Below are positions 1 through 47,606 of a stretch of 47,606 bases of DNA, in pieces. The position numbers and the translations under genes were made by a program. The stretch lies in contig JAJDZG010000148.1 in NCBI GenBank assembly GCA_022824765.1, positions 1 to 47,606 on the forward strand, in the 5' to 3' direction. Position 1 is the first letter of the stretch; each line of letters opens with the position of its first letter. A model generated the notes under the pieces. It had not been told where the DNA came from, made no database searches, and was given only the letters and a program-made list of their open reading frames with translations. The stretch is from Dehalococcoidia bacterium. GTDB taxonomy: Bacteria; Chloroflexota; Dehalococcoidia; Bin125.

Positions 1-377
1 CCCTCGGCGGTGGCCCAGAACTTGGCGCTGATCTGGTCGATCAGGTCGATGAGTTCCTGGCCCTTGGCGACGTCGTTGGTCTTCTTGGCTTCGCCGGCGA
101 CCTTGGTCGCGTTCCAGAGGAGCTCGTGGATTGACGCGTCAGCTTCGAGGTGGTGGGGCTTGAAGAAATCGGTCCAGAGGACCCAGAGGTGGTGCTTGAC
201 CTCTTCGGCGCGCTGCTCTTTGACGATCGTGCAGCGGGCCTTGAAGTCGTGGTCGTCGGAGTCGTTGTACTTCTCCATTGACTTGAGGACCGACATGGCT
301 TCGATCTTGGCCTGGGCGGGGTCGTAGACGCCGCAGGGCAGGTCGCAGTGGGCGGAAGCGGTTTCGAACAAGGACAT
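1..377 (-). CDS. sodN: Nickel superoxide dismutase (3' end cut by window edge)
   Basis: This protein disproportionates superoxide using a nickel centre. The reverse strand, which the ORF track does not list, reads MSLFETASA followed by HCDLPCGVYDPAQA. This is the diagnostic nickel-hook motif, in which the His1 amine and imidazole, Cys2 and Cys6 of the mature protein bind Ni. The nine residues before the His look like the propeptide that must be removed to expose His1. The start is ATG at 377, with GGAG six bases upstream; an in-frame ATG at 389 lacks a comparable site. About 116 mature residues are visible, close to the roughly 117 of the family, so only a few C-terminal residues lie off the window. 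It follows sodC by 43 bp on the same strand. The maturation protease SodX is not visible and could lie beyond the left edge. Confidence 0.95.
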   Translation of the reverse strand, partial: MSLFETASAHCDLPCGVYDPAQAKIEAMSVLKSMEKYNDSDDHDFKARCTIVKEQRAEEVKHHLWVLWTDFFKPHHLEADASIHELLWNATKVAGEAKKTNDVAKGQELIDLIDQISAKFWATAE

Positions 378-420
378 GCAGTGCTCCATCTGTGGTGCGG
401 TTGGTTCCGTTGAGAGTGTA

Positions 421-1173
421 CTAGCTGTCTGGGCTGTCGAGGACGATGACGCCGCAGGCGACGCGGCCGCCGGCGGCTGGGTCGGCTCCATAGCTGTCGG
501 GACCCTCGTGGACGATGATGACCGAGCCGTCGTCGTCGAAGAGGGTGGCGGTGCCGCTGCCCAGCGTCGCGTCGACCGTGTACTGGTCGGCGTTGGCGAC
601 GCCGTCGGCGTGCGCATAGATGTTGACGGTGTCGCCGGGGTGATGGCCGTCCTCATGGAGCACGCCGTGTCCGATGCTGGTGGGGTTGTAGTGACCGCCG
701 GCGGCGGTGAAGTCAGGGTCGCAGGAGCCGGTTTCGTGGATGTGGAAGCCGTGCCAGCCCTCGCTGAGGCCGGTGAGACGCGCCTGAATCAAGAGTCCGC
801 GGGGTCCTTGAGTGATGGTGACGGTTCCCATCTCGTCGCCGTTGGCGCCGTGCATCTGGGCGGTCGCGGTTTTGCCGACGGTGGCGCTGTCAACTTCGGC
901 GCCAGTCTCGATCGGGATTGTGGAGCTGGCGCGCCACTCGCCGGGGGTGGCGTCGGCGGCGAGGAAGCGCTGTGTGGGGCGGATCGTCTCGGCCCATTCG
1001 CCGTCGTGATGCTGTTGCAGGGCGACCTCGGTTCGGCCGTCGTCGGTGGCGCGGGCGAGGATGCGGACGTCGGCGTCGTCGGAGTGGCCGGAGCCTGAGA
1101 TGGCGGCGAGCGCGGCCGCGCCGATTGCGATGCCGAGTGCGGCGGCAATCACGATCTGGAGTCGTCGGGACAT
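421..1173 (-). CDS. sodC: Cu/Zn superoxide dismutase, exported or membrane-anchored
   Basis: This is a copper/zinc superoxide dismutase of 250 aa acting outside the cytoplasm. An N-terminal hydrophobic segment (about residues 5-27, no lipobox Cys) acts as signal or anchor. It is followed by about 80 residues that are not part of the catalytic fold. The SOD domain shows GFHIHETGSCDP (Cu ligands HxH and the first disulfide Cys), GGHYNP (bridging His), further His and a GD for the Zn site, IIVHEGPD (fourth Cu ligand), and RVACGV (second disulfide Cys). All metal ligands and the disulfide pair are therefore present. AGGTGAT lies five bases before the ATG. The gene sits 86 bp after an ABC-2 permease and 43 bp before the nickel SOD, so the two dismutases are probably co-transcribed. 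Confidence 0.95.
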   Translation of the reverse strand: MSRRLQIVIAAALGIAIGAAALAAISGSGHSDDADVRILARATDDGRTEVALQQHHDGEWAETIRPTQRFLAADATPGEWRASSTIPIETGAEVDSATVGKTATAQMHGANGDEMGTVTITQGPRGLLIQARLTGLSEGWHGFHIHETGSCDPDFTAAGGHYNPTSIGHGVLHEDGHHPGDTVNIYAHADGVANADQYTVDATLGSGTATLFDDDGSVIIVHEGPDSYGADPAAGGRVACGVIVLDSPDS

Positions 1174-1259
1174 GGGATCACCTCACTGGCTATCGCTGGG
1201 CGCGTGTTCGCTGGTGCAATGTTACCGAGATCGAGGTGAGTTGCTGCGGAGCAGCCGGG

Positions 1260-2147
1260 TCAGTCGGCGCGGGTGCGGGCTCGGAGGGCGAGGGCGGCGA
1301 TGGTCATGGTGAAGGCGCTGAATCCGGCGAGTGAGACGAAGGCCCAGTGCAGTCCTGGCGGGTCGTCCTGGACTGGGCGGCCATCGGCGCCGATTACGGG
1401 GATGCCGTTCTCCAGCACGAGCCAGCCGTAGTCGTGGATGACGAGTTGGCGCATGCCTTCCATGATGTAGGTGACCGGGTTGACGGTGGCGATCCAGCGC
1501 AGCCAATCGTCGAAGATCGCGAGGGGCGCGAAGGCTGGGGCCATGAACAGCAGGGGGAAGAACAAGAGGAAGCCGGCCTGTGCGGCTTGCGCGTTGCCGG
1601 TGCGCATGGCGATGAAGATGCCAATCCCGCTGTAGGCGCCGCCGAAGAGTCCGGCGATGATCAGAATGACAATTGCTCCGCCGACACCGGCGGCCATGCC
1701 GGAGCCGGCGATCAGCGCGGCGATGAGCATGATGGTGGCGAAGAAGACGGCGCGGACTGCGTCGGCCCAGACGCGTCCGATGATCAGCGCCCAACGGGAG
1801 GCTGGGGTCAGGAGCAGTTTGTCGAAGTAGCCGCGCTCCATGTCGAGGACGATTGCGATGCCGGACGCTGAGGACGATCCGGCGACTGCTTGGAGCACGG
1901 CGACGGGCAGCTGGAAGGCGAGATAGTTTTCGACGCCAAAGCCGCGGTCTGAGAAGTTGGCGATGGCGCCGGTGGAGACTGCGAGGAAGAAGAGCGGGAT
2001 GAAGATGTTGGTGACTTCGACGCCGGGCTGGCGCAGCGACTCGCGGATGGCGCGGCCGGCGAGGAAGCGCGCATCGGCGAGGACGCGCAGGATCCCCGCT
2101 TCCTGGGAGGCGGAGCTGGGCAGCTGGGGCGCTTCCCGGACGCTCAT
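1260..2147 (-). CDS. ABC-2 type transporter permease (DrrB-like)
   Basis: This is the membrane subunit of an ABC-2 exporter, 295 aa. After about 45 cytoplasmic residues it shows the usual run of six hydrophobic segments. One glycine/alanine-rich segment lies near the middle (around GMAAGVGGAIVILIIAGLFGG), and a terminal helix ends in an Arg-rich tail. The ABC-2 hallmark region around ERGYFDKLLLTPASRW, just after the second or third helix, is typical of daunorubicin-resistance DrrB-type and NodJ-type permeases. Its start codon overlaps the stop of the ATPase gene by four bases (ATGA), so the two are translationally coupled. The substrate cannot be told from sequence; drug or lipid export is usual for the family. 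Confidence 0.88.
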   Translation of the reverse strand: MSVREAPQLPSSASQEAGILRVLADARFLAGRAIRESLRQPGVEVTNIFIPLFFLAVSTGAIANFSDRGFGVENYLAFQLPVAVLQAVAGSSSASGIAIVLDMERGYFDKLLLTPASRWALIIGRVWADAVRAVFFATIMLIAALIAGSGMAAGVGGAIVILIIAGLFGGAYSGIGIFIAMRTGNAQAAQAGFLLFFPLLFMAPAFAPLAIFDDWLRWIATVNPVTYIMEGMRQLVIHDYGWLVLENGIPVIGADGRPVQDDPPGLHWAFVSLAGFSAFTMTIAALALRARTRAD

Positions 2148-3211
2148 GCTGAGGCTCCTGGCTGGCCGGATTGGGCAGGGTCGCCTGGCTCGATGCGGTG
2201 ACCGGTGGCGCGGAAGAACACATCGTCGAGCGTTGCGCGGGCGAGGCGCAGGTTGCTGAACGGGAGTGATTCGTCGTCGAGAGAGCGCACGACGCGGGCG
2301 AGTGTCTCATGGCCGTTCTTGGTGTAGACGGCGACGCCCTCGTTGAAGTCCCAGCTGGCGTCCTCGACATTGGGGATCTGGATGAGGGTGTTGACGGCGC
2401 GTTGCTGGATTGGTTCGTCGCCCTCGACCTGGACGTAGATCACGTCGTTGGAGACGGTTGCCTTGAGCTCGTCGGGCGTGCCTTGCTGGACGATTTCGCC
2501 GGCGTCGAGGATCGCGATCTCGTCGCAGAGCAGGTCGGCTTCGTCCAGATACTGGGTGGTCAGGAAGAAGGTCACGCCGTCGACACGGTTGAGATGCTGG
2601 ACGTAGTCCCACACAGCTTGGCGGCTGACTGGGTCGAGGCCGGTCGTGGGCTCGTCCAGGAAGATGATCGATGGCGAATGGACCAAGGCTGAGGCGAGGT
2701 CGAGGCGTCGCTGCATGCCGCCGGAGTAGCCGCCGATTCGACGGTCGGCGTCTTCGGTGAGGTCGACGACGTCGAGCAGTTCAGCGACGCGCGACTCGAT
2801 TTGGTCGCGGGGGATGTTGTAGAGCCGGGACTGGAGTCTGAGCAGCTCGCGGCCGGTTTGCAGAATGTCGAGCCCGGCGTCTTGCAGCGCGACGCCGATC
2901 GAGCGTCGAATCTCGCGGTCGTCGGCGTAGATGTCGTGACCGGCGACTCTGGCGGAGCCCGATGTGGGCCGCAGGAGCGTGGTCAGCATGCGGACCGTGG
3001 TGGACTTGCCGCTGCCGTTCTGGCCGAGGAACCCGAAGATCTGACCTGGGCGCACGCGTAGATCGATGCCGTTGACGGCGTGGATGTCGCCGAAGTGCTT
3101 GACCAGTCCGTGCGCCTCGATGGCGGGCGCAGCGTCGCGATCATGTTGAGGCGCGGGAGCGGCGAGTCCGTCAAGCAGGCGTTCGCTGATGCTCGGAGTT
3201 TGAGTCGACAT
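2144..3211 (-). CDS. ABC transporter ATP-binding protein (DrrA-like)
   Basis: This is the ATPase subunit of the ABC-2 exporter, 355 aa. It shows Walker A GQNGSGKS, a Q-loop, the signature YSGGM, Walker B IIFLDEP with the catalytic Glu, the D-loop TGLDP, and a C-terminal DrrA-type extension after about residue 250. That extension includes LRLARATLDDVFFRATG, a sequence shared by DrrA/CcmA-like exporters. It lies immediately upstream of its permease with a 4-bp overlap. No Shine-Dalgarno sequence precedes the ATG; instead TACGCT lies 7 nt before it, which suggests a leaderless or near-leaderless transcript. A perfect 10-bp direct repeat lies 72-94 bp upstream. Confidence 0.93.
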   Translation of the reverse strand: MSTQTPSISERLLDGLAAPAPQHDRDAAPAIEAHGLVKHFGDIHAVNGIDLRVRPGQIFGFLGQNGSGKSTTVRMLTTLLRPTSGSARVAGHDIYADDREIRRSIGVALQDAGLDILQTGRELLRLQSRLYNIPRDQIESRVAELLDVVDLTEDADRRIGGYSGGMQRRLDLASALVHSPSIIFLDEPTTGLDPVSRQAVWDYVQHLNRVDGVTFFLTTQYLDEADLLCDEIAILDAGEIVQQGTPDELKATVSNDVIYVQVEGDEPIQQRAVNTLIQIPNVEDASWDFNEGVAVYTKNGHETLARVVRSLDDESLPFSNLRLARATLDDVFFRATGHRIEPGDPAQSGQPGASA

Positions 3212-3218
3212 CCGCGCT

Positions 3219-3224
3219 AGCGTA
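3219..3224 (-). promoter_or_regulatory. Putative -10 element (TACGCT) of the exporter operon
   Basis: TACGCT on the minus strand ends 7 nt before the ATG at 3211, and no Shine-Dalgarno sequence intervenes. The spacing fits a -10 hexamer of a leaderless transcript. It belongs to the TAnnCT set seen across the window. No good -35 is visible. Confidence 0.35.
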
Positions 3225-3282
3225 TCGATGTGCGATGGGCGTGTGCATCAGTTGGTCGGGCCTCACGGCCGGCCGATGACAA

Positions 3283-3305
3283 TGGCGCGACAGATTGGCG
3301 CGACA
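3283..3305. repeat. 10-bp direct repeat upstream of the ABC exporter operon
   Basis: TGGCGCGACA occurs twice with a 3-bp spacer (gat), a 13-bp period, in the gap between the DUF35 gene and the ABC ATPase gene. It lies upstream of the exporter start and could be a regulator-binding site. That role is inferred from position only. Confidence 0.5.
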
Positions 3306-3324
3306 CAAGGCCGACACACCACAT

Positions 3325-3738
3325 CTAGACGGGGCGGAAGACTGGTACCGGGTAGGCGTCGTCGCCGTCCTGTTCCTCGAACTCGACCTGCACGCGCTGG
3401 CCGATGTGGATGTCGGTGACTGGGTTGTCGACGCCGACGACGGTGCTCATCATGCGGAAGCCCTCGTCGAGGTCGATGTAGGCGACGGCATAGGCACCGA
3501 GTTCCTGGAAGCCTGGCATGCGGTTCTGGCGGACGACGGAGTATGTGTAGACGGTGCCGAGACCAGCTGAGACATGCCAGGTCAGGTCGCGGTCGCCAGT
3601 CACGGTGGAGTGTCCGCGCGGGTAGAAGACGACGTTGCCGTCGGCATCGGTCTGGTAGCGGAGTTCGCCGTCCTTGCAGCCCTCCCAGAAGTGTTGTGTG
3701 TCGGGCTCGGGGAAGCTTGGTTGGGGTCGGTTGGCCAT
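3325..3738 (-). CDS. DUF35 OB-fold protein (acyl-CoA-associated, ChsH2-like)
   Basis: This 137-aa protein has the DUF35 layout: an N-terminal helix with FWEG followed by GELRYQ, a rubredoxin-like turn, then a C-terminal OB-fold (about residues 50-135, YTYSVVRQNRMPGF through VQVEFEE). DUF35 proteins partner thiolase-like enzymes, either as a bridge in archaeal HMG-CoA synthesis or as the acyl-CoA-binding partner of steroid side-chain aldolases. The four zinc-ribbon cysteines usually seen after FWE are absent; only one Cys remains, in EGCKDG. The ATG at 3738 is preceded by AAAGGAC. The frame stays open upstream through the hairpin repeat, but that extension is repeat-coded and was not used. The thiolase-like gene lies directly upstream on the same strand, across the repeat tract. 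Confidence 0.8.
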   Translation of the reverse strand: MANRPQPSFPEPDTQHFWEGCKDGELRYQTDADGNVVFYPRGHSTVTGDRDLTWHVSAGLGTVYTYSVVRQNRMPGFQELGAYAVAYIDLDEGFRMMSTVVGVDNPVTDIHIGQRVQVEFEEQDGDDAYPVPVFRPV

Positions 3739-3754
3739 GGTGGTTTGTCCTTTC

Positions 3755-3955
3755 GTTGGGGGGGAGCCCCCCTCTGCCTTCGGCATCTCCCCCCAGAGGG
3801 GGGAGAGGGAAATGGGGTTCGGCATCTCCCCCCAGAGGGGGGAGAGAGTAAATGGGGTTCGGCATCTTCCCCCAGAGGGGAGAGGGAAAATGGGGTTCGG
3901 CATCTTCCCCCAGAGGGGGAGTGGAGTTCGGCAAGTCCCCCTCCCGGGGACGCGG
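3755..3955. repeat. Tandem GC-rich hairpin repeat, about 4.5 units of 38-40 bp
   Basis: Each unit begins TTCGGCATCT and contains an almost perfect palindrome (CTCCCCCC-AGA-GGGGGGAG) followed by an A-rich link and TGGGG. Units start near 3779, 3818, 3858 and 3896, with a decayed fifth at 3927. A lead-in GGGGAGCCCCCCTC precedes the first unit. The tract fills the 222-bp gap between the thiolase-like and DUF35 genes, and each unit can fold into a strong stem-loop in the transcript. The same architecture recurs at 33130-33272. Confidence 0.9.
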
Positions 3956-3960
3956 GAACG

Positions 3961-5145
3961 CTAGTCGGCGGCGAGGATGACGGTGCCGCCGGTGTGGGTA
4001 CCGCCGAGCAGGCCGCCGTTGCCGTGGGCGACGGCGAGCTTGGCGCCATCGACCTGGCTGGTCGATTCACCGCGCAGCTGTCGGACGGATTCGAGCAGCA
4101 GGAAGAGTCCGCGCATACCGGGATGGTTGGAGGACAGGCCGCCGCCGTCGGTGTTGAGGGTGAGGCCTGGCTGGTCGAAGGCGAGGTGGCCATCGTTGAT
4201 GAACTCTCCGACCTCGCCCTTGGCGCAGAAGCCGAGGTCTTCGAGCATCACGGCGACGGTGATGCTGAAGGAGTCGTAGATCATGGCGATGTCGATTTCG
4301 TCGGGGGTGACGCCGGCCTGTCCGAAGGCGGCAGGAGCGCTCTGAGCGCCGGCGGAGGTGGTGATGTCTCCGTTGTTCTCGCGGTACTTGGTGGCTTCGC
4401 CGGCGCCGATGATCCAGACGGGCTTTTTCTTGATGTCGCGGGCGATTTCGGGGGAGACGAAGACGGCCGCGCCACCGCCGTCGGAGATCATGCAGCACTC
4501 AAGCAGGTGCAGCGGGTCGGCGATGATGCGGGATTCGAGGACGTCCTCGACGGTGATCTCGTCGACCTTGACGAACTGCAAGTCGGTCATTGCCTTGACG
4601 GCTTCGGGGTTGCGCATGGCGTGCTTGCGGGTGGCGACCGAGATTTGAGCGAGCTGCTCGGTGGTGGTGCCGTATTCGTGCATGTGACGGTGGGCGACCA
4701 TGGCGTAGTTGGAGATCAGCGTCCCGCCGTAGGGGGATTCCATGTTCTGCTGCCAGGAGGCGCCGCCGCGGCCGAGTCCGCCGGTGCCAATCGGCGTGCG
4801 CTGGGTCGCCGCGGTGGAGCCGTAGGTGGTCACGGCGACGTTGCAGCGGCCGGCGGCGATGTCGCGCAGTGCGTGGGAGGCGTGAAACTCGTAGGAGGAT
4901 CCGCCGACCTGTGTGGTGTCGAGCAAGCGCGGCTTGATGCCGAGATAGGCGGCCAAGCCCAGTCCACCGCCGCCTTCGCCGTCGAGCGCGTCGTAGAGTC
5001 CGTCGACGTCGCCCCAATCGAGGCCGGCGTCATCGAGGGCTCGCTTCATCGAGTCGGCCTTGATCTGCATCGACGAGACGCCGGGTGCAACTCTCAGTGG
5101 GTACTCATGAATGCCGGCGATTGCCGCCAGTCGTTCCTGTGCCAT
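3961..5145 (-). CDS. Thiolase-like (SCP-x/Ltp2 family) protein, probable aldolase or acyl-CoA-binding enzyme
   Basis: This 394-aa member of the thiolase superfamily is of the lipid-transfer/SCP-x type. The N-terminal half is a thiolase fold, and the C-terminal half has IYDSFSIT, MLEDLGFCAKGE, NTDGGGLSS and VRQLRGE, all typical of Ltp-type proteins. The active-site Cys of true thiolases (usually NNCATG) is replaced by VGGSSYEFH, so ordinary thiolysis is unlikely. In steroid side-chain degradation the Ltp2 aldolase, which works with a DUF35 partner, also lacks this Cys. The DUF35 gene is the next gene downstream, which supports that comparison. The start has GAAAGG nine bases upstream, with a TAGCCT -10 candidate at 5179-5184. 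The exact substrate is unknown. Confidence 0.82.
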   Translation of the reverse strand: MAQERLAAIAGIHEYPLRVAPGVSSMQIKADSMKRALDDAGLDWGDVDGLYDALDGEGGGGLGLAAYLGIKPRLLDTTQVGGSSYEFHASHALRDIAAGRCNVAVTTYGSTAATQRTPIGTGGLGRGGASWQQNMESPYGGTLISNYAMVAHRHMHEYGTTTEQLAQISVATRKHAMRNPEAVKAMTDLQFVKVDEITVEDVLESRIIADPLHLLECCMISDGGGAAVFVSPEIARDIKKKPVWIIGAGEATKYRENNGDITTSAGAQSAPAAFGQAGVTPDEIDIAMIYDSFSITVAVMLEDLGFCAKGEVGEFINDGHLAFDQPGLTLNTDGGGLSSNHPGMRGLFLLLESVRQLRGESTSQVDGAKLAVAHGNGGLLGGTHTGGTVILAAD

Positions 5146-5178
5146 CTCACAACCTTTCCGCGTCTGGGGATCGGAGAC

Positions 5179-5184
5179 AGGCTA
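5179..5184 (-). promoter_or_regulatory. Putative -10 element (TAGCCT) of the thiolase-like gene
   Basis: TAGCCT on the minus strand lies about 33 bases before the ATG at 5145, leaving room for a short leader with the GAAAGG ribosome site. It belongs to the TAnnCT set. Confidence 0.3.
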
Positions 5185-5205
5185 GCGCTGATCCAGGCTC
5201 AGGCG

Positions 5206-5211
5206 TAGCCT
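5206..5211 (+). promoter_or_regulatory. Putative leaderless -10 element (TAGCCT) of the metallophosphoesterase gene
   Basis: TAGCCT is separated from the ATG at 5218 by exactly 6 nt, and no Shine-Dalgarno sequence is present. It lies inside the 14-mer CAGGCGTAGCCTGC, which occurs at the identical distance before the TauE/SafE gene. Confidence 0.45.
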
Positions 5212-5217
5212 GCGGTC

Positions 5218-5883
5218 ATGCGCATTGGCCTGATATCGGACACGCACCTGCCCCAGTTGCTGCACTCGATGGACGATTTGGGTCCGCAGACGGGCGAGGC
5301 GCTGCGCGGCGTTGACCTGATTCTGCACGGCGGCGACATCACGGTGCCGGCGGTGTTGGACTGGTGCGAGCAGTTTGCGCCGGTGCTGGCGGTGCGGGGC
5401 AACAACGACATTTTCGAGGACTCGAGACTGGCAGAGCACCAGTTTGTGGACATTGAGGGGTTCCGGATTGGACTCGCTCACGAGCTGCGGCCGGAGTCGC
5501 GTCCGATCGCGGAGATTTTGGAGGCGTCGCTGAATGGCGAGGCTGTGGATGTCCTGATCGGCGGCGATACGCACGTCGAGCGGCTTGAGTTCCGCGACGA
5601 CGTGCTGCTGATCAATCCGGGCAGTCCGTCGCTGCCTCACCATCTGTCGACCAGGTTGGGCGCGATCGGGATGTTGACCGTGACGCCGAACCGCCTGCAG
5701 GCGGAGATCATTGCGCTCGGCCCGAGTGATGGTCAGCGCAATCCGACGCGTCCGCAGCATGTGGTCGTGGAACACGGCGCGGTCTCATCGGCGTCGTTGG
5801 ACGGACAGGAGATTGCGCCGTCCGAGTTCCTGAAGGCGCCGCATGAGCGTGTCGTTGCGGCGAGTCAGTTGGAGGGAGTCTGA
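5218..5883 (+). CDS. Metallophosphoesterase, YfcE/MJ0936 family
   Basis: This is a 221-aa calcineurin-like phosphodiesterase. Metal-binding motifs appear in order: DTH near the N-terminus, GGDI, GNND, GGDTHVERL and NPGSPS. These match the small YfcE-type family, whose members hydrolyse model phosphodiesters; the natural substrate is generally unknown. About 45 C-terminal residues extend past the core domain. It is divergent from the thiolase-like gene with a 72-bp gap and is followed after one base by the SDR gene, so the two probably form an operon. The start lacks a ribosome-binding site and has a TAGCCT element at leaderless spacing. Confidence 0.85.
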   Translation: MRIGLISDTHLPQLLHSMDDLGPQTGEALRGVDLILHGGDITVPAVLDWCEQFAPVLAVRGNNDIFEDSRLAEHQFVDIEGFRIGLAHELRPESRPIAEILEASLNGEAVDVLIGGDTHVERLEFRDDVLLINPGSPSLPHHLSTRLGAIGMLTVTPNRLQAEIIALGPSDGQRNPTRPQHVVVEHGAVSSASLDGQEIAPSEFLKAPHERVVAASQLEGV

Positions 5884-5884
5884 G

Positions 5885-6670
5885 ATGGATCTGCAACTGG
5901 ACGGCAAGCGCGCGCTGGTCACTGGCGGCAGTCGCGGCATCGGTAAGGCGATCGCTCGTGTGCTGCGGGAGGAGGGTTGCGAGGTGGCGATTGCGGCGCG
6001 CGATCCTGAGCGACTGGCGACGGCAGCGGCTGAACTCGGCGTCGCGGCGTGGTTCGCCTTCGACGCGTCGGACGATGAGTCTGTGCAGTCGATGGTGGAT
6101 GGCGCGGCGGCTGCGCTTGGCGGCCTCGACATTCTGGTCAACAACGCTGCGTCGCCGGGCAGCGTGCACGGCCCGCTGCCGTTGACTGAGCTGACCGCTG
6201 ATCACGCCCTCGCCGACTTGCAGGTCAAAGTGCTGGGTTATCTTCGGGCGTCGCGTGCGGCCGCTCCGTACATGCAGCGCGGCGGATGGGGCCGGATCAT
6301 CAACATCTCCGGGCTGGCCGCGAGAGGCAGCGGCAACACCGTGGGGTCGATCCGCAACGTCTCGGTCGCCGCGCTGACCAAGAATCTCGCCGATGAACTG
6401 GGACCGGACGGGATCAACGTGACGGTGATTCATCCGGGCCTGACTCGGACCGAAGCGACGCCGGCGCGCATTCAGCAGATTGCTGAGTCCAACGGCATTT
6501 CGCTTGCGGAGGCGGAAGCGCGGATGGCTTCTGGCAACAGCGTGCGAACGATCATCGATTCGGACGACATCGCCAATATCACGGCGTTCCTGGCGTCACC
6601 GAAGTCGATCGCGATTACGGGCGACACCATTGCCGCGGGCGGAGGCGTTGGGCGCGGGATTCACTACTGA
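5885..6670 (+). CDS. Short-chain dehydrogenase/reductase family protein lacking the YxxxK pair
   Basis: This is a 261-aa classical-size SDR. The Rossmann nucleotide site TGGSRGIGKAIA is intact, as are the NNA motif and IINISG in strand 5. The region where the catalytic Tyr-x-x-x-Lys should lie reads TVGSIRNVSVAALTKNLA, which contains no Tyr and has Arg or Asn near the Lys position. Either the protein uses another proton-relay residue or it does not catalyse standard carbonyl reduction. The ATG at 5885 follows the stop of the phosphoesterase by one base, with GGAGGGAGT just upstream; the longer ORF from 5843 only overlaps the previous gene. The last 7 bp overlap the convergent FGE-like gene. 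Confidence 0.85.
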   Translation: MDLQLDGKRALVTGGSRGIGKAIARVLREEGCEVAIAARDPERLATAAAELGVAAWFAFDASDDESVQSMVDGAAAALGGLDILVNNAASPGSVHGPLPLTELTADHALADLQVKVLGYLRASRAAAPYMQRGGWGRIINISGLAARGSGNTVGSIRNVSVAALTKNLADELGPDGINVTVIHPGLTRTEATPARIQQIAESNGISLAEAEARMASGNSVRTIIDSDDIANITAFLASPKSIAITGDTIAAGGGVGRGIHY

Positions 6671-7374
6671 GCGTCTGCGTAGATGCGGAATCCGTAGTCG
6701 TTGTATCGATAGCTTGGTGACAGACTCGATCTCGCACTGACGCGAGTGAACTTGATGCGGTGCCGCCACGAGCCGCCGCGACTCGCTCGCCGCGTCCCTG
6801 AGGCTGGTCCGGTGGGCGACGTCGACGGCGATACGTCGTAGTAGTTGCGGCTGTACCAATCCTGACACCATTCATGCACGTTGTCGGCCATGCAGTAGAG
6901 TCCGTAGCCGTTCTGGCAGGATGATGCCGGAACATGGGGGCGATTGAGCGTTGCCACATCGCTGCGAATGGGATCGTCGGGCCACGACTCTTGGTGATCG
7001 GGCCAATCTGCGCCATCAATGCCGCCGCGCGCGGCGTACTCTCGCTCGGCTTCGGTCGGTTGACGGACTGGCAGGCCGGTCAGATCTGCCAGCCAGGCAC
7101 AGTATGCCGATGCGTCGTGCCAGGAGATTCCGACCACCGGCGCATCAGGGATGTCGAAGCCGTCTTGGGACCAGAAGGGAGGAGCGGGCGCGTCGGTTCG
7201 ACGTACAAACTCCGCATACTCTGAGTTGCTGACTGGCCGCGGCGCAACGCGAAACGGACCGACGTGGACGTGATGGGCTGGCCGTTCGTCGCGTCGACGA
7301 TCATTGGCGCCCATGACATAGTCGCCGCCTGCCAACGACACGAGTGTGATTTCAAGCAGCCTGGTCGTGGTCAT
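6664..7374 (-). CDS. Formylglycine-generating-enzyme-like (SUMF1) domain protein without the catalytic cysteines
   Basis: This 236-aa single-domain protein has the FGE-sulfatase fold. Its markers run in order: GGDYVMG, VSNSEYAEF, VGISWHDASAYCAWL, PTEAEREYAARGG, NVHEWCQDWY, RGGSWRH and a final YGFRIY. In true formylglycine-generating enzymes the segment after RGGSW carries two active-site Cys that bind copper. Here it reads RHRIKFTRVSARSS with no Cys, so sulfatase activation is unlikely. Related domains occur in EgtB/PvdO-type enzymes and in proteins of unknown role. Its start overlaps the CoA-transferase stop by four bases, so the two are translationally coupled. No sulfatase gene is in the window. 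Confidence 0.85.
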   Translation of the reverse strand: MTTTRLLEITLVSLAGGDYVMGANDRRRDERPAHHVHVGPFRVAPRPVSNSEYAEFVRRTDAPAPPFWSQDGFDIPDAPVVGISWHDASAYCAWLADLTGLPVRQPTEAEREYAARGGIDGADWPDHQESWPDDPIRSDVATLNRPHVPASSCQNGYGLYCMADNVHEWCQDWYSRNYYDVSPSTSPTGPASGTRRASRGGSWRHRIKFTRVSARSSLSPSYRYNDYGFRIYADAQ

Positions 7375-8672
7375 GAGCGTGCGTCTGAGGGTGCGTCGCG
7401 GGTGATGGCCTGGTCTATGAGCGCGTCGATCTGTGCATCGTCGAAGCCGATCTCGGCGAGGATCGATCGAGTGTCGCTGGCAAACGTTGAGGGCGCATGG
7501 GCTGGTTGGAAGCCGGCGTCGTCGAGGGCGACCGGCGGGGCCATGATTCGGATCTGTCCAACTGCCGGGTGTTCGAGGTTGTAGAGCATGTCATTGGCGG
7601 CGATCTGAGGGTCGTCGATCAGTTCGAAGGGCAGCAGGACTCTGGATGCGGGCACGCCGGCATCGGAGAGCGCGTCCTCCCATTCCTGCGTGGTTCGAGA
7701 GGCCATGATCGATTCGGCCTTCTGCTGGAGCGCGGGGTAGTAGTCGGGGTCCTCGATCTCGTCGCCCGCATACTGGTCGTCGAGTCCCAGGACGTCGCTG
7801 ATCGCGGCGCGCAGCTTGCGGCTGCCGCCGGCGACGGCGATCCAGCCGTCGGCGGTGGTGTAGGTACGGAAGTAGATGTCGGCCATGGTCCGCGCTCGGG
7901 CCGAGGGCTGGGCGGCGCGTTGATCGTCGTAGCCGGCGCCTTGTTCGCGCAACGCGTCGAGCTGGGTTCGGGACGCCTTGTGGACGGGTCCGTCGGCCGA
8001 TTCGACGCGCAGCATCTGGGTGTTGTTGAGGGTCAGCGCTGCTTGCATCAGCGACGCGTGGACTTCTCCGCCTTCGCCCGTGACGGTGCGGCGCAGCAGC
8101 GCTGAGGCGATGCCGAAGGCGAGGGACATCGCGGCCATGTAGTCGGCGCTGACTGGATCGCCGCTCATCGGTCGGCCGTTGATTTGGCGGCCGTTGGCCA
8201 TCATCAAGCCACTGCGCGCCTGCACGACAATGTCCATCCCGGCCAGGCCTGCGTCGGGTCCATAGCGTCCGAAGGGGGTGACGGTGGCGATGACCAGGCG
8301 AGGGAATCGTCGGCGCAGCGTGGCGGCGTCGAGTCCGAACGTCTCGGCGAGGCCCGGACGAAAGTTCATCATGGCAACATCTGCGTGGTCCAGTAGGGCA
8401 TCGATCACCGGGCCGGCAGCCTCGTGCCGCAGATGCAGCGGGAGGGAGCGTTTGCCGCGGTTTCGGGACAGGAAGGTGCGAGACTCCATCGGCGCGTACT
8501 GTCCGAGGCGTCGGACGGGATCGCCGTCGAGCGACTCGATCTTGATCACGTCGGCGCCGCCCTCGGCGAGCAATTGAGCGGCGAATGGCACGGCGACGAA
8601 CTGCCCGAACTCGACCACGCGAATACCATCGAACGGTTGCTCGCTGGCCGATTGGGAAGATTGGCTGGGCAT
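7371..8672 (-). CDS. Family III CoA transferase (CaiB/BaiF)
   Basis: This 433-aa protein of the CaiB/BaiF family transfers CoA between carboxylic acids, forming an aspartyl-CoA intermediate. It shows the N-terminal nucleotide-type fold (DGIRVVEFGQFVAVPFAAQLLAEGGADVIKIE), the SRNRGKRSL motif, and GMDIVVQARSGL, whose Asp matches the catalytic Asp169 of formyl-CoA transferase. The interlocked-domain C-terminus follows. ATG 8672 is preferred because GGAG lies six bases upstream; ATG 8684 has no ribosome site. The same GGAGCGCCTGATG start context is used by the second P450. Substrate is unknown; the neighbours suggest activation of a lipid-derived or branched acid. Confidence 0.9.
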   Translation of the reverse strand: MPSQSSQSASEQPFDGIRVVEFGQFVAVPFAAQLLAEGGADVIKIESLDGDPVRRLGQYAPMESRTFLSRNRGKRSLPLHLRHEAAGPVIDALLDHADVAMMNFRPGLAETFGLDAATLRRRFPRLVIATVTPFGRYGPDAGLAGMDIVVQARSGLMMANGRQINGRPMSGDPVSADYMAAMSLAFGIASALLRRTVTGEGGEVHASLMQAALTLNNTQMLRVESADGPVHKASRTQLDALREQGAGYDDQRAAQPSARARTMADIYFRTYTTADGWIAVAGGSRKLRAAISDVLGLDDQYAGDEIEDPDYYPALQQKAESIMASRTTQEWEDALSDAGVPASRVLLPFELIDDPQIAANDMLYNLEHPAVGQIRIMAPPVALDDAGFQPAHAPSTFASDTRSILAEIGFDDAQIDALIDQAITRDAPSDARS

Positions 8673-8796
8673 CAGGCGCTCCATTCGCTGCGCTGCCCGT
8701 GATCGTCGGGATGCTCATTGGTTACGATTGGACGCTACCACTCGCGGTCCGGAAGTCTGCTGGACGATTCCGAGCGCTGGATCGCAGGAAGGCATG

Positions 8797-11265
8797 ATGC
8801 CTCGATACGCAGAGGTGGCGGTCTTCAGCGGCAGCCCTCAGTTGGGTGCGTTCACCTATGCCGCGCCGGAGGGCATGCTGCTGAGGCGGGGCATGACGGT
8901 GGTGGTTCCGTGGCGAACGCAGTGGGCCGTTGGCCTCGTGCTGGAGATTACGGACACGTCGGAGGTCGCTGATCCGCGTGCGATCGCGCGAGTGCTGGAC
9001 GATCAGCCGTTGCAGCCGTTGCTGAACCAAGATCAGCTGGACCTGGCGGCGTGGATTGGGGAGCGCTACTTCGCGCCGATCGCTAGCTGTCTGGGCCTGT
9101 TCCTGCCGCCGGGCGCGCCGAAGCGTCCGCGGCGCGCGGACAGCTTCCGTGCGTTGGTGCCGCGCAGGCCGACGTCTCCGAAGCGGCTCATACTTGCCAT
9201 AACGGCAGATGCGCTTCGAGAACGGTTGGAGCGCTGGCCGCGCAGCAAGCGAACCAGGCCTGGCGATCTACTGGCCGCGTTGGCGAGCGCTCGTGGGACG
9301 CTCTCGCTGGACGATGCGATGGGGGTGATCGGCGGCGCGGCGCAGCTGCGCGACTGGCTGGCCGCCACAACGTTGGCGGTGTTGGAGGGCGACCAACTTC
9401 GCCTCACGATTGCGTCGGAGGAGGCCTCGGCGGCTGCCGACGCCTTGCGCCGGACGAACGCCGAACGGCAGCAGATGCTGATCCTCGAGGCGCTGGAAGA
9501 TGGTCCGCTCGACGAGTCGGCGGCGCGTCGGCTGAGCGGTGCGTCGAATGCGGATGTGGACTCGCTCGTGCGGGACGGCTTGATCCTGCGCGAAGACTCG
9601 GACTCATCCGAAGCGCTGCCAGCGCCGGTCTCGGCGCCCGAGCTGACCGACGAGCAGGCAGCGGCCGTCGAGGCGGTCTGCGCCGCGCTCGATGGGGATG
9701 GCGGGGCAGGGTTCCTGCTGCACGGCGTGACGGGCAGCGGCAAGACGGAGGTTTATCTGGCGGCGGTCGAGCGAGCGCTCGCGCTTGGCCTCGGGGTGAT
9801 CGTGCTCGTGCCAGAGATTGCGCTCGCGCCGCAGACGATTCGACGCTTCGAGGCGCGCTTCCCTGGCCGGGTCGCCGTCCGCCACTCTCAACTCAAGCAA
9901 CGCGAGGCGCGAGAGCAGTGGCGTCAGGTGCAGGCGGGCGAGAAGCCCATTCTGATCGGTGCGCGATCAGCGCTGTTTGGTCTGATGCCCAAACTTGGGT
10001 TGGTCATCGTCGACGAGGAGCATGAGTGGACGTACAAGCAGGACGATCCGCAGCCGCGCTATCACGCCGTGTCGGTGGCGTTGGAGATGGCGCGGCGTTG
10101 GGGCGTCGTGACGCTGCTTGGCTCGGCGACGCCTGACGTGGTCACGATGTCGCGCGCCCGCAGCGGCGAGCTGACGCTGCTTGAGCTGACCCAACGTCTC
10201 TCGTCGGAGGCGAGCGAGCCGCGACCGATTCCGTTGCCCATCGTTGACGTCGTCGACATGCGCGAGGAATTGGCCGCTGGGGTTCGATCGGTGTTCTCGC
10301 GCGAGCTGGACGCGGGCGTCTCGGAGGCGCTGCAACGCGGTGAGCAGGTCTTGCTCTTCCTGAATCGGCGGGGCATGTCGGCGTTGGTCTGCCGCGCCTG
10401 CGGCGAGGCTGTCGAATGCGGGACGTGCTCGATTGCGATGACCCTGCATCGGCCTGGGCCAATCTTGACGTGTCACGACTGCGGTGATCGGCGGGCGGCG
10501 CCGTCGGTCTGTCCTGCCTGTGGTGACGAGCGGATCGGTGCGATGAGTTTCGGCACGGCGCAGCTGGAGGCGGAGGTGCATCGCCGCTGGGGCGGTATCG
10601 CCGTGACCCGTTGGGATCGCGACACGGTGTCCGCTGCTGGATCGCATGACGCGCTGTTGCAGGAGTTCGCGCAGGGCCGCTCGCAGGTGTTGATTGGTAC
10701 GCAGATGATCGCCAAGGGCCTTGACCTGCCGGGCGTCACCGTCGCCGGCATCGTCAACGCCGATCTCTCGCTGCGTGAGTCTGACTATTCGGCTGCCGAG
10801 CGGACGTTTCAGCTGCTTGCGCAGGTGGCTGGACGGGCTGGTCGAGGGACGCGCGGCGGACGGGTGATTGTCCAGACGTATGCGCCTGATCATCCGGCGG
10901 TGCTAGCGGCCGCGGCACACGATTACGAGGCGTTCTACCAACAGGAGCTGCTCCAGCGCGCGATGCTGGACCTGCCGCCGTTCGGTCGACTGGTGCGCTT
11001 GACTGTGTCGCGCTCGACTGCTGGTGAGGCGGACGCGGAGGCGTTGCGGGTTGCTTCTCAGCTGTCGGATATCCGCGCGCGAACGGCCGGCGCATCCGCG
11101 GAGGTGATCGGCCCGGCGCCTGCGCGGCCAGCGCTCAGACGCGGACAGTATCGGCGTCAGATTCTGTTGAAGGGCGAGGAGCCGTCGGTGTTGCTGCGGA
11201 CATTGCAGCTTGAGCATGAGCTCGGGCGGGGCTGGTCGATCAACGTCGATCCTGCTGGAGATTGA
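8797..11265 (+). CDS. priA: Primosomal replication restart helicase PriA
   Basis: PriA restarts collapsed replication forks by a 3'-to-5' helicase activity and primosome loading. The product is 822 aa from the ATG at 8797, which has AGGA seven bases upstream; the longer ORF from 8728 has no site. An N-terminal DNA-binding domain (PRYAEVAVFSG) comes first. The helicase core follows with Walker A VTGSGKTE and DEEH, then a zinc-binding insertion of paired cysteines (CRACG, CGTC, CHDCG, CPACG), and helicase motifs GTQMIAKGLDLPGV and QVAGRAGR. All eight zinc cysteines appear to be present, and the length is slightly above the E. coli enzyme. It is divergent from the CoA-transferase gene. Confidence 0.97.
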   Translation: MPRYAEVAVFSGSPQLGAFTYAAPEGMLLRRGMTVVVPWRTQWAVGLVLEITDTSEVADPRAIARVLDDQPLQPLLNQDQLDLAAWIGERYFAPIASCLGLFLPPGAPKRPRRADSFRALVPRRPTSPKRLILAITADALRERLERWPRSKRTRPGDLLAALASARGTLSLDDAMGVIGGAAQLRDWLAATTLAVLEGDQLRLTIASEEASAAADALRRTNAERQQMLILEALEDGPLDESAARRLSGASNADVDSLVRDGLILREDSDSSEALPAPVSAPELTDEQAAAVEAVCAALDGDGGAGFLLHGVTGSGKTEVYLAAVERALALGLGVIVLVPEIALAPQTIRRFEARFPGRVAVRHSQLKQREAREQWRQVQAGEKPILIGARSALFGLMPKLGLVIVDEEHEWTYKQDDPQPRYHAVSVALEMARRWGVVTLLGSATPDVVTMSRARSGELTLLELTQRLSSEASEPRPIPLPIVDVVDMREELAAGVRSVFSRELDAGVSEALQRGEQVLLFLNRRGMSALVCRACGEAVECGTCSIAMTLHRPGPILTCHDCGDRRAAPSVCPACGDERIGAMSFGTAQLEAEVHRRWGGIAVTRWDRDTVSAAGSHDALLQEFAQGRSQVLIGTQMIAKGLDLPGVTVAGIVNADLSLRESDYSAAERTFQLLAQVAGRAGRGTRGGRVIVQTYAPDHPAVLAAAAHDYEAFYQQELLQRAMLDLPPFGRLVRLTVSRSTAGEADAEALRVASQLSDIRARTAGASAEVIGPAPARPALRRGQYRRQILLKGEEPSVLLRTLQLEHELGRGWSINVDPAGD

Positions 11266-11275
11266 TTGAGCGAGG

Positions 11276-12088
11276 CTAGATGGCCTCGAAGGCGACTCGC
11301 GCGGCGACGAACAACATCCCGAAGGCGAGCAGCCGCGACAGCTGCGATCCGCGAATTCGCGAGGCGACGTAGAGTCCCAGCGGATTCGCTGCCATGGCGC
11401 CGATCAGCAGCGGGGGCACGTCGGTCAGGGGGTCGCCGAACTGCTGAGTAGCTGTGTGGTAGACGATCACGACGACGGCGATGCTGGTCACGATGGCGTG
11501 AGACGCGGGGACGCCGAGCCAGGCGGGCATGCGCATCACGCGAACCGTGATGGTGGCGAAGAACAGCCCGCCGCCGATGCCGGCCAGCGAGGTCAGCATC
11601 GAGGTCAGGCCGATGACGGCGAGCGAACGACGGACCGGGATCCAGTAGAGGTAGAGTCCGCCCATGCTGTCTCGCTGCATGCGGCGCCAACCGCGCTGGC
11701 CGACGTTGCCGGCGTCGCCCGATGGTCTCCAAATCAGGTAGGTGCCGAGGAGGGCCAGCAGGGTCGCAAATCCGCCCGCGAAGATCTCGCGGGGCAGTTG
11801 GGCGGTTCCGGTTGCGCCGAGCAGTCCCGCTGGCGCGGCGATGGCGGCGGCCATGCCGACGGCTCGGTAGTCCACGCGACCTTGTCTCGCGAGACGGACG
11901 GCGGCGAGTCCCGATGTTGCGAGGACGAGACACATTGAGGCCAGGGCGATTTCGGCCGGGCTGGAGTCGGCGTGTCGGGTCAAGAGGAGCGGCGCGAAGA
12001 GGAATCCGCCGCCGGCTCCGACGGCTGTGGCGTAGACGCCGATCACCATGCCGAGCCCGATCAGGGCGAGGATTTCGAGCCAGTCCAT
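11276..12088 (-). CDS. TauE/SafE family sulfite exporter-like permease
   Basis: This 270-aa integral membrane protein has the two-half TauE/SafE layout. The first half begins with GVYATAVGAGGGFLFAPLLL and the second with GLTSMLTSLAGIGGGLFFATI, giving the repeated GxGGG motif of the family, with about eight hydrophobic segments in total. Members export sulfite, sulfoacetate or other organosulfonates, or import anions. The start has no Shine-Dalgarno sequence and follows TAGCCT by 6 nt, as in the metallophosphoesterase gene. It is convergent with priA (10-bp gap) and sits alone beside a repeat tract. Confidence 0.88.
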   Translation of the reverse strand: MDWLEILALIGLGMVIGVYATAVGAGGGFLFAPLLLTRHADSSPAEIALASMCLVLATSGLAAVRLARQGRVDYRAVGMAAAIAAPAGLLGATGTAQLPREIFAGGFATLLALLGTYLIWRPSGDAGNVGQRGWRRMQRDSMGGLYLYWIPVRRSLAVIGLTSMLTSLAGIGGGLFFATITVRVMRMPAWLGVPASHAIVTSIAVVVIVYHTATQQFGDPLTDVPPLLIGAMAANPLGLYVASRIRGSQLSRLLAFGMLFVAARVAFEAI

Positions 12089-12094
12089 CGGTGC

Positions 12095-12100
12095 AGGCTA
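12095..12100 (-). promoter_or_regulatory. Putative leaderless -10 element (TAGCCT) of the TauE/SafE gene
   Basis: TAGCCT on the minus strand lies exactly 6 nt before the ATG at 12088, inside the same 14-mer found upstream of the gene at 5218. No ribosome-binding site is present. Confidence 0.45.
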
Positions 12101-12114
12101 CGCCTGGTCAGTTG

Positions 12115-12357
12115 GGGCGGGATTCCAGACAAGCTGGAAAGACGGGGGGTTGCTGGAATGACGGAGGATTGCTGGCGTGACGGAGGTTTGCTGGGATGAT
12201 GGAGGTTGGGGCTGTAGCCGGTGGGGCGGGGTTCCAGACAAGCTGGAATGACGGGGGGTTGCTGGAATGACGGAGGGTTGCTGGGATGACAGTGGGTTGC
12301 TGGCGTGACGGCGGTTTGCTGGGATTACGGCGGTTTGCTGGGATGACGGAGGTTGGG
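12115..12357. repeat. Tandem 19-bp repeats with two TTCCAG-ACAAG-CTGGAA palindromes
   Basis: The tract is built from 19-bp units of the form TGCTGGnnTGACGGnGGnT, at least nine of them. It is organised as two larger blocks about 108 bp apart, each opening with GGGGCGGGnTTCCAGACAAGCTGGAA. The palindrome TTCCAG/CTGGAA can fold into a hairpin with an ACAAG loop. It fills the 274-bp gap between the TauE/SafE and AIM24-family genes. The combination resembles the dispersed palindromic ATTCC-type intergenic repeats of many bacteria. No coding potential is supported here. Confidence 0.88.
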
Positions 12358-12362
12358 ATGAA

Positions 12363-13034
12363 CTATGACTGTTTGGGGATTTTGGGGAGGAGCCAGCTGA
12401 GGAGTGCGTCCTGGCTGCGGGTTTGCATGTAGAAGCGGCCGGGACCTTCGAGCTTGCAGACGAGGCCTTCGCCTGAGAGCAGCGTGGTCTTCCATCCGCC
12501 GGAGCGGCCGACGCTGTACTTGACCGATTCGTCGAACGCGACCATGTGGCCCGTGTCGACGGTGTAGGCCTCGCCCGCGCGCAGCTCGATCTGCTCGATT
12601 GCTCCGTAGCTGGAGATGAACAACGTCCCGTAACCGCTGCAGCGGAGCAGGATCAGTCCTTCGCCGGAGAAGAAGCTCTTTGCCCCGCCCCAGGAGGTAT
12701 CGACCTCGATGTCGGGTGTCGCGGCGAGGAACGATCCTGACTGAACCAGCACGGACTCGCCGTTGAGTTCGAGCGCCTGGATGTCGCCGGGCAGGCCGGG
12801 CGCAATTGTGACCTCGCCGGATTGTTCGGCGGTGAAGGTGTTGATGAAGAAGCTTTCGCCGCCCAGTACCGAGCGCTTGAGTCCGCCCAGCAGCCCGCCG
12901 CGCATTCCGGTCTCAATCTTGATCTGCGCGGACATCGAGACCATTGCGCCTGCTTCGGCCTGCAGCTGCTCGCCCGAGGCCAGCTCAATCTTGCCGAGCG
13001 CGTAGGAGGGTCGGTGAATGATCTCGTAGCGCAT
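12363..13034 (-). CDS. AIM24 / TIGR00266 family protein
   Basis: This 223-aa protein belongs to the AIM24-like family, a double-stranded beta-helix fold found in bacteria and mitochondria without a firm biochemical role. It shows the MRYEII start, LQAEAGAMVSMS, GGLLGGLKRSVLGGESFF, PGDIQALEL, GLILLRCSGYGTLFISSYG, and the C-terminal GLVCKLEGPGRFYMQTRS, all in family order. The length is normal. AGGAG lies five bases before the ATG. The upstream alpha/beta hydrolase gene ends 35 bp away on the same strand, so they may share a transcript. Confidence 0.88.
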   Translation of the reverse strand: MRYEIIHRPSYALGKIELASGEQLQAEAGAMVSMSAQIKIETGMRGGLLGGLKRSVLGGESFFINTFTAEQSGEVTIAPGLPGDIQALELNGESVLVQSGSFLAATPDIEVDTSWGGAKSFFSGEGLILLRCSGYGTLFISSYGAIEQIELRAGEAYTVDTGHMVAFDESVKYSVGRSGGWKTTLLSGEGLVCKLEGPGRFYMQTRSQDALLSWLLPKIPKQS

Positions 13035-13069
13035 GAGCGTCTCCTGACTCTCGGCTGGGTCTGCTGGGT

Positions 13070-13930
13070 CTAGCCATGTTCTCGCATGAAGTGGCGGATG
13101 GCGTCGAGCGTATCAGTCAGCTTTTCGGGGGAGCGAGCGTCGACATCGAGGCAACGGGCGTTGGGGGCCTCGTTGCAGATGCGGTGCCCGATCTCGGTCG
13201 GATGGAACGGGTCGGCGCCGGGAATGACGAGCATCGGCGTGTTGGTGCGTCGGACGGCCACTTCATTGACGGCGAAGAAGGGGGAGCCGGTGGGCCACAT
13301 GCCGTCGCGGAACTCGACGACCAAGGCGATGTAGCCCTCGCGGCGGATGCTGCGCACGGCGTCGGCGAAGAGCGGCTCATCGTGGATGCGTTGAGCGAAC
13401 GGGCCGGCTTCGTTGTTTTGCATGAAGATGGGGTCGCGCTGGGCAGCCTCGATCACTGCCTCCAGACCTTCGGCGCGGCAGAGTCGAATGGTCGGATTGA
13501 ACATGTCGTAGAAGGTCTCGGGGGAGTTGGTTTCGTCGAGGCCGACGGGGTCCTGCATGATCACGCCGGCCACTCTTGCGGGTGCCTGGTCGGCCATGCG
13601 CAGCGCGTAGGCGCAGCCGATGCAGCCGCCCATCATGTGCGCGCGTTGGATGCCGAGGTCGTTCAGCACGGCGATCTGGTCGAGCATTGCCTTGTCGTAG
13701 CTGAAGGCTTCGAGCGCGGTCTTGCTCTGTCCGCAGTGGCGCTGGTCCATGCCGATGACCATGAACTCATCGGAGAACGACTCGATCGGATTGATGATCG
13801 AGCGCTGCCAGAATTCGATCTGGGAGTTCACGCCGCCGGGCGCGAAGAGGAGCAGCGGCGTGCCGCCGTTCTGCTCGCCAAACACCTCGTAGTGGATTGT
13901 TGTCCCGTCGGGTCGCATCACTTCAGCCAT
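13070..13930 (-). CDS. Alpha/beta hydrolase with a Cys at the nucleophile elbow
   Basis: This 286-aa alpha/beta hydrolase has an oxyanion-side segment LLLFAPGG, the MDQRHCGQS strand-4 region, and the elbow MMGGCIGCAYAL. Where most esterases have G-x-S-x-G, this reads G-G-C-I-G, placing Cys at the nucleophile, as in dienelactone hydrolases. The late acid and base positions fall around IPGADPFHPT and near the C-terminus. The start at 13930 is set by AGGAG seven bases upstream; the ORF-track start (13966) has no such site. A TAGACT -10 candidate is at 13956-13961. It is divergent from the P450 pair. The substrate is not predictable. Confidence 0.82.
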   Translation of the reverse strand: MAEVMRPDGTTIHYEVFGEQNGGTPLLLFAPGGVNSQIEFWQRSIINPIESFSDEFMVIGMDQRHCGQSKTALEAFSYDKAMLDQIAVLNDLGIQRAHMMGGCIGCAYALRMADQAPARVAGVIMQDPVGLDETNSPETFYDMFNPTIRLCRAEGLEAVIEAAQRDPIFMQNNEAGPFAQRIHDEPLFADAVRSIRREGYIALVVEFRDGMWPTGSPFFAVNEVAVRRTNTPMLVIPGADPFHPTEIGHRICNEAPNARCLDVDARSPEKLTDTLDAIRHFMREHG

Positions 13931-13955
13931 CGCGCGGCTCCTCTCCATCGCGGTC

Positions 13956-13961
13956 AGTCTA
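13956..13961 (-). promoter_or_regulatory. Putative -10 element (TAGACT) of the alpha/beta hydrolase gene
   Basis: TAGACT on the minus strand would give a leader of about 20 nt that contains the AGGAG ribosome site. It belongs to the TAnnCT set. Confidence 0.3.
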
Positions 13962-14042
13962 TCCAATGCCTGCTGGTGGGCGCGCGGGACTCGCTGGCCG
14001 CCGACTTGTTACTATCTGCCTCATGCACGCAAGGAGTTCCGC

Positions 14043-15368
14043 ATGGTTATCGCTGATCCGCCGGCACTGACGCTCGACGGCGTCGACATCACCGATTCAG
14101 ATCGCTATCGCGACATTGGCTACCCGTGGGCCGAATGGGATTTGCTGCGTCGCGAGGCGCCGGTCTACTGGTATCAGCGGCCCGGCTACGAGCCGTTCTG
14201 GGCGATCACGAAGCACGCCGATATCCGTTATATCTCCTCGCATCCGGAGCTGTTCTCGAACTCCCAGATGTTGCGCTTGAACGAGGCGTCGAAGCTGGGC
14301 ACGGCCTCGCGCCAGCGGGTGCGCAGCACGAACCGCACGGGCGGCGATCCCGACGACGCGCCGGACTTCATCTACCTCGATCCGCCCGAGCATCGGCAGC
14401 ATCGGGGACTGGTCGCGCGGCATTTCACGCCGCGGATGATGAAGATGCTGGAGGACCACTTCGCGGAGATGGCGGACAACTATGTCTCGGACTTTGCGGA
14501 CAAGGTGGTTGCCGACTTTGCGGAGCGGGGATCGAACAGCGCGGTGGATCTCGTCCACGAGCTGTCGGCGAAGCTGCCGGTCGCGGCGATTTGTGCCATG
14601 GGCGGCGTGCCCGAGGAAGACTGGGACCAGATCTTCAGGTGGACCGAGGTCCTCGTCGGCGCGGACGATCCGGAGTTCCGGCTGCCTGGCGAGTCGCCCA
14701 GCCAGGCGACCGAGCGTATCGGGGTCGAGTGGTTTCTCTACAACAACCAGCTGATCGAGGAGCGCAAGCGGAATCTGGGCGACGACTTGCTCAGCGATCT
14801 GCTGCGGGCGGAGGTCGATGGGCGTCCGCTGTCGCCAGCGGAGATTCACGGCTACTTCGTGCTCTTGCTGGCCGCGGGCAACGAAACCACGCGCAACAGC
14901 ATCTCGGGCGGCGTGAAAGCGCTGATCGATCACCCCGATCAGATGCAGAAGCTGGTGGACGACGCATCGCTCGTGCCGTCGGCGGTGGAAGAGATTCTGC
15001 GCTGGACGTCCATCGTGATCCAGTTCCAGCGCACGGCGGTCGAGGATGTCGAGTTGCGCGGCCAGACGATTCGCAAGGGCGAGTCGGTCGTGCTGTGGTA
15101 CCCCTCGGCCAACCGTGACGAGGACGTGTTCGAAGATCCGTACCGATTCGACATTCAGCGTGATCCCAACGACCATTTCGCGTTCGGCGGCTATGGAGAG
15201 CATTTCTGTCTGGGAGCCAACCTGGCGCGTTGGGAGATGCGAGCGATCTTTCACGCGCTGCGGCCGATCTTGCCGAATCTGGAGCTCGTTGCGCCGCCGG
15301 AGAACGTGATCGCGTTCCTTCACGTGGGAGGGATCAAGCGTCAGATGGTGCGTCACCGTCCGGCGTGA
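14043..15368 (+). CDS. Cytochrome P450, CYP125/CYP142-like (first of tandem pair)
   Basis: This is a 441-aa soluble bacterial cytochrome P450. The I-helix is LAAGNETTRN with the oxygen-activating Thr, the K-helix is EEILR (ExxR), and the heme loop is FGGYGEHFCLG with the thiolate Cys at residue 389. The segments DPPEHRQHR, WTSIVIQFQRTA and WYPSANRDEDVF match the mycobacterial CYP125/CYP124/CYP142 group, which hydroxylates terminal methyl groups of cholesterol side chains and methyl-branched lipids. AAGGAG precedes the ATG. The next gene is a close paralogue in tandem. A small 3Fe-4S ferredoxin that could donate electrons is convergent, 1.4 kb downstream. Substrate assignment to branched or steroidal lipids is inference. 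Confidence 0.93.
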   Translation: MVIADPPALTLDGVDITDSDRYRDIGYPWAEWDLLRREAPVYWYQRPGYEPFWAITKHADIRYISSHPELFSNSQMLRLNEASKLGTASRQRVRSTNRTGGDPDDAPDFIYLDPPEHRQHRGLVARHFTPRMMKMLEDHFAEMADNYVSDFADKVVADFAERGSNSAVDLVHELSAKLPVAAICAMGGVPEEDWDQIFRWTEVLVGADDPEFRLPGESPSQATERIGVEWFLYNNQLIEERKRNLGDDLLSDLLRAEVDGRPLSPAEIHGYFVLLLAAGNETTRNSISGGVKALIDHPDQMQKLVDDASLVPSAVEEILRWTSIVIQFQRTAVEDVELRGQTIRKGESVVLWYPSANRDEDVFEDPYRFDIQRDPNDHFAFGGYGEHFCLGANLARWEMRAIFHALRPILPNLELVAPPENVIAFLHVGGIKRQMVRHRPA

Positions 15369-15393
15369 CGATCCTTCGGTGGGGCGAAACGAC

Positions 15394-15399
15394 TAGACT
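15394..15399 (+). promoter_or_regulatory. Putative -10 element (TAGACT) of the second P450
   Basis: TAGACT in the 70-bp gap between the P450 genes would give a leader of about 33 nt carrying the GGAG site. This suggests the second gene has its own promoter. Confidence 0.3.
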
Positions 15400-15438
15400 T
15401 TTGGCGATTCGTCGTCTGAGTTTGCATTGGAGCGCCTG

Positions 15439-16767
15439 ATGGTTACCGCTGAACGCCCTGGTTTGACACTGGACAACCTGAACATCACGGATACGTCGCT
15501 GTATGTCGACTACGGATATCCGTGGGAGGCGTGGGACATCCTGCGCCGCGAGGCGCCGGTCTACTGGTACCAGCGGCCGAACTTCGAGCCGTTCTGGGCG
15601 ATCACCAAGCATGCCGATATCCGCTACATCTCGTCCAACCCGGATTTGTTCTCGAACACGCAGATTCTGCGGATGAACGACACGGAGTCGATTGGGATCG
15701 GCGAGCGAGGCCGCGAGATCAACGCGAACCGCTATGGCGGCCACCCGTCCGATCCGCCGGACTTCATTTTCATGGACCCGCCGGAGCATCGGCAGCACCG
15801 CAGCCTGGTCGCGCACCACTTCACGCCGCGGATGATGAAGCGGCTCGAAGATCACTTCGCCGAGATGGCGGACAACTATGTCTCCAGCTTCGCCGATTCG
15901 ATCGTGGCCGATTTCGCGGAGCGGGGTTCGGTCTCGGCGGTGGACGTGGTGCATGAGTTGTCGGCCAAGCTGCCGGTGGCCGCGATCTGCGACATGGGCG
16001 GCGTGCCGGAGGAAGACTGGGATCAGGTGTTCCACTGGACTGAGACGTCGGCCGGCGCGGCGGACCCTGAGTTCCGGCTACCGGGCGAGGATCGGGAACA
16101 GACGATCCGCCGCGTGAACCTCGAGTTCAACCTCTACAACGAGGGTCTGGTGCGCGATCGACAGTCCAACGGGCTCGGCGATGACCTGCTGAGCGACCTG
16201 CTGCGCGCCGACATTGACGGTTACAAGCTGACGCCGCGCGAGATTTCGTCCTACTTCCGGCTGCTGATCGGCGCGGGCAACGAGACGACCCGCAACTCGA
16301 TTTCTGGCGGCGTCAAGGCATTGCTCGACCACCCGGATCAGCTGGAAGACCTCGTCGCCCACCCCGAACTGGTGCCGTCAGCGGTTGAGGAGATTCTGCG
16401 TTGGACCTCAGTCGTGATTCAGTTCCAGCGGACTGTCACTGAGGACCTGGAGTTGCGCGGCAAGACGCTGCGCAAGGGCGACTCGATTGTCATGTGGTAT
16501 CCGTCGGCCAACCGCGACGAGGACGTCTTCCCGGACCCGTACAAGTTTGACATCCGGCGCGACCCGAACGATCACTTTGCGTTCGGCGGCTACGGCGAGC
16601 ACTTCTGTCTTGGCGCCAACCTGGCGCGCTGGGAGATGCGCTCGATCTTCCACGCGCTGTTGCCGATCCTGCCGAATCTGGAGCTGGCCGGTGAGCCGCA
16701 GATGGTACCGAGCTCACTGCACGTCGGCGGTATCAAGCGGCAGATGGTGCGCTATCGGGCGCAGTAG
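15439..16767 (+). CDS. Cytochrome P450, CYP125/CYP142-like (second of tandem pair)
   Basis: This 442-aa P450 is collinear with, and highly similar to, the preceding one over its whole length, so the pair arose by tandem duplication. The I-helix is IGAGNETTRN, the K-helix EEILR, and the heme loop FGGYGEHFCLG with Cys at residue 390. Differences cluster near residues 78-105 (the region that follows FSNTQILRMN) and near residues 205-235, which in P450s include substrate-recognition segments. The two copies may therefore differ in substrate. The ATG at 15439 has GGAG six bases upstream; the TTG at 15427 used by the ORF track does not. Confidence 0.93.
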   Translation: MVTAERPGLTLDNLNITDTSLYVDYGYPWEAWDILRREAPVYWYQRPNFEPFWAITKHADIRYISSNPDLFSNTQILRMNDTESIGIGERGREINANRYGGHPSDPPDFIFMDPPEHRQHRSLVAHHFTPRMMKRLEDHFAEMADNYVSSFADSIVADFAERGSVSAVDVVHELSAKLPVAAICDMGGVPEEDWDQVFHWTETSAGAADPEFRLPGEDREQTIRRVNLEFNLYNEGLVRDRQSNGLGDDLLSDLLRADIDGYKLTPREISSYFRLLIGAGNETTRNSISGGVKALLDHPDQLEDLVAHPELVPSAVEEILRWTSVVIQFQRTVTEDLELRGKTLRKGDSIVMWYPSANRDEDVFPDPYKFDIRRDPNDHFAFGGYGEHFCLGANLARWEMRSIFHALLPILPNLELAGEPQMVPSSLHVGGIKRQMVRYRAQ

Positions 16768-16809
16768 CGAGTTGCCATTTCGAACGAGTACGGCGCCGCT
16801 GGCTGGGCG

Positions 16810-17001
16810 CTAGTCCTCGATCGAGATTGCGGCCCGCGGGCAGGTTCGGACGGCGCGGACGACGTTGGCCTCCTCTTGCTCCGGCACCACTTCCACCAGA
16901 ACGTGGGAGAGGTCGTCGTCGCGGACCTCAAAGACGATTTCCGTTGCTTCCATGCATTTGGCGTGGCCTTCGCAGAGGCTCTCGTCGATCTTGACCTTCA
17001 T
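16810..17001 (-). CDS. Small 3Fe-4S-type ferredoxin
   Basis: This 63-aa ferredoxin has the motif CEGHAKC followed by a distant TCPRAAI. That gives Cys-x2-His-x2-Cys plus Cys-Pro, in which the second Cys of a 4Fe-4S site is replaced by His. Such CxxHxxC(n)CP ferredoxins occur beside P450 genes in actinobacteria and donate electrons to them. It ends 43 bp from the stop of the second P450, on the opposite strand, and lies downstream of the LLM oxidoreductase and MBL genes. GGGAGG precedes the ATG. No ferredoxin reductase gene is in the window. Confidence 0.9.
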   Translation of the reverse strand: MKVKIDESLCEGHAKCMEATEIVFEVRDDDLSHVLVEVVPEQEEANVVRAVRTCPRAAISIED

Positions 17002-17043
17002 CGCTGCCTCCCAACATGATTGCTCTGGTGTCCGGTACCCATG

Positions 17044-18060
17044 CTACCGAAAGTTGGGCATGACTTCGCGGGCGAACAGCTCGATGCTTCGTCGGGCCAG
17101 CTCACGCGACGCGCCTGGCGGCACCGGGGACGTGATCACGTGGTCGGCGGGGATCCACTCCAGGGTGCGTTCAATCGCTGACGTCACGTCATCGGGCGTG
17201 CCTGCGACGAAGCGTGCTCGCAGGTCCTCGTCGGTCTGATGCAGGAGCTGGCCGAGTGGGTCTTGTTCGCCGAGATCGGAGGCGTCGTTGTACCACTTGC
17301 CGTAGGTGTCGCGCAGGTAGCGTTGATGGGGCCGCAGCTCTTCCCAGAGCGCATCGGGATCGTCGCTGACGAATCCGCCTGAGGAGAGCAGCACGTCGAA
17401 GTCTGCTGGGTCATCGCCCTGCTCTCGGAGCGCGTCTGCCCAAGCGTCGTAGACGGGTCGGTCGGCGACGATCATCAGGTTTGCGCGGAAGCGTGCCGCT
17501 CGACGCGCTGCCGCGGCCGAGCGAGCGCCGACCCAGAGGGGGAAGGGTTGCTGGACGGGCGGCGGCGTCACGGTGACGTCCTTGACTTGATAGTGTCGTC
17601 CGTCCAGCGAGACCGTCTCGCCGTTCAGCGTGCGGGTGATGATCTCCAGCGACTCATCCATGATGCTCGCGCGGTGACGGCGGTCGATGCCGAATCCCTC
17701 GAACTCCTCAATGCGGTAGCCGAGTCCGACACCGAGGTCGAAGCGGCCGTTGGAGAGGATGTCGACCGTGGCCGCATCCTCGGCGACGCGGATGGCGTTG
17801 TGGAGCGGCAGCAGCAGGACCCACGTGCCGATTCGAACTCGCGAGGTCAATCGCGAGATGGCGGCCGCGATCGGCAGGACCGACGGCGTGTAGCCGTCGT
17901 CGATGAAGTGGTGCTCGGTGATCCAGATGTGGTCGTAGCCGAGTTCTTCGGCGTAGACGATCTCGTCCAGTAGCTCGTCGTAGAACTGGGCCCACGGTTT
18001 GCGCCATTGGGGCGGATTGCGGAAGTCGTAGATCAGGCCAAATTTGGGATGGGAAGACAT
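17044..18060 (-). CDS. LLM-class (luciferase-like) flavin-dependent oxidoreductase
   Basis: This 338-aa single-domain TIM-barrel oxidoreductase belongs to the bacterial luciferase-like superfamily. Key stretches are EELGYDHIWITEHHF, a series around LPIAAAISRLTSRVRIGTWVLLLPLHNAIRVAEDAATVDILSNGRFDLGVGLG, and PPVQQPFPLWVGA. Enzymes of this class use FMN with oxygen or coenzyme F420, and motifs alone do not decide between them. The ATG overlaps the stop of the MBL gene (TGATG), so the two are coupled. The ferredoxin gene follows after 42 bp. Confidence 0.92.
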   Translation of the reverse strand: MSSHPKFGLIYDFRNPPQWRKPWAQFYDELLDEIVYAEELGYDHIWITEHHFIDDGYTPSVLPIAAAISRLTSRVRIGTWVLLLPLHNAIRVAEDAATVDILSNGRFDLGVGLGYRIEEFEGFGIDRRHRASIMDESLEIITRTLNGETVSLDGRHYQVKDVTVTPPPVQQPFPLWVGARSAAAARRAARFRANLMIVADRPVYDAWADALREQGDDPADFDVLLSSGGFVSDDPDALWEELRPHQRYLRDTYGKWYNDASDLGEQDPLGQLLHQTDEDLRARFVAGTPDDVTSAIERTLEWIPADHVITSPVPPGASRELARRSIELFAREVMPNFR

Positions 18061-18980
18061 CAGGAGAGGCCAATCCGGCCGCCGAGCGGGATGTCGAGCA
18101 GCTCTGAGCGCGGGGCGACGTGATTGAGTTCATTCTTGACCGGCGCGAGCGAATCGGGGCCGGTCATGTCGTGGGTCATTGGCGGCATCCAGTCGTCGTG
18201 GTGTCCGAGCACAATGCGCGGGGCGCGCAGCATGTCCGACATGCGTCCGACGAACTGGGCGAGCGAGCCTTGGATGGGCTCGCCATCGATGTTTGGCCGC
18301 CCGGCCATGGCGACGATGGCGACGTCTGGTCGCATGTTCTGCACGACGCCGGTCCAGCAGCCCGAGGTGTCGTGGTAGAAGAGCGAGCCGTAGGGCGTAT
18401 CGATCAGGTAGGCGAGCGCGCCGCCGGTGTCGTTGGAGCCGAGACACGATGTGACGTGGTCGAGCATGTGCGTCTGGGCCTCAGGGCCGAGGTCCTGGGA
18501 CCGCTCGCCGAGCGATCCGCCGATATCGAGCGACCCACGCTGGCCCCAGCGCTCCTCCTCGGTCAGTCCGTATTGGCCGAGGACGACCTGACCTGGGTCC
18601 CACGACCCCTGGGTCCAGATGCAGGAGTGCAGGCTGGGGAAGACCTCGACCGTGACGTCTTTGGATATGCGGTGGCGTTCGCCGCCCTGCGAACGGAGCA
18701 GCTGATCCTCTGAGATGCCTGCTTCGATCAAGACGCGGGCAGATTCGTTCGAGCCGATCACTGGAGCGCCGGTGTTCTGGGCGATCACCTCTGCGCCGGC
18801 AATGTGGTCGAAGTGTGAGTGACCGACCAATACGGCGTCGGCGCGGGAGATGTCGGCAGCGGTCAGGCCGACATCAGGCGCGAGCGGGACGCGGTCGATG
18901 TAGGCGTCGAGCATGATCACGGTGTCATCGACCTGCAGTCGAAAGGTCGCGCAGCCAAGCCAATCAAGGGTGACGGTCAT
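18060..18980 (-). CDS. MBL-fold metallo-hydrolase
   Basis: This 306-aa metallo-beta-lactamase-fold protein has the dinuclear metal motif GHSHFDH near residue 53, further candidate ligands in FPSLHS and YHDTSG, and a late VLGHHDDW. The arrangement resembles the UlaG/RomA-like branch of MBL proteins, which hydrolyse lactones or phosphodiesters, but the substrate is unknown. GGAGG lies before the ATG and a TAGCCT -10 candidate precedes it, so it probably heads the MBL-LLM-ferredoxin operon. Confidence 0.85.
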   Translation of the reverse strand: MTVTLDWLGCATFRLQVDDTVIMLDAYIDRVPLAPDVGLTAADISRADAVLVGHSHFDHIAGAEVIAQNTGAPVIGSNESARVLIEAGISEDQLLRSQGGERHRISKDVTVEVFPSLHSCIWTQGSWDPGQVVLGQYGLTEEERWGQRGSLDIGGSLGERSQDLGPEAQTHMLDHVTSCLGSNDTGGALAYLIDTPYGSLFYHDTSGCWTGVVQNMRPDVAIVAMAGRPNIDGEPIQGSLAQFVGRMSDMLRAPRIVLGHHDDWMPPMTHDMTGPDSLAPVKNELNHVAPRSELLDIPLGGRIGLS

Positions 18981-19005
18981 CAGAGCCTCCGATGCGAGTG
19001 TGTGG

Positions 19006-19011
19006 AGGCTA
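19006..19011 (-). promoter_or_regulatory. Putative -10 element (TAGCCT) of the MBL-LLM-ferredoxin operon
   Basis: TAGCCT on the minus strand would place the transcript start about 19 nt before the ATG at 18980, leaving the GGAGG site inside the leader. Confidence 0.3.
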
Positions 19012-19021
19012 GCGGGTTGCG

Positions 19022-19378
19022 TCAGACTGGGAGGTCATCGATCGGGATCAGGCGTTGAGATACGGGATCGACGGCGAGTTCCAGGCCTTCCAGCGTGAAG
19101 GCACCGAGAAGGAGTTGCCCGGTGTTGCTGCCGAACGCCACCGTGGTAATCCGACGACGATCTTCGAAGGTGATCCACACGTGTCCGATGTCCATCTCGA
19201 TCTGCTGATTGTCGGCTAGCCGGAAGGTGATTCGGTCAATCGGCTCGACACCAAGATCTTGAAGCAGATAGCTGGGAAGGACCGAGTAGAACGCGCCGGT
19301 ATCGACCACGGCATCGATCTCAACCGAGTTCTGCCCGGTGAGGTCGCTGATGGAGATCGGCTGACTGAAGATTCCCAT
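19022..19378 (-). CDS. Retropepsin-like clan AA aspartic protease
   Basis: This small protein of 118 aa has the aspartic protease motif VVDTGAFYSVLPSYLL near residue 24 and a matching late segment VAFGSNTGQLLLGAFTLEGLEL. One domain of this size resembles bacterial clan AA retropepsin-like proteins, which would act as dimers. No signal peptide is visible, so it is probably cytoplasmic. The start at 19378 lies 22 bp after the tyrS stop and has AGGG upstream; the longer ORF-track version runs antigenically out of frame through tyrS and was not used. Its role next to tyrS is unknown. Confidence 0.75.
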   Translation of the reverse strand: MGIFSQPISISDLTGQNSVEIDAVVDTGAFYSVLPSYLLQDLGVEPIDRITFRLADNQQIEMDIGHVWITFEDRRRITTVAFGSNTGQLLLGAFTLEGLELAVDPVSQRLIPIDDLPV

Positions 19379-19400
19379 TGCGATCCCTATGTCGGTACCC

Positions 19401-20674
<1,274 letters not shown>

Positions 20675-20678
<4 letters not shown>

Positions 20679-21643
20679 GCGCCTGCTCTCGATTCCGGGA
20701 CGATGTCCATGTCAGCCAATAGCTCGCGGGCCGCGTCGCGGTCGCGGCCGATCTGTTCTACCAGGGCGTCGATGCCGTCGAACTTGCGCTCGCCGCGTAG
20801 TCGCTGGACGAATTCAACGCGCAGGTCTGCGCCGTAGATGTCTTCGTCAAAGTCGATGATGTGACACTCAATCGAGAGCGCGCCGCCGTCGTCGAAGGTC
20901 GGACGCGTGCCGATGTTGGTGACCGACGGCAACGTTCGAGGTCCGAGTCGGGCGATTGTGGCGTACACGCCCGGCGCGGGAATGCTGCGGTCATTGCCGA
21001 CGGCGACGTTGGCGGTGGCGAAGCCGATGCTGCGCCCGCGCTCGAAGCCGACGACGACCGGTCCGTGCAGCGAATAGCGACGGCCGAGCAGGTCGCTGAC
21101 GCGATCGACCGCGCCGTCCTCAAGCGCGGCGCGGACTTCGGTCGACGATACTTTGTCGAGCGAGTTGTCGCTGAGCAGCGGCACGACCTCGACGGAGAAT
21201 CCCAGGTCGCCGCCGAGCTGGCGCAGCGTCTCGACATCGCCGCCGCGCTGGCGTCCGAGCGCAAAGTCCTCGCCGATGATCAGGCATTTCAACTGAAACT
21301 CGTCGACCAGCATGCGGACGAAATCACCTGCGTCGGTCAGCGAGAACTCGGAGGTGAATGAGACGGTGGCGACGGCGTCGAGGCCGGCCTGTTTGATCAG
21401 GGACAGCCGATCTTCGAGCGAGGTCACGTACTCGGTGGTGAGGTCGGGTCGGAGCACCTGTCGCGGGTGCGGGTGGAAGGTGATCGCGGCCGCGGCGAGG
21501 CCGTGTGCGCGAGCACGGTCGACGACATGGCGGAGGACCATCTGATGGCCGCGGTGAACGCCGTCGAAGACGCCAATGGTCAGCGCCGTTGGCCGTCCTG
21601 GCGCGGCTCGTCGCAGCTCCTGGCGAGCGAGCTCCGTTACCAC
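20675..21643 (-). CDS. ribF: Bifunctional riboflavin kinase / FAD synthetase
   Basis: The enzyme converts riboflavin to FMN and FAD, matching the large number of flavoenzymes nearby. The N-terminal FAD-synthetase half has GVFDGVHRGHQ and FHPHPRQVL, then IIGEDFALGRQRGGD and SSTEVR. The C-terminal kinase half has GFATANV, where the usual motif is G-x-P-T-A-N; the Pro is Ala here. THEN NIGTRPTF and ECHIIDFDEDIYG complete the kinase domain. Length is 322 aa, normal for the family. The start is GTG at 21643. A TACGCT -10 candidate lies about 40 bp upstream. Confidence 0.95.
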
Positions 21644-21682
21644 GGCTGGCAGCCTTCCACAGGGCGTCTCACGTTGAAGGTC

Positions 21683-21688
21683 AGCGTA
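21683..21688 (-). promoter_or_regulatory. Putative -10 element (TACGCT) of ribF-tyrS
   Basis: TACGCT on the minus strand lies in the 94-bp gap between leuS and ribF, 40 nt from the ribF start. It belongs to the TAnnCT set. Confidence 0.3.
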
Positions 21689-21737
21689 TCAGCAGACCGC
21701 TCAGGAGACCGGCCGCATGCGCAGCTGGAGTGATCGG

Positions 21738-24200
21738 TCAGTTGGCGACGAAGTTGAGCAGCTTGTCGGGGACCCAGATCACACGTCGCAGCGTCTTGCC
21801 GGCGATCTGGGCTGCGACTCGCTCTGAGTCACGAGCGGCTGCCTCGGCGTCCTGCTGGGACGCGCCGAGCGGCATGTCCAGTTTGTCGCGCAGCTTGCCG
21901 TTGACCTGGACGACCAGCGTCACCGATTCGGCGCGTGCCAGCGACTCATCGAACTCTGGCCAGCGCTGCTCATGGATCGATCCTGAGTGGCCGGTCTGGT
22001 GCCACAACTCTTCGGTGATGTGCGGAGCAGACGGGGCGAGGCAGAGCAGCAGGGCGTCAATGGCCTCGCGCCATGCCGAAACGTCGACCGTGCCCTGCCC
22101 ACGGATCGTCTGCAACTCGTTGGTGAACTCCATCATCGCCGCGATCATCGTGTTGAAGCGGAATCGGGCGATGTCATCGCTGACCTTGCCGATCATCCGA
22201 TGGGTTGCGCGGCGGATCGCGTCGGCGTGATCTGCGCCGCTCTCGACGGGTTCCAGCACCAGGTTCCAGACACGGTTCAACCAGCGCCATTGGCCCGAGA
22301 TGCCGCTGTCGTCCCAATCGCCGCCGGCCTCCCAGGGGCCGAGGAACATGAGGTAGAGCCGCACCGTGTCCGCTCCGTATCGCCCGACCCACTCGTCGGG
22401 ATTGACGACGTTGCCGCGCGACTTGGACATTTTGAAGCCGTCTTTGGTGATGGTGCCTTGATTGAACAGCTTGGCGAACGGCTCATCGATGTTCAGCACG
22501 CCCATGTCACGCGCGGCCTTGGCGAAGAACCGTGCGTAGAACAGGTGCATCACGGCATGTTCAGCGCCGCCGGTGTAGGTGTCGACCGGCAACCACTGAT
22601 CGGCCAGTTCCGCGCCGATCGGTGCGTGGTGATTGTGTGGGTCGACGTAGCGGTACATGTACCAGTTGGAGCACATGAACGTGTCCATCGTGTCGGTCTC
22701 GCGCCGTCCAGCCTCGCCGCAGGCGGGGCAGTCGACATTGACAAATCCGTCATGCCGTTCGAGGGGCGAGGCGCCGGTGGGCAGAAACTCTGCGTCGTCG
22801 GGGAGCAGGACGGGCAGGTCATCTTCGGGCACGGGCACGGTGCCGCATGATTCGCAATAGATGATGGGAATTGGCGCACCCCAGTAGCGCTGACGAGAGA
22901 TGAGCCAATCGCGCAGGCGATAGGAGACGGTGCGTCCGCCCAGCCCGATCTGTTCCAGGGCATCGGCGACGGCGAGCTTGCCGTCTTGCCAGTCTGTGCC
23001 GTCGAACTGGGCGGAGTTCACCATGCGGCCTGGCCCGGTGTAGGCCTCAGCCAGTGATTGTCCATCCCAATCGGGCGGAGCGATGACGACGGGGATGTCG
23101 ATGCCGCGCTCGGATGCGAATGCAAAGTCGCGCTCATCATGCGCCGGCACGCCCATCACCGCGCCCGTCCCGTAGGTCAGCAGTACGTAGTCGGCGATCC
23201 AGATCTGGATGTCGTCGCCCGTGAAGGGATGCTTTGCGTAGGCGCCGGTGAAGACGCCGGTCTTTTCGCGCTTGGTCGATTGGCGTTCGATCTCGTTTTG
23301 GCGGCGCGCCTGCTCGATGTACGCCTCGACCTCGACGCGGCGATCTTCGCTGGTCAACTCTGCGACGAGCGGATGCTCGGGAGCGAGCACCATGAAGGTG
23401 CAGCCGAACAGTGTGTCGGGTCGCGTGGTGAAGACGGTGATGCGGTCCTCGCCGCCGATCGTTCGGCCGAGGGGGAAGGAGATCTCCGCGCCCTCGGAGC
23501 GTCCGATCCAGTTGCGCTGCATCAGCTTGATCGGCTCTGGCCAGTCCAGGCCGTCGAATTCGAGCAGCTCGTCCGCATAGTTGGTGATGCGGAACATCCA
23601 CTGGTCCATCTGCTTCGCTTCGACGGTCGACTCGCAGCGTTCGCAGACGCCGATGCCGTCGTCGTTGCGTTGGACCTGTTCGTTGGCGAGGACGGTGACA
23701 CATCCTGGACAGAAGTTGCAGTCGGCGGCAGCTCGGTAGGCCAGGCCATGCTCATAGAGCTTCAGGAACCACCACTGAGTCCAGCGGTAGTACTCAGGGT
23801 CCGACGTGGCGAATTCTCGCGACCAGTCAAAGGAGGCGCCCATCGTTCTCATCTGGCGGGTCATCGCCTCGACGTTGTTGTAGGTCCACTGCTTGGGGTG
23901 TGTGTTGTTGTTGATCGCGGCGTTTTCGGCGGGTAGGCCGAAGGCGTCATAGCCCAAGGGGAAGAGCACGTTCTTGCCCTGCATCCGCAGCCAGCGGGCG
24001 GCGGTGTCGGACGGGGAGATGGCATACCAGTGGCCGATGTGCAGATCGCCGCTGGTGTAGGGCAGCATGGTCAGGAAGTAGTAGGGATCGCGCGGGTCGT
24101 CGTTGTCAACGCGGTAGAGCTCGTCCACGTCCCAACGGTGACGCCAGCGGGGCTCCAGTTCTGCAGGATCGTAGGCAGTGATTGGGGTCGCGGTCGTCAT
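21738..24200 (-). CDS. leuS: Leucyl-tRNA synthetase
   Basis: This enzyme charges tRNA-Leu and edits mischarged products. The 820-aa class I synthetase shows HIGH in SGDLHIGHW, the FPLGYDAFGLPAENAA region, and zinc-type cysteine pairs (CNFC/CERC and CESC/CPAC). The editing (CP1) domain follows with TTRPDTLFG and GVPAHDERD, then the KMSKS loop FKMSKSRGN and a C-terminal anticodon-binding region. ATG 24200 is chosen over GTG 24215. It has no ribosome-binding site, and TACGCT lies exactly 6 nt upstream, so it is probably translated from a leaderless mRNA. It is divergent from purE. Confidence 0.97.
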   Translation of the reverse strand: MTTATPITAYDPAELEPRWRHRWDVDELYRVDNDDPRDPYYFLTMLPYTSGDLHIGHWYAISPSDTAARWLRMQGKNVLFPLGYDAFGLPAENAAINNNTHPKQWTYNNVEAMTRQMRTMGASFDWSREFATSDPEYYRWTQWWFLKLYEHGLAYRAAADCNFCPGCVTVLANEQVQRNDDGIGVCERCESTVEAKQMDQWMFRITNYADELLEFDGLDWPEPIKLMQRNWIGRSEGAEISFPLGRTIGGEDRITVFTTRPDTLFGCTFMVLAPEHPLVAELTSEDRRVEVEAYIEQARRQNEIERQSTKREKTGVFTGAYAKHPFTGDDIQIWIADYVLLTYGTGAVMGVPAHDERDFAFASERGIDIPVVIAPPDWDGQSLAEAYTGPGRMVNSAQFDGTDWQDGKLAVADALEQIGLGGRTVSYRLRDWLISRQRYWGAPIPIIYCESCGTVPVPEDDLPVLLPDDAEFLPTGASPLERHDGFVNVDCPACGEAGRRETDTMDTFMCSNWYMYRYVDPHNHHAPIGAELADQWLPVDTYTGGAEHAVMHLFYARFFAKAARDMGVLNIDEPFAKLFNQGTITKDGFKMSKSRGNVVNPDEWVGRYGADTVRLYLMFLGPWEAGGDWDDSGISGQWRWLNRVWNLVLEPVESGADHADAIRRATHRMIGKVSDDIARFRFNTMIAAMMEFTNELQTIRGQGTVDVSAWREAIDALLLCLAPSAPHITEELWHQTGHSGSIHEQRWPEFDESLARAESVTLVVQVNGKLRDKLDMPLGASQQDAEAAARDSERVAAQIAGKTLRRVIWVPDKLLNFVAN

Positions 24201-24206
24201 AGGATC

Positions 24207-24212
24207 AGCGTA
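24207..24212 (-). promoter_or_regulatory. Putative leaderless -10 element (TACGCT) of leuS
   Basis: TACGCT on the minus strand is separated from the leuS ATG by exactly 6 nt, with no Shine-Dalgarno sequence. This is the same geometry as at 5206, 12095 and 34468. Confidence 0.4.
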
Positions 24213-24302
24213 CACGCGAGTATCTTGACAGTTCAGCGCATTAGTCAGCGCAACTGTTGGGTCGCGTGCCGCGACGACCGCTGAGAGAGGGGATCTGCAA
24301 CC

Positions 24303-24800
24303 ATGACCGATGGACCGCTGGTCGGGGTGATGATGGGTTCACACTCCGACTGGGAGACGATCAAGAACACCGCCTCGACGCTGGAGTCGCTCGGCATCAG
24401 TTGGGAGGCGCGCGTGCTCTCTGCGCACCGCACGCCGGATGAAACCGCTGAGTACGCCGCGACCGCTCAAGAGCGGGGCATCAAGGTGATCATCGCCGCT
24501 GCCGGCGGCGCCGCGGCGCTGCCGGGCGCCGTCGCCGCCAAGACGCCGATTCCCGTGATCGGCGTGCCTGTCAAGGGCTGGGCCACGGACGGTCTGGACT
24601 CACTGCTGTCGATGGCCCAAATGCCGCGCGGCGTGCCCGTCGCGACGGTGGCCATCGGCCGGACCGGCGCGGTCAATGCGGCGCTGCTGGCCGGGAGGAT
24701 TCTGGGGCTCTCGGACGCCGAGATCGCCGACGCGGTGGCACGCGACGGCCGCCAACGAGCGGAAGAGCAGCTGAGCCAGCCGCATCCCACATTGGGTTAG
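24303..24800 (+). CDS. purE: N5-carboxyaminoimidazole ribonucleotide mutase (PurE)
   Basis: PurE catalyses the CO2-transfer step of purine synthesis, N5-CAIR to CAIR in class I enzymes. The 165-aa sequence has the phosphate loop MGSHSDWE, the catalytic-His region [10 protein letters not shown], the [13 protein letters not shown] stretch and [13 protein letters not shown]. In class I enzymes such as E. coli PurE the loop is GGAAHLPG. Here it is GGAAALPG, so a conserved second His is Ala (residue 72). GAGAGGGG precedes the ATG. The def gene follows after 35 bp. No purK is in the window. Confidence 0.94.
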
Positions 24801-24835
24801 TCCGCGTTGGAGGAGTCCGTGAGTCGGAAGCCGCA

Positions 24836-25366
24836 ATGACCGTCCAGGCGATTACCACTCTGCCCCGTGATGCGGATGTCCTGCGCACGCCGGCCAAGCG
24901 TGTGCGCAACTTTGACGCATCGCTGCGCTCGCTGGTGGCGGACATGATCGATTCGATGAACGCGGCGAGCGGCGTTGGGATCGCTGCGCCGCAGATTGGG
25001 GTGGGGTTGCGGGTCGTGATCATCGGGATGCCTGGCGAGCGCCCCTTCGTGATGGTCAACCCTGAGGTGGTCAAGCGCAGCGGTGAGCGTTCGCTGATTG
25101 AGGGCTGTCTGAGCGTGCCTGGTTACCGAGGGCGGGTGACGCGTTCCACGCGCGTGCTGGCCAAGGCTCAAGACATTTCGGGACGCGAGATTCGGGTGCG
25201 AGCAGAAGATGATCTGCTGGCTCAATGCCTCGAGCACGAGATCGATCACATCAACGGCCGCGTCTACATCGATCACGTGCCGAGCATTGATGAAATCTGG
25301 TCGATCGACGAGATGATGGCCGACGACGAAGAGTCCGATGACTTCGATGAACCAGACGGACAGTAG
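24836..25366 (+). CDS. def: Peptide deformylase
   Basis: This metalloenzyme removes the formyl group from nascent N-terminal methionine. The 176-aa protein has all three motifs: GVGIAAPQIG, EGCLSVPG with the metal-binding Cys, and HEIDH with the two metal-binding His and catalytic Glu. An acidic tail of about 20 residues follows the core. Its end overlaps the start of the cca-like gene by 29 bp. Confidence 0.96.
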   Translation: MTVQAITTLPRDADVLRTPAKRVRNFDASLRSLVADMIDSMNAASGVGIAAPQIGVGLRVVIIGMPGERPFVMVNPEVVKRSGERSLIEGCLSVPGYRGRVTRSTRVLAKAQDISGREIRVRAEDDLLAQCLEHEIDHINGRVYIDHVPSIDEIWSIDEMMADDEESDDFDEPDGQ

Positions 25367-26813
25367 GCGGCCTGTGCAGGCCGTACTTGAAGCGCTGCCG
25401 GCAGAGGGCGCGTGGGTTGTTGGCGGCACGGTCCGCGACGCGCTCTCTGGCATTACGTCGGACGGGGCGTTGGACGGGTTCGACATCGACGTTGCCGCGG
25501 TCGATGGCGAGTCGTGGGCGAGGCGAGCGGCCGACGTGCTCGGCTCCAATCCTTTCCGGCTCAATGCGGCCTTCGACGTCTGGCGCATCCCGTTGAGCGT
25601 CGGGCAGATCGATGTCTGGAACCTTCCTGATGGCGACATCGAACGCGATCTGCGCCGCCGGGACTTCACGGTCAACGCGATGGCCGCGCCGCTCGATGCC
25701 TTCCGCAGCGGTGACCTTGAGGGTCGGTTGATTGATCCGGCCGGCGGACACACAGATATCGAGCTGCGCCGGCTGCGGCTGGTGTCGGACGAGGTGTTTG
25801 AGAGCGATCCCGTGCGGCTGCTTCGCGCGATCCGCTTCGAGGCCGAAGGCGGTTGGCGGCTCGACCCACGCCTCCAGACGGCCATGAGGCGCGACGCAGA
25901 CCGGATTGCGGAGTCAGCGCCTGAGCGGATCTGGATGGAACTGTCGCGCATTTTGCAGAGCGAGCGTCTGCCCTGGTCGCTGCGTCGATTGGAGCGGGGC
26001 CGTCTGTTGGAAGTCTTGTTTCCCGAGTTGACGGCTGGGCGGGGCGTCGACCAGCGGCCGGTTCATCGGCGCGATGTGTTTCGTCATCAGATGGACGCCG
26101 CTGGATGGATCGCGCGCCTGACCGATTCAGAGGCGCCGCGTAGTGGTCGGATGTCGTCTCTGTGGCGGGCGCTGCGATCGATCCGGTCGGACGAGGCGAC
26201 GGAGGAGGCTCTGAGCGACTGGAAGCTGCCGTTGCGTCTGGCGACGCTGCTGCATGACATTGGCAAGCCGCAGACTCGTACGGTCGGCGACGACGGCTCG
26301 ACTCATTTCTACGGACATGCGGAGTTGGGCGCGGAGATGGCTGAAGAGCGCCTCTCTGCGCTGCGAGTGCCACACAACACGATTGCGCAGGTGTCGCTGT
26401 TGATTCGACACCACTTGCGTCCCGGGCAGGTCAACGCTCCGGGTCAGCCGCCGACGAGTCGTGCGCTGTATCGATTTCACAAGGCGCTGGGCGACGCTGC
26501 TGGGCCGTTGTGTTTCCTCTTCCTCGCGGACTCGCTCGCGACGGTGGGCGTTGACGTGTTGCTGCCTCGCTGGTCGGCGTACACGGAGCACGTGGCGCGT
26601 ATTCTCAACTGGCAGCCGGCCTGGCGCTCGTCGAGCGCTGCCGCGAGCCTGCTCGACGGACGCGGCATCATGTCGGCGGCGGGGATTCCGCCGGGGCCGC
26701 TCGTTGGCCGAATCCGTGCAAAGATCGACGAGGCGGCCGCAATTGGTGAGATTACGGACGTTGAAGAGGCTCGCGCGCTGGCTCGATCGCTCGCGGCTGC
26801 GGCGCAGGAGTAG
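25338..26813 (+). CDS. tRNA nucleotidyltransferase / poly(A) polymerase family protein with HD domain
   Basis: This 491-aa protein of the class II CCA-adding/poly(A) polymerase family probably adds or repairs tRNA 3' CCA ends. The head domain has VVGGTVRDAL, a DIDVAAV catalytic carboxylate pair and RRRDFTVNAMA. The neck has LIDPAGGHTDI and DPVRLLRAIRFEAE. A C-terminal HD domain has LLHDIGKPQTR and IRHHLRPG, for possible phosphohydrolase activity. Two starts are possible: ATG 25338 (used, 29-bp overlap with def) and ATG 25347. It is followed by yajC after 6 bp. A CCA versus A-only or C-only adding role cannot be decided from sequence alone. Confidence 0.9.
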   Translation: MTSMNQTDSRRPVQAVLEALPAEGAWVVGGTVRDALSGITSDGALDGFDIDVAAVDGESWARRAADVLGSNPFRLNAAFDVWRIPLSVGQIDVWNLPDGDIERDLRRRDFTVNAMAAPLDAFRSGDLEGRLIDPAGGHTDIELRRLRLVSDEVFESDPVRLLRAIRFEAEGGWRLDPRLQTAMRRDADRIAESAPERIWMELSRILQSERLPWSLRRLERGRLLEVLFPELTAGRGVDQRPVHRRDVFRHQMDAAGWIARLTDSEAPRSGRMSSLWRALRSIRSDEATEEALSDWKLPLRLATLLHDIGKPQTRTVGDDGSTHFYGHAELGAEMAEERLSALRVPHNTIAQVSLLIRHHLRPGQVNAPGQPPTSRALYRFHKALGDAAGPLCFLFLADSLATVGVDVLLPRWSAYTEHVARILNWQPAWRSSSAAASLLDGRGIMSAAGIPPGPLVGRIRAKIDEAAAIGEITDVEEARALARSLAAAAQE

Positions 26814-26819
26814 CAGCGC

Positions 26820-27116
26820 ATGACCGAAGTCATTCTGATCACGCTGCTCGTTGTGGCGCTCTTCTATCTCTTCTTCATCCGTCCCACTCGAACGGAGGAG
26901 CGTCGGCGGCAGCGAGACCTCAACGAGCTGCGGGTTGGCGACACGGTGCTCACACGGGGCGGACTGATCGCGGAAGTCGCTGGCGTCGAGACGCCGGAGG
27001 AGGGGCCAATGATCGTCTTGCTGCGGCTCAGCGACGATGTCGTCGTGCGGGCGCGCACGGGCGCGGTTGAAGAGCGAATCTCGGCCGCGCCCGACTTCGA
27101 GGACGATGGTGAGTGA
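26820..27116 (+). CDS. yajC: Sec translocon accessory subunit YajC
   Basis: YajC associates with SecDF in protein export. The 98-aa protein has one N-terminal transmembrane helix (about residues 3-20) ending FFIRPTRTEERRR, then ELRVGDTVLTRGGLIAEV, the family signature. It lies directly upstream of secD and secF, the usual neighbourhood. Confidence 0.94.
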   Translation: MTEVILITLLVVALFYLFFIRPTRTEERRRQRDLNELRVGDTVLTRGGLIAEVAGVETPEEGPMIVLLRLSDDVVVRARTGAVEERISAAPDFEDDGE

Positions 27117-27162
27117 GTGAGTCTTCCGTCACTTCCGCACAGACTGAAGCGGGATAGCGGGA

Positions 27163-27168
27163 TAGAGT
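27163..27168 (+). promoter_or_regulatory. Possible -10 (TAGAGT) between yajC and secD
   Basis: The 107-bp gap between yajC and secD holds no gene. TAGAGT, in GGGATAGAGTGC, is the only promoter-like element I see and has no clear -35. Support is weak. Confidence 0.15.
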
Positions 27169-27223
27169 GCTCAGAGCATGGACATAACAGAACAGTTCCA
27201 CATTGGAGCGGGCGGCCTGAGCG

Positions 27224-28948
27224 GTGATTGACTTCTTTCGACGCTTCAAGTTCCGCGATGCCTACGTCTTCGCGCTGATCCTGATTCTCGCGGCGTTCGC
27301 GATTGCTGCGGCGTGGCCGGGCAACCCGGATCGCTACCTGCCCAGCTTCATCCCCTGGCCCGAGGGCGGCGGTGTGAGTGTGGGCGATTGGGAGCGGAAC
27401 GAGTTCCGTCTCGGCCTCGACCTCGCCGGCGGCGTGTCGATCACGCTCGAGGTCTCTGGGGAAGCGGCGCCGGTCCGGCGCGGGGAGTCGCTCAACCAGT
27501 TTCTCGACCGGGAGGGCGTCGAGCTGGACGAGATCATCGATCTGAATCCGGCGATCGCCGAGCTCGATGCTGACCGCTACGATCTTCCGTTGCCGGAGGA
27601 GATCAACGAGATCACGCTCCCGCTCAACGTCGACGACGATGCGCTTGCCGAGGCGGTGAACGAGTCGCGTCGGGTGATCGAGGAACGGGTCAACGGCTTT
27701 GGCATCTCGGAGGCGGAAGTCACGGTGGTCGGTGAAGATCGGATCAACGCGCAGATCCCGGGCGTGGACGCGGACGAGGCGTCCGACCTGGTTGGTTCCA
27801 CGGCGCTGCTCGAGTTCCGATCCATCGACCAAGCTCAGCCGCAGCCGGAGCGTACGATCGACCGACTCGAGATATCGGATGCCGTGGACGACATCTGGGA
27901 TCCGCAGCTGCCGCTCGATGACGGGCGATTCGTGCGCCGCGTCCAACCTTTCTTCATCCCGCCGGAGGATGAGGATGTGATCGTTGCTCAGGGCGTGCGA
28001 TGGCTGCCGGCGACGGGCATCAACTCGGAAGGCGCGACGGTGCAGCTGACCGGCCGTCATCTGATCGCGGACTCGATTTCGCGCACGCTCGATCAAGCGG
28101 GCGACCCGGCGCTGGCCTTCGAGTTCGACGAAGAAGGCGCGCGGCTGATGGAGCAGATCACGCGGCTGCTGTTCGAGACCCGCGGGCTGCTCGGCATCTT
28201 CGTTGACGGTCAACTGATCTCCAGCCCCGCTGTGAACGCGGTGATCAGCGACTCTGGCATCATCAATGGCCTGACCGAAGAGGACGCCATCACGCTGCGG
28301 CGGCAGTTGCGGGCGGGTGCCCTGCCGATCAACCTGCGCGTGCTGCAGAGCTCCGAAGTTGCGGCCACGCTTGGCGAGGACTCCGTGATCGATACGGTCC
28401 AGGCTGGGGTGGTTGCCTTCCTGGCGATCGTGGTGTTCATGATCATCTACTACCGAGTGCCGGGCCTGGTCGCGGCGTTGGCGCTGGTCGTCTACGCGGC
28501 CGGCGTGATGGCGACGTTCAAACTGGTCCCGATCACGCTGACGCTGGCTGGGGTTGCCGGGCTCGTGCTGTCGATTGGCTTCGCGGTCGACGGCAACGTG
28601 CTGATTTTCGAGCGGCTCAAGGAGGAACTGCGGCTGGGTCGCAGTCTGAGCGGGGCCGTTGACACCGCGTGGGCGCGGGCGTGGCCGGCGATTCGCGACG
28701 GCAACGTCTCGACGATCATCACGGTCGCGATCCTGTGGCTGTTCGCGGACGCACTCAACCAGAACCTGATCAAGTCGTTCGCGCTGGCGCTGTTGGTCGG
28801 CACGGGCTTCAGCTTTGTGACGGTCATTTTCGTGACCCGCAACTTCATGACGATGGCCGTCAGCACGGGCTGGGTTCGCGGATTGCAGCCGTTCGGCGTG
28901 CGTCAAGTGACCGTGCGTCCCGGCCCGGACGGAGGCGGCAGCAGATGA
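27224..28948 (+). CDS. secD: Protein translocase subunit SecD with a LysM-like insertion
   Basis: SecD uses the proton gradient to help pull secreted proteins through SecYEG. The 574-aa protein has an N-terminal helix (residues 13-31), FRLGLDLAGGVSITLEV, the P1 region, SGIINGLTEEDA and GALPINLRVLQSSEVAATLG before the SecD/F six-helix block, and GFAVDGNVLIFERLKEE in TM4-5. Residues about 84-134, between LEV and the conserved ERVNGFGISEAEV region, hold a segment not expected in SecD. It begins RRGESLNQFLDREGVELDE and continues IIDLNPAI, and looks like a LysM domain. The start is GTG at 27224. SecF overlaps by ATGA. Confidence 0.95.
   Translation: MIDFFRRFKFRDAYVFALILILAAFAIAAAWPGNPDRYLPSFIPWPEGGGVSVGDWERNEFRLGLDLAGGVSITLEVSGEAAPVRRGESLNQFLDREGVELDEIIDLNPAIAELDADRYDLPLPEEINEITLPLNVDDDALAEAVNESRRVIEERVNGFGISEAEVTVVGEDRINAQIPGVDADEASDLVGSTALLEFRSIDQAQPQPERTIDRLEISDAVDDIWDPQLPLDDGRFVRRVQPFFIPPEDEDVIVAQGVRWLPATGINSEGATVQLTGRHLIADSISRTLDQAGDPALAFEFDEEGARLMEQITRLLFETRGLLGIFVDGQLISSPAVNAVISDSGIINGLTEEDAITLRRQLRAGALPINLRVLQSSEVAATLGEDSVIDTVQAGVVAFLAIVVFMIIYYRVPGLVAALALVVYAAGVMATFKLVPITLTLAGVAGLVLSIGFAVDGNVLIFERLKEELRLGRSLSGAVDTAWARAWPAIRDGNVSTIITVAILWLFADALNQNLIKSFALALLVGTGFSFVTVIFVTRNFMTMAVSTGWVRGLQPFGVRQVTVRPGPDGGGSR
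27473..27625 (+). other. LysM-like insertion within SecD
   Basis: Residues about 84-134 of SecD read as one LysM repeat: GESL-x-x-F-x-x-R-x-x-VELDE followed by LNPAI and a final LP-turn before a short strand. It sits in the extracytoplasmic P1 region. The same pattern recurs in the DppC-like permease at 39446-39598. Confidence 0.6.
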
Positions 28949-30156
28949 TCGATTTCGTTGGACGCCGCCGCTTCTATGCCGTGTTCTCGCTGCTGATGAT
29001 CATCCCATCGCTGATCGGGCTGGCGCTCTGGCAGTTTGAAGCGGGGCTCGACTTCGCGGGGGGGCTCGAGACAGAGGTGCGCATCCTGGCAGACGCTGAT
29101 CTCGATGATGTCCAGTCAGCGGTGGCCGGGATCGAGGTCGGCGAGGATGCGCCGCTGGGCGCGGCTGTGTCTGCCAGCGAGGGCGAGGACGGTTCCTACG
29201 TGGTGACGGCCACGAGCCTGACGTCAAGCTCGGATGACCTGGGCACGCTGTCCGCGCAGATCCAGAGCGCGCTGGCGGCCAACTTGCCAACCTCCGAAGT
29301 CCTGAGCGATGAGACGGACGACGAGCGTTACCGACGCGAGTTCTGGTTCCCTGGCGAGGCCACGCAGGACGATGTCCGCGCTGCGCTGGAGACCATCGGA
29401 CTGGGCGGTGCGCGCATCCAGGCGACGGACGGGTCGACGTTCCGGGTTCGAGTCGAACAACCAGCCGACGGCGATCTCGAACGGTTGCGTCAGCGGATCA
29501 ACGCGGCGCTGGAGACGGAAATCGGACCGATTGCGGTGCTGCAGAGCGCGTCGGTCTCGGGGACGCTGTCCGTGGAGATCGCGCGCGACGCGGGCATTGC
29601 CCTGGCGGTCGCCGCCGTGGCGATCTTGATCTACATCTCGATGGCGTTCCGACGGCTGCCCAATCCGGTCCTGTACGGATCGGCGGCGATCGTGGCGCTG
29701 TTGCACGACGTGACGATCGTGGCCGGCGCGTTTGCGATTGGGGGACGGATCGCCGGGCTGGAGGTGAATGCGATGTTCGTCACGGCGTTGTTGGCGATCA
29801 TTGGATACAGCGTGAACGACACGATTGTGGTGTTCGACCGGATCCGCGAGAACCTGTTGCTCGATCCGCGCGAAGACTTCCGACGAGTCGTCAACGCGGC
29901 GATCACCCAATCGCTGGGTCGATCGCTGAACACCTCGATCACGGTCGTGCTGGCGTTGCTGGCGCTGCTGCTGATTGGCGGTGTGACGATTCGACCGTTC
30001 GTGATCGTGCTGTTCATCGGCACGGTTGCGGGCACGTACTCGTCGATTGCGGTGGCGAGCCAGATTGTCTTCTTGTGGCAGGACGGAACGCTGCCGCGGC
30101 TACTGAGGATTGGCGGAGAGCGGCAAGTGGTTCGACGCGTGGAGCGCGGCGTCTGA
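28945..30156 (+). CDS. secF: Protein translocase subunit SecF with a duplicated P1 domain
   Basis: SecF partners SecD. The 403-aa protein is longer than the usual ~300. An N-terminal helix is followed by GLDFAGGLETEV, then an extracytoplasmic region of about 170 residues in which two ferredoxin-like P1 units appear to sit in tandem (residues about 42-118 and 131-206). The conserved GPIAVLQSASVSGTLS lies at the end of the second. The six-helix block follows with ALLAIIGYSVNDTIVVFDRIREN in TM4. The start is ATG 28945, overlapping secD by 4 bp; the ORF-track start at 28669 is inside secD. It converges on selB. Confidence 0.95.
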   Translation: MIDFVGRRRFYAVFSLLMIIPSLIGLALWQFEAGLDFAGGLETEVRILADADLDDVQSAVAGIEVGEDAPLGAAVSASEGEDGSYVVTATSLTSSSDDLGTLSAQIQSALAANLPTSEVLSDETDDERYRREFWFPGEATQDDVRAALETIGLGGARIQATDGSTFRVRVEQPADGDLERLRQRINAALETEIGPIAVLQSASVSGTLSVEIARDAGIALAVAAVAILIYISMAFRRLPNPVLYGSAAIVALLHDVTIVAGAFAIGGRIAGLEVNAMFVTALLAIIGYSVNDTIVVFDRIRENLLLDPREDFRRVVNAAITQSLGRSLNTSITVVLALLALLLIGGVTIRPFVIVLFIGTVAGTYSSIAVASQIVFLWQDGTLPRLLRIGGERQVVRRVERGV

Positions 30157-30172
30157 CCGGATCAGCCGTTGA

Positions 30173-32041
30173 TCATCCCTTACGCAAGACTCGGGCATCG
30201 CCGACGCGGCGGGTGAGCCGCTGGGTGTCGAGGTGTTCCAGAAATGCTTGCGCGATCTTGCGGCTGGTAGCCAGCCGGTCGTGGACATCGGCGAGCGTGG
30301 CGCGATCCTGAGATTCGAGTAGGGCCATCGTGTCAGTGACCATCCGCTCGTAGTGGCCGCGATCGAGCGCGATGCCGCCCTTGAGCAGGACGATCAGCTG
30401 GCGGGATTCGAGGTACTCGAGCAGCTCCGCGTCGATGCTGGAGTCGGTTTCGGGCCGGACGCCCTGTTGCTTGAGGCGAACGAGCAGGGCGTCGACCTGT
30501 TGCTGCTGCGCTTCGACAAGTGCAGCCTTGCGACCGGGCAGGTCGAACGCGCTGTCGTTGAGCACGAGCGTCCCGGCGTCCAGCAAGCGCTGTTGGAGGA
30601 AGGTGAAGGCGCGCTGGGGGAGATTCAGCCTGCTGCGCAGGTCTTCGCGCGGTAGTCCGGCTCGAAGCGGAAACTGATTTACATAATGATCGACTGTGGC
30701 TTCGGCGCGGGACAGCAATGCGCCGAGCCCGCTGTCCGTGATCAGCGCCGTTGAGTCGGTCAGTCCGCCATCGTCCATGACGACGATGACACCGTCCGCA
30801 ATCTGGCGTTGCACAGCGGCGGCTGCCTCATCCGCGGCGAGCTCGCTGCGAGACCGTAGCTCGTTCCAGGCTGCGGGTTCCATCCGTTGCAGAACGGTGA
30901 GCAGGGTGTCGTCGGGCGATCCGTCCAACAAGCGCTGCAGCGCCTGCAATGTCGAAGCGTCGTTGCGATGGTGTCGACGGGGTCGCGTGTCGACGATTCG
31001 ACCGCCGGCGACCGTGGCGTCTCCCGAGCGGAGGACGAAGTGGTCCCCGCGAGCGGCGGCGATCGGGCGATCGAGCCGCAACTGGGCCCAGGTCGACGCG
31101 CCCGCTGCCAAGTCGTCGCCTTCCAGTAGACGGACCCGCGCCTGCACTTCGTCTGCGCCGACGTGCAGCGTGCGGGTCGCGTTGTGCGGCAGCGGGCGGG
31201 CCGCGCCGCTGACGGTGCGCAGCCGAATGTCCACGGCCGTCGTCGGTTGCAGCCAGCCTGGGGATGTCAGCACCATGCCGCGCTCGATGTCGTTGGCCGA
31301 GACGCCGCTTAAGTTGACCGCCGTGCGAGCGCCGGGCGGCGCGGTCTCCAACGACTGCTCGTGGGACTGCAGGCCGCGCACACGGCAGGCGATCCGTCCT
31401 GGCTCAATGACGACTGCGTCTCCGACGTTGAGTGGGCCGTCCAGGAGGGTTCCGGTTACGACGGTGCCGAAGCCGGCGATCGAGAAAGCGCGATCAATCG
31501 GCATGCGGGGATGCCCGTGGCTGGGAATCGGCGGCAGGTCGTCGAGCAACGCGTCGATTTGCTCCTGCAGGGCGTTCATTCCGTCGCTTTGTAGGGCTGA
31601 GACGGGCACGATCGTTGCGTCCGCGAGCGCGGTGCGCTCCAGCAGCTCGGCGATCTCCTCTTCGACCAGCGCCAGCCACTCTTCGTCGACCAGATCGATC
31701 TTGGTCAGGGCCACGAGGCCGCGCTCGATCTCGAGCAGATCGAGGATGTCGAGGTGTTCGCGAGTCTGGGGCATGACGCCTTCGTCCGCGGCGATGACGA
31801 GCAGGGCAAGATTGATGCCGCCCACGCCGGCCAGCATGTTCTTGATGAAGCGCTCGTGACCTGGCACGTCGACGATGCTGACGTCGCGTCCGGAGGGGAG
31901 CTGGCACCAGGCGAAGCCAAGGTCAATGGTCAGCCCGCGCGCCTGTTCTTCCGCCCAGCGGTCGGGGTCGATGCCGGACAAGGCGCGCACGAGGGTGCTT
32001 TTGCCGTGGTCGACGTGTCCAGCGGTGCCGATGACGTACAC
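30173..32041 (-). CDS. selB: Selenocysteine-specific elongation factor SelB
   Basis: SelB delivers Sec-tRNA to UGA codons marked by a SECIS element. The 622-aa protein has G-domain motifs [17 protein letters not shown] and TKIDLVDE, two beta-barrel domains ([11 protein letters not shown]), a fourth barrel region, and C-terminal winged-helix repeats of about 250 residues that bind SECIS. The start is taken as GTG 32041, giving [15 protein letters not shown] with AGGG five bases upstream; this matches SelB and related factors, and the 16-residue ORF-track extension is not expected. No selA, selC or selD and no selenoprotein gene is in the window. Confidence 0.94.
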
Positions 32042-32063
32042 GGGTACCCTGCTCTCAGCTAAA

Positions 32064-32109
32064 CATTGGCGCGCACTTGCGCTGGGCATTGGCGCGCATG
32101 CGCGCTGGA
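32064..32109. repeat. Tandem 23-bp direct repeat between selB and the MDR oxidoreductase
   Basis: CATTGGCGCGCACTTGCGCTGGG is followed directly by CATTGGCGCGCATGCGCGCTGGA, two copies of one 23-bp unit. The second contains the palindrome GCGCGCATGCGCGC. It sits in the divergent gap of selB and the following gene, where an operator would be expected. Confidence 0.8.
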
Positions 32110-32124
32110 TTGAGGATATGTGCG

Positions 32125-33126
32125 ATGAAGGCGATCGTCGTGGACCCGCCTGGCAGGAACGCGGACTCGCTGCGTCTGGACGACGTGCCTGACCCTCAGC
32201 CGTCGGACGAGGAGGTGCTCCTCCGTGTCCATGCGACGGCGTTGAACCGCGCCGACATCATGCAGCGGATGGGCAACTATCCAGCTCAGCACGGCGCGTC
32301 GGAGATTCTGGGTCTGGAGCTGGCTGGCGAGGTGATCGAGACAGGCTCGCGGGTGCGCGGACTCTCCGTCGGCGATCGCGTGTACGGACTCTCGGGCGGC
32401 GGAGGCTATGCCGAGATGGCCACGCTGCACGAGTCGCTGGCCATGCCGATCCCCGACGATCTGACGTACCACGAGGCGGCGTCGATCCCCGAGGTGTTCT
32501 TCACCGCGAACACGGCAGTGCGGACGCTGGGCGAGACGCTGCCTGGCGAGCGGCTGCTGGTCCACGCGGGGGGTAGCGGGGTCGGCATCGCCGCGATTCA
32601 GATCGGCCGGCTGATCGGTGCGGAAGTCTGGATCACTGCTGGGTCGGAGGAGAAGTGCGAGCGGGCCCGTGAGCTCGGCGCGGATCGCACCATCAACTAT
32701 CGAGAGCAGGACTTTGCGGAGGTCATCGCGGAGGAGACTGGCGGCGAGGGCGTGAATGTGATTCTCGACGTGATCGGTCGCGACTACTGGGACGCCAATC
32801 TGCGTTCTCTGTCGCAGGCTGGGCGGCTGGTCGTCGTCGGGCTGATGGGCGGTGCGGCGGCTGAGACCAATCTGGGCGTGCTGATGCAGAAGCGTCTGCG
32901 CATCCATGGCACGGTGATGCGCGCGCGACCGTTGATCGATCGAGCGGAGATCACGCGCGACTACCAGCGGCATCTGGAGCCGGCGATTGTCAATGGCGAC
33001 ATGAAGCCCGTGATCGACTCCGTGTTCCCGCTCGGCAAGGCCGCGGAGGCTCACCAGTACATGGCGGAGAATCGGAACTTTGGCAAGATTCTGCTCGATT
33101 GCATTGAGGTTGATGAGTTGGAGTGA
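32125..33126 (+). CDS. Zinc-free MDR-family NAD(P)H quinone oxidoreductase-like protein
   Basis: This 333-aa medium-chain dehydrogenase/reductase resembles the PIG3/quinone-oxidoreductase branch. It has ALNRADIMQRMGNYP, GLELAGEVIETG, YGLSGGGGYAE, the Rossmann motif VHAGGSGVGIAAIQIG, and a C-terminal RNFGKILLD. There is no zinc-ligand Cys/His set. The ATG at 32125 has GAGG eight bases upstream; the ORF-track start at 32077 is not supported. Family members reduce quinones or enones with NADPH; the specific substrate is unknown. It is divergent from selB and followed by the second hairpin-repeat tract. Confidence 0.9.
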   Translation: MKAIVVDPPGRNADSLRLDDVPDPQPSDEEVLLRVHATALNRADIMQRMGNYPAQHGASEILGLELAGEVIETGSRVRGLSVGDRVYGLSGGGGYAEMATLHESLAMPIPDDLTYHEAASIPEVFFTANTAVRTLGETLPGERLLVHAGGSGVGIAAIQIGRLIGAEVWITAGSEEKCERARELGADRTINYREQDFAEVIAEETGGEGVNVILDVIGRDYWDANLRSLSQAGRLVVVGLMGGAAAETNLGVLMQKRLRIHGTVMRARPLIDRAEITRDYQRHLEPAIVNGDMKPVIDSVFPLGKAAEAHQYMAENRNFGKILLDCIEVDELE

Positions 33127-33129
33127 GGG

Positions 33130-33272
33130 ATGGGGAGCCCCCCTCCGTCACTGCGTGACACCTCCCCCAGAGGGGGAGGTTCTTGGTTTGCGTTACTGGG
33201 TGACACCTCCCTGGAGGGGGAGGCTTTGGTTTGCGTCACTGGGTGACACCTCCGCCTGAGGGGGAGGTTTTT
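33130..33272. repeat. Second GC-rich hairpin repeat tract, three units of 38-45 bp
   Basis: Units start at 33147, 33192 and 33235. Each has a short hairpin (GTCACTGnGTGAC) then a longer one (CCTCCCCC-AGA-GGGGGAGG or variants) and a T-rich link (TTCTTGGTTTGC). The lead-in GGGGAGCCCCCCTC matches that of the tract at 3755. The tract fills the convergent gap between the MDR gene and hemW. Confidence 0.88.
33249..33272 (+). terminator. Hairpin plus T-run (likely terminator of the MDR gene)
   Basis: CCTCCGCCTGAGGGGGAGG is followed by five T. This is a GC-rich stem and U-tract downstream of a plus-strand gene that meets hemW head-on. It is the last unit of the repeat tract. Confidence 0.45.
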
Positions 33273-33288
33273 GATGGAGGGTGGGCTG

Positions 33289-34461
33289 TTATGGGTTGAC
33301 TTCTAGGAGTCGGACGAATATTTCGTTGGCGACTGCGTGGCCGCGTTTGGTTAGGCTGAGGCGTCCTTGATGCTGCTGTGCGAGACCGTTGGCGATGGCC
33401 CATTCGATGGTTGGCCGCAGACGCTCGGCCGGTTTGGGCAGCGACATTAGCTCGACACCTTCCATCAACCTGAGTCCGGAGGTCAGCGTGTCGATCAGGT
33501 GATCCCACTCGGACACGCGCTCGGCCGCTTCAATTGCCGGCGAGGGCAGGTCGTCGAGCAGCGGCTCGGTTTGGGCAGCGGTCAGGCGATCGATGTACAG
33601 CCGCGGACTGCGCACGACCTGGTAGCGCAGACCGTCGACGAATCCATGGGCGCCGGGCCCGATCGCCAGATACTCCTGGTTGCGCCAGTAGGTCAGATTG
33701 TGCAGACACTGGCGTCCGGGACGTGCGTAGTTGCTGGTTTCGTAGTGCTCGTAGCCGGCGTCAGACAGCCGCTGCGCGGTCCAGTCGGCGATGTCTGCGA
33801 CGCGGTCGGGGTCGGCTTCGATCACGCGTCCGGCCGCGACGCGAGCGGCCAATGGCGTGCCCTCTTCGACGGTCAAGGCGTAGCACGATATGTGGTCGGG
33901 ACCGCTGTCGTGCCAATTGATGACTCGCTCCAGCGTGTCTTGCCAGGACTCCAGAGATTGCCCAGGCAGCCCGTAGATGAGGTCGATGTTGACGTTGTCG
34001 AAGCCTGCCCTTCGGATGTCCGAGAAGGCGGCCTCGGCTCGATCGGCGGAGTGGATGCGGTCGAGGAAGACGAGCTCGGCTGCATGCAGCGATTGCACGC
34101 CCATGGAGACTCGGTTGACGCCTGCGGCGCGGTAGGCCTGGAGGCGTTCGAGTTGCACGCTCTCGGGGTTGGCTTCCAGCGTGATTTCGGCATCGGCGGC
34201 GATCTGCAGGCTTGCGAGTGAGTGATCGAGCAGCCTGTGGATGGACTCGCCTTCGAGCAGACTCGGTGTCCCGCCGCCGATGAAGATGGTGGTGATTTCC
34301 CGCTGCGCGACGCTCGGCGACCAGAGGGTGATCTCCCGCAACGCGGCCTCGAGCCAAGCGGACTGCATGTCTTCGATGCCGGCGTAGGAGTTGAAGTCGC
34401 AATAGGAGCACTTGACCGTGCAGAACGGGACGTGGACGTAGAGACCGAGTGGTGCAGACAT
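33289..34461 (-). CDS. hemW: Radical SAM heme chaperone HemW
   Basis: HemW is a heme-binding radical SAM protein related to coproporphyrinogen III dehydrogenase HemN. The 390-aa protein shows GLYVHVPFC followed by TVKCSYCDFNS (CxxxCxxC, 4Fe-4S), FIGGGTPSLL, ITLEANPES, GVNRVSMGVQSL, NVNIDLIYGLPGQ and a C-terminal HemN-type domain (LTKRGHAVANEIFVRLL). The short N-terminus before the Cys motif and the lack of an extra N-terminal extension favour HemW over HemN. The ATG at 34461 has no ribosome site, and TACACT lies 6 nt upstream, so leaderless translation is likely. It is divergent from aspS. Confidence 0.9.
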   Translation of the reverse strand: MSAPLGLYVHVPFCTVKCSYCDFNSYAGIEDMQSAWLEAALREITLWSPSVAQREITTIFIGGGTPSLLEGESIHRLLDHSLASLQIAADAEITLEANPESVQLERLQAYRAAGVNRVSMGVQSLHAAELVFLDRIHSADRAEAAFSDIRRAGFDNVNIDLIYGLPGQSLESWQDTLERVINWHDSGPDHISCYALTVEEGTPLAARVAAGRVIEADPDRVADIADWTAQRLSDAGYEHYETSNYARPGRQCLHNLTYWRNQEYLAIGPGAHGFVDGLRYQVVRSPRLYIDRLTAAQTEPLLDDLPSPAIEAAERVSEWDHLIDTLTSGLRLMEGVELMSLPKPAERLRPTIEWAIANGLAQQHQGRLSLTKRGHAVANEIFVRLLEVNP

Positions 34462-34467
34462 GTTGCG

Positions 34468-34473
34468 AGTGTA
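34468..34473 (-). promoter_or_regulatory. Putative leaderless -10 element (TACACT) of hemW
   Basis: TACACT on the minus strand is followed by CGCAAC and then the hemW ATG, a 6-nt gap with no Shine-Dalgarno sequence. Confidence 0.4.
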
Positions 34474-34548
34474 TGGACTGTGAGTGTCAGGACTGATTGC
34501 CCGCGCTGCGGCATGGTGACACACTCGACAGACAAGCTGGGAGGCGAC

Positions 34549-36360
34549 GTGCTGAAGTCACACGGATGCGGCGCGCTGCGCGCGGAACACGCAGGAGAAA
34601 CGGTCACGTTGGCGGGCTGGGTGCATCGCCGGCGCGATCACGGACAGCTGATCTTCATCGATCTGCGCGACCGCGACGGTCTCGTGCAAGTGGTGGTGCG
34701 GCCCGACGATCATCCCGAGGCCTATGCGGCGGCCAACGACGTGCGCGGAGAGTACGTTTTGCGCGTCGAGGGTGAAGTCGTCGAGCGCTCGGAGGCCACG
34801 CGTAATCCCAACCTGCCGACGGGCGATGTGGAGGTCGTCGCGACGGGGGTGCACGTGCTCAACGCGGCAAAGACGCCGCCGTTCTCGGTGTCCGAGGACG
34901 ATGACGTCAACGAGTTGGTTCGGATGCAGTATCGCTACATCGACCTGCGCCGTCCGACGATGATTGCTGCGCTCGAGCTGCGGCATCGGCTCAACCAGTT
35001 CATCCGCGACTTCATGACGGAGCGAGGCTTCCTGGAGGTTGAGACGCCGATCCTCGTCGCGGCCACGCCGGAAGGTGCGCGCGACTATGTCGTGCCCAGC
35101 CGGTTGACGCCTGGCGCGTTCTACGCTCTGCCGCAGGCGCCGCAGCAGTTCAAGCAGCTGCTGATGGTGGCGGGTGTCGAGCGTTACTTCCAGATCGCCC
35201 GCTGCTTCCGCGACGAAGACCTGCGGGCGGATCGTCAGCCGGAGTTTGTTCAGCTGGACCTCGAGTGGTCGTTCTGCGAGGAGCAGGACATCCTGGGCTT
35301 GCTGGAGGAGTTGTTCTCAGAAGCGGCTGCCGCGCTGCGTCCCGATCTGACGGTGCCGCGGCCCTTCCCGCGCCTGACCTGGCATGAGGCGATGGAGCGC
35401 TATGGGTCAGACAAGCCTGACTTGCGCTACGGGCTCGAGCTGTCTGATTGCTCGGATATCGCCGAGAGGTCGGGCTTCGGCGTGTTTTCGTCGACGATCG
35501 CCAACGGCGGACGGGTTCGCGGGATCGTGATGCCTGGCGGCGCTTCGTTGTCGCGCCGCGATGTTGACGGCTTCACCAATCTGGCCAAAACGATGGGCGC
35601 GCCGGGGTTGGTCTCGCTGCAGTTCAGCGCTGATCCCGCGACCGCGAGCGAGGACGATGTCCGCTCGCCGGTCCTGCGCCACCTGGGCATTGCGGATGCG
35701 CGGCGAATCGGCGAACGCTGCGGGGCGTCAGCGGGAGACCTGGTGCTGCTGGCCGCCGGTGAGGCGGGCATGGTGTCGACGGTGCTCGACGGCATTCGTC
35801 GGGAGCTGGCGCGGCGCCTCGATCTGGTCGACGACCGCATCCTCAACTTTGGCTTCATCACCGACTTCCCGCTCGTCGAATGGGACGAGGACGGCCAGCG
35901 CTGGGACGCGTTGCACCATCCCTTCACCGCTCCGAACGAGGCGGATGCCGGGCTGCTCGACAGCGACCCGTCGAGCGTGCGGGCGCGCGCCTACGACGCC
36001 ATCTGCAACGGTTTCGAGCTGGGATCGGGATCGATTCGGATTCACCAGCGTGACGTGCAGCTGCGTTTGTTCGAGCTGCTCGGTATCGGCGCAGAGGAAG
36101 CGCAGCAGCGGTTTGGCCACATGCTCGACGCATTTGAGTACGGCGCGCCGCCGCATGGCGGGTTCGCATTCGGGATCGACCGGGTCGCGATGCTGCTCGC
36201 TGGCACCGAGAACATCCGCGAGGTGATCGCGTTCCCCAAGACGATGTCCGCGTCGGACCCGATGACTGGCGCACCGATGCCGATTGCCGAGGAGCAGTTG
36301 GATGAGCTGCATCTGCTCGTGCGGGAGGCTGAGTCGTCCGATCAATCAGCGGGCGAGTGA
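34549..36360 (+). CDS. aspS: Aspartyl-tRNA synthetase, probably non-discriminating
   Basis: This bacterial-type class II synthetase charges tRNA-Asp. The 603-aa protein has an OB-fold anticodon domain (GWVHRRRDHGQLIFIDLRDR), motif 2 in FRDEDLRADRQPEF, a GAD insertion domain near the middle (PGGASLSRRDVDGF), and motif 3 GFAFGIDRVAMLL. The residue after RRRD is His, as in non-discriminating enzymes such as that of Pseudomonas aeruginosa; the E. coli enzyme has Leu. It may therefore also charge tRNA-Asn. The start is taken as GTG 34549 (LKSHGCGALR) with GGGAGG four bases upstream; the upstream ORF extension belongs to the hemW antisense. Confidence 0.96.
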   Translation: MLKSHGCGALRAEHAGETVTLAGWVHRRRDHGQLIFIDLRDRDGLVQVVVRPDDHPEAYAAANDVRGEYVLRVEGEVVERSEATRNPNLPTGDVEVVATGVHVLNAAKTPPFSVSEDDDVNELVRMQYRYIDLRRPTMIAALELRHRLNQFIRDFMTERGFLEVETPILVAATPEGARDYVVPSRLTPGAFYALPQAPQQFKQLLMVAGVERYFQIARCFRDEDLRADRQPEFVQLDLEWSFCEEQDILGLLEELFSEAAAALRPDLTVPRPFPRLTWHEAMERYGSDKPDLRYGLELSDCSDIAERSGFGVFSSTIANGGRVRGIVMPGGASLSRRDVDGFTNLAKTMGAPGLVSLQFSADPATASEDDVRSPVLRHLGIADARRIGERCGASAGDLVLLAAGEAGMVSTVLDGIRRELARRLDLVDDRILNFGFITDFPLVEWDEDGQRWDALHHPFTAPNEADAGLLDSDPSSVRARAYDAICNGFELGSGSIRIHQRDVQLRLFELLGIGAEEAQQRFGHMLDAFEYGAPPHGGFAFGIDRVAMLLAGTENIREVIAFPKTMSASDPMTGAPMPIAEEQLDELHLLVREAESSDQSAGE

Positions 36361-36366
36361 TAATCT
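36361..36366 (+). promoter_or_regulatory. Putative -10 element (TAATCT) of the peptide ABC transporter operon
   Basis: TAATCT, part of GATAATCT, follows the aspS stop and would start transcription about 60 nt before the lipoprotein gene. It fits the TAnnCT set; no clear -35 is visible. Confidence 0.3.
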
Positions 36367-36435
36367 GGCCTTATCGGCTCCTCTGGCCGACGGGGTTGGA
36401 CGCACTGGCTGAGACCGTGAAGGTGAGGCGTGCGC

Positions 36436-38187
36436 GTGGCGAACGCGATGACTCGAACCATGTTGCTGGCGCTGATCGGTGTGTTGGGCGCTGTCCTGAT
36501 TTCTGCCTGCAGCGGCGATGACGACGGTCAGCAGCAACGGACCACTCAAGCGACGCAGGAAGCAGCCGAACGCAGCGAGCGTCAGCAGACCGAGGCGCAG
36601 CAAACGCAAGAGGACCAGCAAGCCGAGTCCGACGCTGCAGAGGCTCAAGCCCAGCAGTCCGCGGACGCTGCCGCGGTTCCACGTGAGAGCGGCACCTTCC
36701 GCATCGCCCGGGCGGAGCCGATCAACCTTGATCCGGCGCAGATTACTGATGTCACGTCGGCGGTGATCGCCGTCGAGATTTTCGGCGGTCTCGTGACGCT
36801 CAACCGAGAGCTGCAGATTGCCGCTGACCTTGCCGAGTCGGTGCCTGGACCGCAGATCAACGACGACGGCACGGTCACGTACCGCTTCACGATCCGGGAG
36901 AACGCGCAGTTTCATGACGGCAAGCCGATTACGGCTGACGATTTCAAGTGGAGCTTTGAACGCAACCTGAATCCCGAGACGCTGTCGCCGACCGCGCCTG
37001 ACTTCCTGGGCGACATCGTTGGCGCTGCCGAGTTTGTGCGCGGCCGCGCTGACGAGGTTTTCGGTATCCAGGTGATCGACGAGCGCACGCTGGACATCAC
37101 GATCGGGCAGGCGACGCCGGTCTTCTTGTACAAGCTGACGTATCCGACCGCCTACGTGCTTGATCGGGAGCAGGTGGAGGCTGACCCGGATCGCTGGGCG
37201 CTCAATCCCAACGGGACAGGTCCGTTCAAGCTGGCGGAGTGGACGCTGGGCGAGGGCCTGGTGCTGGAGCGGTTCGACGAGTACCACGTCGAGCCGGCGC
37301 GGGTGGCGCGGATTGACGTGCGTTTCGCGGGCGGATCGGTCGAGCAGTATGAGAACGACGAGCTGGATCAGGCGTTCATCGGCATCAACGACATCGAGCG
37401 GGTTCGCGATCCGGCCTCGCCGCTGAACGCTGAGTACATCTCGCGGCCGGAGCTGTCGATCTTCTATCTGGCTTTCAACGTGTCGACGCCGCCGTTCGAC
37501 GATGTGAATCTGCGCCTGGCGCTGGCCCACGCGATTGACAAAACCACGATCACGCAAGAAGTCCAAGCTGATCTGTTGGTCCAGGCTCGGCAGATCATTC
37601 CGCCGGGTCTGGCCGCGCATGACGCGGAGTATCCGGGGCTCGTCTTCGACCCGGAGCTGGCGGCCGAGTATCTCGCGGCTTCGCGCTACGCGGGCACGCC
37701 GCTGCTTGACGACGTCCGACTCACGATCTCGGGCGCCGGGGCGACGCCGGGCCCGTCGATTGAGGCGATCCAGGACATGTGGCGTCAGCATTTGGGTCTG
37801 GAAGTGGAAATCCAGCAGGTGGAGTTCGCGAGTTTCATCTCAGACATCGACCGCGGCCTGTACGGCTTCTTCTCGCTGGGCTGGAGTCTCGACTATCCCG
37901 ACCCGCACAACGTGCTCGATTACAAGTTCCACAGCGCGTCGCTGGGCAACGATGTTGGGCTGGACGATGAGGAGATCGACTCGTTGCTCGAGCAGGCGCG
38001 TTACTCGCTTGACCAGGAACTGCGCACGGGTCTGTACCAGCAGGTGGACCGCAGGCTGGTCGAGGAGGCTGTCTGGATTCCGTTGTACTACTCCGTCGCG
38101 CACGAGTTGGTGAAGCCGTACGTGCAGGACTACGAGCCGACGCGAATGGTCATTCCGCACCTGCGCTACGTCAGCATCACGGAGTAG
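36436..38187 (+). CDS. Peptide/nickel-type ABC transporter substrate-binding lipoprotein
   Basis: This family 5 solute-binding protein of about 583 aa is exported and lipid-anchored. The signal peptide MLLALIGVLGAVLISAC ends in a lipobox with the Cys to be lipidated. About 60 residues of Gln/Glu/Ala-rich linker follow (CSGDDDGQQQRTTQ and repeats), an unusually long flexible tether. The binding domain then has INLDPAQ, FHDGKPITADDFKWSFER, GTGPFKL and, near the end, DYPDPHNVLDY and EAVWIPLYY. GTG 36436 has GAGG seven bases upstream and is preferred over GTG 36430; ATG 36448 is a further option. The two permease genes follow; no ATPase gene is in the window. Confidence 0.92.
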   Translation: MANAMTRTMLLALIGVLGAVLISACSGDDDGQQQRTTQATQEAAERSERQQTEAQQTQEDQQAESDAAEAQAQQSADAAAVPRESGTFRIARAEPINLDPAQITDVTSAVIAVEIFGGLVTLNRELQIAADLAESVPGPQINDDGTVTYRFTIRENAQFHDGKPITADDFKWSFERNLNPETLSPTAPDFLGDIVGAAEFVRGRADEVFGIQVIDERTLDITIGQATPVFLYKLTYPTAYVLDREQVEADPDRWALNPNGTGPFKLAEWTLGEGLVLERFDEYHVEPARVARIDVRFAGGSVEQYENDELDQAFIGINDIERVRDPASPLNAEYISRPELSIFYLAFNVSTPPFDDVNLRLALAHAIDKTTITQEVQADLLVQARQIIPPGLAAHDAEYPGLVFDPELAAEYLAASRYAGTPLLDDVRLTISGAGATPGPSIEAIQDMWRQHLGLEVEIQQVEFASFISDIDRGLYGFFSLGWSLDYPDPHNVLDYKFHSASLGNDVGLDDEEIDSLLEQARYSLDQELRTGLYQQVDRRLVEEAVWIPLYYSVAHELVKPYVQDYEPTRMVIPHLRYVSITE

Positions 38188-38225
38188 CGGCCGCGGGCAA
38201 GACGCCGCGCTGAAAGGGTCAGCAC

Positions 38226-39212
38226 ATGGGCTCCGGCGCTGTCCCGCTGTTGATCCGACGCTTGCTGTTGGTGCCGCTGCTGGTGTTTGCGGTGATGGCG
38301 CTGACCTACGCGTTGACGCATGCCGCGCCTGGCGATCCGGTCAAGATCATCGCCGGGGCGCGGGACATTGAGCCTGAGCGCGCCCAACAGATTCGTGAGG
38401 AGTTCGGCCTCGAGGGCAGCTACGTCGAGCGCTTTGCGCGCTACGTCTGGGGAGTCGTGTCGCGGGGCGACCTGGGACCGTCGTACTACTACCGATCGCC
38501 GGTGCGATCGGTGCAGGAGTTGCTGGGCCAGCGCATCTGGGTGTCGGCGCAGATCAACCTGATCGTGATGGCGCTGGTCTTCGGGCTGGGCATCCCGCTG
38601 GGGGTGTACGCGGCGGTCAACCGCGGCAAGTGGAAAGATCCGACGCTGATCGCGTTCCTGAAGATCTTCGATTCCATTCCCTCACCGATCCTCGTCGTGT
38701 TGATGGCTGCGCTGATGGTCAACGGATTGGCGCCGATCTTCAACTTCCTCGGCTTCAATGTCCCCAATGTGTGGACGCCTGGTGATCCGGCCTCGTACAT
38801 CATTCCCGTTGTCGCGCTGACGCTGCCGTCGATCGGCGGGACGGCGAGGTTTGTGCGCATTTCGTGTCTGACCACGATTGACGACGACTACGTGCGCACT
38901 GCGCGGGCCAAGGGCTTGACTGAACGGCGCATTCTCTACGGACACGTCCTGCGCAACGCGATGCTGCCGCTGTCGACCGTGTTCGGCCTGTCGATCGTGG
39001 GCATCATCGGCGGATCGATCATCATCGAGACCGCTTATGGCGTGCCGGGAGTCGGAGCGTTCATGTTCCAGTCGATCACGCAGCGCGATTTCAACGTGAT
39101 TCTGGGTTTCACGCTGCTGACCGCGACGCTGTTCATCGTGGTCAACGCGCTGATTGATGCGCTGTACATCTTCATTGATCCGCGAATCCGCTTCACGGCG
39201 CGCTTCCAATGA
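38226..39212 (+). CDS. Peptide ABC transporter permease, DppB family
   Basis: This is one of the two membrane subunits of the importer, 328 aa. It has an N-terminal helix (LLIRRLLLVPLLVFAVMALTYAL), the extracellular THAAPGDPVK, a large loop with RGDLGPSY, five further helices, and the EAA-type motif DYVRTARAKGLTERRILYGHVLRNA, which docks the ATPase. C-terminal ETAYGVPGVG and DALYIFIDPRIR complete the DppB/OppB layout. It overlaps the next gene by 4 bp. Confidence 0.94.
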   Translation: MGSGAVPLLIRRLLLVPLLVFAVMALTYALTHAAPGDPVKIIAGARDIEPERAQQIREEFGLEGSYVERFARYVWGVVSRGDLGPSYYYRSPVRSVQELLGQRIWVSAQINLIVMALVFGLGIPLGVYAAVNRGKWKDPTLIAFLKIFDSIPSPILVVLMAALMVNGLAPIFNFLGFNVPNVWTPGDPASYIIPVVALTLPSIGGTARFVRISCLTTIDDDYVRTARAKGLTERRILYGHVLRNAMLPLSTVFGLSIVGIIGGSIIIETAYGVPGVGAFMFQSITQRDFNVILGFTLLTATLFIVVNALIDALYIFIDPRIRFTARFQ

Positions 39213-40375
39213 CGACGCGCGCGGAGATTCAACCGCAATGGGCGATGCCGCAGCGATCTGAGGCGCCGTGGCTGCGCGCGCTGCGGGCGATCCTGAAGAA
39301 ACGGGTCGCTGTTGTCTGCATCGCGGTGATCGTCGTGCTCTACGGGGCTGGCGCGTTCACGATGCTGGATGCCTTCGGCATCGACATCGGCTTGCAGGAT
39401 CCGAACCAATCCAACCTGAGCCAGCGCCGTTCGATCCGTGAGGTTGACGGCGCGCCGGAGACGTTGGGGGCCTTCACGCAGCGGCTGGATGTGGAGCTGT
39501 CCACGCTGGGCGAGCTCAACCCGGAGATCGTGGATGAGTACGGTCCTCTGACAGCGGATACGGTGCTGCCGGCCCGCACTGAACTGGTCCTGAGCGGTGA
39601 CGAATCGTTGCAAGGACCGTCGTCGGATCACTGGCTGGGCACGGATCGCAACGGACGCGACATTTTCGCTCGGGCGATGTACTCGCTGCGCACGACGCTG
39701 ATCATCAGCATCATCTCGGTCGTGTTCGGGAATCTCTTCCTCGGCCTTGGATTGGGTCTGTTGGCCGGCTATCGAGGCGGCCTGATCGATCAGATCATCA
39801 TGCGGATCGGCGACGTGATGCTGGCGATGCCTGGATTGCTCTTCCTGATCGTGGTTGTGGCTGTCTTTCGTGATCAGTGGGAAGACTGGTTCCGTGCGAT
39901 CGAGGATGCGACGGGGATGCACTGGCTGATCGAGCAGGGCGTTGATGACTATGTGCTGATCGTGTTTGCGTTGTCTCTGGTGGGTTGGGCAGGTTCCGCG
40001 CGGTTCTATCGGGCGCAAGTGCTGGCGCTGCGCGAGTCGGACTACATCCTCGCTGCTGAGACGATCGGCGCGCGCACGCCGCGAGTGCTCATTCGGCACC
40101 TGTTTCCGGGCATCCTGCCCTGGTTCATTGTCGGATTCAGCGCCTCCTTGGGCGAGGTCGCCGGTTCCGAGGTTGTGCTGACCTGGCTCGGTATCGGGAT
40201 CACGCCGCCGACGCCGTCCTTCGGCATCCTGGTCTCGAATGCCGGCGGCCGCACCTCTCTGCTCGCGTATCCGTGGTTGATGCTCGTGCCGTTTACTTCG
40301 CTGCTGATTTTGATGCTTGCGTTCAACCTGCTGGGTGATGCGATCAATGACGTGCTCAATCCACGGGGACGCTGA
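39209..40375 (+). CDS. Peptide ABC transporter permease, DppC family, with a LysM-like insertion
   Basis: This is the second membrane subunit, 388 aa, longer than the ~300 aa usual for DppC. It has one N-terminal helix (residues 33-51), the family loop DPNQSNL, then an extra segment. The family sequence resumes at SSDHWLGTDRNGRDIFARAMYSLRTTL, followed by five helices and the EAA-type motif ESDYILAAETIGARTPRVLIRHLFP. The extra segment at residues about 80-130 (ETLGAFTQRLDVELSTLGELNPEI) sits in the extracellular loop between helices 1 and 2 and looks like a LysM domain, matching the SecD insertion. The ATPase subunits are not in the operon. Confidence 0.93.
   Translation: MTTRAEIQPQWAMPQRSEAPWLRALRAILKKRVAVVCIAVIVVLYGAGAFTMLDAFGIDIGLQDPNQSNLSQRRSIREVDGAPETLGAFTQRLDVELSTLGELNPEIVDEYGPLTADTVLPARTELVLSGDESLQGPSSDHWLGTDRNGRDIFARAMYSLRTTLIISIISVVFGNLFLGLGLGLLAGYRGGLIDQIIMRIGDVMLAMPGLLFLIVVVAVFRDQWEDWFRAIEDATGMHWLIEQGVDDYVLIVFALSLVGWAGSARFYRAQVLALRESDYILAAETIGARTPRVLIRHLFPGILPWFIVGFSASLGEVAGSEVVLTWLGIGITPPTPSFGILVSNAGGRTSLLAYPWLMLVPFTSLLILMLAFNLLGDAINDVLNPRGR
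39446..39598 (+). other. LysM-like insertion within the DppC-family permease
   Basis: Residues about 80-130 follow the pattern ET-L-x-x-F-x-x-R-x-x-VEL-x-x-L-x-x-LNP-x-I, then LP and a final short strand. They interrupt the normal DPNQSNL...GTDRNGRD loop and match the insertion in SecD. Confidence 0.55.
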
Positions 40376-40420
40376 TGCTCGCGGCACAGACTGCATAACG
40401 GCGCGGGCCAGATTCGCTGA

Positions 40421-40426
40421 TATGCT
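40421..40426 (+). promoter_or_regulatory. Putative -10 element (TATGCT) of tig
   Basis: TATGCT, in GCTGATATGCTC, lies in the 123-bp gap before tig and would give a leader of about 65 nt. It belongs to the TAnnCT set. Confidence 0.3.
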
Positions 40427-40498
40427 CACGCCAGCCAGCCTGTCCAGGCTGCGCCGGCGTTGGCGTGCGGCGGCACTGGAAGGCCTGAGAGTGGATCG

Positions 40499-41920
40499 AT
40501 GAAAGTTACCGCCGAAGCAATCCCGGAGCGGCAGATGCTGCTCGAAATCGAGCTTGAAGACGCGCAGGTCAAGAAGGCACTGAACCAGGCCGCGCGGCGC
40601 CTGTCGCAGCAGTACCGCATCCCCGGCTTTCGCAAGGGCAAGGCCCCGCGCGGAGTGGTCGAGAGCGCGCTCGGCGTCGACATCGTGTTTGAGGAGGCTG
40701 CCGAACGGCTGATTCCGCAAGCTTTGAGCGAGGCGCTCGAGCAAGAAGGCATCGAGGCTGTCGGACAGCCCAGCGTCGAGATCACGGAGCGCGAGCCGGT
40801 GATCTTCAAGGCCACTGTCCCGCTCGAGCCGACGTGTGATCTGGGCGACTACCGCAGCATCGCCGTGGCGAAGCCCGAGAGCGAGTATTCGGCGGAGATG
40901 CTCGAAGAGCGCATGCTCGAGCTGCGCCGTCAGCATGCCTTGCTGGAACCGGTCGAGCGGCCGCCCGAGCTTGACGACCGCGTCACCGCTGACGTCAAGG
41001 CGGAGGTCGAGGGTGAGCAGATTCTCGATCAGCCAGGCGCCGAGTTCCACCTGCGGGCGGGCTCGGTGATCGGCGTGCCGGGACTGAGTGAGCGCCTCGT
41101 CGGCGTTGCCGTGGGCGAGGAACATCAGATCGACATCGAGGTCGATGAGGATTGGGACGATGCGGAAGTCGCCGGCAAGACGGTCACCTTCACCGTCACG
41201 GTCCACGACGTGAAGTCGGAGGAGCTGCCGGAGCCGGATGACGACTTTGCGATGGAGGTCTCGGAGGAGTTCGAGACGTATGACGATCTGCGCGAGCGGG
41301 TCGAGAGCGGTCTGCGGGAGCAGACTGACCGTCAGGCGGACGAGCAGTTCTCACAAGCGGTGATGCAAGCGGTGGTGGGCAAGGCCACGCTCGAGTATCC
41401 GCCGGCGCTGGTGGAGCATGAGATCGAGCACATGCGGACAGACTTCGCGCGGCAGATGGGTCAGGATCCCAACAGCTTCCTGCGGGACGGATCGGAGCAG
41501 GCCGAGCAGCTGCTGACCAGCTTCCGGAGCCAGGCCAACGAGCGGGTGATCAACACGCTCGTCCTGCAACACGCCGGCGAAGACCTTGGCATCGAGGTGA
41601 CCGACGAGGAGGTCACGGCCGATCTGCAGACCGCGATCTCCTCAATGCAGGTGTCCGACATCAGCCAGTTCGAGGAGATGCTGACCGATGAGGGCATCCG
41701 CGGCCAGACCCGGATGCGGCTGATTCGCGAGCGAACGATCGAGCGTTTGCAGCAGATTGCCGTGACCAATCACGCCGCCGGCGTCGCGGACGACGATGAT
41801 GACGCAGAGGCAGCGGACGCATCCGACGACGAGGCTGCTGAGCCGATCGTTGACGAGGCGATCGTTGACGAGGCCGCCGATTCAGCCGATGAATCCGACG
41901 CCGAGTCGACGGAATCGTAG
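40499..41920 (+). CDS. tig: Trigger factor, with a long acidic C-terminal tail
   Basis: Trigger factor is the ribosome-bound chaperone and peptidyl-prolyl isomerase. The 473-aa protein has the ribosome-binding loop in PGFRKGKAPRGVVE (the GFRxGKxP signature), a PPIase region (LDDRVTADVKAEVEG to VTFTVTVHDVK), and the helical C-terminal arms. The last ~45 residues are almost entirely Asp, Glu, Ala and Ser with a short internal repeat (EAIVDEA), longer and more acidic than usual. The start at 40499 is inferred from the family N-terminus; the ORF-track start at 40460 has no support. clpP and clpX follow, the conserved order. Confidence 0.95.
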   Translation: MKVTAEAIPERQMLLEIELEDAQVKKALNQAARRLSQQYRIPGFRKGKAPRGVVESALGVDIVFEEAAERLIPQALSEALEQEGIEAVGQPSVEITEREPVIFKATVPLEPTCDLGDYRSIAVAKPESEYSAEMLEERMLELRRQHALLEPVERPPELDDRVTADVKAEVEGEQILDQPGAEFHLRAGSVIGVPGLSERLVGVAVGEEHQIDIEVDEDWDDAEVAGKTVTFTVTVHDVKSEELPEPDDDFAMEVSEEFETYDDLRERVESGLREQTDRQADEQFSQAVMQAVVGKATLEYPPALVEHEIEHMRTDFARQMGQDPNSFLRDGSEQAEQLLTSFRSQANERVINTLVLQHAGEDLGIEVTDEEVTADLQTAISSMQVSDISQFEEMLTDEGIRGQTRMRLIRERTIERLQQIAVTNHAAGVADDDDDAEAADASDDEAAEPIVDEAIVDEAADSADESDAESTES

Positions 41921-41990
41921 GCCGCGCCGATATGCCAGCCGCTTCTGTCTGGAGCGTGTCTTGGGCGGTATCCACTGACCGAATCGTCCC

Positions 41991-41996
41991 TACACT
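41991..41996 (+). promoter_or_regulatory. Putative -10 element (TACACT) of clpP
   Basis: TACACT is followed by a leader of about 15 nt containing GGAGGG before the clpP ATG. It belongs to the TAnnCT set. Confidence 0.35.
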
Positions 41997-42017
41997 GATT
42001 GAGCGAAGGAGGGTGTC

Positions 42018-42674
42018 ATGACCCTGACGCATGCAGCCAACGAGACCCTGACGCGAGCGAATGCGATCGTCCCGATGGTGGTGGAGACCACGAATCGGGG
42101 TGAGCGCGCGTACGACATCTACTCACTGCTCCTGCGCGAGCGGATCATCTTTTTGGGCACGCCGATCGACGATCAGATTGCGAACGTGATCGTGGCCCAG
42201 CTGCTGTATCTCGACCGCGAGGATCCGGATCGCGACATCCAGCTGTATGTGAATTCGCCGGGCGGCGTGATCACGGCCGGGCTCGCAATCTACGACACGA
42301 TGCAGCTGATCAAGGCTGACGTGTCGACCATCTGCGTGGGTATGTCGGCCTCGATGGGGACGGTGCTGTTGGCGGCCGGTGCTGCCGGCAAGCGCTTTGC
42401 GCTGCCGCATGCGACGATCCACATGCATCAGGCGCTCGGTGGGGCGCGTGGTCAGGCGTCTGACATTGAGATCGCGGCACGCGAGATTCTGCGCAACAAC
42501 GAGACGATCCGCGGCATCCTGGCCACGCACACTGGTCAGCCGCTCGACCGGATCGCCGCCGACACCGACCGCGACTTCTACCTCGATTCTGAGCAAGCGC
42601 AGGAGTACGGTCTGGTCGATTCTGTTCTGTCCAGCAGCGCCGCGGGGGATGCAGCAGCGGCAGCTGGCGGTTAG
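42018..42674 (+). CDS. clpP: ATP-dependent Clp protease proteolytic subunit
   Basis: This is the serine protease subunit of ClpXP. The 218-aa protein has [18 protein letters not shown] at the N-terminal axial region, INSPGG-type [11 protein letters not shown], the catalytic Ser in VGMSASMGT (family usual GMAASMG), the catalytic His in HATIHMHQ, and the Asp in TDRDFYL. GGAGGG precedes the ATG. It lies between tig and clpX, the classic cluster. Confidence 0.97.
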
Positions 42675-42744
42675 CATCGCAGGCGTGCCGCCCGAGTCGA
42701 TCTGAACCGGCGACCGGCGCGTCGCAGCAGGAAGGCATGAGCCC

Positions 42745-44075
<1,331 letters not shown>

Positions 44076-44076
<1 letters not shown>

Positions 44077-44855
44077 TGTCAGGCGCCGCCGTGCGCCGGC
44101 CGCCCGCCGCTGATCCGGGTGTGGCAGGCCGAATGCGGGTGCGTGTTGACGCGCTCCTCGTCCAGCAAGGCGGCGCTCCCGATTTGCACACCGCTCGCGG
44201 TTTGATCATGGCCGGCCGGGTTCACACGCACGACCAGCGATTCACGCAGGCAGGCCAGCAGGTGCCCGCTGACACGCTGCTGATCGTCAAAGGCGCGCGC
44301 CCCTATGCATCGCGAGGCGGCGAGAAGCTCGTGTCTGCTCTGGATGCCTGGAACATCGATGTCTCGGGCCGAGTCTGCCTCGATGTGGGCGCATCGACGG
44401 GGGGATTCACCGACCTGCTGCTCAGTCGCGGCGCGAGCCATGTGTTTGCCGTTGACTCGGGCTACGGACAGCTCGCTGCGCATCTGCGAGCCGACCAGCG
44501 CGTCACATCGATGGAGCGCACACACATCTGCCAGCTGGGGACCCTCCCGATCACGCCCACGCTGGCGACCATCGATGTTTCGTTCATCGGACTGAGGCAA
44601 GTGCTGCCCTGCGTTGCGGAGTCAATGGGGCCGAGTCAGGATGTGATCGCGCTCGTCAAGCCGCAGTTTGAGGCTGCGCCGTCCGACGTGGACGAACGCG
44701 GCGTCGTGCGTGATCGAATGGTGCAGGGTCGAGTGATCAGCAGCGTCCTATCGTGGTGTTGGGCTCGCGGCTGGCGCGTCGGCGGTGTGCACCGCTCGCC
44801 GCTTGCGGGTCCGGCTGGCAACCGAGAGTGGTTTGTCTGGCTGCGAACACCGTGA
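44076..44855 (+). CDS. tlyA: TlyA-family rRNA 2'-O-methyltransferase
   Basis: This is an S4-domain plus FtsJ-like methyltransferase; TlyA in actinobacteria 2'-O-methylates cytidines of 16S and 23S rRNA. The 259-aa form begins at ATG 44076, overlapping clpX by one base, with AGGA nine bases upstream. ATG 44133 (MRVRVDALLV) is a possible alternative that matches the usual TlyA N-terminus. The S4 domain is RVDALLVQQGGAPDLHTARGLI. The methyltransferase has YASRGGEKL, SAM-binding CLDVGASTGGFTDLLL, and the catalytic-type VKPQFEA. The nadK start overlaps its stop (GTGA). Confidence 0.92.
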
Positions 44856-45760
44856 CTGACATCTCCTGCATCGGCATTTACTATCACCCGCGTCTTGAAG
44901 ACGCGCGAGCGCAGGCGGACCAGCTTGCCGACACGTTGCGGCGGCTGGGGTGCGATGCGTGGACTTCGCAGCCGTGGGAGCCGGCGCGCTCGACCGAGCG
45001 GCTGCCGCAGACCGATCTGCTGATCTGTCTGGGTGGGGACGGTACGATTCTGCGCGCGGCCCGAGCCAGCGCGGGATTCGATTGCCTGATCCTGGGCGTT
45101 GACCTCGGTCGTCAGGCGTTTCTGACCGAGTTACAGCCCGATCAGCTTGAAGACCACATCCCCATGTTGCTGTCGGGGGACTTCACGGTGGAAGATCGCA
45201 CGATGCTCGAGGCCGAACCGTTCGGCGTTGAGGACGAGGCGCCGTCTGTGCTGCCGGCGCTGAACGACGTGATGATCGGCCGAGGCAGTCTCGGCCAGCC
45301 GGCCTACATCGCGGTCTGGGTGGGTTCAGACCTGGTGGGTGTCGTGCGAGCGGACGCGGTGGTCGTGGCTTCGGCGACGGGCAGCACGGGATACTCGCTG
45401 TCTGCCGGCGGACCGATCCTCCATCCACAAGCGCGCAGCGTGGTGCTCACGCCGGTCGCGCCGCACCTCGCCCAGGCGGCGCCCGTCGTGCTGCCCGCCG
45501 ACGCGGTGATCGAGCTGCGGCTCGGTCGAGAGCAGCCGGGCATGCTGTCGGTGGACGGGCAGCGACCGTATCCGTTGCAACCGAGCGGCGGAGTGCGGGT
45601 GCAGCGCAGCGATTCGTTGGCGCGGCTGGTGCGTTTTGGCGAGCGTTCATTCTTCGCACAGCTCGGACAGCGGCTCGCCTGGCTCGACGAGCGCCGCCTC
45701 GAGGCGATTGCGCGGACCGGAGTTGAAGCGTTCGACGCCGATAGCGCCGATCCGATGTGA
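44852..45760 (+). CDS. nadK: NAD kinase
   Basis: NadK phosphorylates NAD to NADP. The 302-aa protein starts at GTG 44852, overlapping the tlyA stop. It has the GGDGT motif (LICLGGDGTILRAAR), LGVDLGRQAFLTEL (family usual GVNxGxLGFLTE), the NDVMIGR segment, and GSTGYSLSAGGPI. The ORF-track extension to 44753 overlaps tlyA and is not used. recN follows after 78 bp. Confidence 0.96.
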   Translation: MTDISCIGIYYHPRLEDARAQADQLADTLRRLGCDAWTSQPWEPARSTERLPQTDLLICLGGDGTILRAARASAGFDCLILGVDLGRQAFLTELQPDQLEDHIPMLLSGDFTVEDRTMLEAEPFGVEDEAPSVLPALNDVMIGRGSLGQPAYIAVWVGSDLVGVVRADAVVVASATGSTGYSLSAGGPILHPQARSVVLTPVAPHLAQAAPVVLPADAVIELRLGREQPGMLSVDGQRPYPLQPSGGVRVQRSDSLARLVRFGERSFFAQLGQRLAWLDERRLEAIARTGVEAFDADSADPM

Positions 45761-45787
45761 GATCGAATTTGCAGGCGCTCGGTTCGA

Positions 45788-45793
45788 TATAGT
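45788..45793 (+). promoter_or_regulatory. Possible -10 (TATAGT) of recN
   Basis: TATAGT in the gap before recN is close to the classic -10 and would give a leader of about 40 nt. Spacing to a -35 (GAATTT, 17 bp) is weak. Confidence 0.25.
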
Positions 45794-45838
45794 GAACGGG
45801 CGTTTCACGGTTGCGTAGGAAGCTGAGCGAGGGTCGCT

Positions 45839-47566
45839 GTGCTGGTCGGGCTGCATTTGCGAAACTTCGCGCTGACCGAGCGCGTCGAGCTGGAGTTGCA
45901 TGGCGGCTTCACGGTCATCACCGGCGAGACCGGCGCGGGCAAGAGTGTGCTGATTCAGGCGATCAGCTTCGCGCTGGGGTTGACGGCCGACAGCGAGATG
46001 ATTCGTCCCGGCGCGGACAGCGCCGAAGTCGAGGCCGTCTTCCAGCTCGACGGCAGCGATGTCTTCAGCGCGGTCGCCAGCGTGATGGCCGACGCGGACA
46101 TTCCCTTTGACGGCGAGCTGATCATCCGTCGCACGATCGGTCAGCCGCGCGACGATTCGCAGCGGATCAGCGGACGGCTCCGCCTGAATGATCGGGCGGC
46201 CAGCGTCGGTGTTCTCAAGGACCTGGCGCCGCTGCTCGCAGACATACATGGTCAACGCGAGCACCTTTCGCTGCTGCGGCCGATGGAGCAAATGCAGCTG
46301 TTGGATCGATTCGCAGGCGTCGAGGAGGAGCGCGCGGCATTCTCCGAGCAGGCGCGCCGACTTCGTGACCTGGACGCGCAGCTGAGCGAGTTTGCCACGG
46401 GCGAGCGAGAGCGCGCGCGGCGAATCGCCTTGTTGAGGCACGAGTCTTCGGAGATTGCCGCGGCCGGTCTCACTGTTGACGAGGAAGCCGAACTGCAGCA
46501 GCAACACGTGAGGCTCGGGAACGCTCAGCAGCTCGCCGCCGACGCCTCGAGCGCGCTGACCGCGTTGGGCAGCGACGCGCTCGGCGACGCGCTGACCGTG
46601 GTTCGGCGCATTGCTGAGATCGACGCGTCGGCTGAGCCTGCGCTTGATCTGCTGGATGCGGCGTCGGAGCAGGCCGCTGAGGCGGTGCGCGAGCTGCGGG
46701 GTTATCTGGACGCGGTGCAGGTCGATCCGCAGCGGCTGAGCGAGATCGAGGCGCGTCTCGCTGTGATCGGGGACATGAAACGCCGCTATGGGGACACGTT
46801 GGCCGAGGTCATCGCCTACGGCGAGCGGGCCGCCGCCGAAGCGGAACGCCTGGAGCAGGCCGCTGCCAATGTTGACGCGCAGGCCGCCGAGGCGTCGGAG
46901 CTTGCGGCGCAGATTGCTGAAGCCGCGGCGTCGCTGAGTGAGCGTCGGAGTTATGCAGCCCGACACCTGAGTTCGGCGGTCCGCGAAGAATGCGAAGCGC
47001 TCAGACTCGTTGGAGCGCAGGTCGAGGTGGAGTTTGCGCCCGTGTCCGCAAGGGAGGGTGAGCGAACCCTGATGGTCGCTGGCGAGGAACGCGGCTTCGA
47101 CTCGAATGGCATCGATCGGGTTGAGTTTCTCGTTTCCTTCAATCCCGACTCACCACCTCGTCCGCTGCGGCGGGTCGCTTCGGGCGGCGAGACGGCACGC
47201 TTGACACTAGCCATCAAGGCGGTCTTGGGAGAGAGTGATGTGGTGCCGTTGATGGTCTTCGACGAGGTCGATGTGGGACTAGGCGGCCGGAGCGGGTCTA
47301 TGATCGGCGAACGACTGGCGCGGCTCGGCGAGCAGCGTCAGGTGATCTGCATCACGCACCTGCCGCAGGTCGCGGCTCGTGCAGGGGAGCACATCGTGGT
47401 CGCGAAATCTGCTGTTGGGACGCCGCGCGGGGTGCAGACCCAGGTTGATGCGCGCATGCTGTCGCGGTCGGAGCGGGTGGAAGAACTCGCGGACATGCTG
47501 GGCGGTGCGTCGGAGGCGAACCGCGCCAGCGCGGCAGATCTGCTTCACTCGGCTGTCGCGTCATGA
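45839..47566 (+). CDS. recN: DNA repair protein RecN
   Basis: RecN is an SMC-like ATPase in double-strand break repair. The 575-aa protein has Walker A GETGAGKS near residue 32, HGQREHLSLL after it, a long coiled-coil middle, then the C-terminal ATPase half with RVASGGETARLTLAIK (signature), VFDEVDVGLGGRSG (Walker B and D-loop) and ITHLPQVAA. The start is GTG with GAGGG five bases upstream. Confidence 0.96.
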   Translation: MLVGLHLRNFALTERVELELHGGFTVITGETGAGKSVLIQAISFALGLTADSEMIRPGADSAEVEAVFQLDGSDVFSAVASVMADADIPFDGELIIRRTIGQPRDDSQRISGRLRLNDRAASVGVLKDLAPLLADIHGQREHLSLLRPMEQMQLLDRFAGVEEERAAFSEQARRLRDLDAQLSEFATGERERARRIALLRHESSEIAAAGLTVDEEAELQQQHVRLGNAQQLAADASSALTALGSDALGDALTVVRRIAEIDASAEPALDLLDAASEQAAEAVRELRGYLDAVQVDPQRLSEIEARLAVIGDMKRRYGDTLAEVIAYGERAAAEAERLEQAAANVDAQAAEASELAAQIAEAAASLSERRSYAARHLSSAVREECEALRLVGAQVEVEFAPVSAREGERTLMVAGEERGFDSNGIDRVEFLVSFNPDSPPRPLRRVASGGETARLTLAIKAVLGESDVVPLMVFDEVDVGLGGRSGSMIGERLARLGEQRQVICITHLPQVAARAGEHIVVAKSAVGTPRGVQTQVDARMLSRSERVEELADMLGGASEANRASAADLLHSAVAS

Positions 47567-47606
47567 GTGCGTCCAGCGGTCCCACGCCTGCGGCGGCGAT
47601 TCGTCA
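47563..47606 (+). CDS. Start of an unidentified gene, cut by window edge
   Basis: An ATG overlaps the recN stop (ATGA), and the frame reads MSASSGPTPAAAIR to the window end. The coupling to recN suggests a real gene in the same operon. Fourteen residues are too few to name it. Confidence 0.4.
   Translation, partial: MSASSGPTPAAAIR

Follow-up and report, generated by a model that had tools for sequence, protein, structure and literature searches.

Cu/Zn and nickel superoxide dismutase genes side by side in one genus of Dehalococcoidia-type Chloroflexota

The locus and its two enzymes

The window, i.e., the whole stretch of DNA analysed (47,606 bp), is the entire contig C50 of a metagenome-assembled genome (MAG; G000) of 2.35 Mb in 171 contigs that is 92% complete. 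Bin names hint at a possible sponge habitat. On the minus strand near base 1, it carries a DrrA-like ABC transporter ATPase gene (2144..3211; TIGR01188, 334.6 bits against a cut-off of 312.45), a DrrB-like ABC-2 type permease gene assigned by profiles (1260..2147) and conserved in the genus as the upstream neighbour, sodC (421..1173), encoding an export-type Cu/Zn superoxide dismutase (SOD) of 250 aa, and sodN (1..377), encoding a nickel SOD. As both SOD genes lie on the minus strand, transcription runs from sodC to sodN, toward base 1. The first-pass annotation had placed them 43 bp apart on one strand, and the spacer (378..420, minus strand), which starts with TACACTCT directly past the sodC TAG, agrees with this. 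A -10-like element, TAACAT (1219..1224, minus strand), found with a pattern chosen after inspection, lies 51 nt ahead of the sodC ATG.

SodN scored 135.5 bits against Pfam Sod_Ni (PF09055, cut-off 25) and 130.7 bits against NCBIfam TIGR02753 (cut-off 90), and SodC scored 115.9 bits against Pfam Sod_Cu (PF00080, cut-off 28.9); Sod_Ni and Sod_Cu scores this large are not chance. The mature SodN aligns end to end with the Streptomyces NiSOD 1q0d, and its HCxxPCGxY hook is intact, with His1, Cys2, Cys6, and Tyr9 present. The full nickel hook described earlier behind a 9-residue propeptide was confirmed, since MSLFETASA (351..377) is followed by HCDLPCGVY (324..350), which holds the His1, Cys2, and Cys6 ligands of the mature protein. 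Nickel binding and dismutase activity are predicted for the protein. The start codon (ATG, 375-377) was chosen via relatives, whose sodN genes retain both this ATG and a GGAG-type ribosome-binding-like site (384..387 in the window, minus strand, 6 nt ahead of the ATG). A 13-residue propeptide beginning at an upstream ATG was rejected, as that ATG is missing in relatives. The genus SodN has Glu17 and Arg47 in the second sphere, as in Streptomyces, where family neighbours have Ala17 and His47, and residue 62 is Phe. Across the pair-bearing genomes, SodN is 95-98% identical at the protein level, which argues for strong selection, and about 90-98% identical at the DNA level. No export signal was seen in SodN.

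The 3' end of sodN is truncated because the contig ends. The end of contig C41 is identical to the window over 141 bases (1..141) and supplies the SodN C-terminus, ...EGPGAGVYAQ, plus the stop codon; a second Sod_Ni match, on C41, was rejected as an extra sodN copy because it is this 141-bp contig overlap. Downstream of the completed sodN, C41 carries a convergent tRNA-Arg(TCT) gene and then an opposite-strand gene. The C50-C41 join is sound, as a close relative (L026) holds sodN, tRNA-Arg, and the next gene in the same order, unbroken on a single contig.

In an alignment with SOD1-type and YojM chains, SodC has the copper ligands (four His), the zinc ligands (three His and one Asp), and the active-site Arg, and an Arg/Cys near its C-terminus is conserved; its scores against the NCBIfam SodC equivalogs are under their cut-offs. 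SodC and all its relatives begin with basic residues that lead into an extended hydrophobic segment, by which SodC is predicted to be exported or membrane-anchored; no lipobox cysteine was seen. Ahead of the SOD domain lies an N-terminal module of ~50 residues (about residues 36-87; window 913-1068; VRILAR..GRTEVALQ...RFLAAD...GEWRASS), which has no Pfam match, is present in all SodC of the genus, and is absent from the other loci scanned. The window SodC also carries a C-terminal PDS extension. SodC identity drops to 61% among the pair-bearing genomes, and the genus forms one clade (100/100) in the SodC tree within the class sample.

Distribution, protease, and ancestry

Of the 15 genus genomes, 14 have sodC adjacent to sodN. 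The remaining one, G002, has no sodC match at all, and the same is true of G015 of the sister genus. When gene positions were read in 294 genomes of the class and 400 of the phylum, none of those outside the genus that hold both genes has them adjacent, and the closest spacing, seen in G243 and G402, is about 20-22 kb within a single contig. The first-pass annotation had not recognised the pairing as a standard arrangement, which is borne out by its absence from every other sampled class or phylum genome with both genes; the conservation of the sodC-sodN order in related genomes, which it had raised, holds across the genus. A literature report of such a pair was not found in a search that covered few subscription journals. 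A survey published in 2021 and covering 15,899 genomes reported Chloroflexi to be without sodC (PMC8346466); the gene was present here in 37 of the 294 class genomes and 48 of the 400 phylum genomes, which documents sodC in Chloroflexota against that statement.

Apart from SodC and SodN, no SOD was found in the genome. No Fe/Mn SOD (Sod_Fe_C) was matched in 20 genomes of the family, against 12 of 14 control genomes. With 92% completeness, a SOD may have been missed in this MAG alone, but the family-wide absence argues against it. The lineage is one in which Fe/Mn SOD went undetected and all SODs seen were nickel or Cu/Zn enzymes.

The maturation protease had been expected as possibly the next gene off the window. 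Inspection of the sequence to the left showed that tRNA-Arg follows sodN, so the next gene is not sodX; the SodX-like gene lies elsewhere, on contig C81. TIGR02754 gave one credible gene in the genome, and because its 59.2 bits are below the cut-off of 63.25 it is called SodX-like. The product has 113 aa and contains the S26-type Ser (GDSMSPTL) and Lys (LIKR) motifs, and it is predicted to mature SodN. The gene sits between an FmdB-like gene and groEL, an order shared by the 14 genus genomes (of 15) with a SodX-like gene and by G015; these genomes likewise retain both catalytic motifs (Ser, GDSMSPTL; Lys, IKR). The usual place of sodX is beside sodN, though this is not obligatory: in a class-wide sample of 40 sodN loci, 35 have it beside sodN inside the fetched region. 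In the family members G018 and G019, sodX adjoins a different sodN, and in G019, it also lies directly before groEL. The FmdB-like zinc-ribbon protein encoded upstream of the sodX-like gene (L003:1153-1458; L064-L077) has a conserved His-rich tail, GHGHDHGHSHDD, which could bind nickel.

The drrA-drrB-sodN order occurs without sodC in G002 (L036) and G015 (L037), which is most simply explained by an insertion of sodC into the drrB-sodN interval. In the SodN tree, the genus, G002, and G015 group with Acidimicrobiia (support 99/97) and with Streptomyces (100/99) and stand apart from the family neighbours; a SodN clade with these neighbours was rejected (AU p 2.9e-6), and the second-sphere residues at positions 17 and 47 fit the tree. 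The sodN of the genus was thus apparently acquired from an actinobacterial source. The SodX tree favours vertical descent, joining the genus to G018 and G019 (support 94/76), but a SodX clade with Acidimicrobiia was not rejected (AU p 0.33), which means that SodX may have come with SodN. The groEL linkage is stronger evidence than the SodX tree that SodX stayed, and we lean to that reading; the direction of the gene movements at the locus is proposed on these grounds.

The sodC-sodN junction and its transcription

Two types of junction were recognised in the pair-bearing genomes. Type A, found in the window, L024, L025, L026, and L030, is exactly 43 bp long; SodC ends in PDS, and the TAG stop is followed by the spacer start given above. 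Type B, found in nine genomes, has a spacer of 150-271 bp and an earlier SodC end, and a conserved promoter-like element, TTGCCC-17-TAGCCT, lies directly ahead of sodN (GTTGCCC...CTCGATAGCCTCA(A/G)ACTG). Its conservation in nine relatives suggests that sodN has its own promoter there. A near-identical element precedes sodN in the sodC-less G002, and the element therefore predates sodC there.

The promoter-like motif of the relatives' sodN is absent from the window's genome in a search with up to 3 mismatches, and there is no terminator-like or promoter-like match within the window's 43-bp gap. A gap of this length without a terminator-like match is compatible with a single sodC-sodN transcript, and the sodC promoter probably accounts for at least some of the sodN transcription in type-A genomes. 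The type-A spacer opens with TACACT, however, and as this hexamer is -10-like and conserved, sodN may still have a promoter in type A. Ahead of sodC, TANNNT occurs 38-65 nt from the start codon in 13 of 14 genomes, compared with a mean of 3.5 and a maximum of 9 of 14 in shuffles, for a pattern chosen after inspection. The promoter function of the junction elements and the co-transcription of sodC and sodN are accordingly given here as predictions. The single transcription unit proposed for the pair earlier is thus sustained in part: the window's gap fits it, whereas the promoter-like element before sodN in nine relatives speaks against it there.

The two types are distributed patchily, requiring three changes on the SodC tree and four on the drrB tree. 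Since sister genomes differ in junction type, the junction has moved or has arisen more than once. A transferred tract around the type-A junction was sought by identity along sodC and sodN, the latter being too uniform to delimit one, and no conserved RNA structure was found in the 43-bp spacer (z-scores +0.7, -1.1, +0.4, and +0.7).

Separately, G+C-rich inverted repeats (CCCTCTCCCCCCGCGC..GCGGGGGGAGATGCCG) are scattered between genes of the genus, including type-B spacers (e.g., L027:5827-6009) and the window at about 3750-3950; they may represent a small mobile element or one of REP type.

A proposed two-enzyme locus and known systems

We consider it probable that these genes form a two-enzyme superoxide-defence locus confined to one Dehalococcoidia-type Chloroflexota genus. 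SodC would remove superoxide outside the cytoplasm with copper and zinc, while the SodN precursor would lose its 9-residue propeptide to the SodX-like protease encoded beside groEL on C81, exposing His1 and allowing the cytoplasmic SodN to bind nickel via His1, Cys2, and Cys6. The genus and one sister genus would have gained an actinobacterial-type SodN beside the ABC-transporter pair, in place of the family's sodX-adjacent sodN, with the SodX-like gene remaining at its groEL-linked site; sodC would have entered later, upstream of sodN and next to the transporter pair. Most members of the genus would still have the promoter-like element that belongs to sodN. In the window and four relatives, a shorter junction of 43 bp would have taken its place, so that joint transcription of the two SOD genes is more likely there. 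The earlier idea that one unit covers two compartments finds agreement in an export-type SodC beside a SodN without an export signal, and only partial agreement as regards the single unit.

It is possible, with a chance that we put clearly below even, that the adjacency is incidental and that two independently promoted SOD genes share no regulation or function beyond being SODs. Such an arrangement would fit the element before sodN in nine relatives and the sodC-less G002, the -10-like element that 13 of 14 genomes carry ahead of sodC, and the two relatives that hold sodN in the same place without sodC. It sits less well with the retention of the pair in 14 of 15 genomes despite SodC identity as low as 61%, and with five genomes that have exactly 43 bp and no sodN element, a junction that apparently spread across lineages. 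A locus working through SodC alone, with SodN left unmatured and no true SodX in the genome, is very improbable; although the SodX-like gene scores under the TIGR02754 cut-off, it recurs, with its Ser (GDSMSPTL) and Lys (IKR) motifs intact, in G015 and all but one of the 15 genus genomes, and the 95-98% identity of SodN points the same way.

As to ancestry, we tentatively favour, at not quite even chances, a hybrid pair in which the native SodN was displaced by one of actinobacterial type, the groEL-linked SodX was kept and adapted to the new precursor, sodN became coupled to sodC so that a single locus supplies both SODs found in the genome, and the 43-bp junction spread between lineages by recombination. 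Joint acquisition of SodN and SodX from an Acidimicrobiia-like donor, with later separation and no hybrid pair, seems unlikely: the AU test leaves a SodX clade with Acidimicrobiia standing (p 0.33), and the presumed donors have sodX beside sodN in 23 of 24 cases, but the SodX tree puts the genus with G018 and G019 (94/76), and the position before groEL, as in G019, is a site unlikely to have been hit twice.

Both enzymes are ordinary members of known families, and it is the lineage-restricted arrangement that is new. Relative to known sodN loci, the novelty lies in a sodC neighbour instead of sodX, together with the likely hybrid ancestry. The sodN-sodX loci of Streptomyces and others (e.g., SCO5254-SCO5255; PMC3919588) share with the present one the hook HCDLPCGVY, Glu17, Arg47, and a propeptide to be cut off by a SodX peptidase, but here sodC, not sodX, adjoins sodN, and residue 62 is Phe where Streptomyces has Tyr. 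They differ further in regulation genes, as no Fur-family regulator was matched in G000 (13 of 14 control genomes match), and hence no Nur; this could reflect MAG incompleteness or a real lack. In the sodT-sodX-sodN clusters of marine picocyanobacteria, sodN co-localises with protease and nickel transporter genes (PMC4284471; PMC10119275). NiSOD is a main cytoplasmic SOD there, as probably here, whereas in the present genus sodN adjoins the gene of a Cu/Zn SOD and lies near an ABC-2 transporter pair. At about 55-66% identity, the SodN of Acidimicrobiia loci (L038-L061) are the nearest beyond the genus and its sister, but these loci have a divergent sodX next door and no sodC within the fetched flanks, and position 5 of their hook (HCDLFCG) is occupied by Phe in 23 of 24 loci and by Met in the remaining one, where all other SodN examined have Pro. 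The SodC shares with bacterial periplasmic SodC an SOD domain that bears the Cu and Zn ligands, as well as the conserved Arg/Cys near the C-terminus, and departs from it in the extra ~50-residue N-terminal module, which is genus-specific among the loci searched.

The arrangement shows that sodN can be transferred or retained independently of the gene for its protease, and it offers natural substrate-protease pairs, with SodN from one lineage and SodX from another, for probing SodX recognition. Among most native Dehalococcoidia SodN (L083-L122, L006-L008), Ala17 and His47 stand in place of Glu17 and Arg47, which suggests a second way in which the axial His1 ligand may be supported.

Follow-up and report, generated by a model that had tools for sequence, protein, structure and literature searches.

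Why should an ABC permease of the DppC type hold, in its first extracytoplasmic loop, a segment that resembles one in SecD, an unrelated protein encoded in the same window (the whole 47,606-nucleotide stretch of Dehalococcoidia DNA that was analyzed)? An earlier note on this DNA had proposed that unrelated membrane proteins of this lineage have received a LysM-like domain in their extracytoplasmic loops, and profile comparisons, extra copies, and loop length all support that proposal. We are confident that both inserts are diverged LysM domains that reflect a lineage-specific insertion. As to what they do, we lean toward a reading in which LysM modules have been domesticated within membrane machines and, most probably, dock these to peptidoglycan, a binding that is inferred.

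Evidence for homology of the two inserts

The permease has the BPD_transp_1 core and the GTDxxGRD loop of its family, and SecD scores 320.2 bits against TIGR01129, over the equivalog-domain cut-off of 244.4 (Table 1). The roughly 50 extra residues first noticed in the DppC loop were borne out, at about 55 within a whole insert of 66, and the interval 39446-39598 correctly marks the core of that insert. Directly after the dppA-dppB-dppC genes come trigger factor, clpP, and clpX (36430-41920), with no transporter ATPase gene adjacent downstream; trigger factor likewise adjoins dppC in one class relative (L083).

Table 1. Coordinates of the features discussed, as positions in the window
Feature	Position	Strand	Basis
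SecD, 574 aa, bearing the homologous insert	27224..28948	+	TIGR01129 secD, over cut-off
LysM-like insert of SecD, P1 base; lies after the GLDLAGG strand and before the helix that leads to ERVNGFG	27467..27625	+	PF01476, 1e0g, predicted fold
Substrate-binding lipoprotein (family 5), same operon as DppC/DppB	36430..38187	+	PF00496, E 9.5e-76
DppB-type partner permease, 328 aa, same operon as DppC, without LysM insert	38226..39212	+	PF00528, E 7e-36; PF19300
DppC/OppC-type ABC permease, 388 aa	39209..40375	+	PF00528, E 5e-30; Opp4C/NikC/DppC models; E. coli DppC, PDB 8z1v
Whole DppC insert, first extracytoplasmic loop, 66 aa (SQRRSIREVDG...SGDESLQG)	39419..39616	+	In 19/19 same-family orthologs, not in class relatives
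Diverged LysM-like core of the DppC insert	39437..39598	+	hhalign to own-genome LysM profile; LysM-only HMM on orthologs

The likeness was first read as a shared pattern, E[ST]L-x2-F-x2-R-x2-VEL-x2-[IL]-x2-LNP-x-I, which both SecD (ESLNQFLDREGVELDEIIDLNPAI) and DppC (ETLGAFTQRLDVELSTLGELNPEI) fit letter by letter. Its VEL element is coincidental in this genome, as orthologs have AEL, VSL, VAL, VEI, and others at that place; what is conserved among them is E[ST]L, F, R, and LN(P). A profile-profile comparison of the two inserts, using 19 sequences each and 300 column-shuffled controls per hhalign comparison, found strong similarity: a score of 43.8 (probability 95.5%, 50 columns, 36% identity), which none of the 300 shuffles reached (mean 10.5, maximum 22.0). 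Against a profile of the LysM domains of the same genome, the DppC insert scored 33.2 (null maximum 24.5) and the SecD insert 34.6 (null maximum 16.8), again with 0/300 shuffles as high in either case. The two inserts match each other better than either matches free LysM. We do not claim that one was derived directly from the other, because some 45 residues cannot resolve such a tree.

Scores of SecD and DppC against a combined lineage profile were set aside, since both proteins are in that profile and the result would be circular; a DnaG primase (C153) that matched it at E 0.1 is cytosolic and was dismissed as chance. In its place we used an HMM built only from the 18 ordinary LysM domains of the genome, with neither insert included. 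By this measure three DppC orthologs reached 17-19.5 bits (L034, L036, and L037, with the early-branching L034 and L036 at 19.5) and two SecD orthologs (L065 and L066) 17-19 bits, the top being 19.2, compared with a maximum of 9.5 among 2000 shuffled decoys. Early-branching orthologs also match the own-genome LysM profile directly, at E of about 2e-4. The window's own two inserts, at 4.5 and 7.4 bits, are too diverged for that test.

Standard models see less of this relationship. When the window proteins were searched against Pfam, NCBIfam, and PDB sequences, the inserts went unidentified. PF01476 matched 6/19 SecD inserts (best E 5e-4), the window's SecD copy by itself staying under the Pfam cut-off of 20.9 bits, and 1/19 DppC inserts (E 0.18), where the cut-off was not reached. 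Searched as a profile against PDB sequences, the SecD insert found the LysM domain of MltD (1e0g, E 6.7e-5), and the DppC insert gave chance matches only. A profile match to LysM therefore holds for SecD, and for DppC through the profile-profile comparison and the LysM-only HMM on early-branching orthologs.

Structure prediction divided the two copies. With 19 sequences, AlphaFold2 predicted for the SecD insert the strand-helix-helix-strand order of a LysM fold (pLDDT 83; strands at 3-6 and 52-55, helices at 13-20 and 24-28), and a Foldseek search of the PDB with this model returned LysM proteins for all of its top 16 matches. The E values, 0.16 and up, are modest, as expected for an insert of only about 50 residues; TM scores to the target reached 0.68. 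Of the two predicted structures, only that of SecD is informative: the DppC insert, modeled as a single sequence without an alignment, gave helices only (pLDDT 73.7) and no PDB match, a model too poor to decide the fold either way. The missing strands, together with the failure of Pfam LysM to match the window's own copies, leave room for the inserts to be short helical loops without common descent, alike to each other and to LysM through composition and convergence. We find this scarcely credible in view of the 0/300 shuffles in each of three profile comparisons, early-branching orthologs that stand well above 2000 decoys with the LysM-only HMM, the LysM-like predicted fold of the SecD insert, and the unmistakable LysM domains of sister membrane proteins.

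Distribution of the insertions and their further hosts

The LysM domain (PF01476, CBM50) usually stands at a terminus or in tandem in secreted hydrolases, lipoproteins, and single-pass proteins. The copies described here resemble it in their profile match, in the G-[ED]-[ST]-L and LN-P positions, and in the predicted fold of the SecD copy; they differ in lying inside polytopic housekeeping proteins, and those of SecD and DppC have diverged to below Pfam's cut-off. Among 18 PF01476 matches in the window's own genome, the carriers were secreted, lipoprotein, or single-pass proteins plus three polytopic ones. The genome-wide search for more copies that the earlier note had called for thus yielded two DppB-type permeases (C170, 39 bits; C48, 57.7 bits, with two domains) and the RseP/M50 protease (C126, 24.6 bits, with a weaker second copy), all over Pfam's LysM cut-off. 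Four relatives (G009, G010, G015, and G018) have the same set of polytopic carriers. In G010, five proteins have LysM between helices (two DppBs, RseP, SecD, and DppC), along with a weaker third DppB. An acyltransferase of G009 and G010 has LysM in its C-terminal extracytoplasmic part (28.5 bits).

In the C170 DppB, LysM interrupts the scoop loop: where a class relative (L234) reads 'LLPGDAVEIIGQYTPLTHGDREAVRRQLGLDKPWYEQY', C170 reads 'ALPGDYVTIKLANLEASG...[LysM and more]...REITEASIKNQLGIDRPLGRQY'. The E. coli DppABCDF scoop loop enters the cleft of the binding protein and seals the cavity (PMC12136057). The loop is the same one, running from TM1 to the helix that precedes the conserved DppB motif LG[IL]D; in E. 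coli it is short, a helix-loop-helix, whereas the DppBs of this family have about 150-200 extra residues there, with one or two LysM domains. The second LysM unit of DppB bears a weak likeness to the DppC insert (score 26.6, null maximum 18.7). In RseP, two LysM units lie between 'ARLAP' and 'QGPTGI/QGATGI', which in most relatives meet at a junction of a few residues. As for SecD, the P1 base and head of the window protein are otherwise ordinary when set beside SecDF (PDB 3aqp), the difference being an additional LysM-like domain that separates the first P1 strand from the next helix.

Several neighboring observations stand apart from this set. In L173, L179, and L180, two or three LysM-bearing DppB paralogs are clustered over some 10-17 kb, and in the third DppB (L173:675-2117) the permease core is degenerate. 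A paralogous DppC beside the LysM-DppB cluster (L047, L048) has its first loop extended by about 90 residues, with no recognizable LysM in them. Large membrane proteins of G128 and G104 (L304, L305, and L306) combine extracytoplasmic LysM pairs with apparent C-terminal SARP/BTAD-type regulatory regions.

The SecD and DppC insertions are specific to the lineage. A same-order sample of 20 genomes, all from one GTDB family, supplied 19 DppC orthologs and 20 SecDs, and the insert is present in 19/19 and 20/20 of them. A draw of 245 genomes across the class gave matches in other families that pick up just past the inserts. For DppC the earliest of them starts near query residue 112, with the majority at 129-136; for SecD the starts lie at about 131 and beyond. 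Ten class relatives' DppCs were read through the site and show a clean junction ('...eqnl-DVSFQGPSWDHPFGTDRNGRD'), as do nine SecDs, which read '...llEgdrasLPAGADLDDAMEGARDVIEKRINEFG'. E. coli DppC (PDB 8z1v) aligns to the window protein only from query residue 134, and paralogous DppCs of the same genomes do not align before residues 116-133, so that none crosses the insert. A loop of this length across the whole DppC family, which would have undone the original claim, is therefore ruled out by class relatives, E. coli, and same-genome paralogs alike. Among the class-wide DppB matches listed, none from outside the family begins before query residue 251, and most of their open frames are of 316-395 aa.

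Judged from these sequences, a single Dehalococcoidia family holds all the SecD, DppC, and DppB insertions. That in RseP extends further: outside the family the segment is missing except in f50 and f59 (L198-L201), two other families of the class whose RseP bears a pair of LysM units at this position. Several bin names (bin125, SB0664, RHO, IRC, and COS) are ones we take to denote sponge metagenomes, and the family, made up of uncultured bacteria, is presumably sponge associated. In four well-assembled, peptidoglycan-bearing relatives used as controls (G051, G077, G107, and G163), 0/25 fetched LysM proteins had LysM between real transmembrane helices; the only one flagged, L294, is a deacetylase that is soluble but contains a hydrophobic segment. 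In family f66 (G149, G168, G198, and G234), DppC matches span only query residues 242-388 within open frames of 416-650 aa, possibly another insertion or fusion.

In family f15, RseP (L204, L209) carries another kind of insert, some 85 residues long, exactly where others bear LysM, so the site looks insertion prone, and the SecD of one same-family genome (G017; L070 1684-2112) has two LysM-like units in tandem within a 143-residue insert. Variety at the RseP site and the doubled SecD copy would suit a view of the inserts as tolerated, selectively neutral ornaments. That view is distinctly improbable, as the inserts are kept in 20/20 family SecDs and 19/19 DppCs, their signature residues are invariant, and dN/dS is 0.11-0.17. 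The median was 0.114 for the DppC insert versus 0.103 elsewhere in the protein, and 0.174 for the SecD insert versus 0.071, with the caveat that synonymous sites are saturated in some DppC pairs. These values indicate that both inserts are constrained, the SecD insert less than its host. At the amino acid level, the SecD and DppC inserts change faster than their hosts (dN 0.24 vs 0.14; 0.17 vs 0.05).

Possible roles at the envelope

The mechanism that we favor, domestication of LysM within membrane machines, would run as follows. In one Dehalococcoidia family, LysM was put into extracytoplasmic loops of SecD, DppC, two or three DppBs, and RseP, and the inserted modules have since been kept under purifying selection. 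The homology of the SecD and DppC inserts to each other and to the genome's own LysM domains, their sites, their distribution, and their conservation are all shown by the comparisons above, whereas the location of the modules outside the membrane is inferred from the known topology of SecD P1, loop 1 of OppB/OppC, and the PDZ region of RseP. If the modules still bind GlcNAc-containing glycan, an inference for which there are no binding data, each machine would be docked to peptidoglycan or to nascent strands at the membrane surface, and docking would fix the place of export, peptide uptake, and stress proteolysis. Counting against this reading are the DppC insert, which by itself falls under the Pfam cut-off and has a single-sequence model of helices only, and the faster dN of the SecD and DppC copies.

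Docking to the wall, meaning peptidoglycan or nascent glycan near the membrane, is an inferred function with no binding evidence behind it, and we give it a little under an even chance. Binding to an envelope polymer is plausible because the genes for peptidoglycan synthesis are present: the family keeps 3-5 penicillin-binding transpeptidases per genome and a MurG-like gene, the latter under that model's cut-off. In three genomes tested from f14 and f15, no penicillin-binding transpeptidases and no MurG-like gene were found. Both results agree with a published account in which the ancestor of Dehalococcoidia had peptidoglycan, later lost in Dehalococcoidales and in the marine radiation (PMC10284905). 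Geometry speaks against docking to a distant wall, as the linkers are short and the domains stay near the membrane, while the sole imaged Dehalococcoidia envelope has a periplasm of 40 nm (PMC10284905). Such short linkers argue for membrane-proximal ligands.

The LysM fold might instead serve as a structural or protein-contact module, orienting a binding protein or a SecD/RseP partner, with glycan binding lost in the SecD and DppC copies. Precedent exists for LysM domains that work through protein contact (PMC10113225); divergence is greatest in the SecD and DppC copies, the SecD insert is less constrained than its host (0.174 vs 0.071), and the DppB inserts occupy a loop that in E. coli reaches into the binding-protein cleft (PMC12136057). 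This is a genuine possibility, to which we would assign roughly one chance in three. It has to account for four unrelated hosts with no shared partner, for which a common ligand is an easier explanation, for DppB and RseP copies that are canonical, and for conserved residues that are those of the LysM signature (G-E-S/T-L, LN-P), although these could be structural.

Family-5 binding proteins take peptides and, in vibrios, chitin oligosaccharides. The importer domains could take hold of GlcNAc-containing substrates for import, such as muropeptides or chito-oligosaccharides; the copies in SecD and RseP would then need an account of their own. The placement is suggestive, since LysM replaces the tip of the scoop loop in DppB and the DppC insert lies at the counterpart position of the partner permease. 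By leaving the SecD and RseP copies unexplained, this proposal seems to us rather improbable. Returning to docking, its widest form, in which LysM physically ties the machines of export, ABC import, and site-2 proteolysis to peptidoglycan across the system, and in which glycan binding by the scoop-loop LysM of the importer could gate substrate release, is unlikely but can be stated.

LysM itself is old, and the nearest published case in the phylum is terminal. Chloroflexota PilO homologues encoded beside archaellum loci have a C-terminal LysM, proposed to anchor archaella to peptidoglycan (PMC12488501). That case likewise adds LysM to an envelope machine; it differs in being a terminal addition to one accessory protein, not a loop insertion into several polytopic proteins. 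A search of open-access full-text literature did not find LysM inside SecD, Dpp/Opp permeases, or RseP, and what is new here is the recurrent, loop-inserted architecture.

For engineers and structural biologists, the SecD P1 base, the DppB scoop, DppC loop 1, and the RseP PDZ region are natural insertion sites, and the system offers a concrete test of whether transport and export complexes can be tethered to the wall. LysM is among the best-known wall-binding modules and is known as a terminal add-on; its presence here suggests that domain insertion can give essential machines wall contacts. For this family, the insertions suggest that the SecD export motor, the peptide-uptake channels, and RseP may be held to the wall in a way that has not been described.
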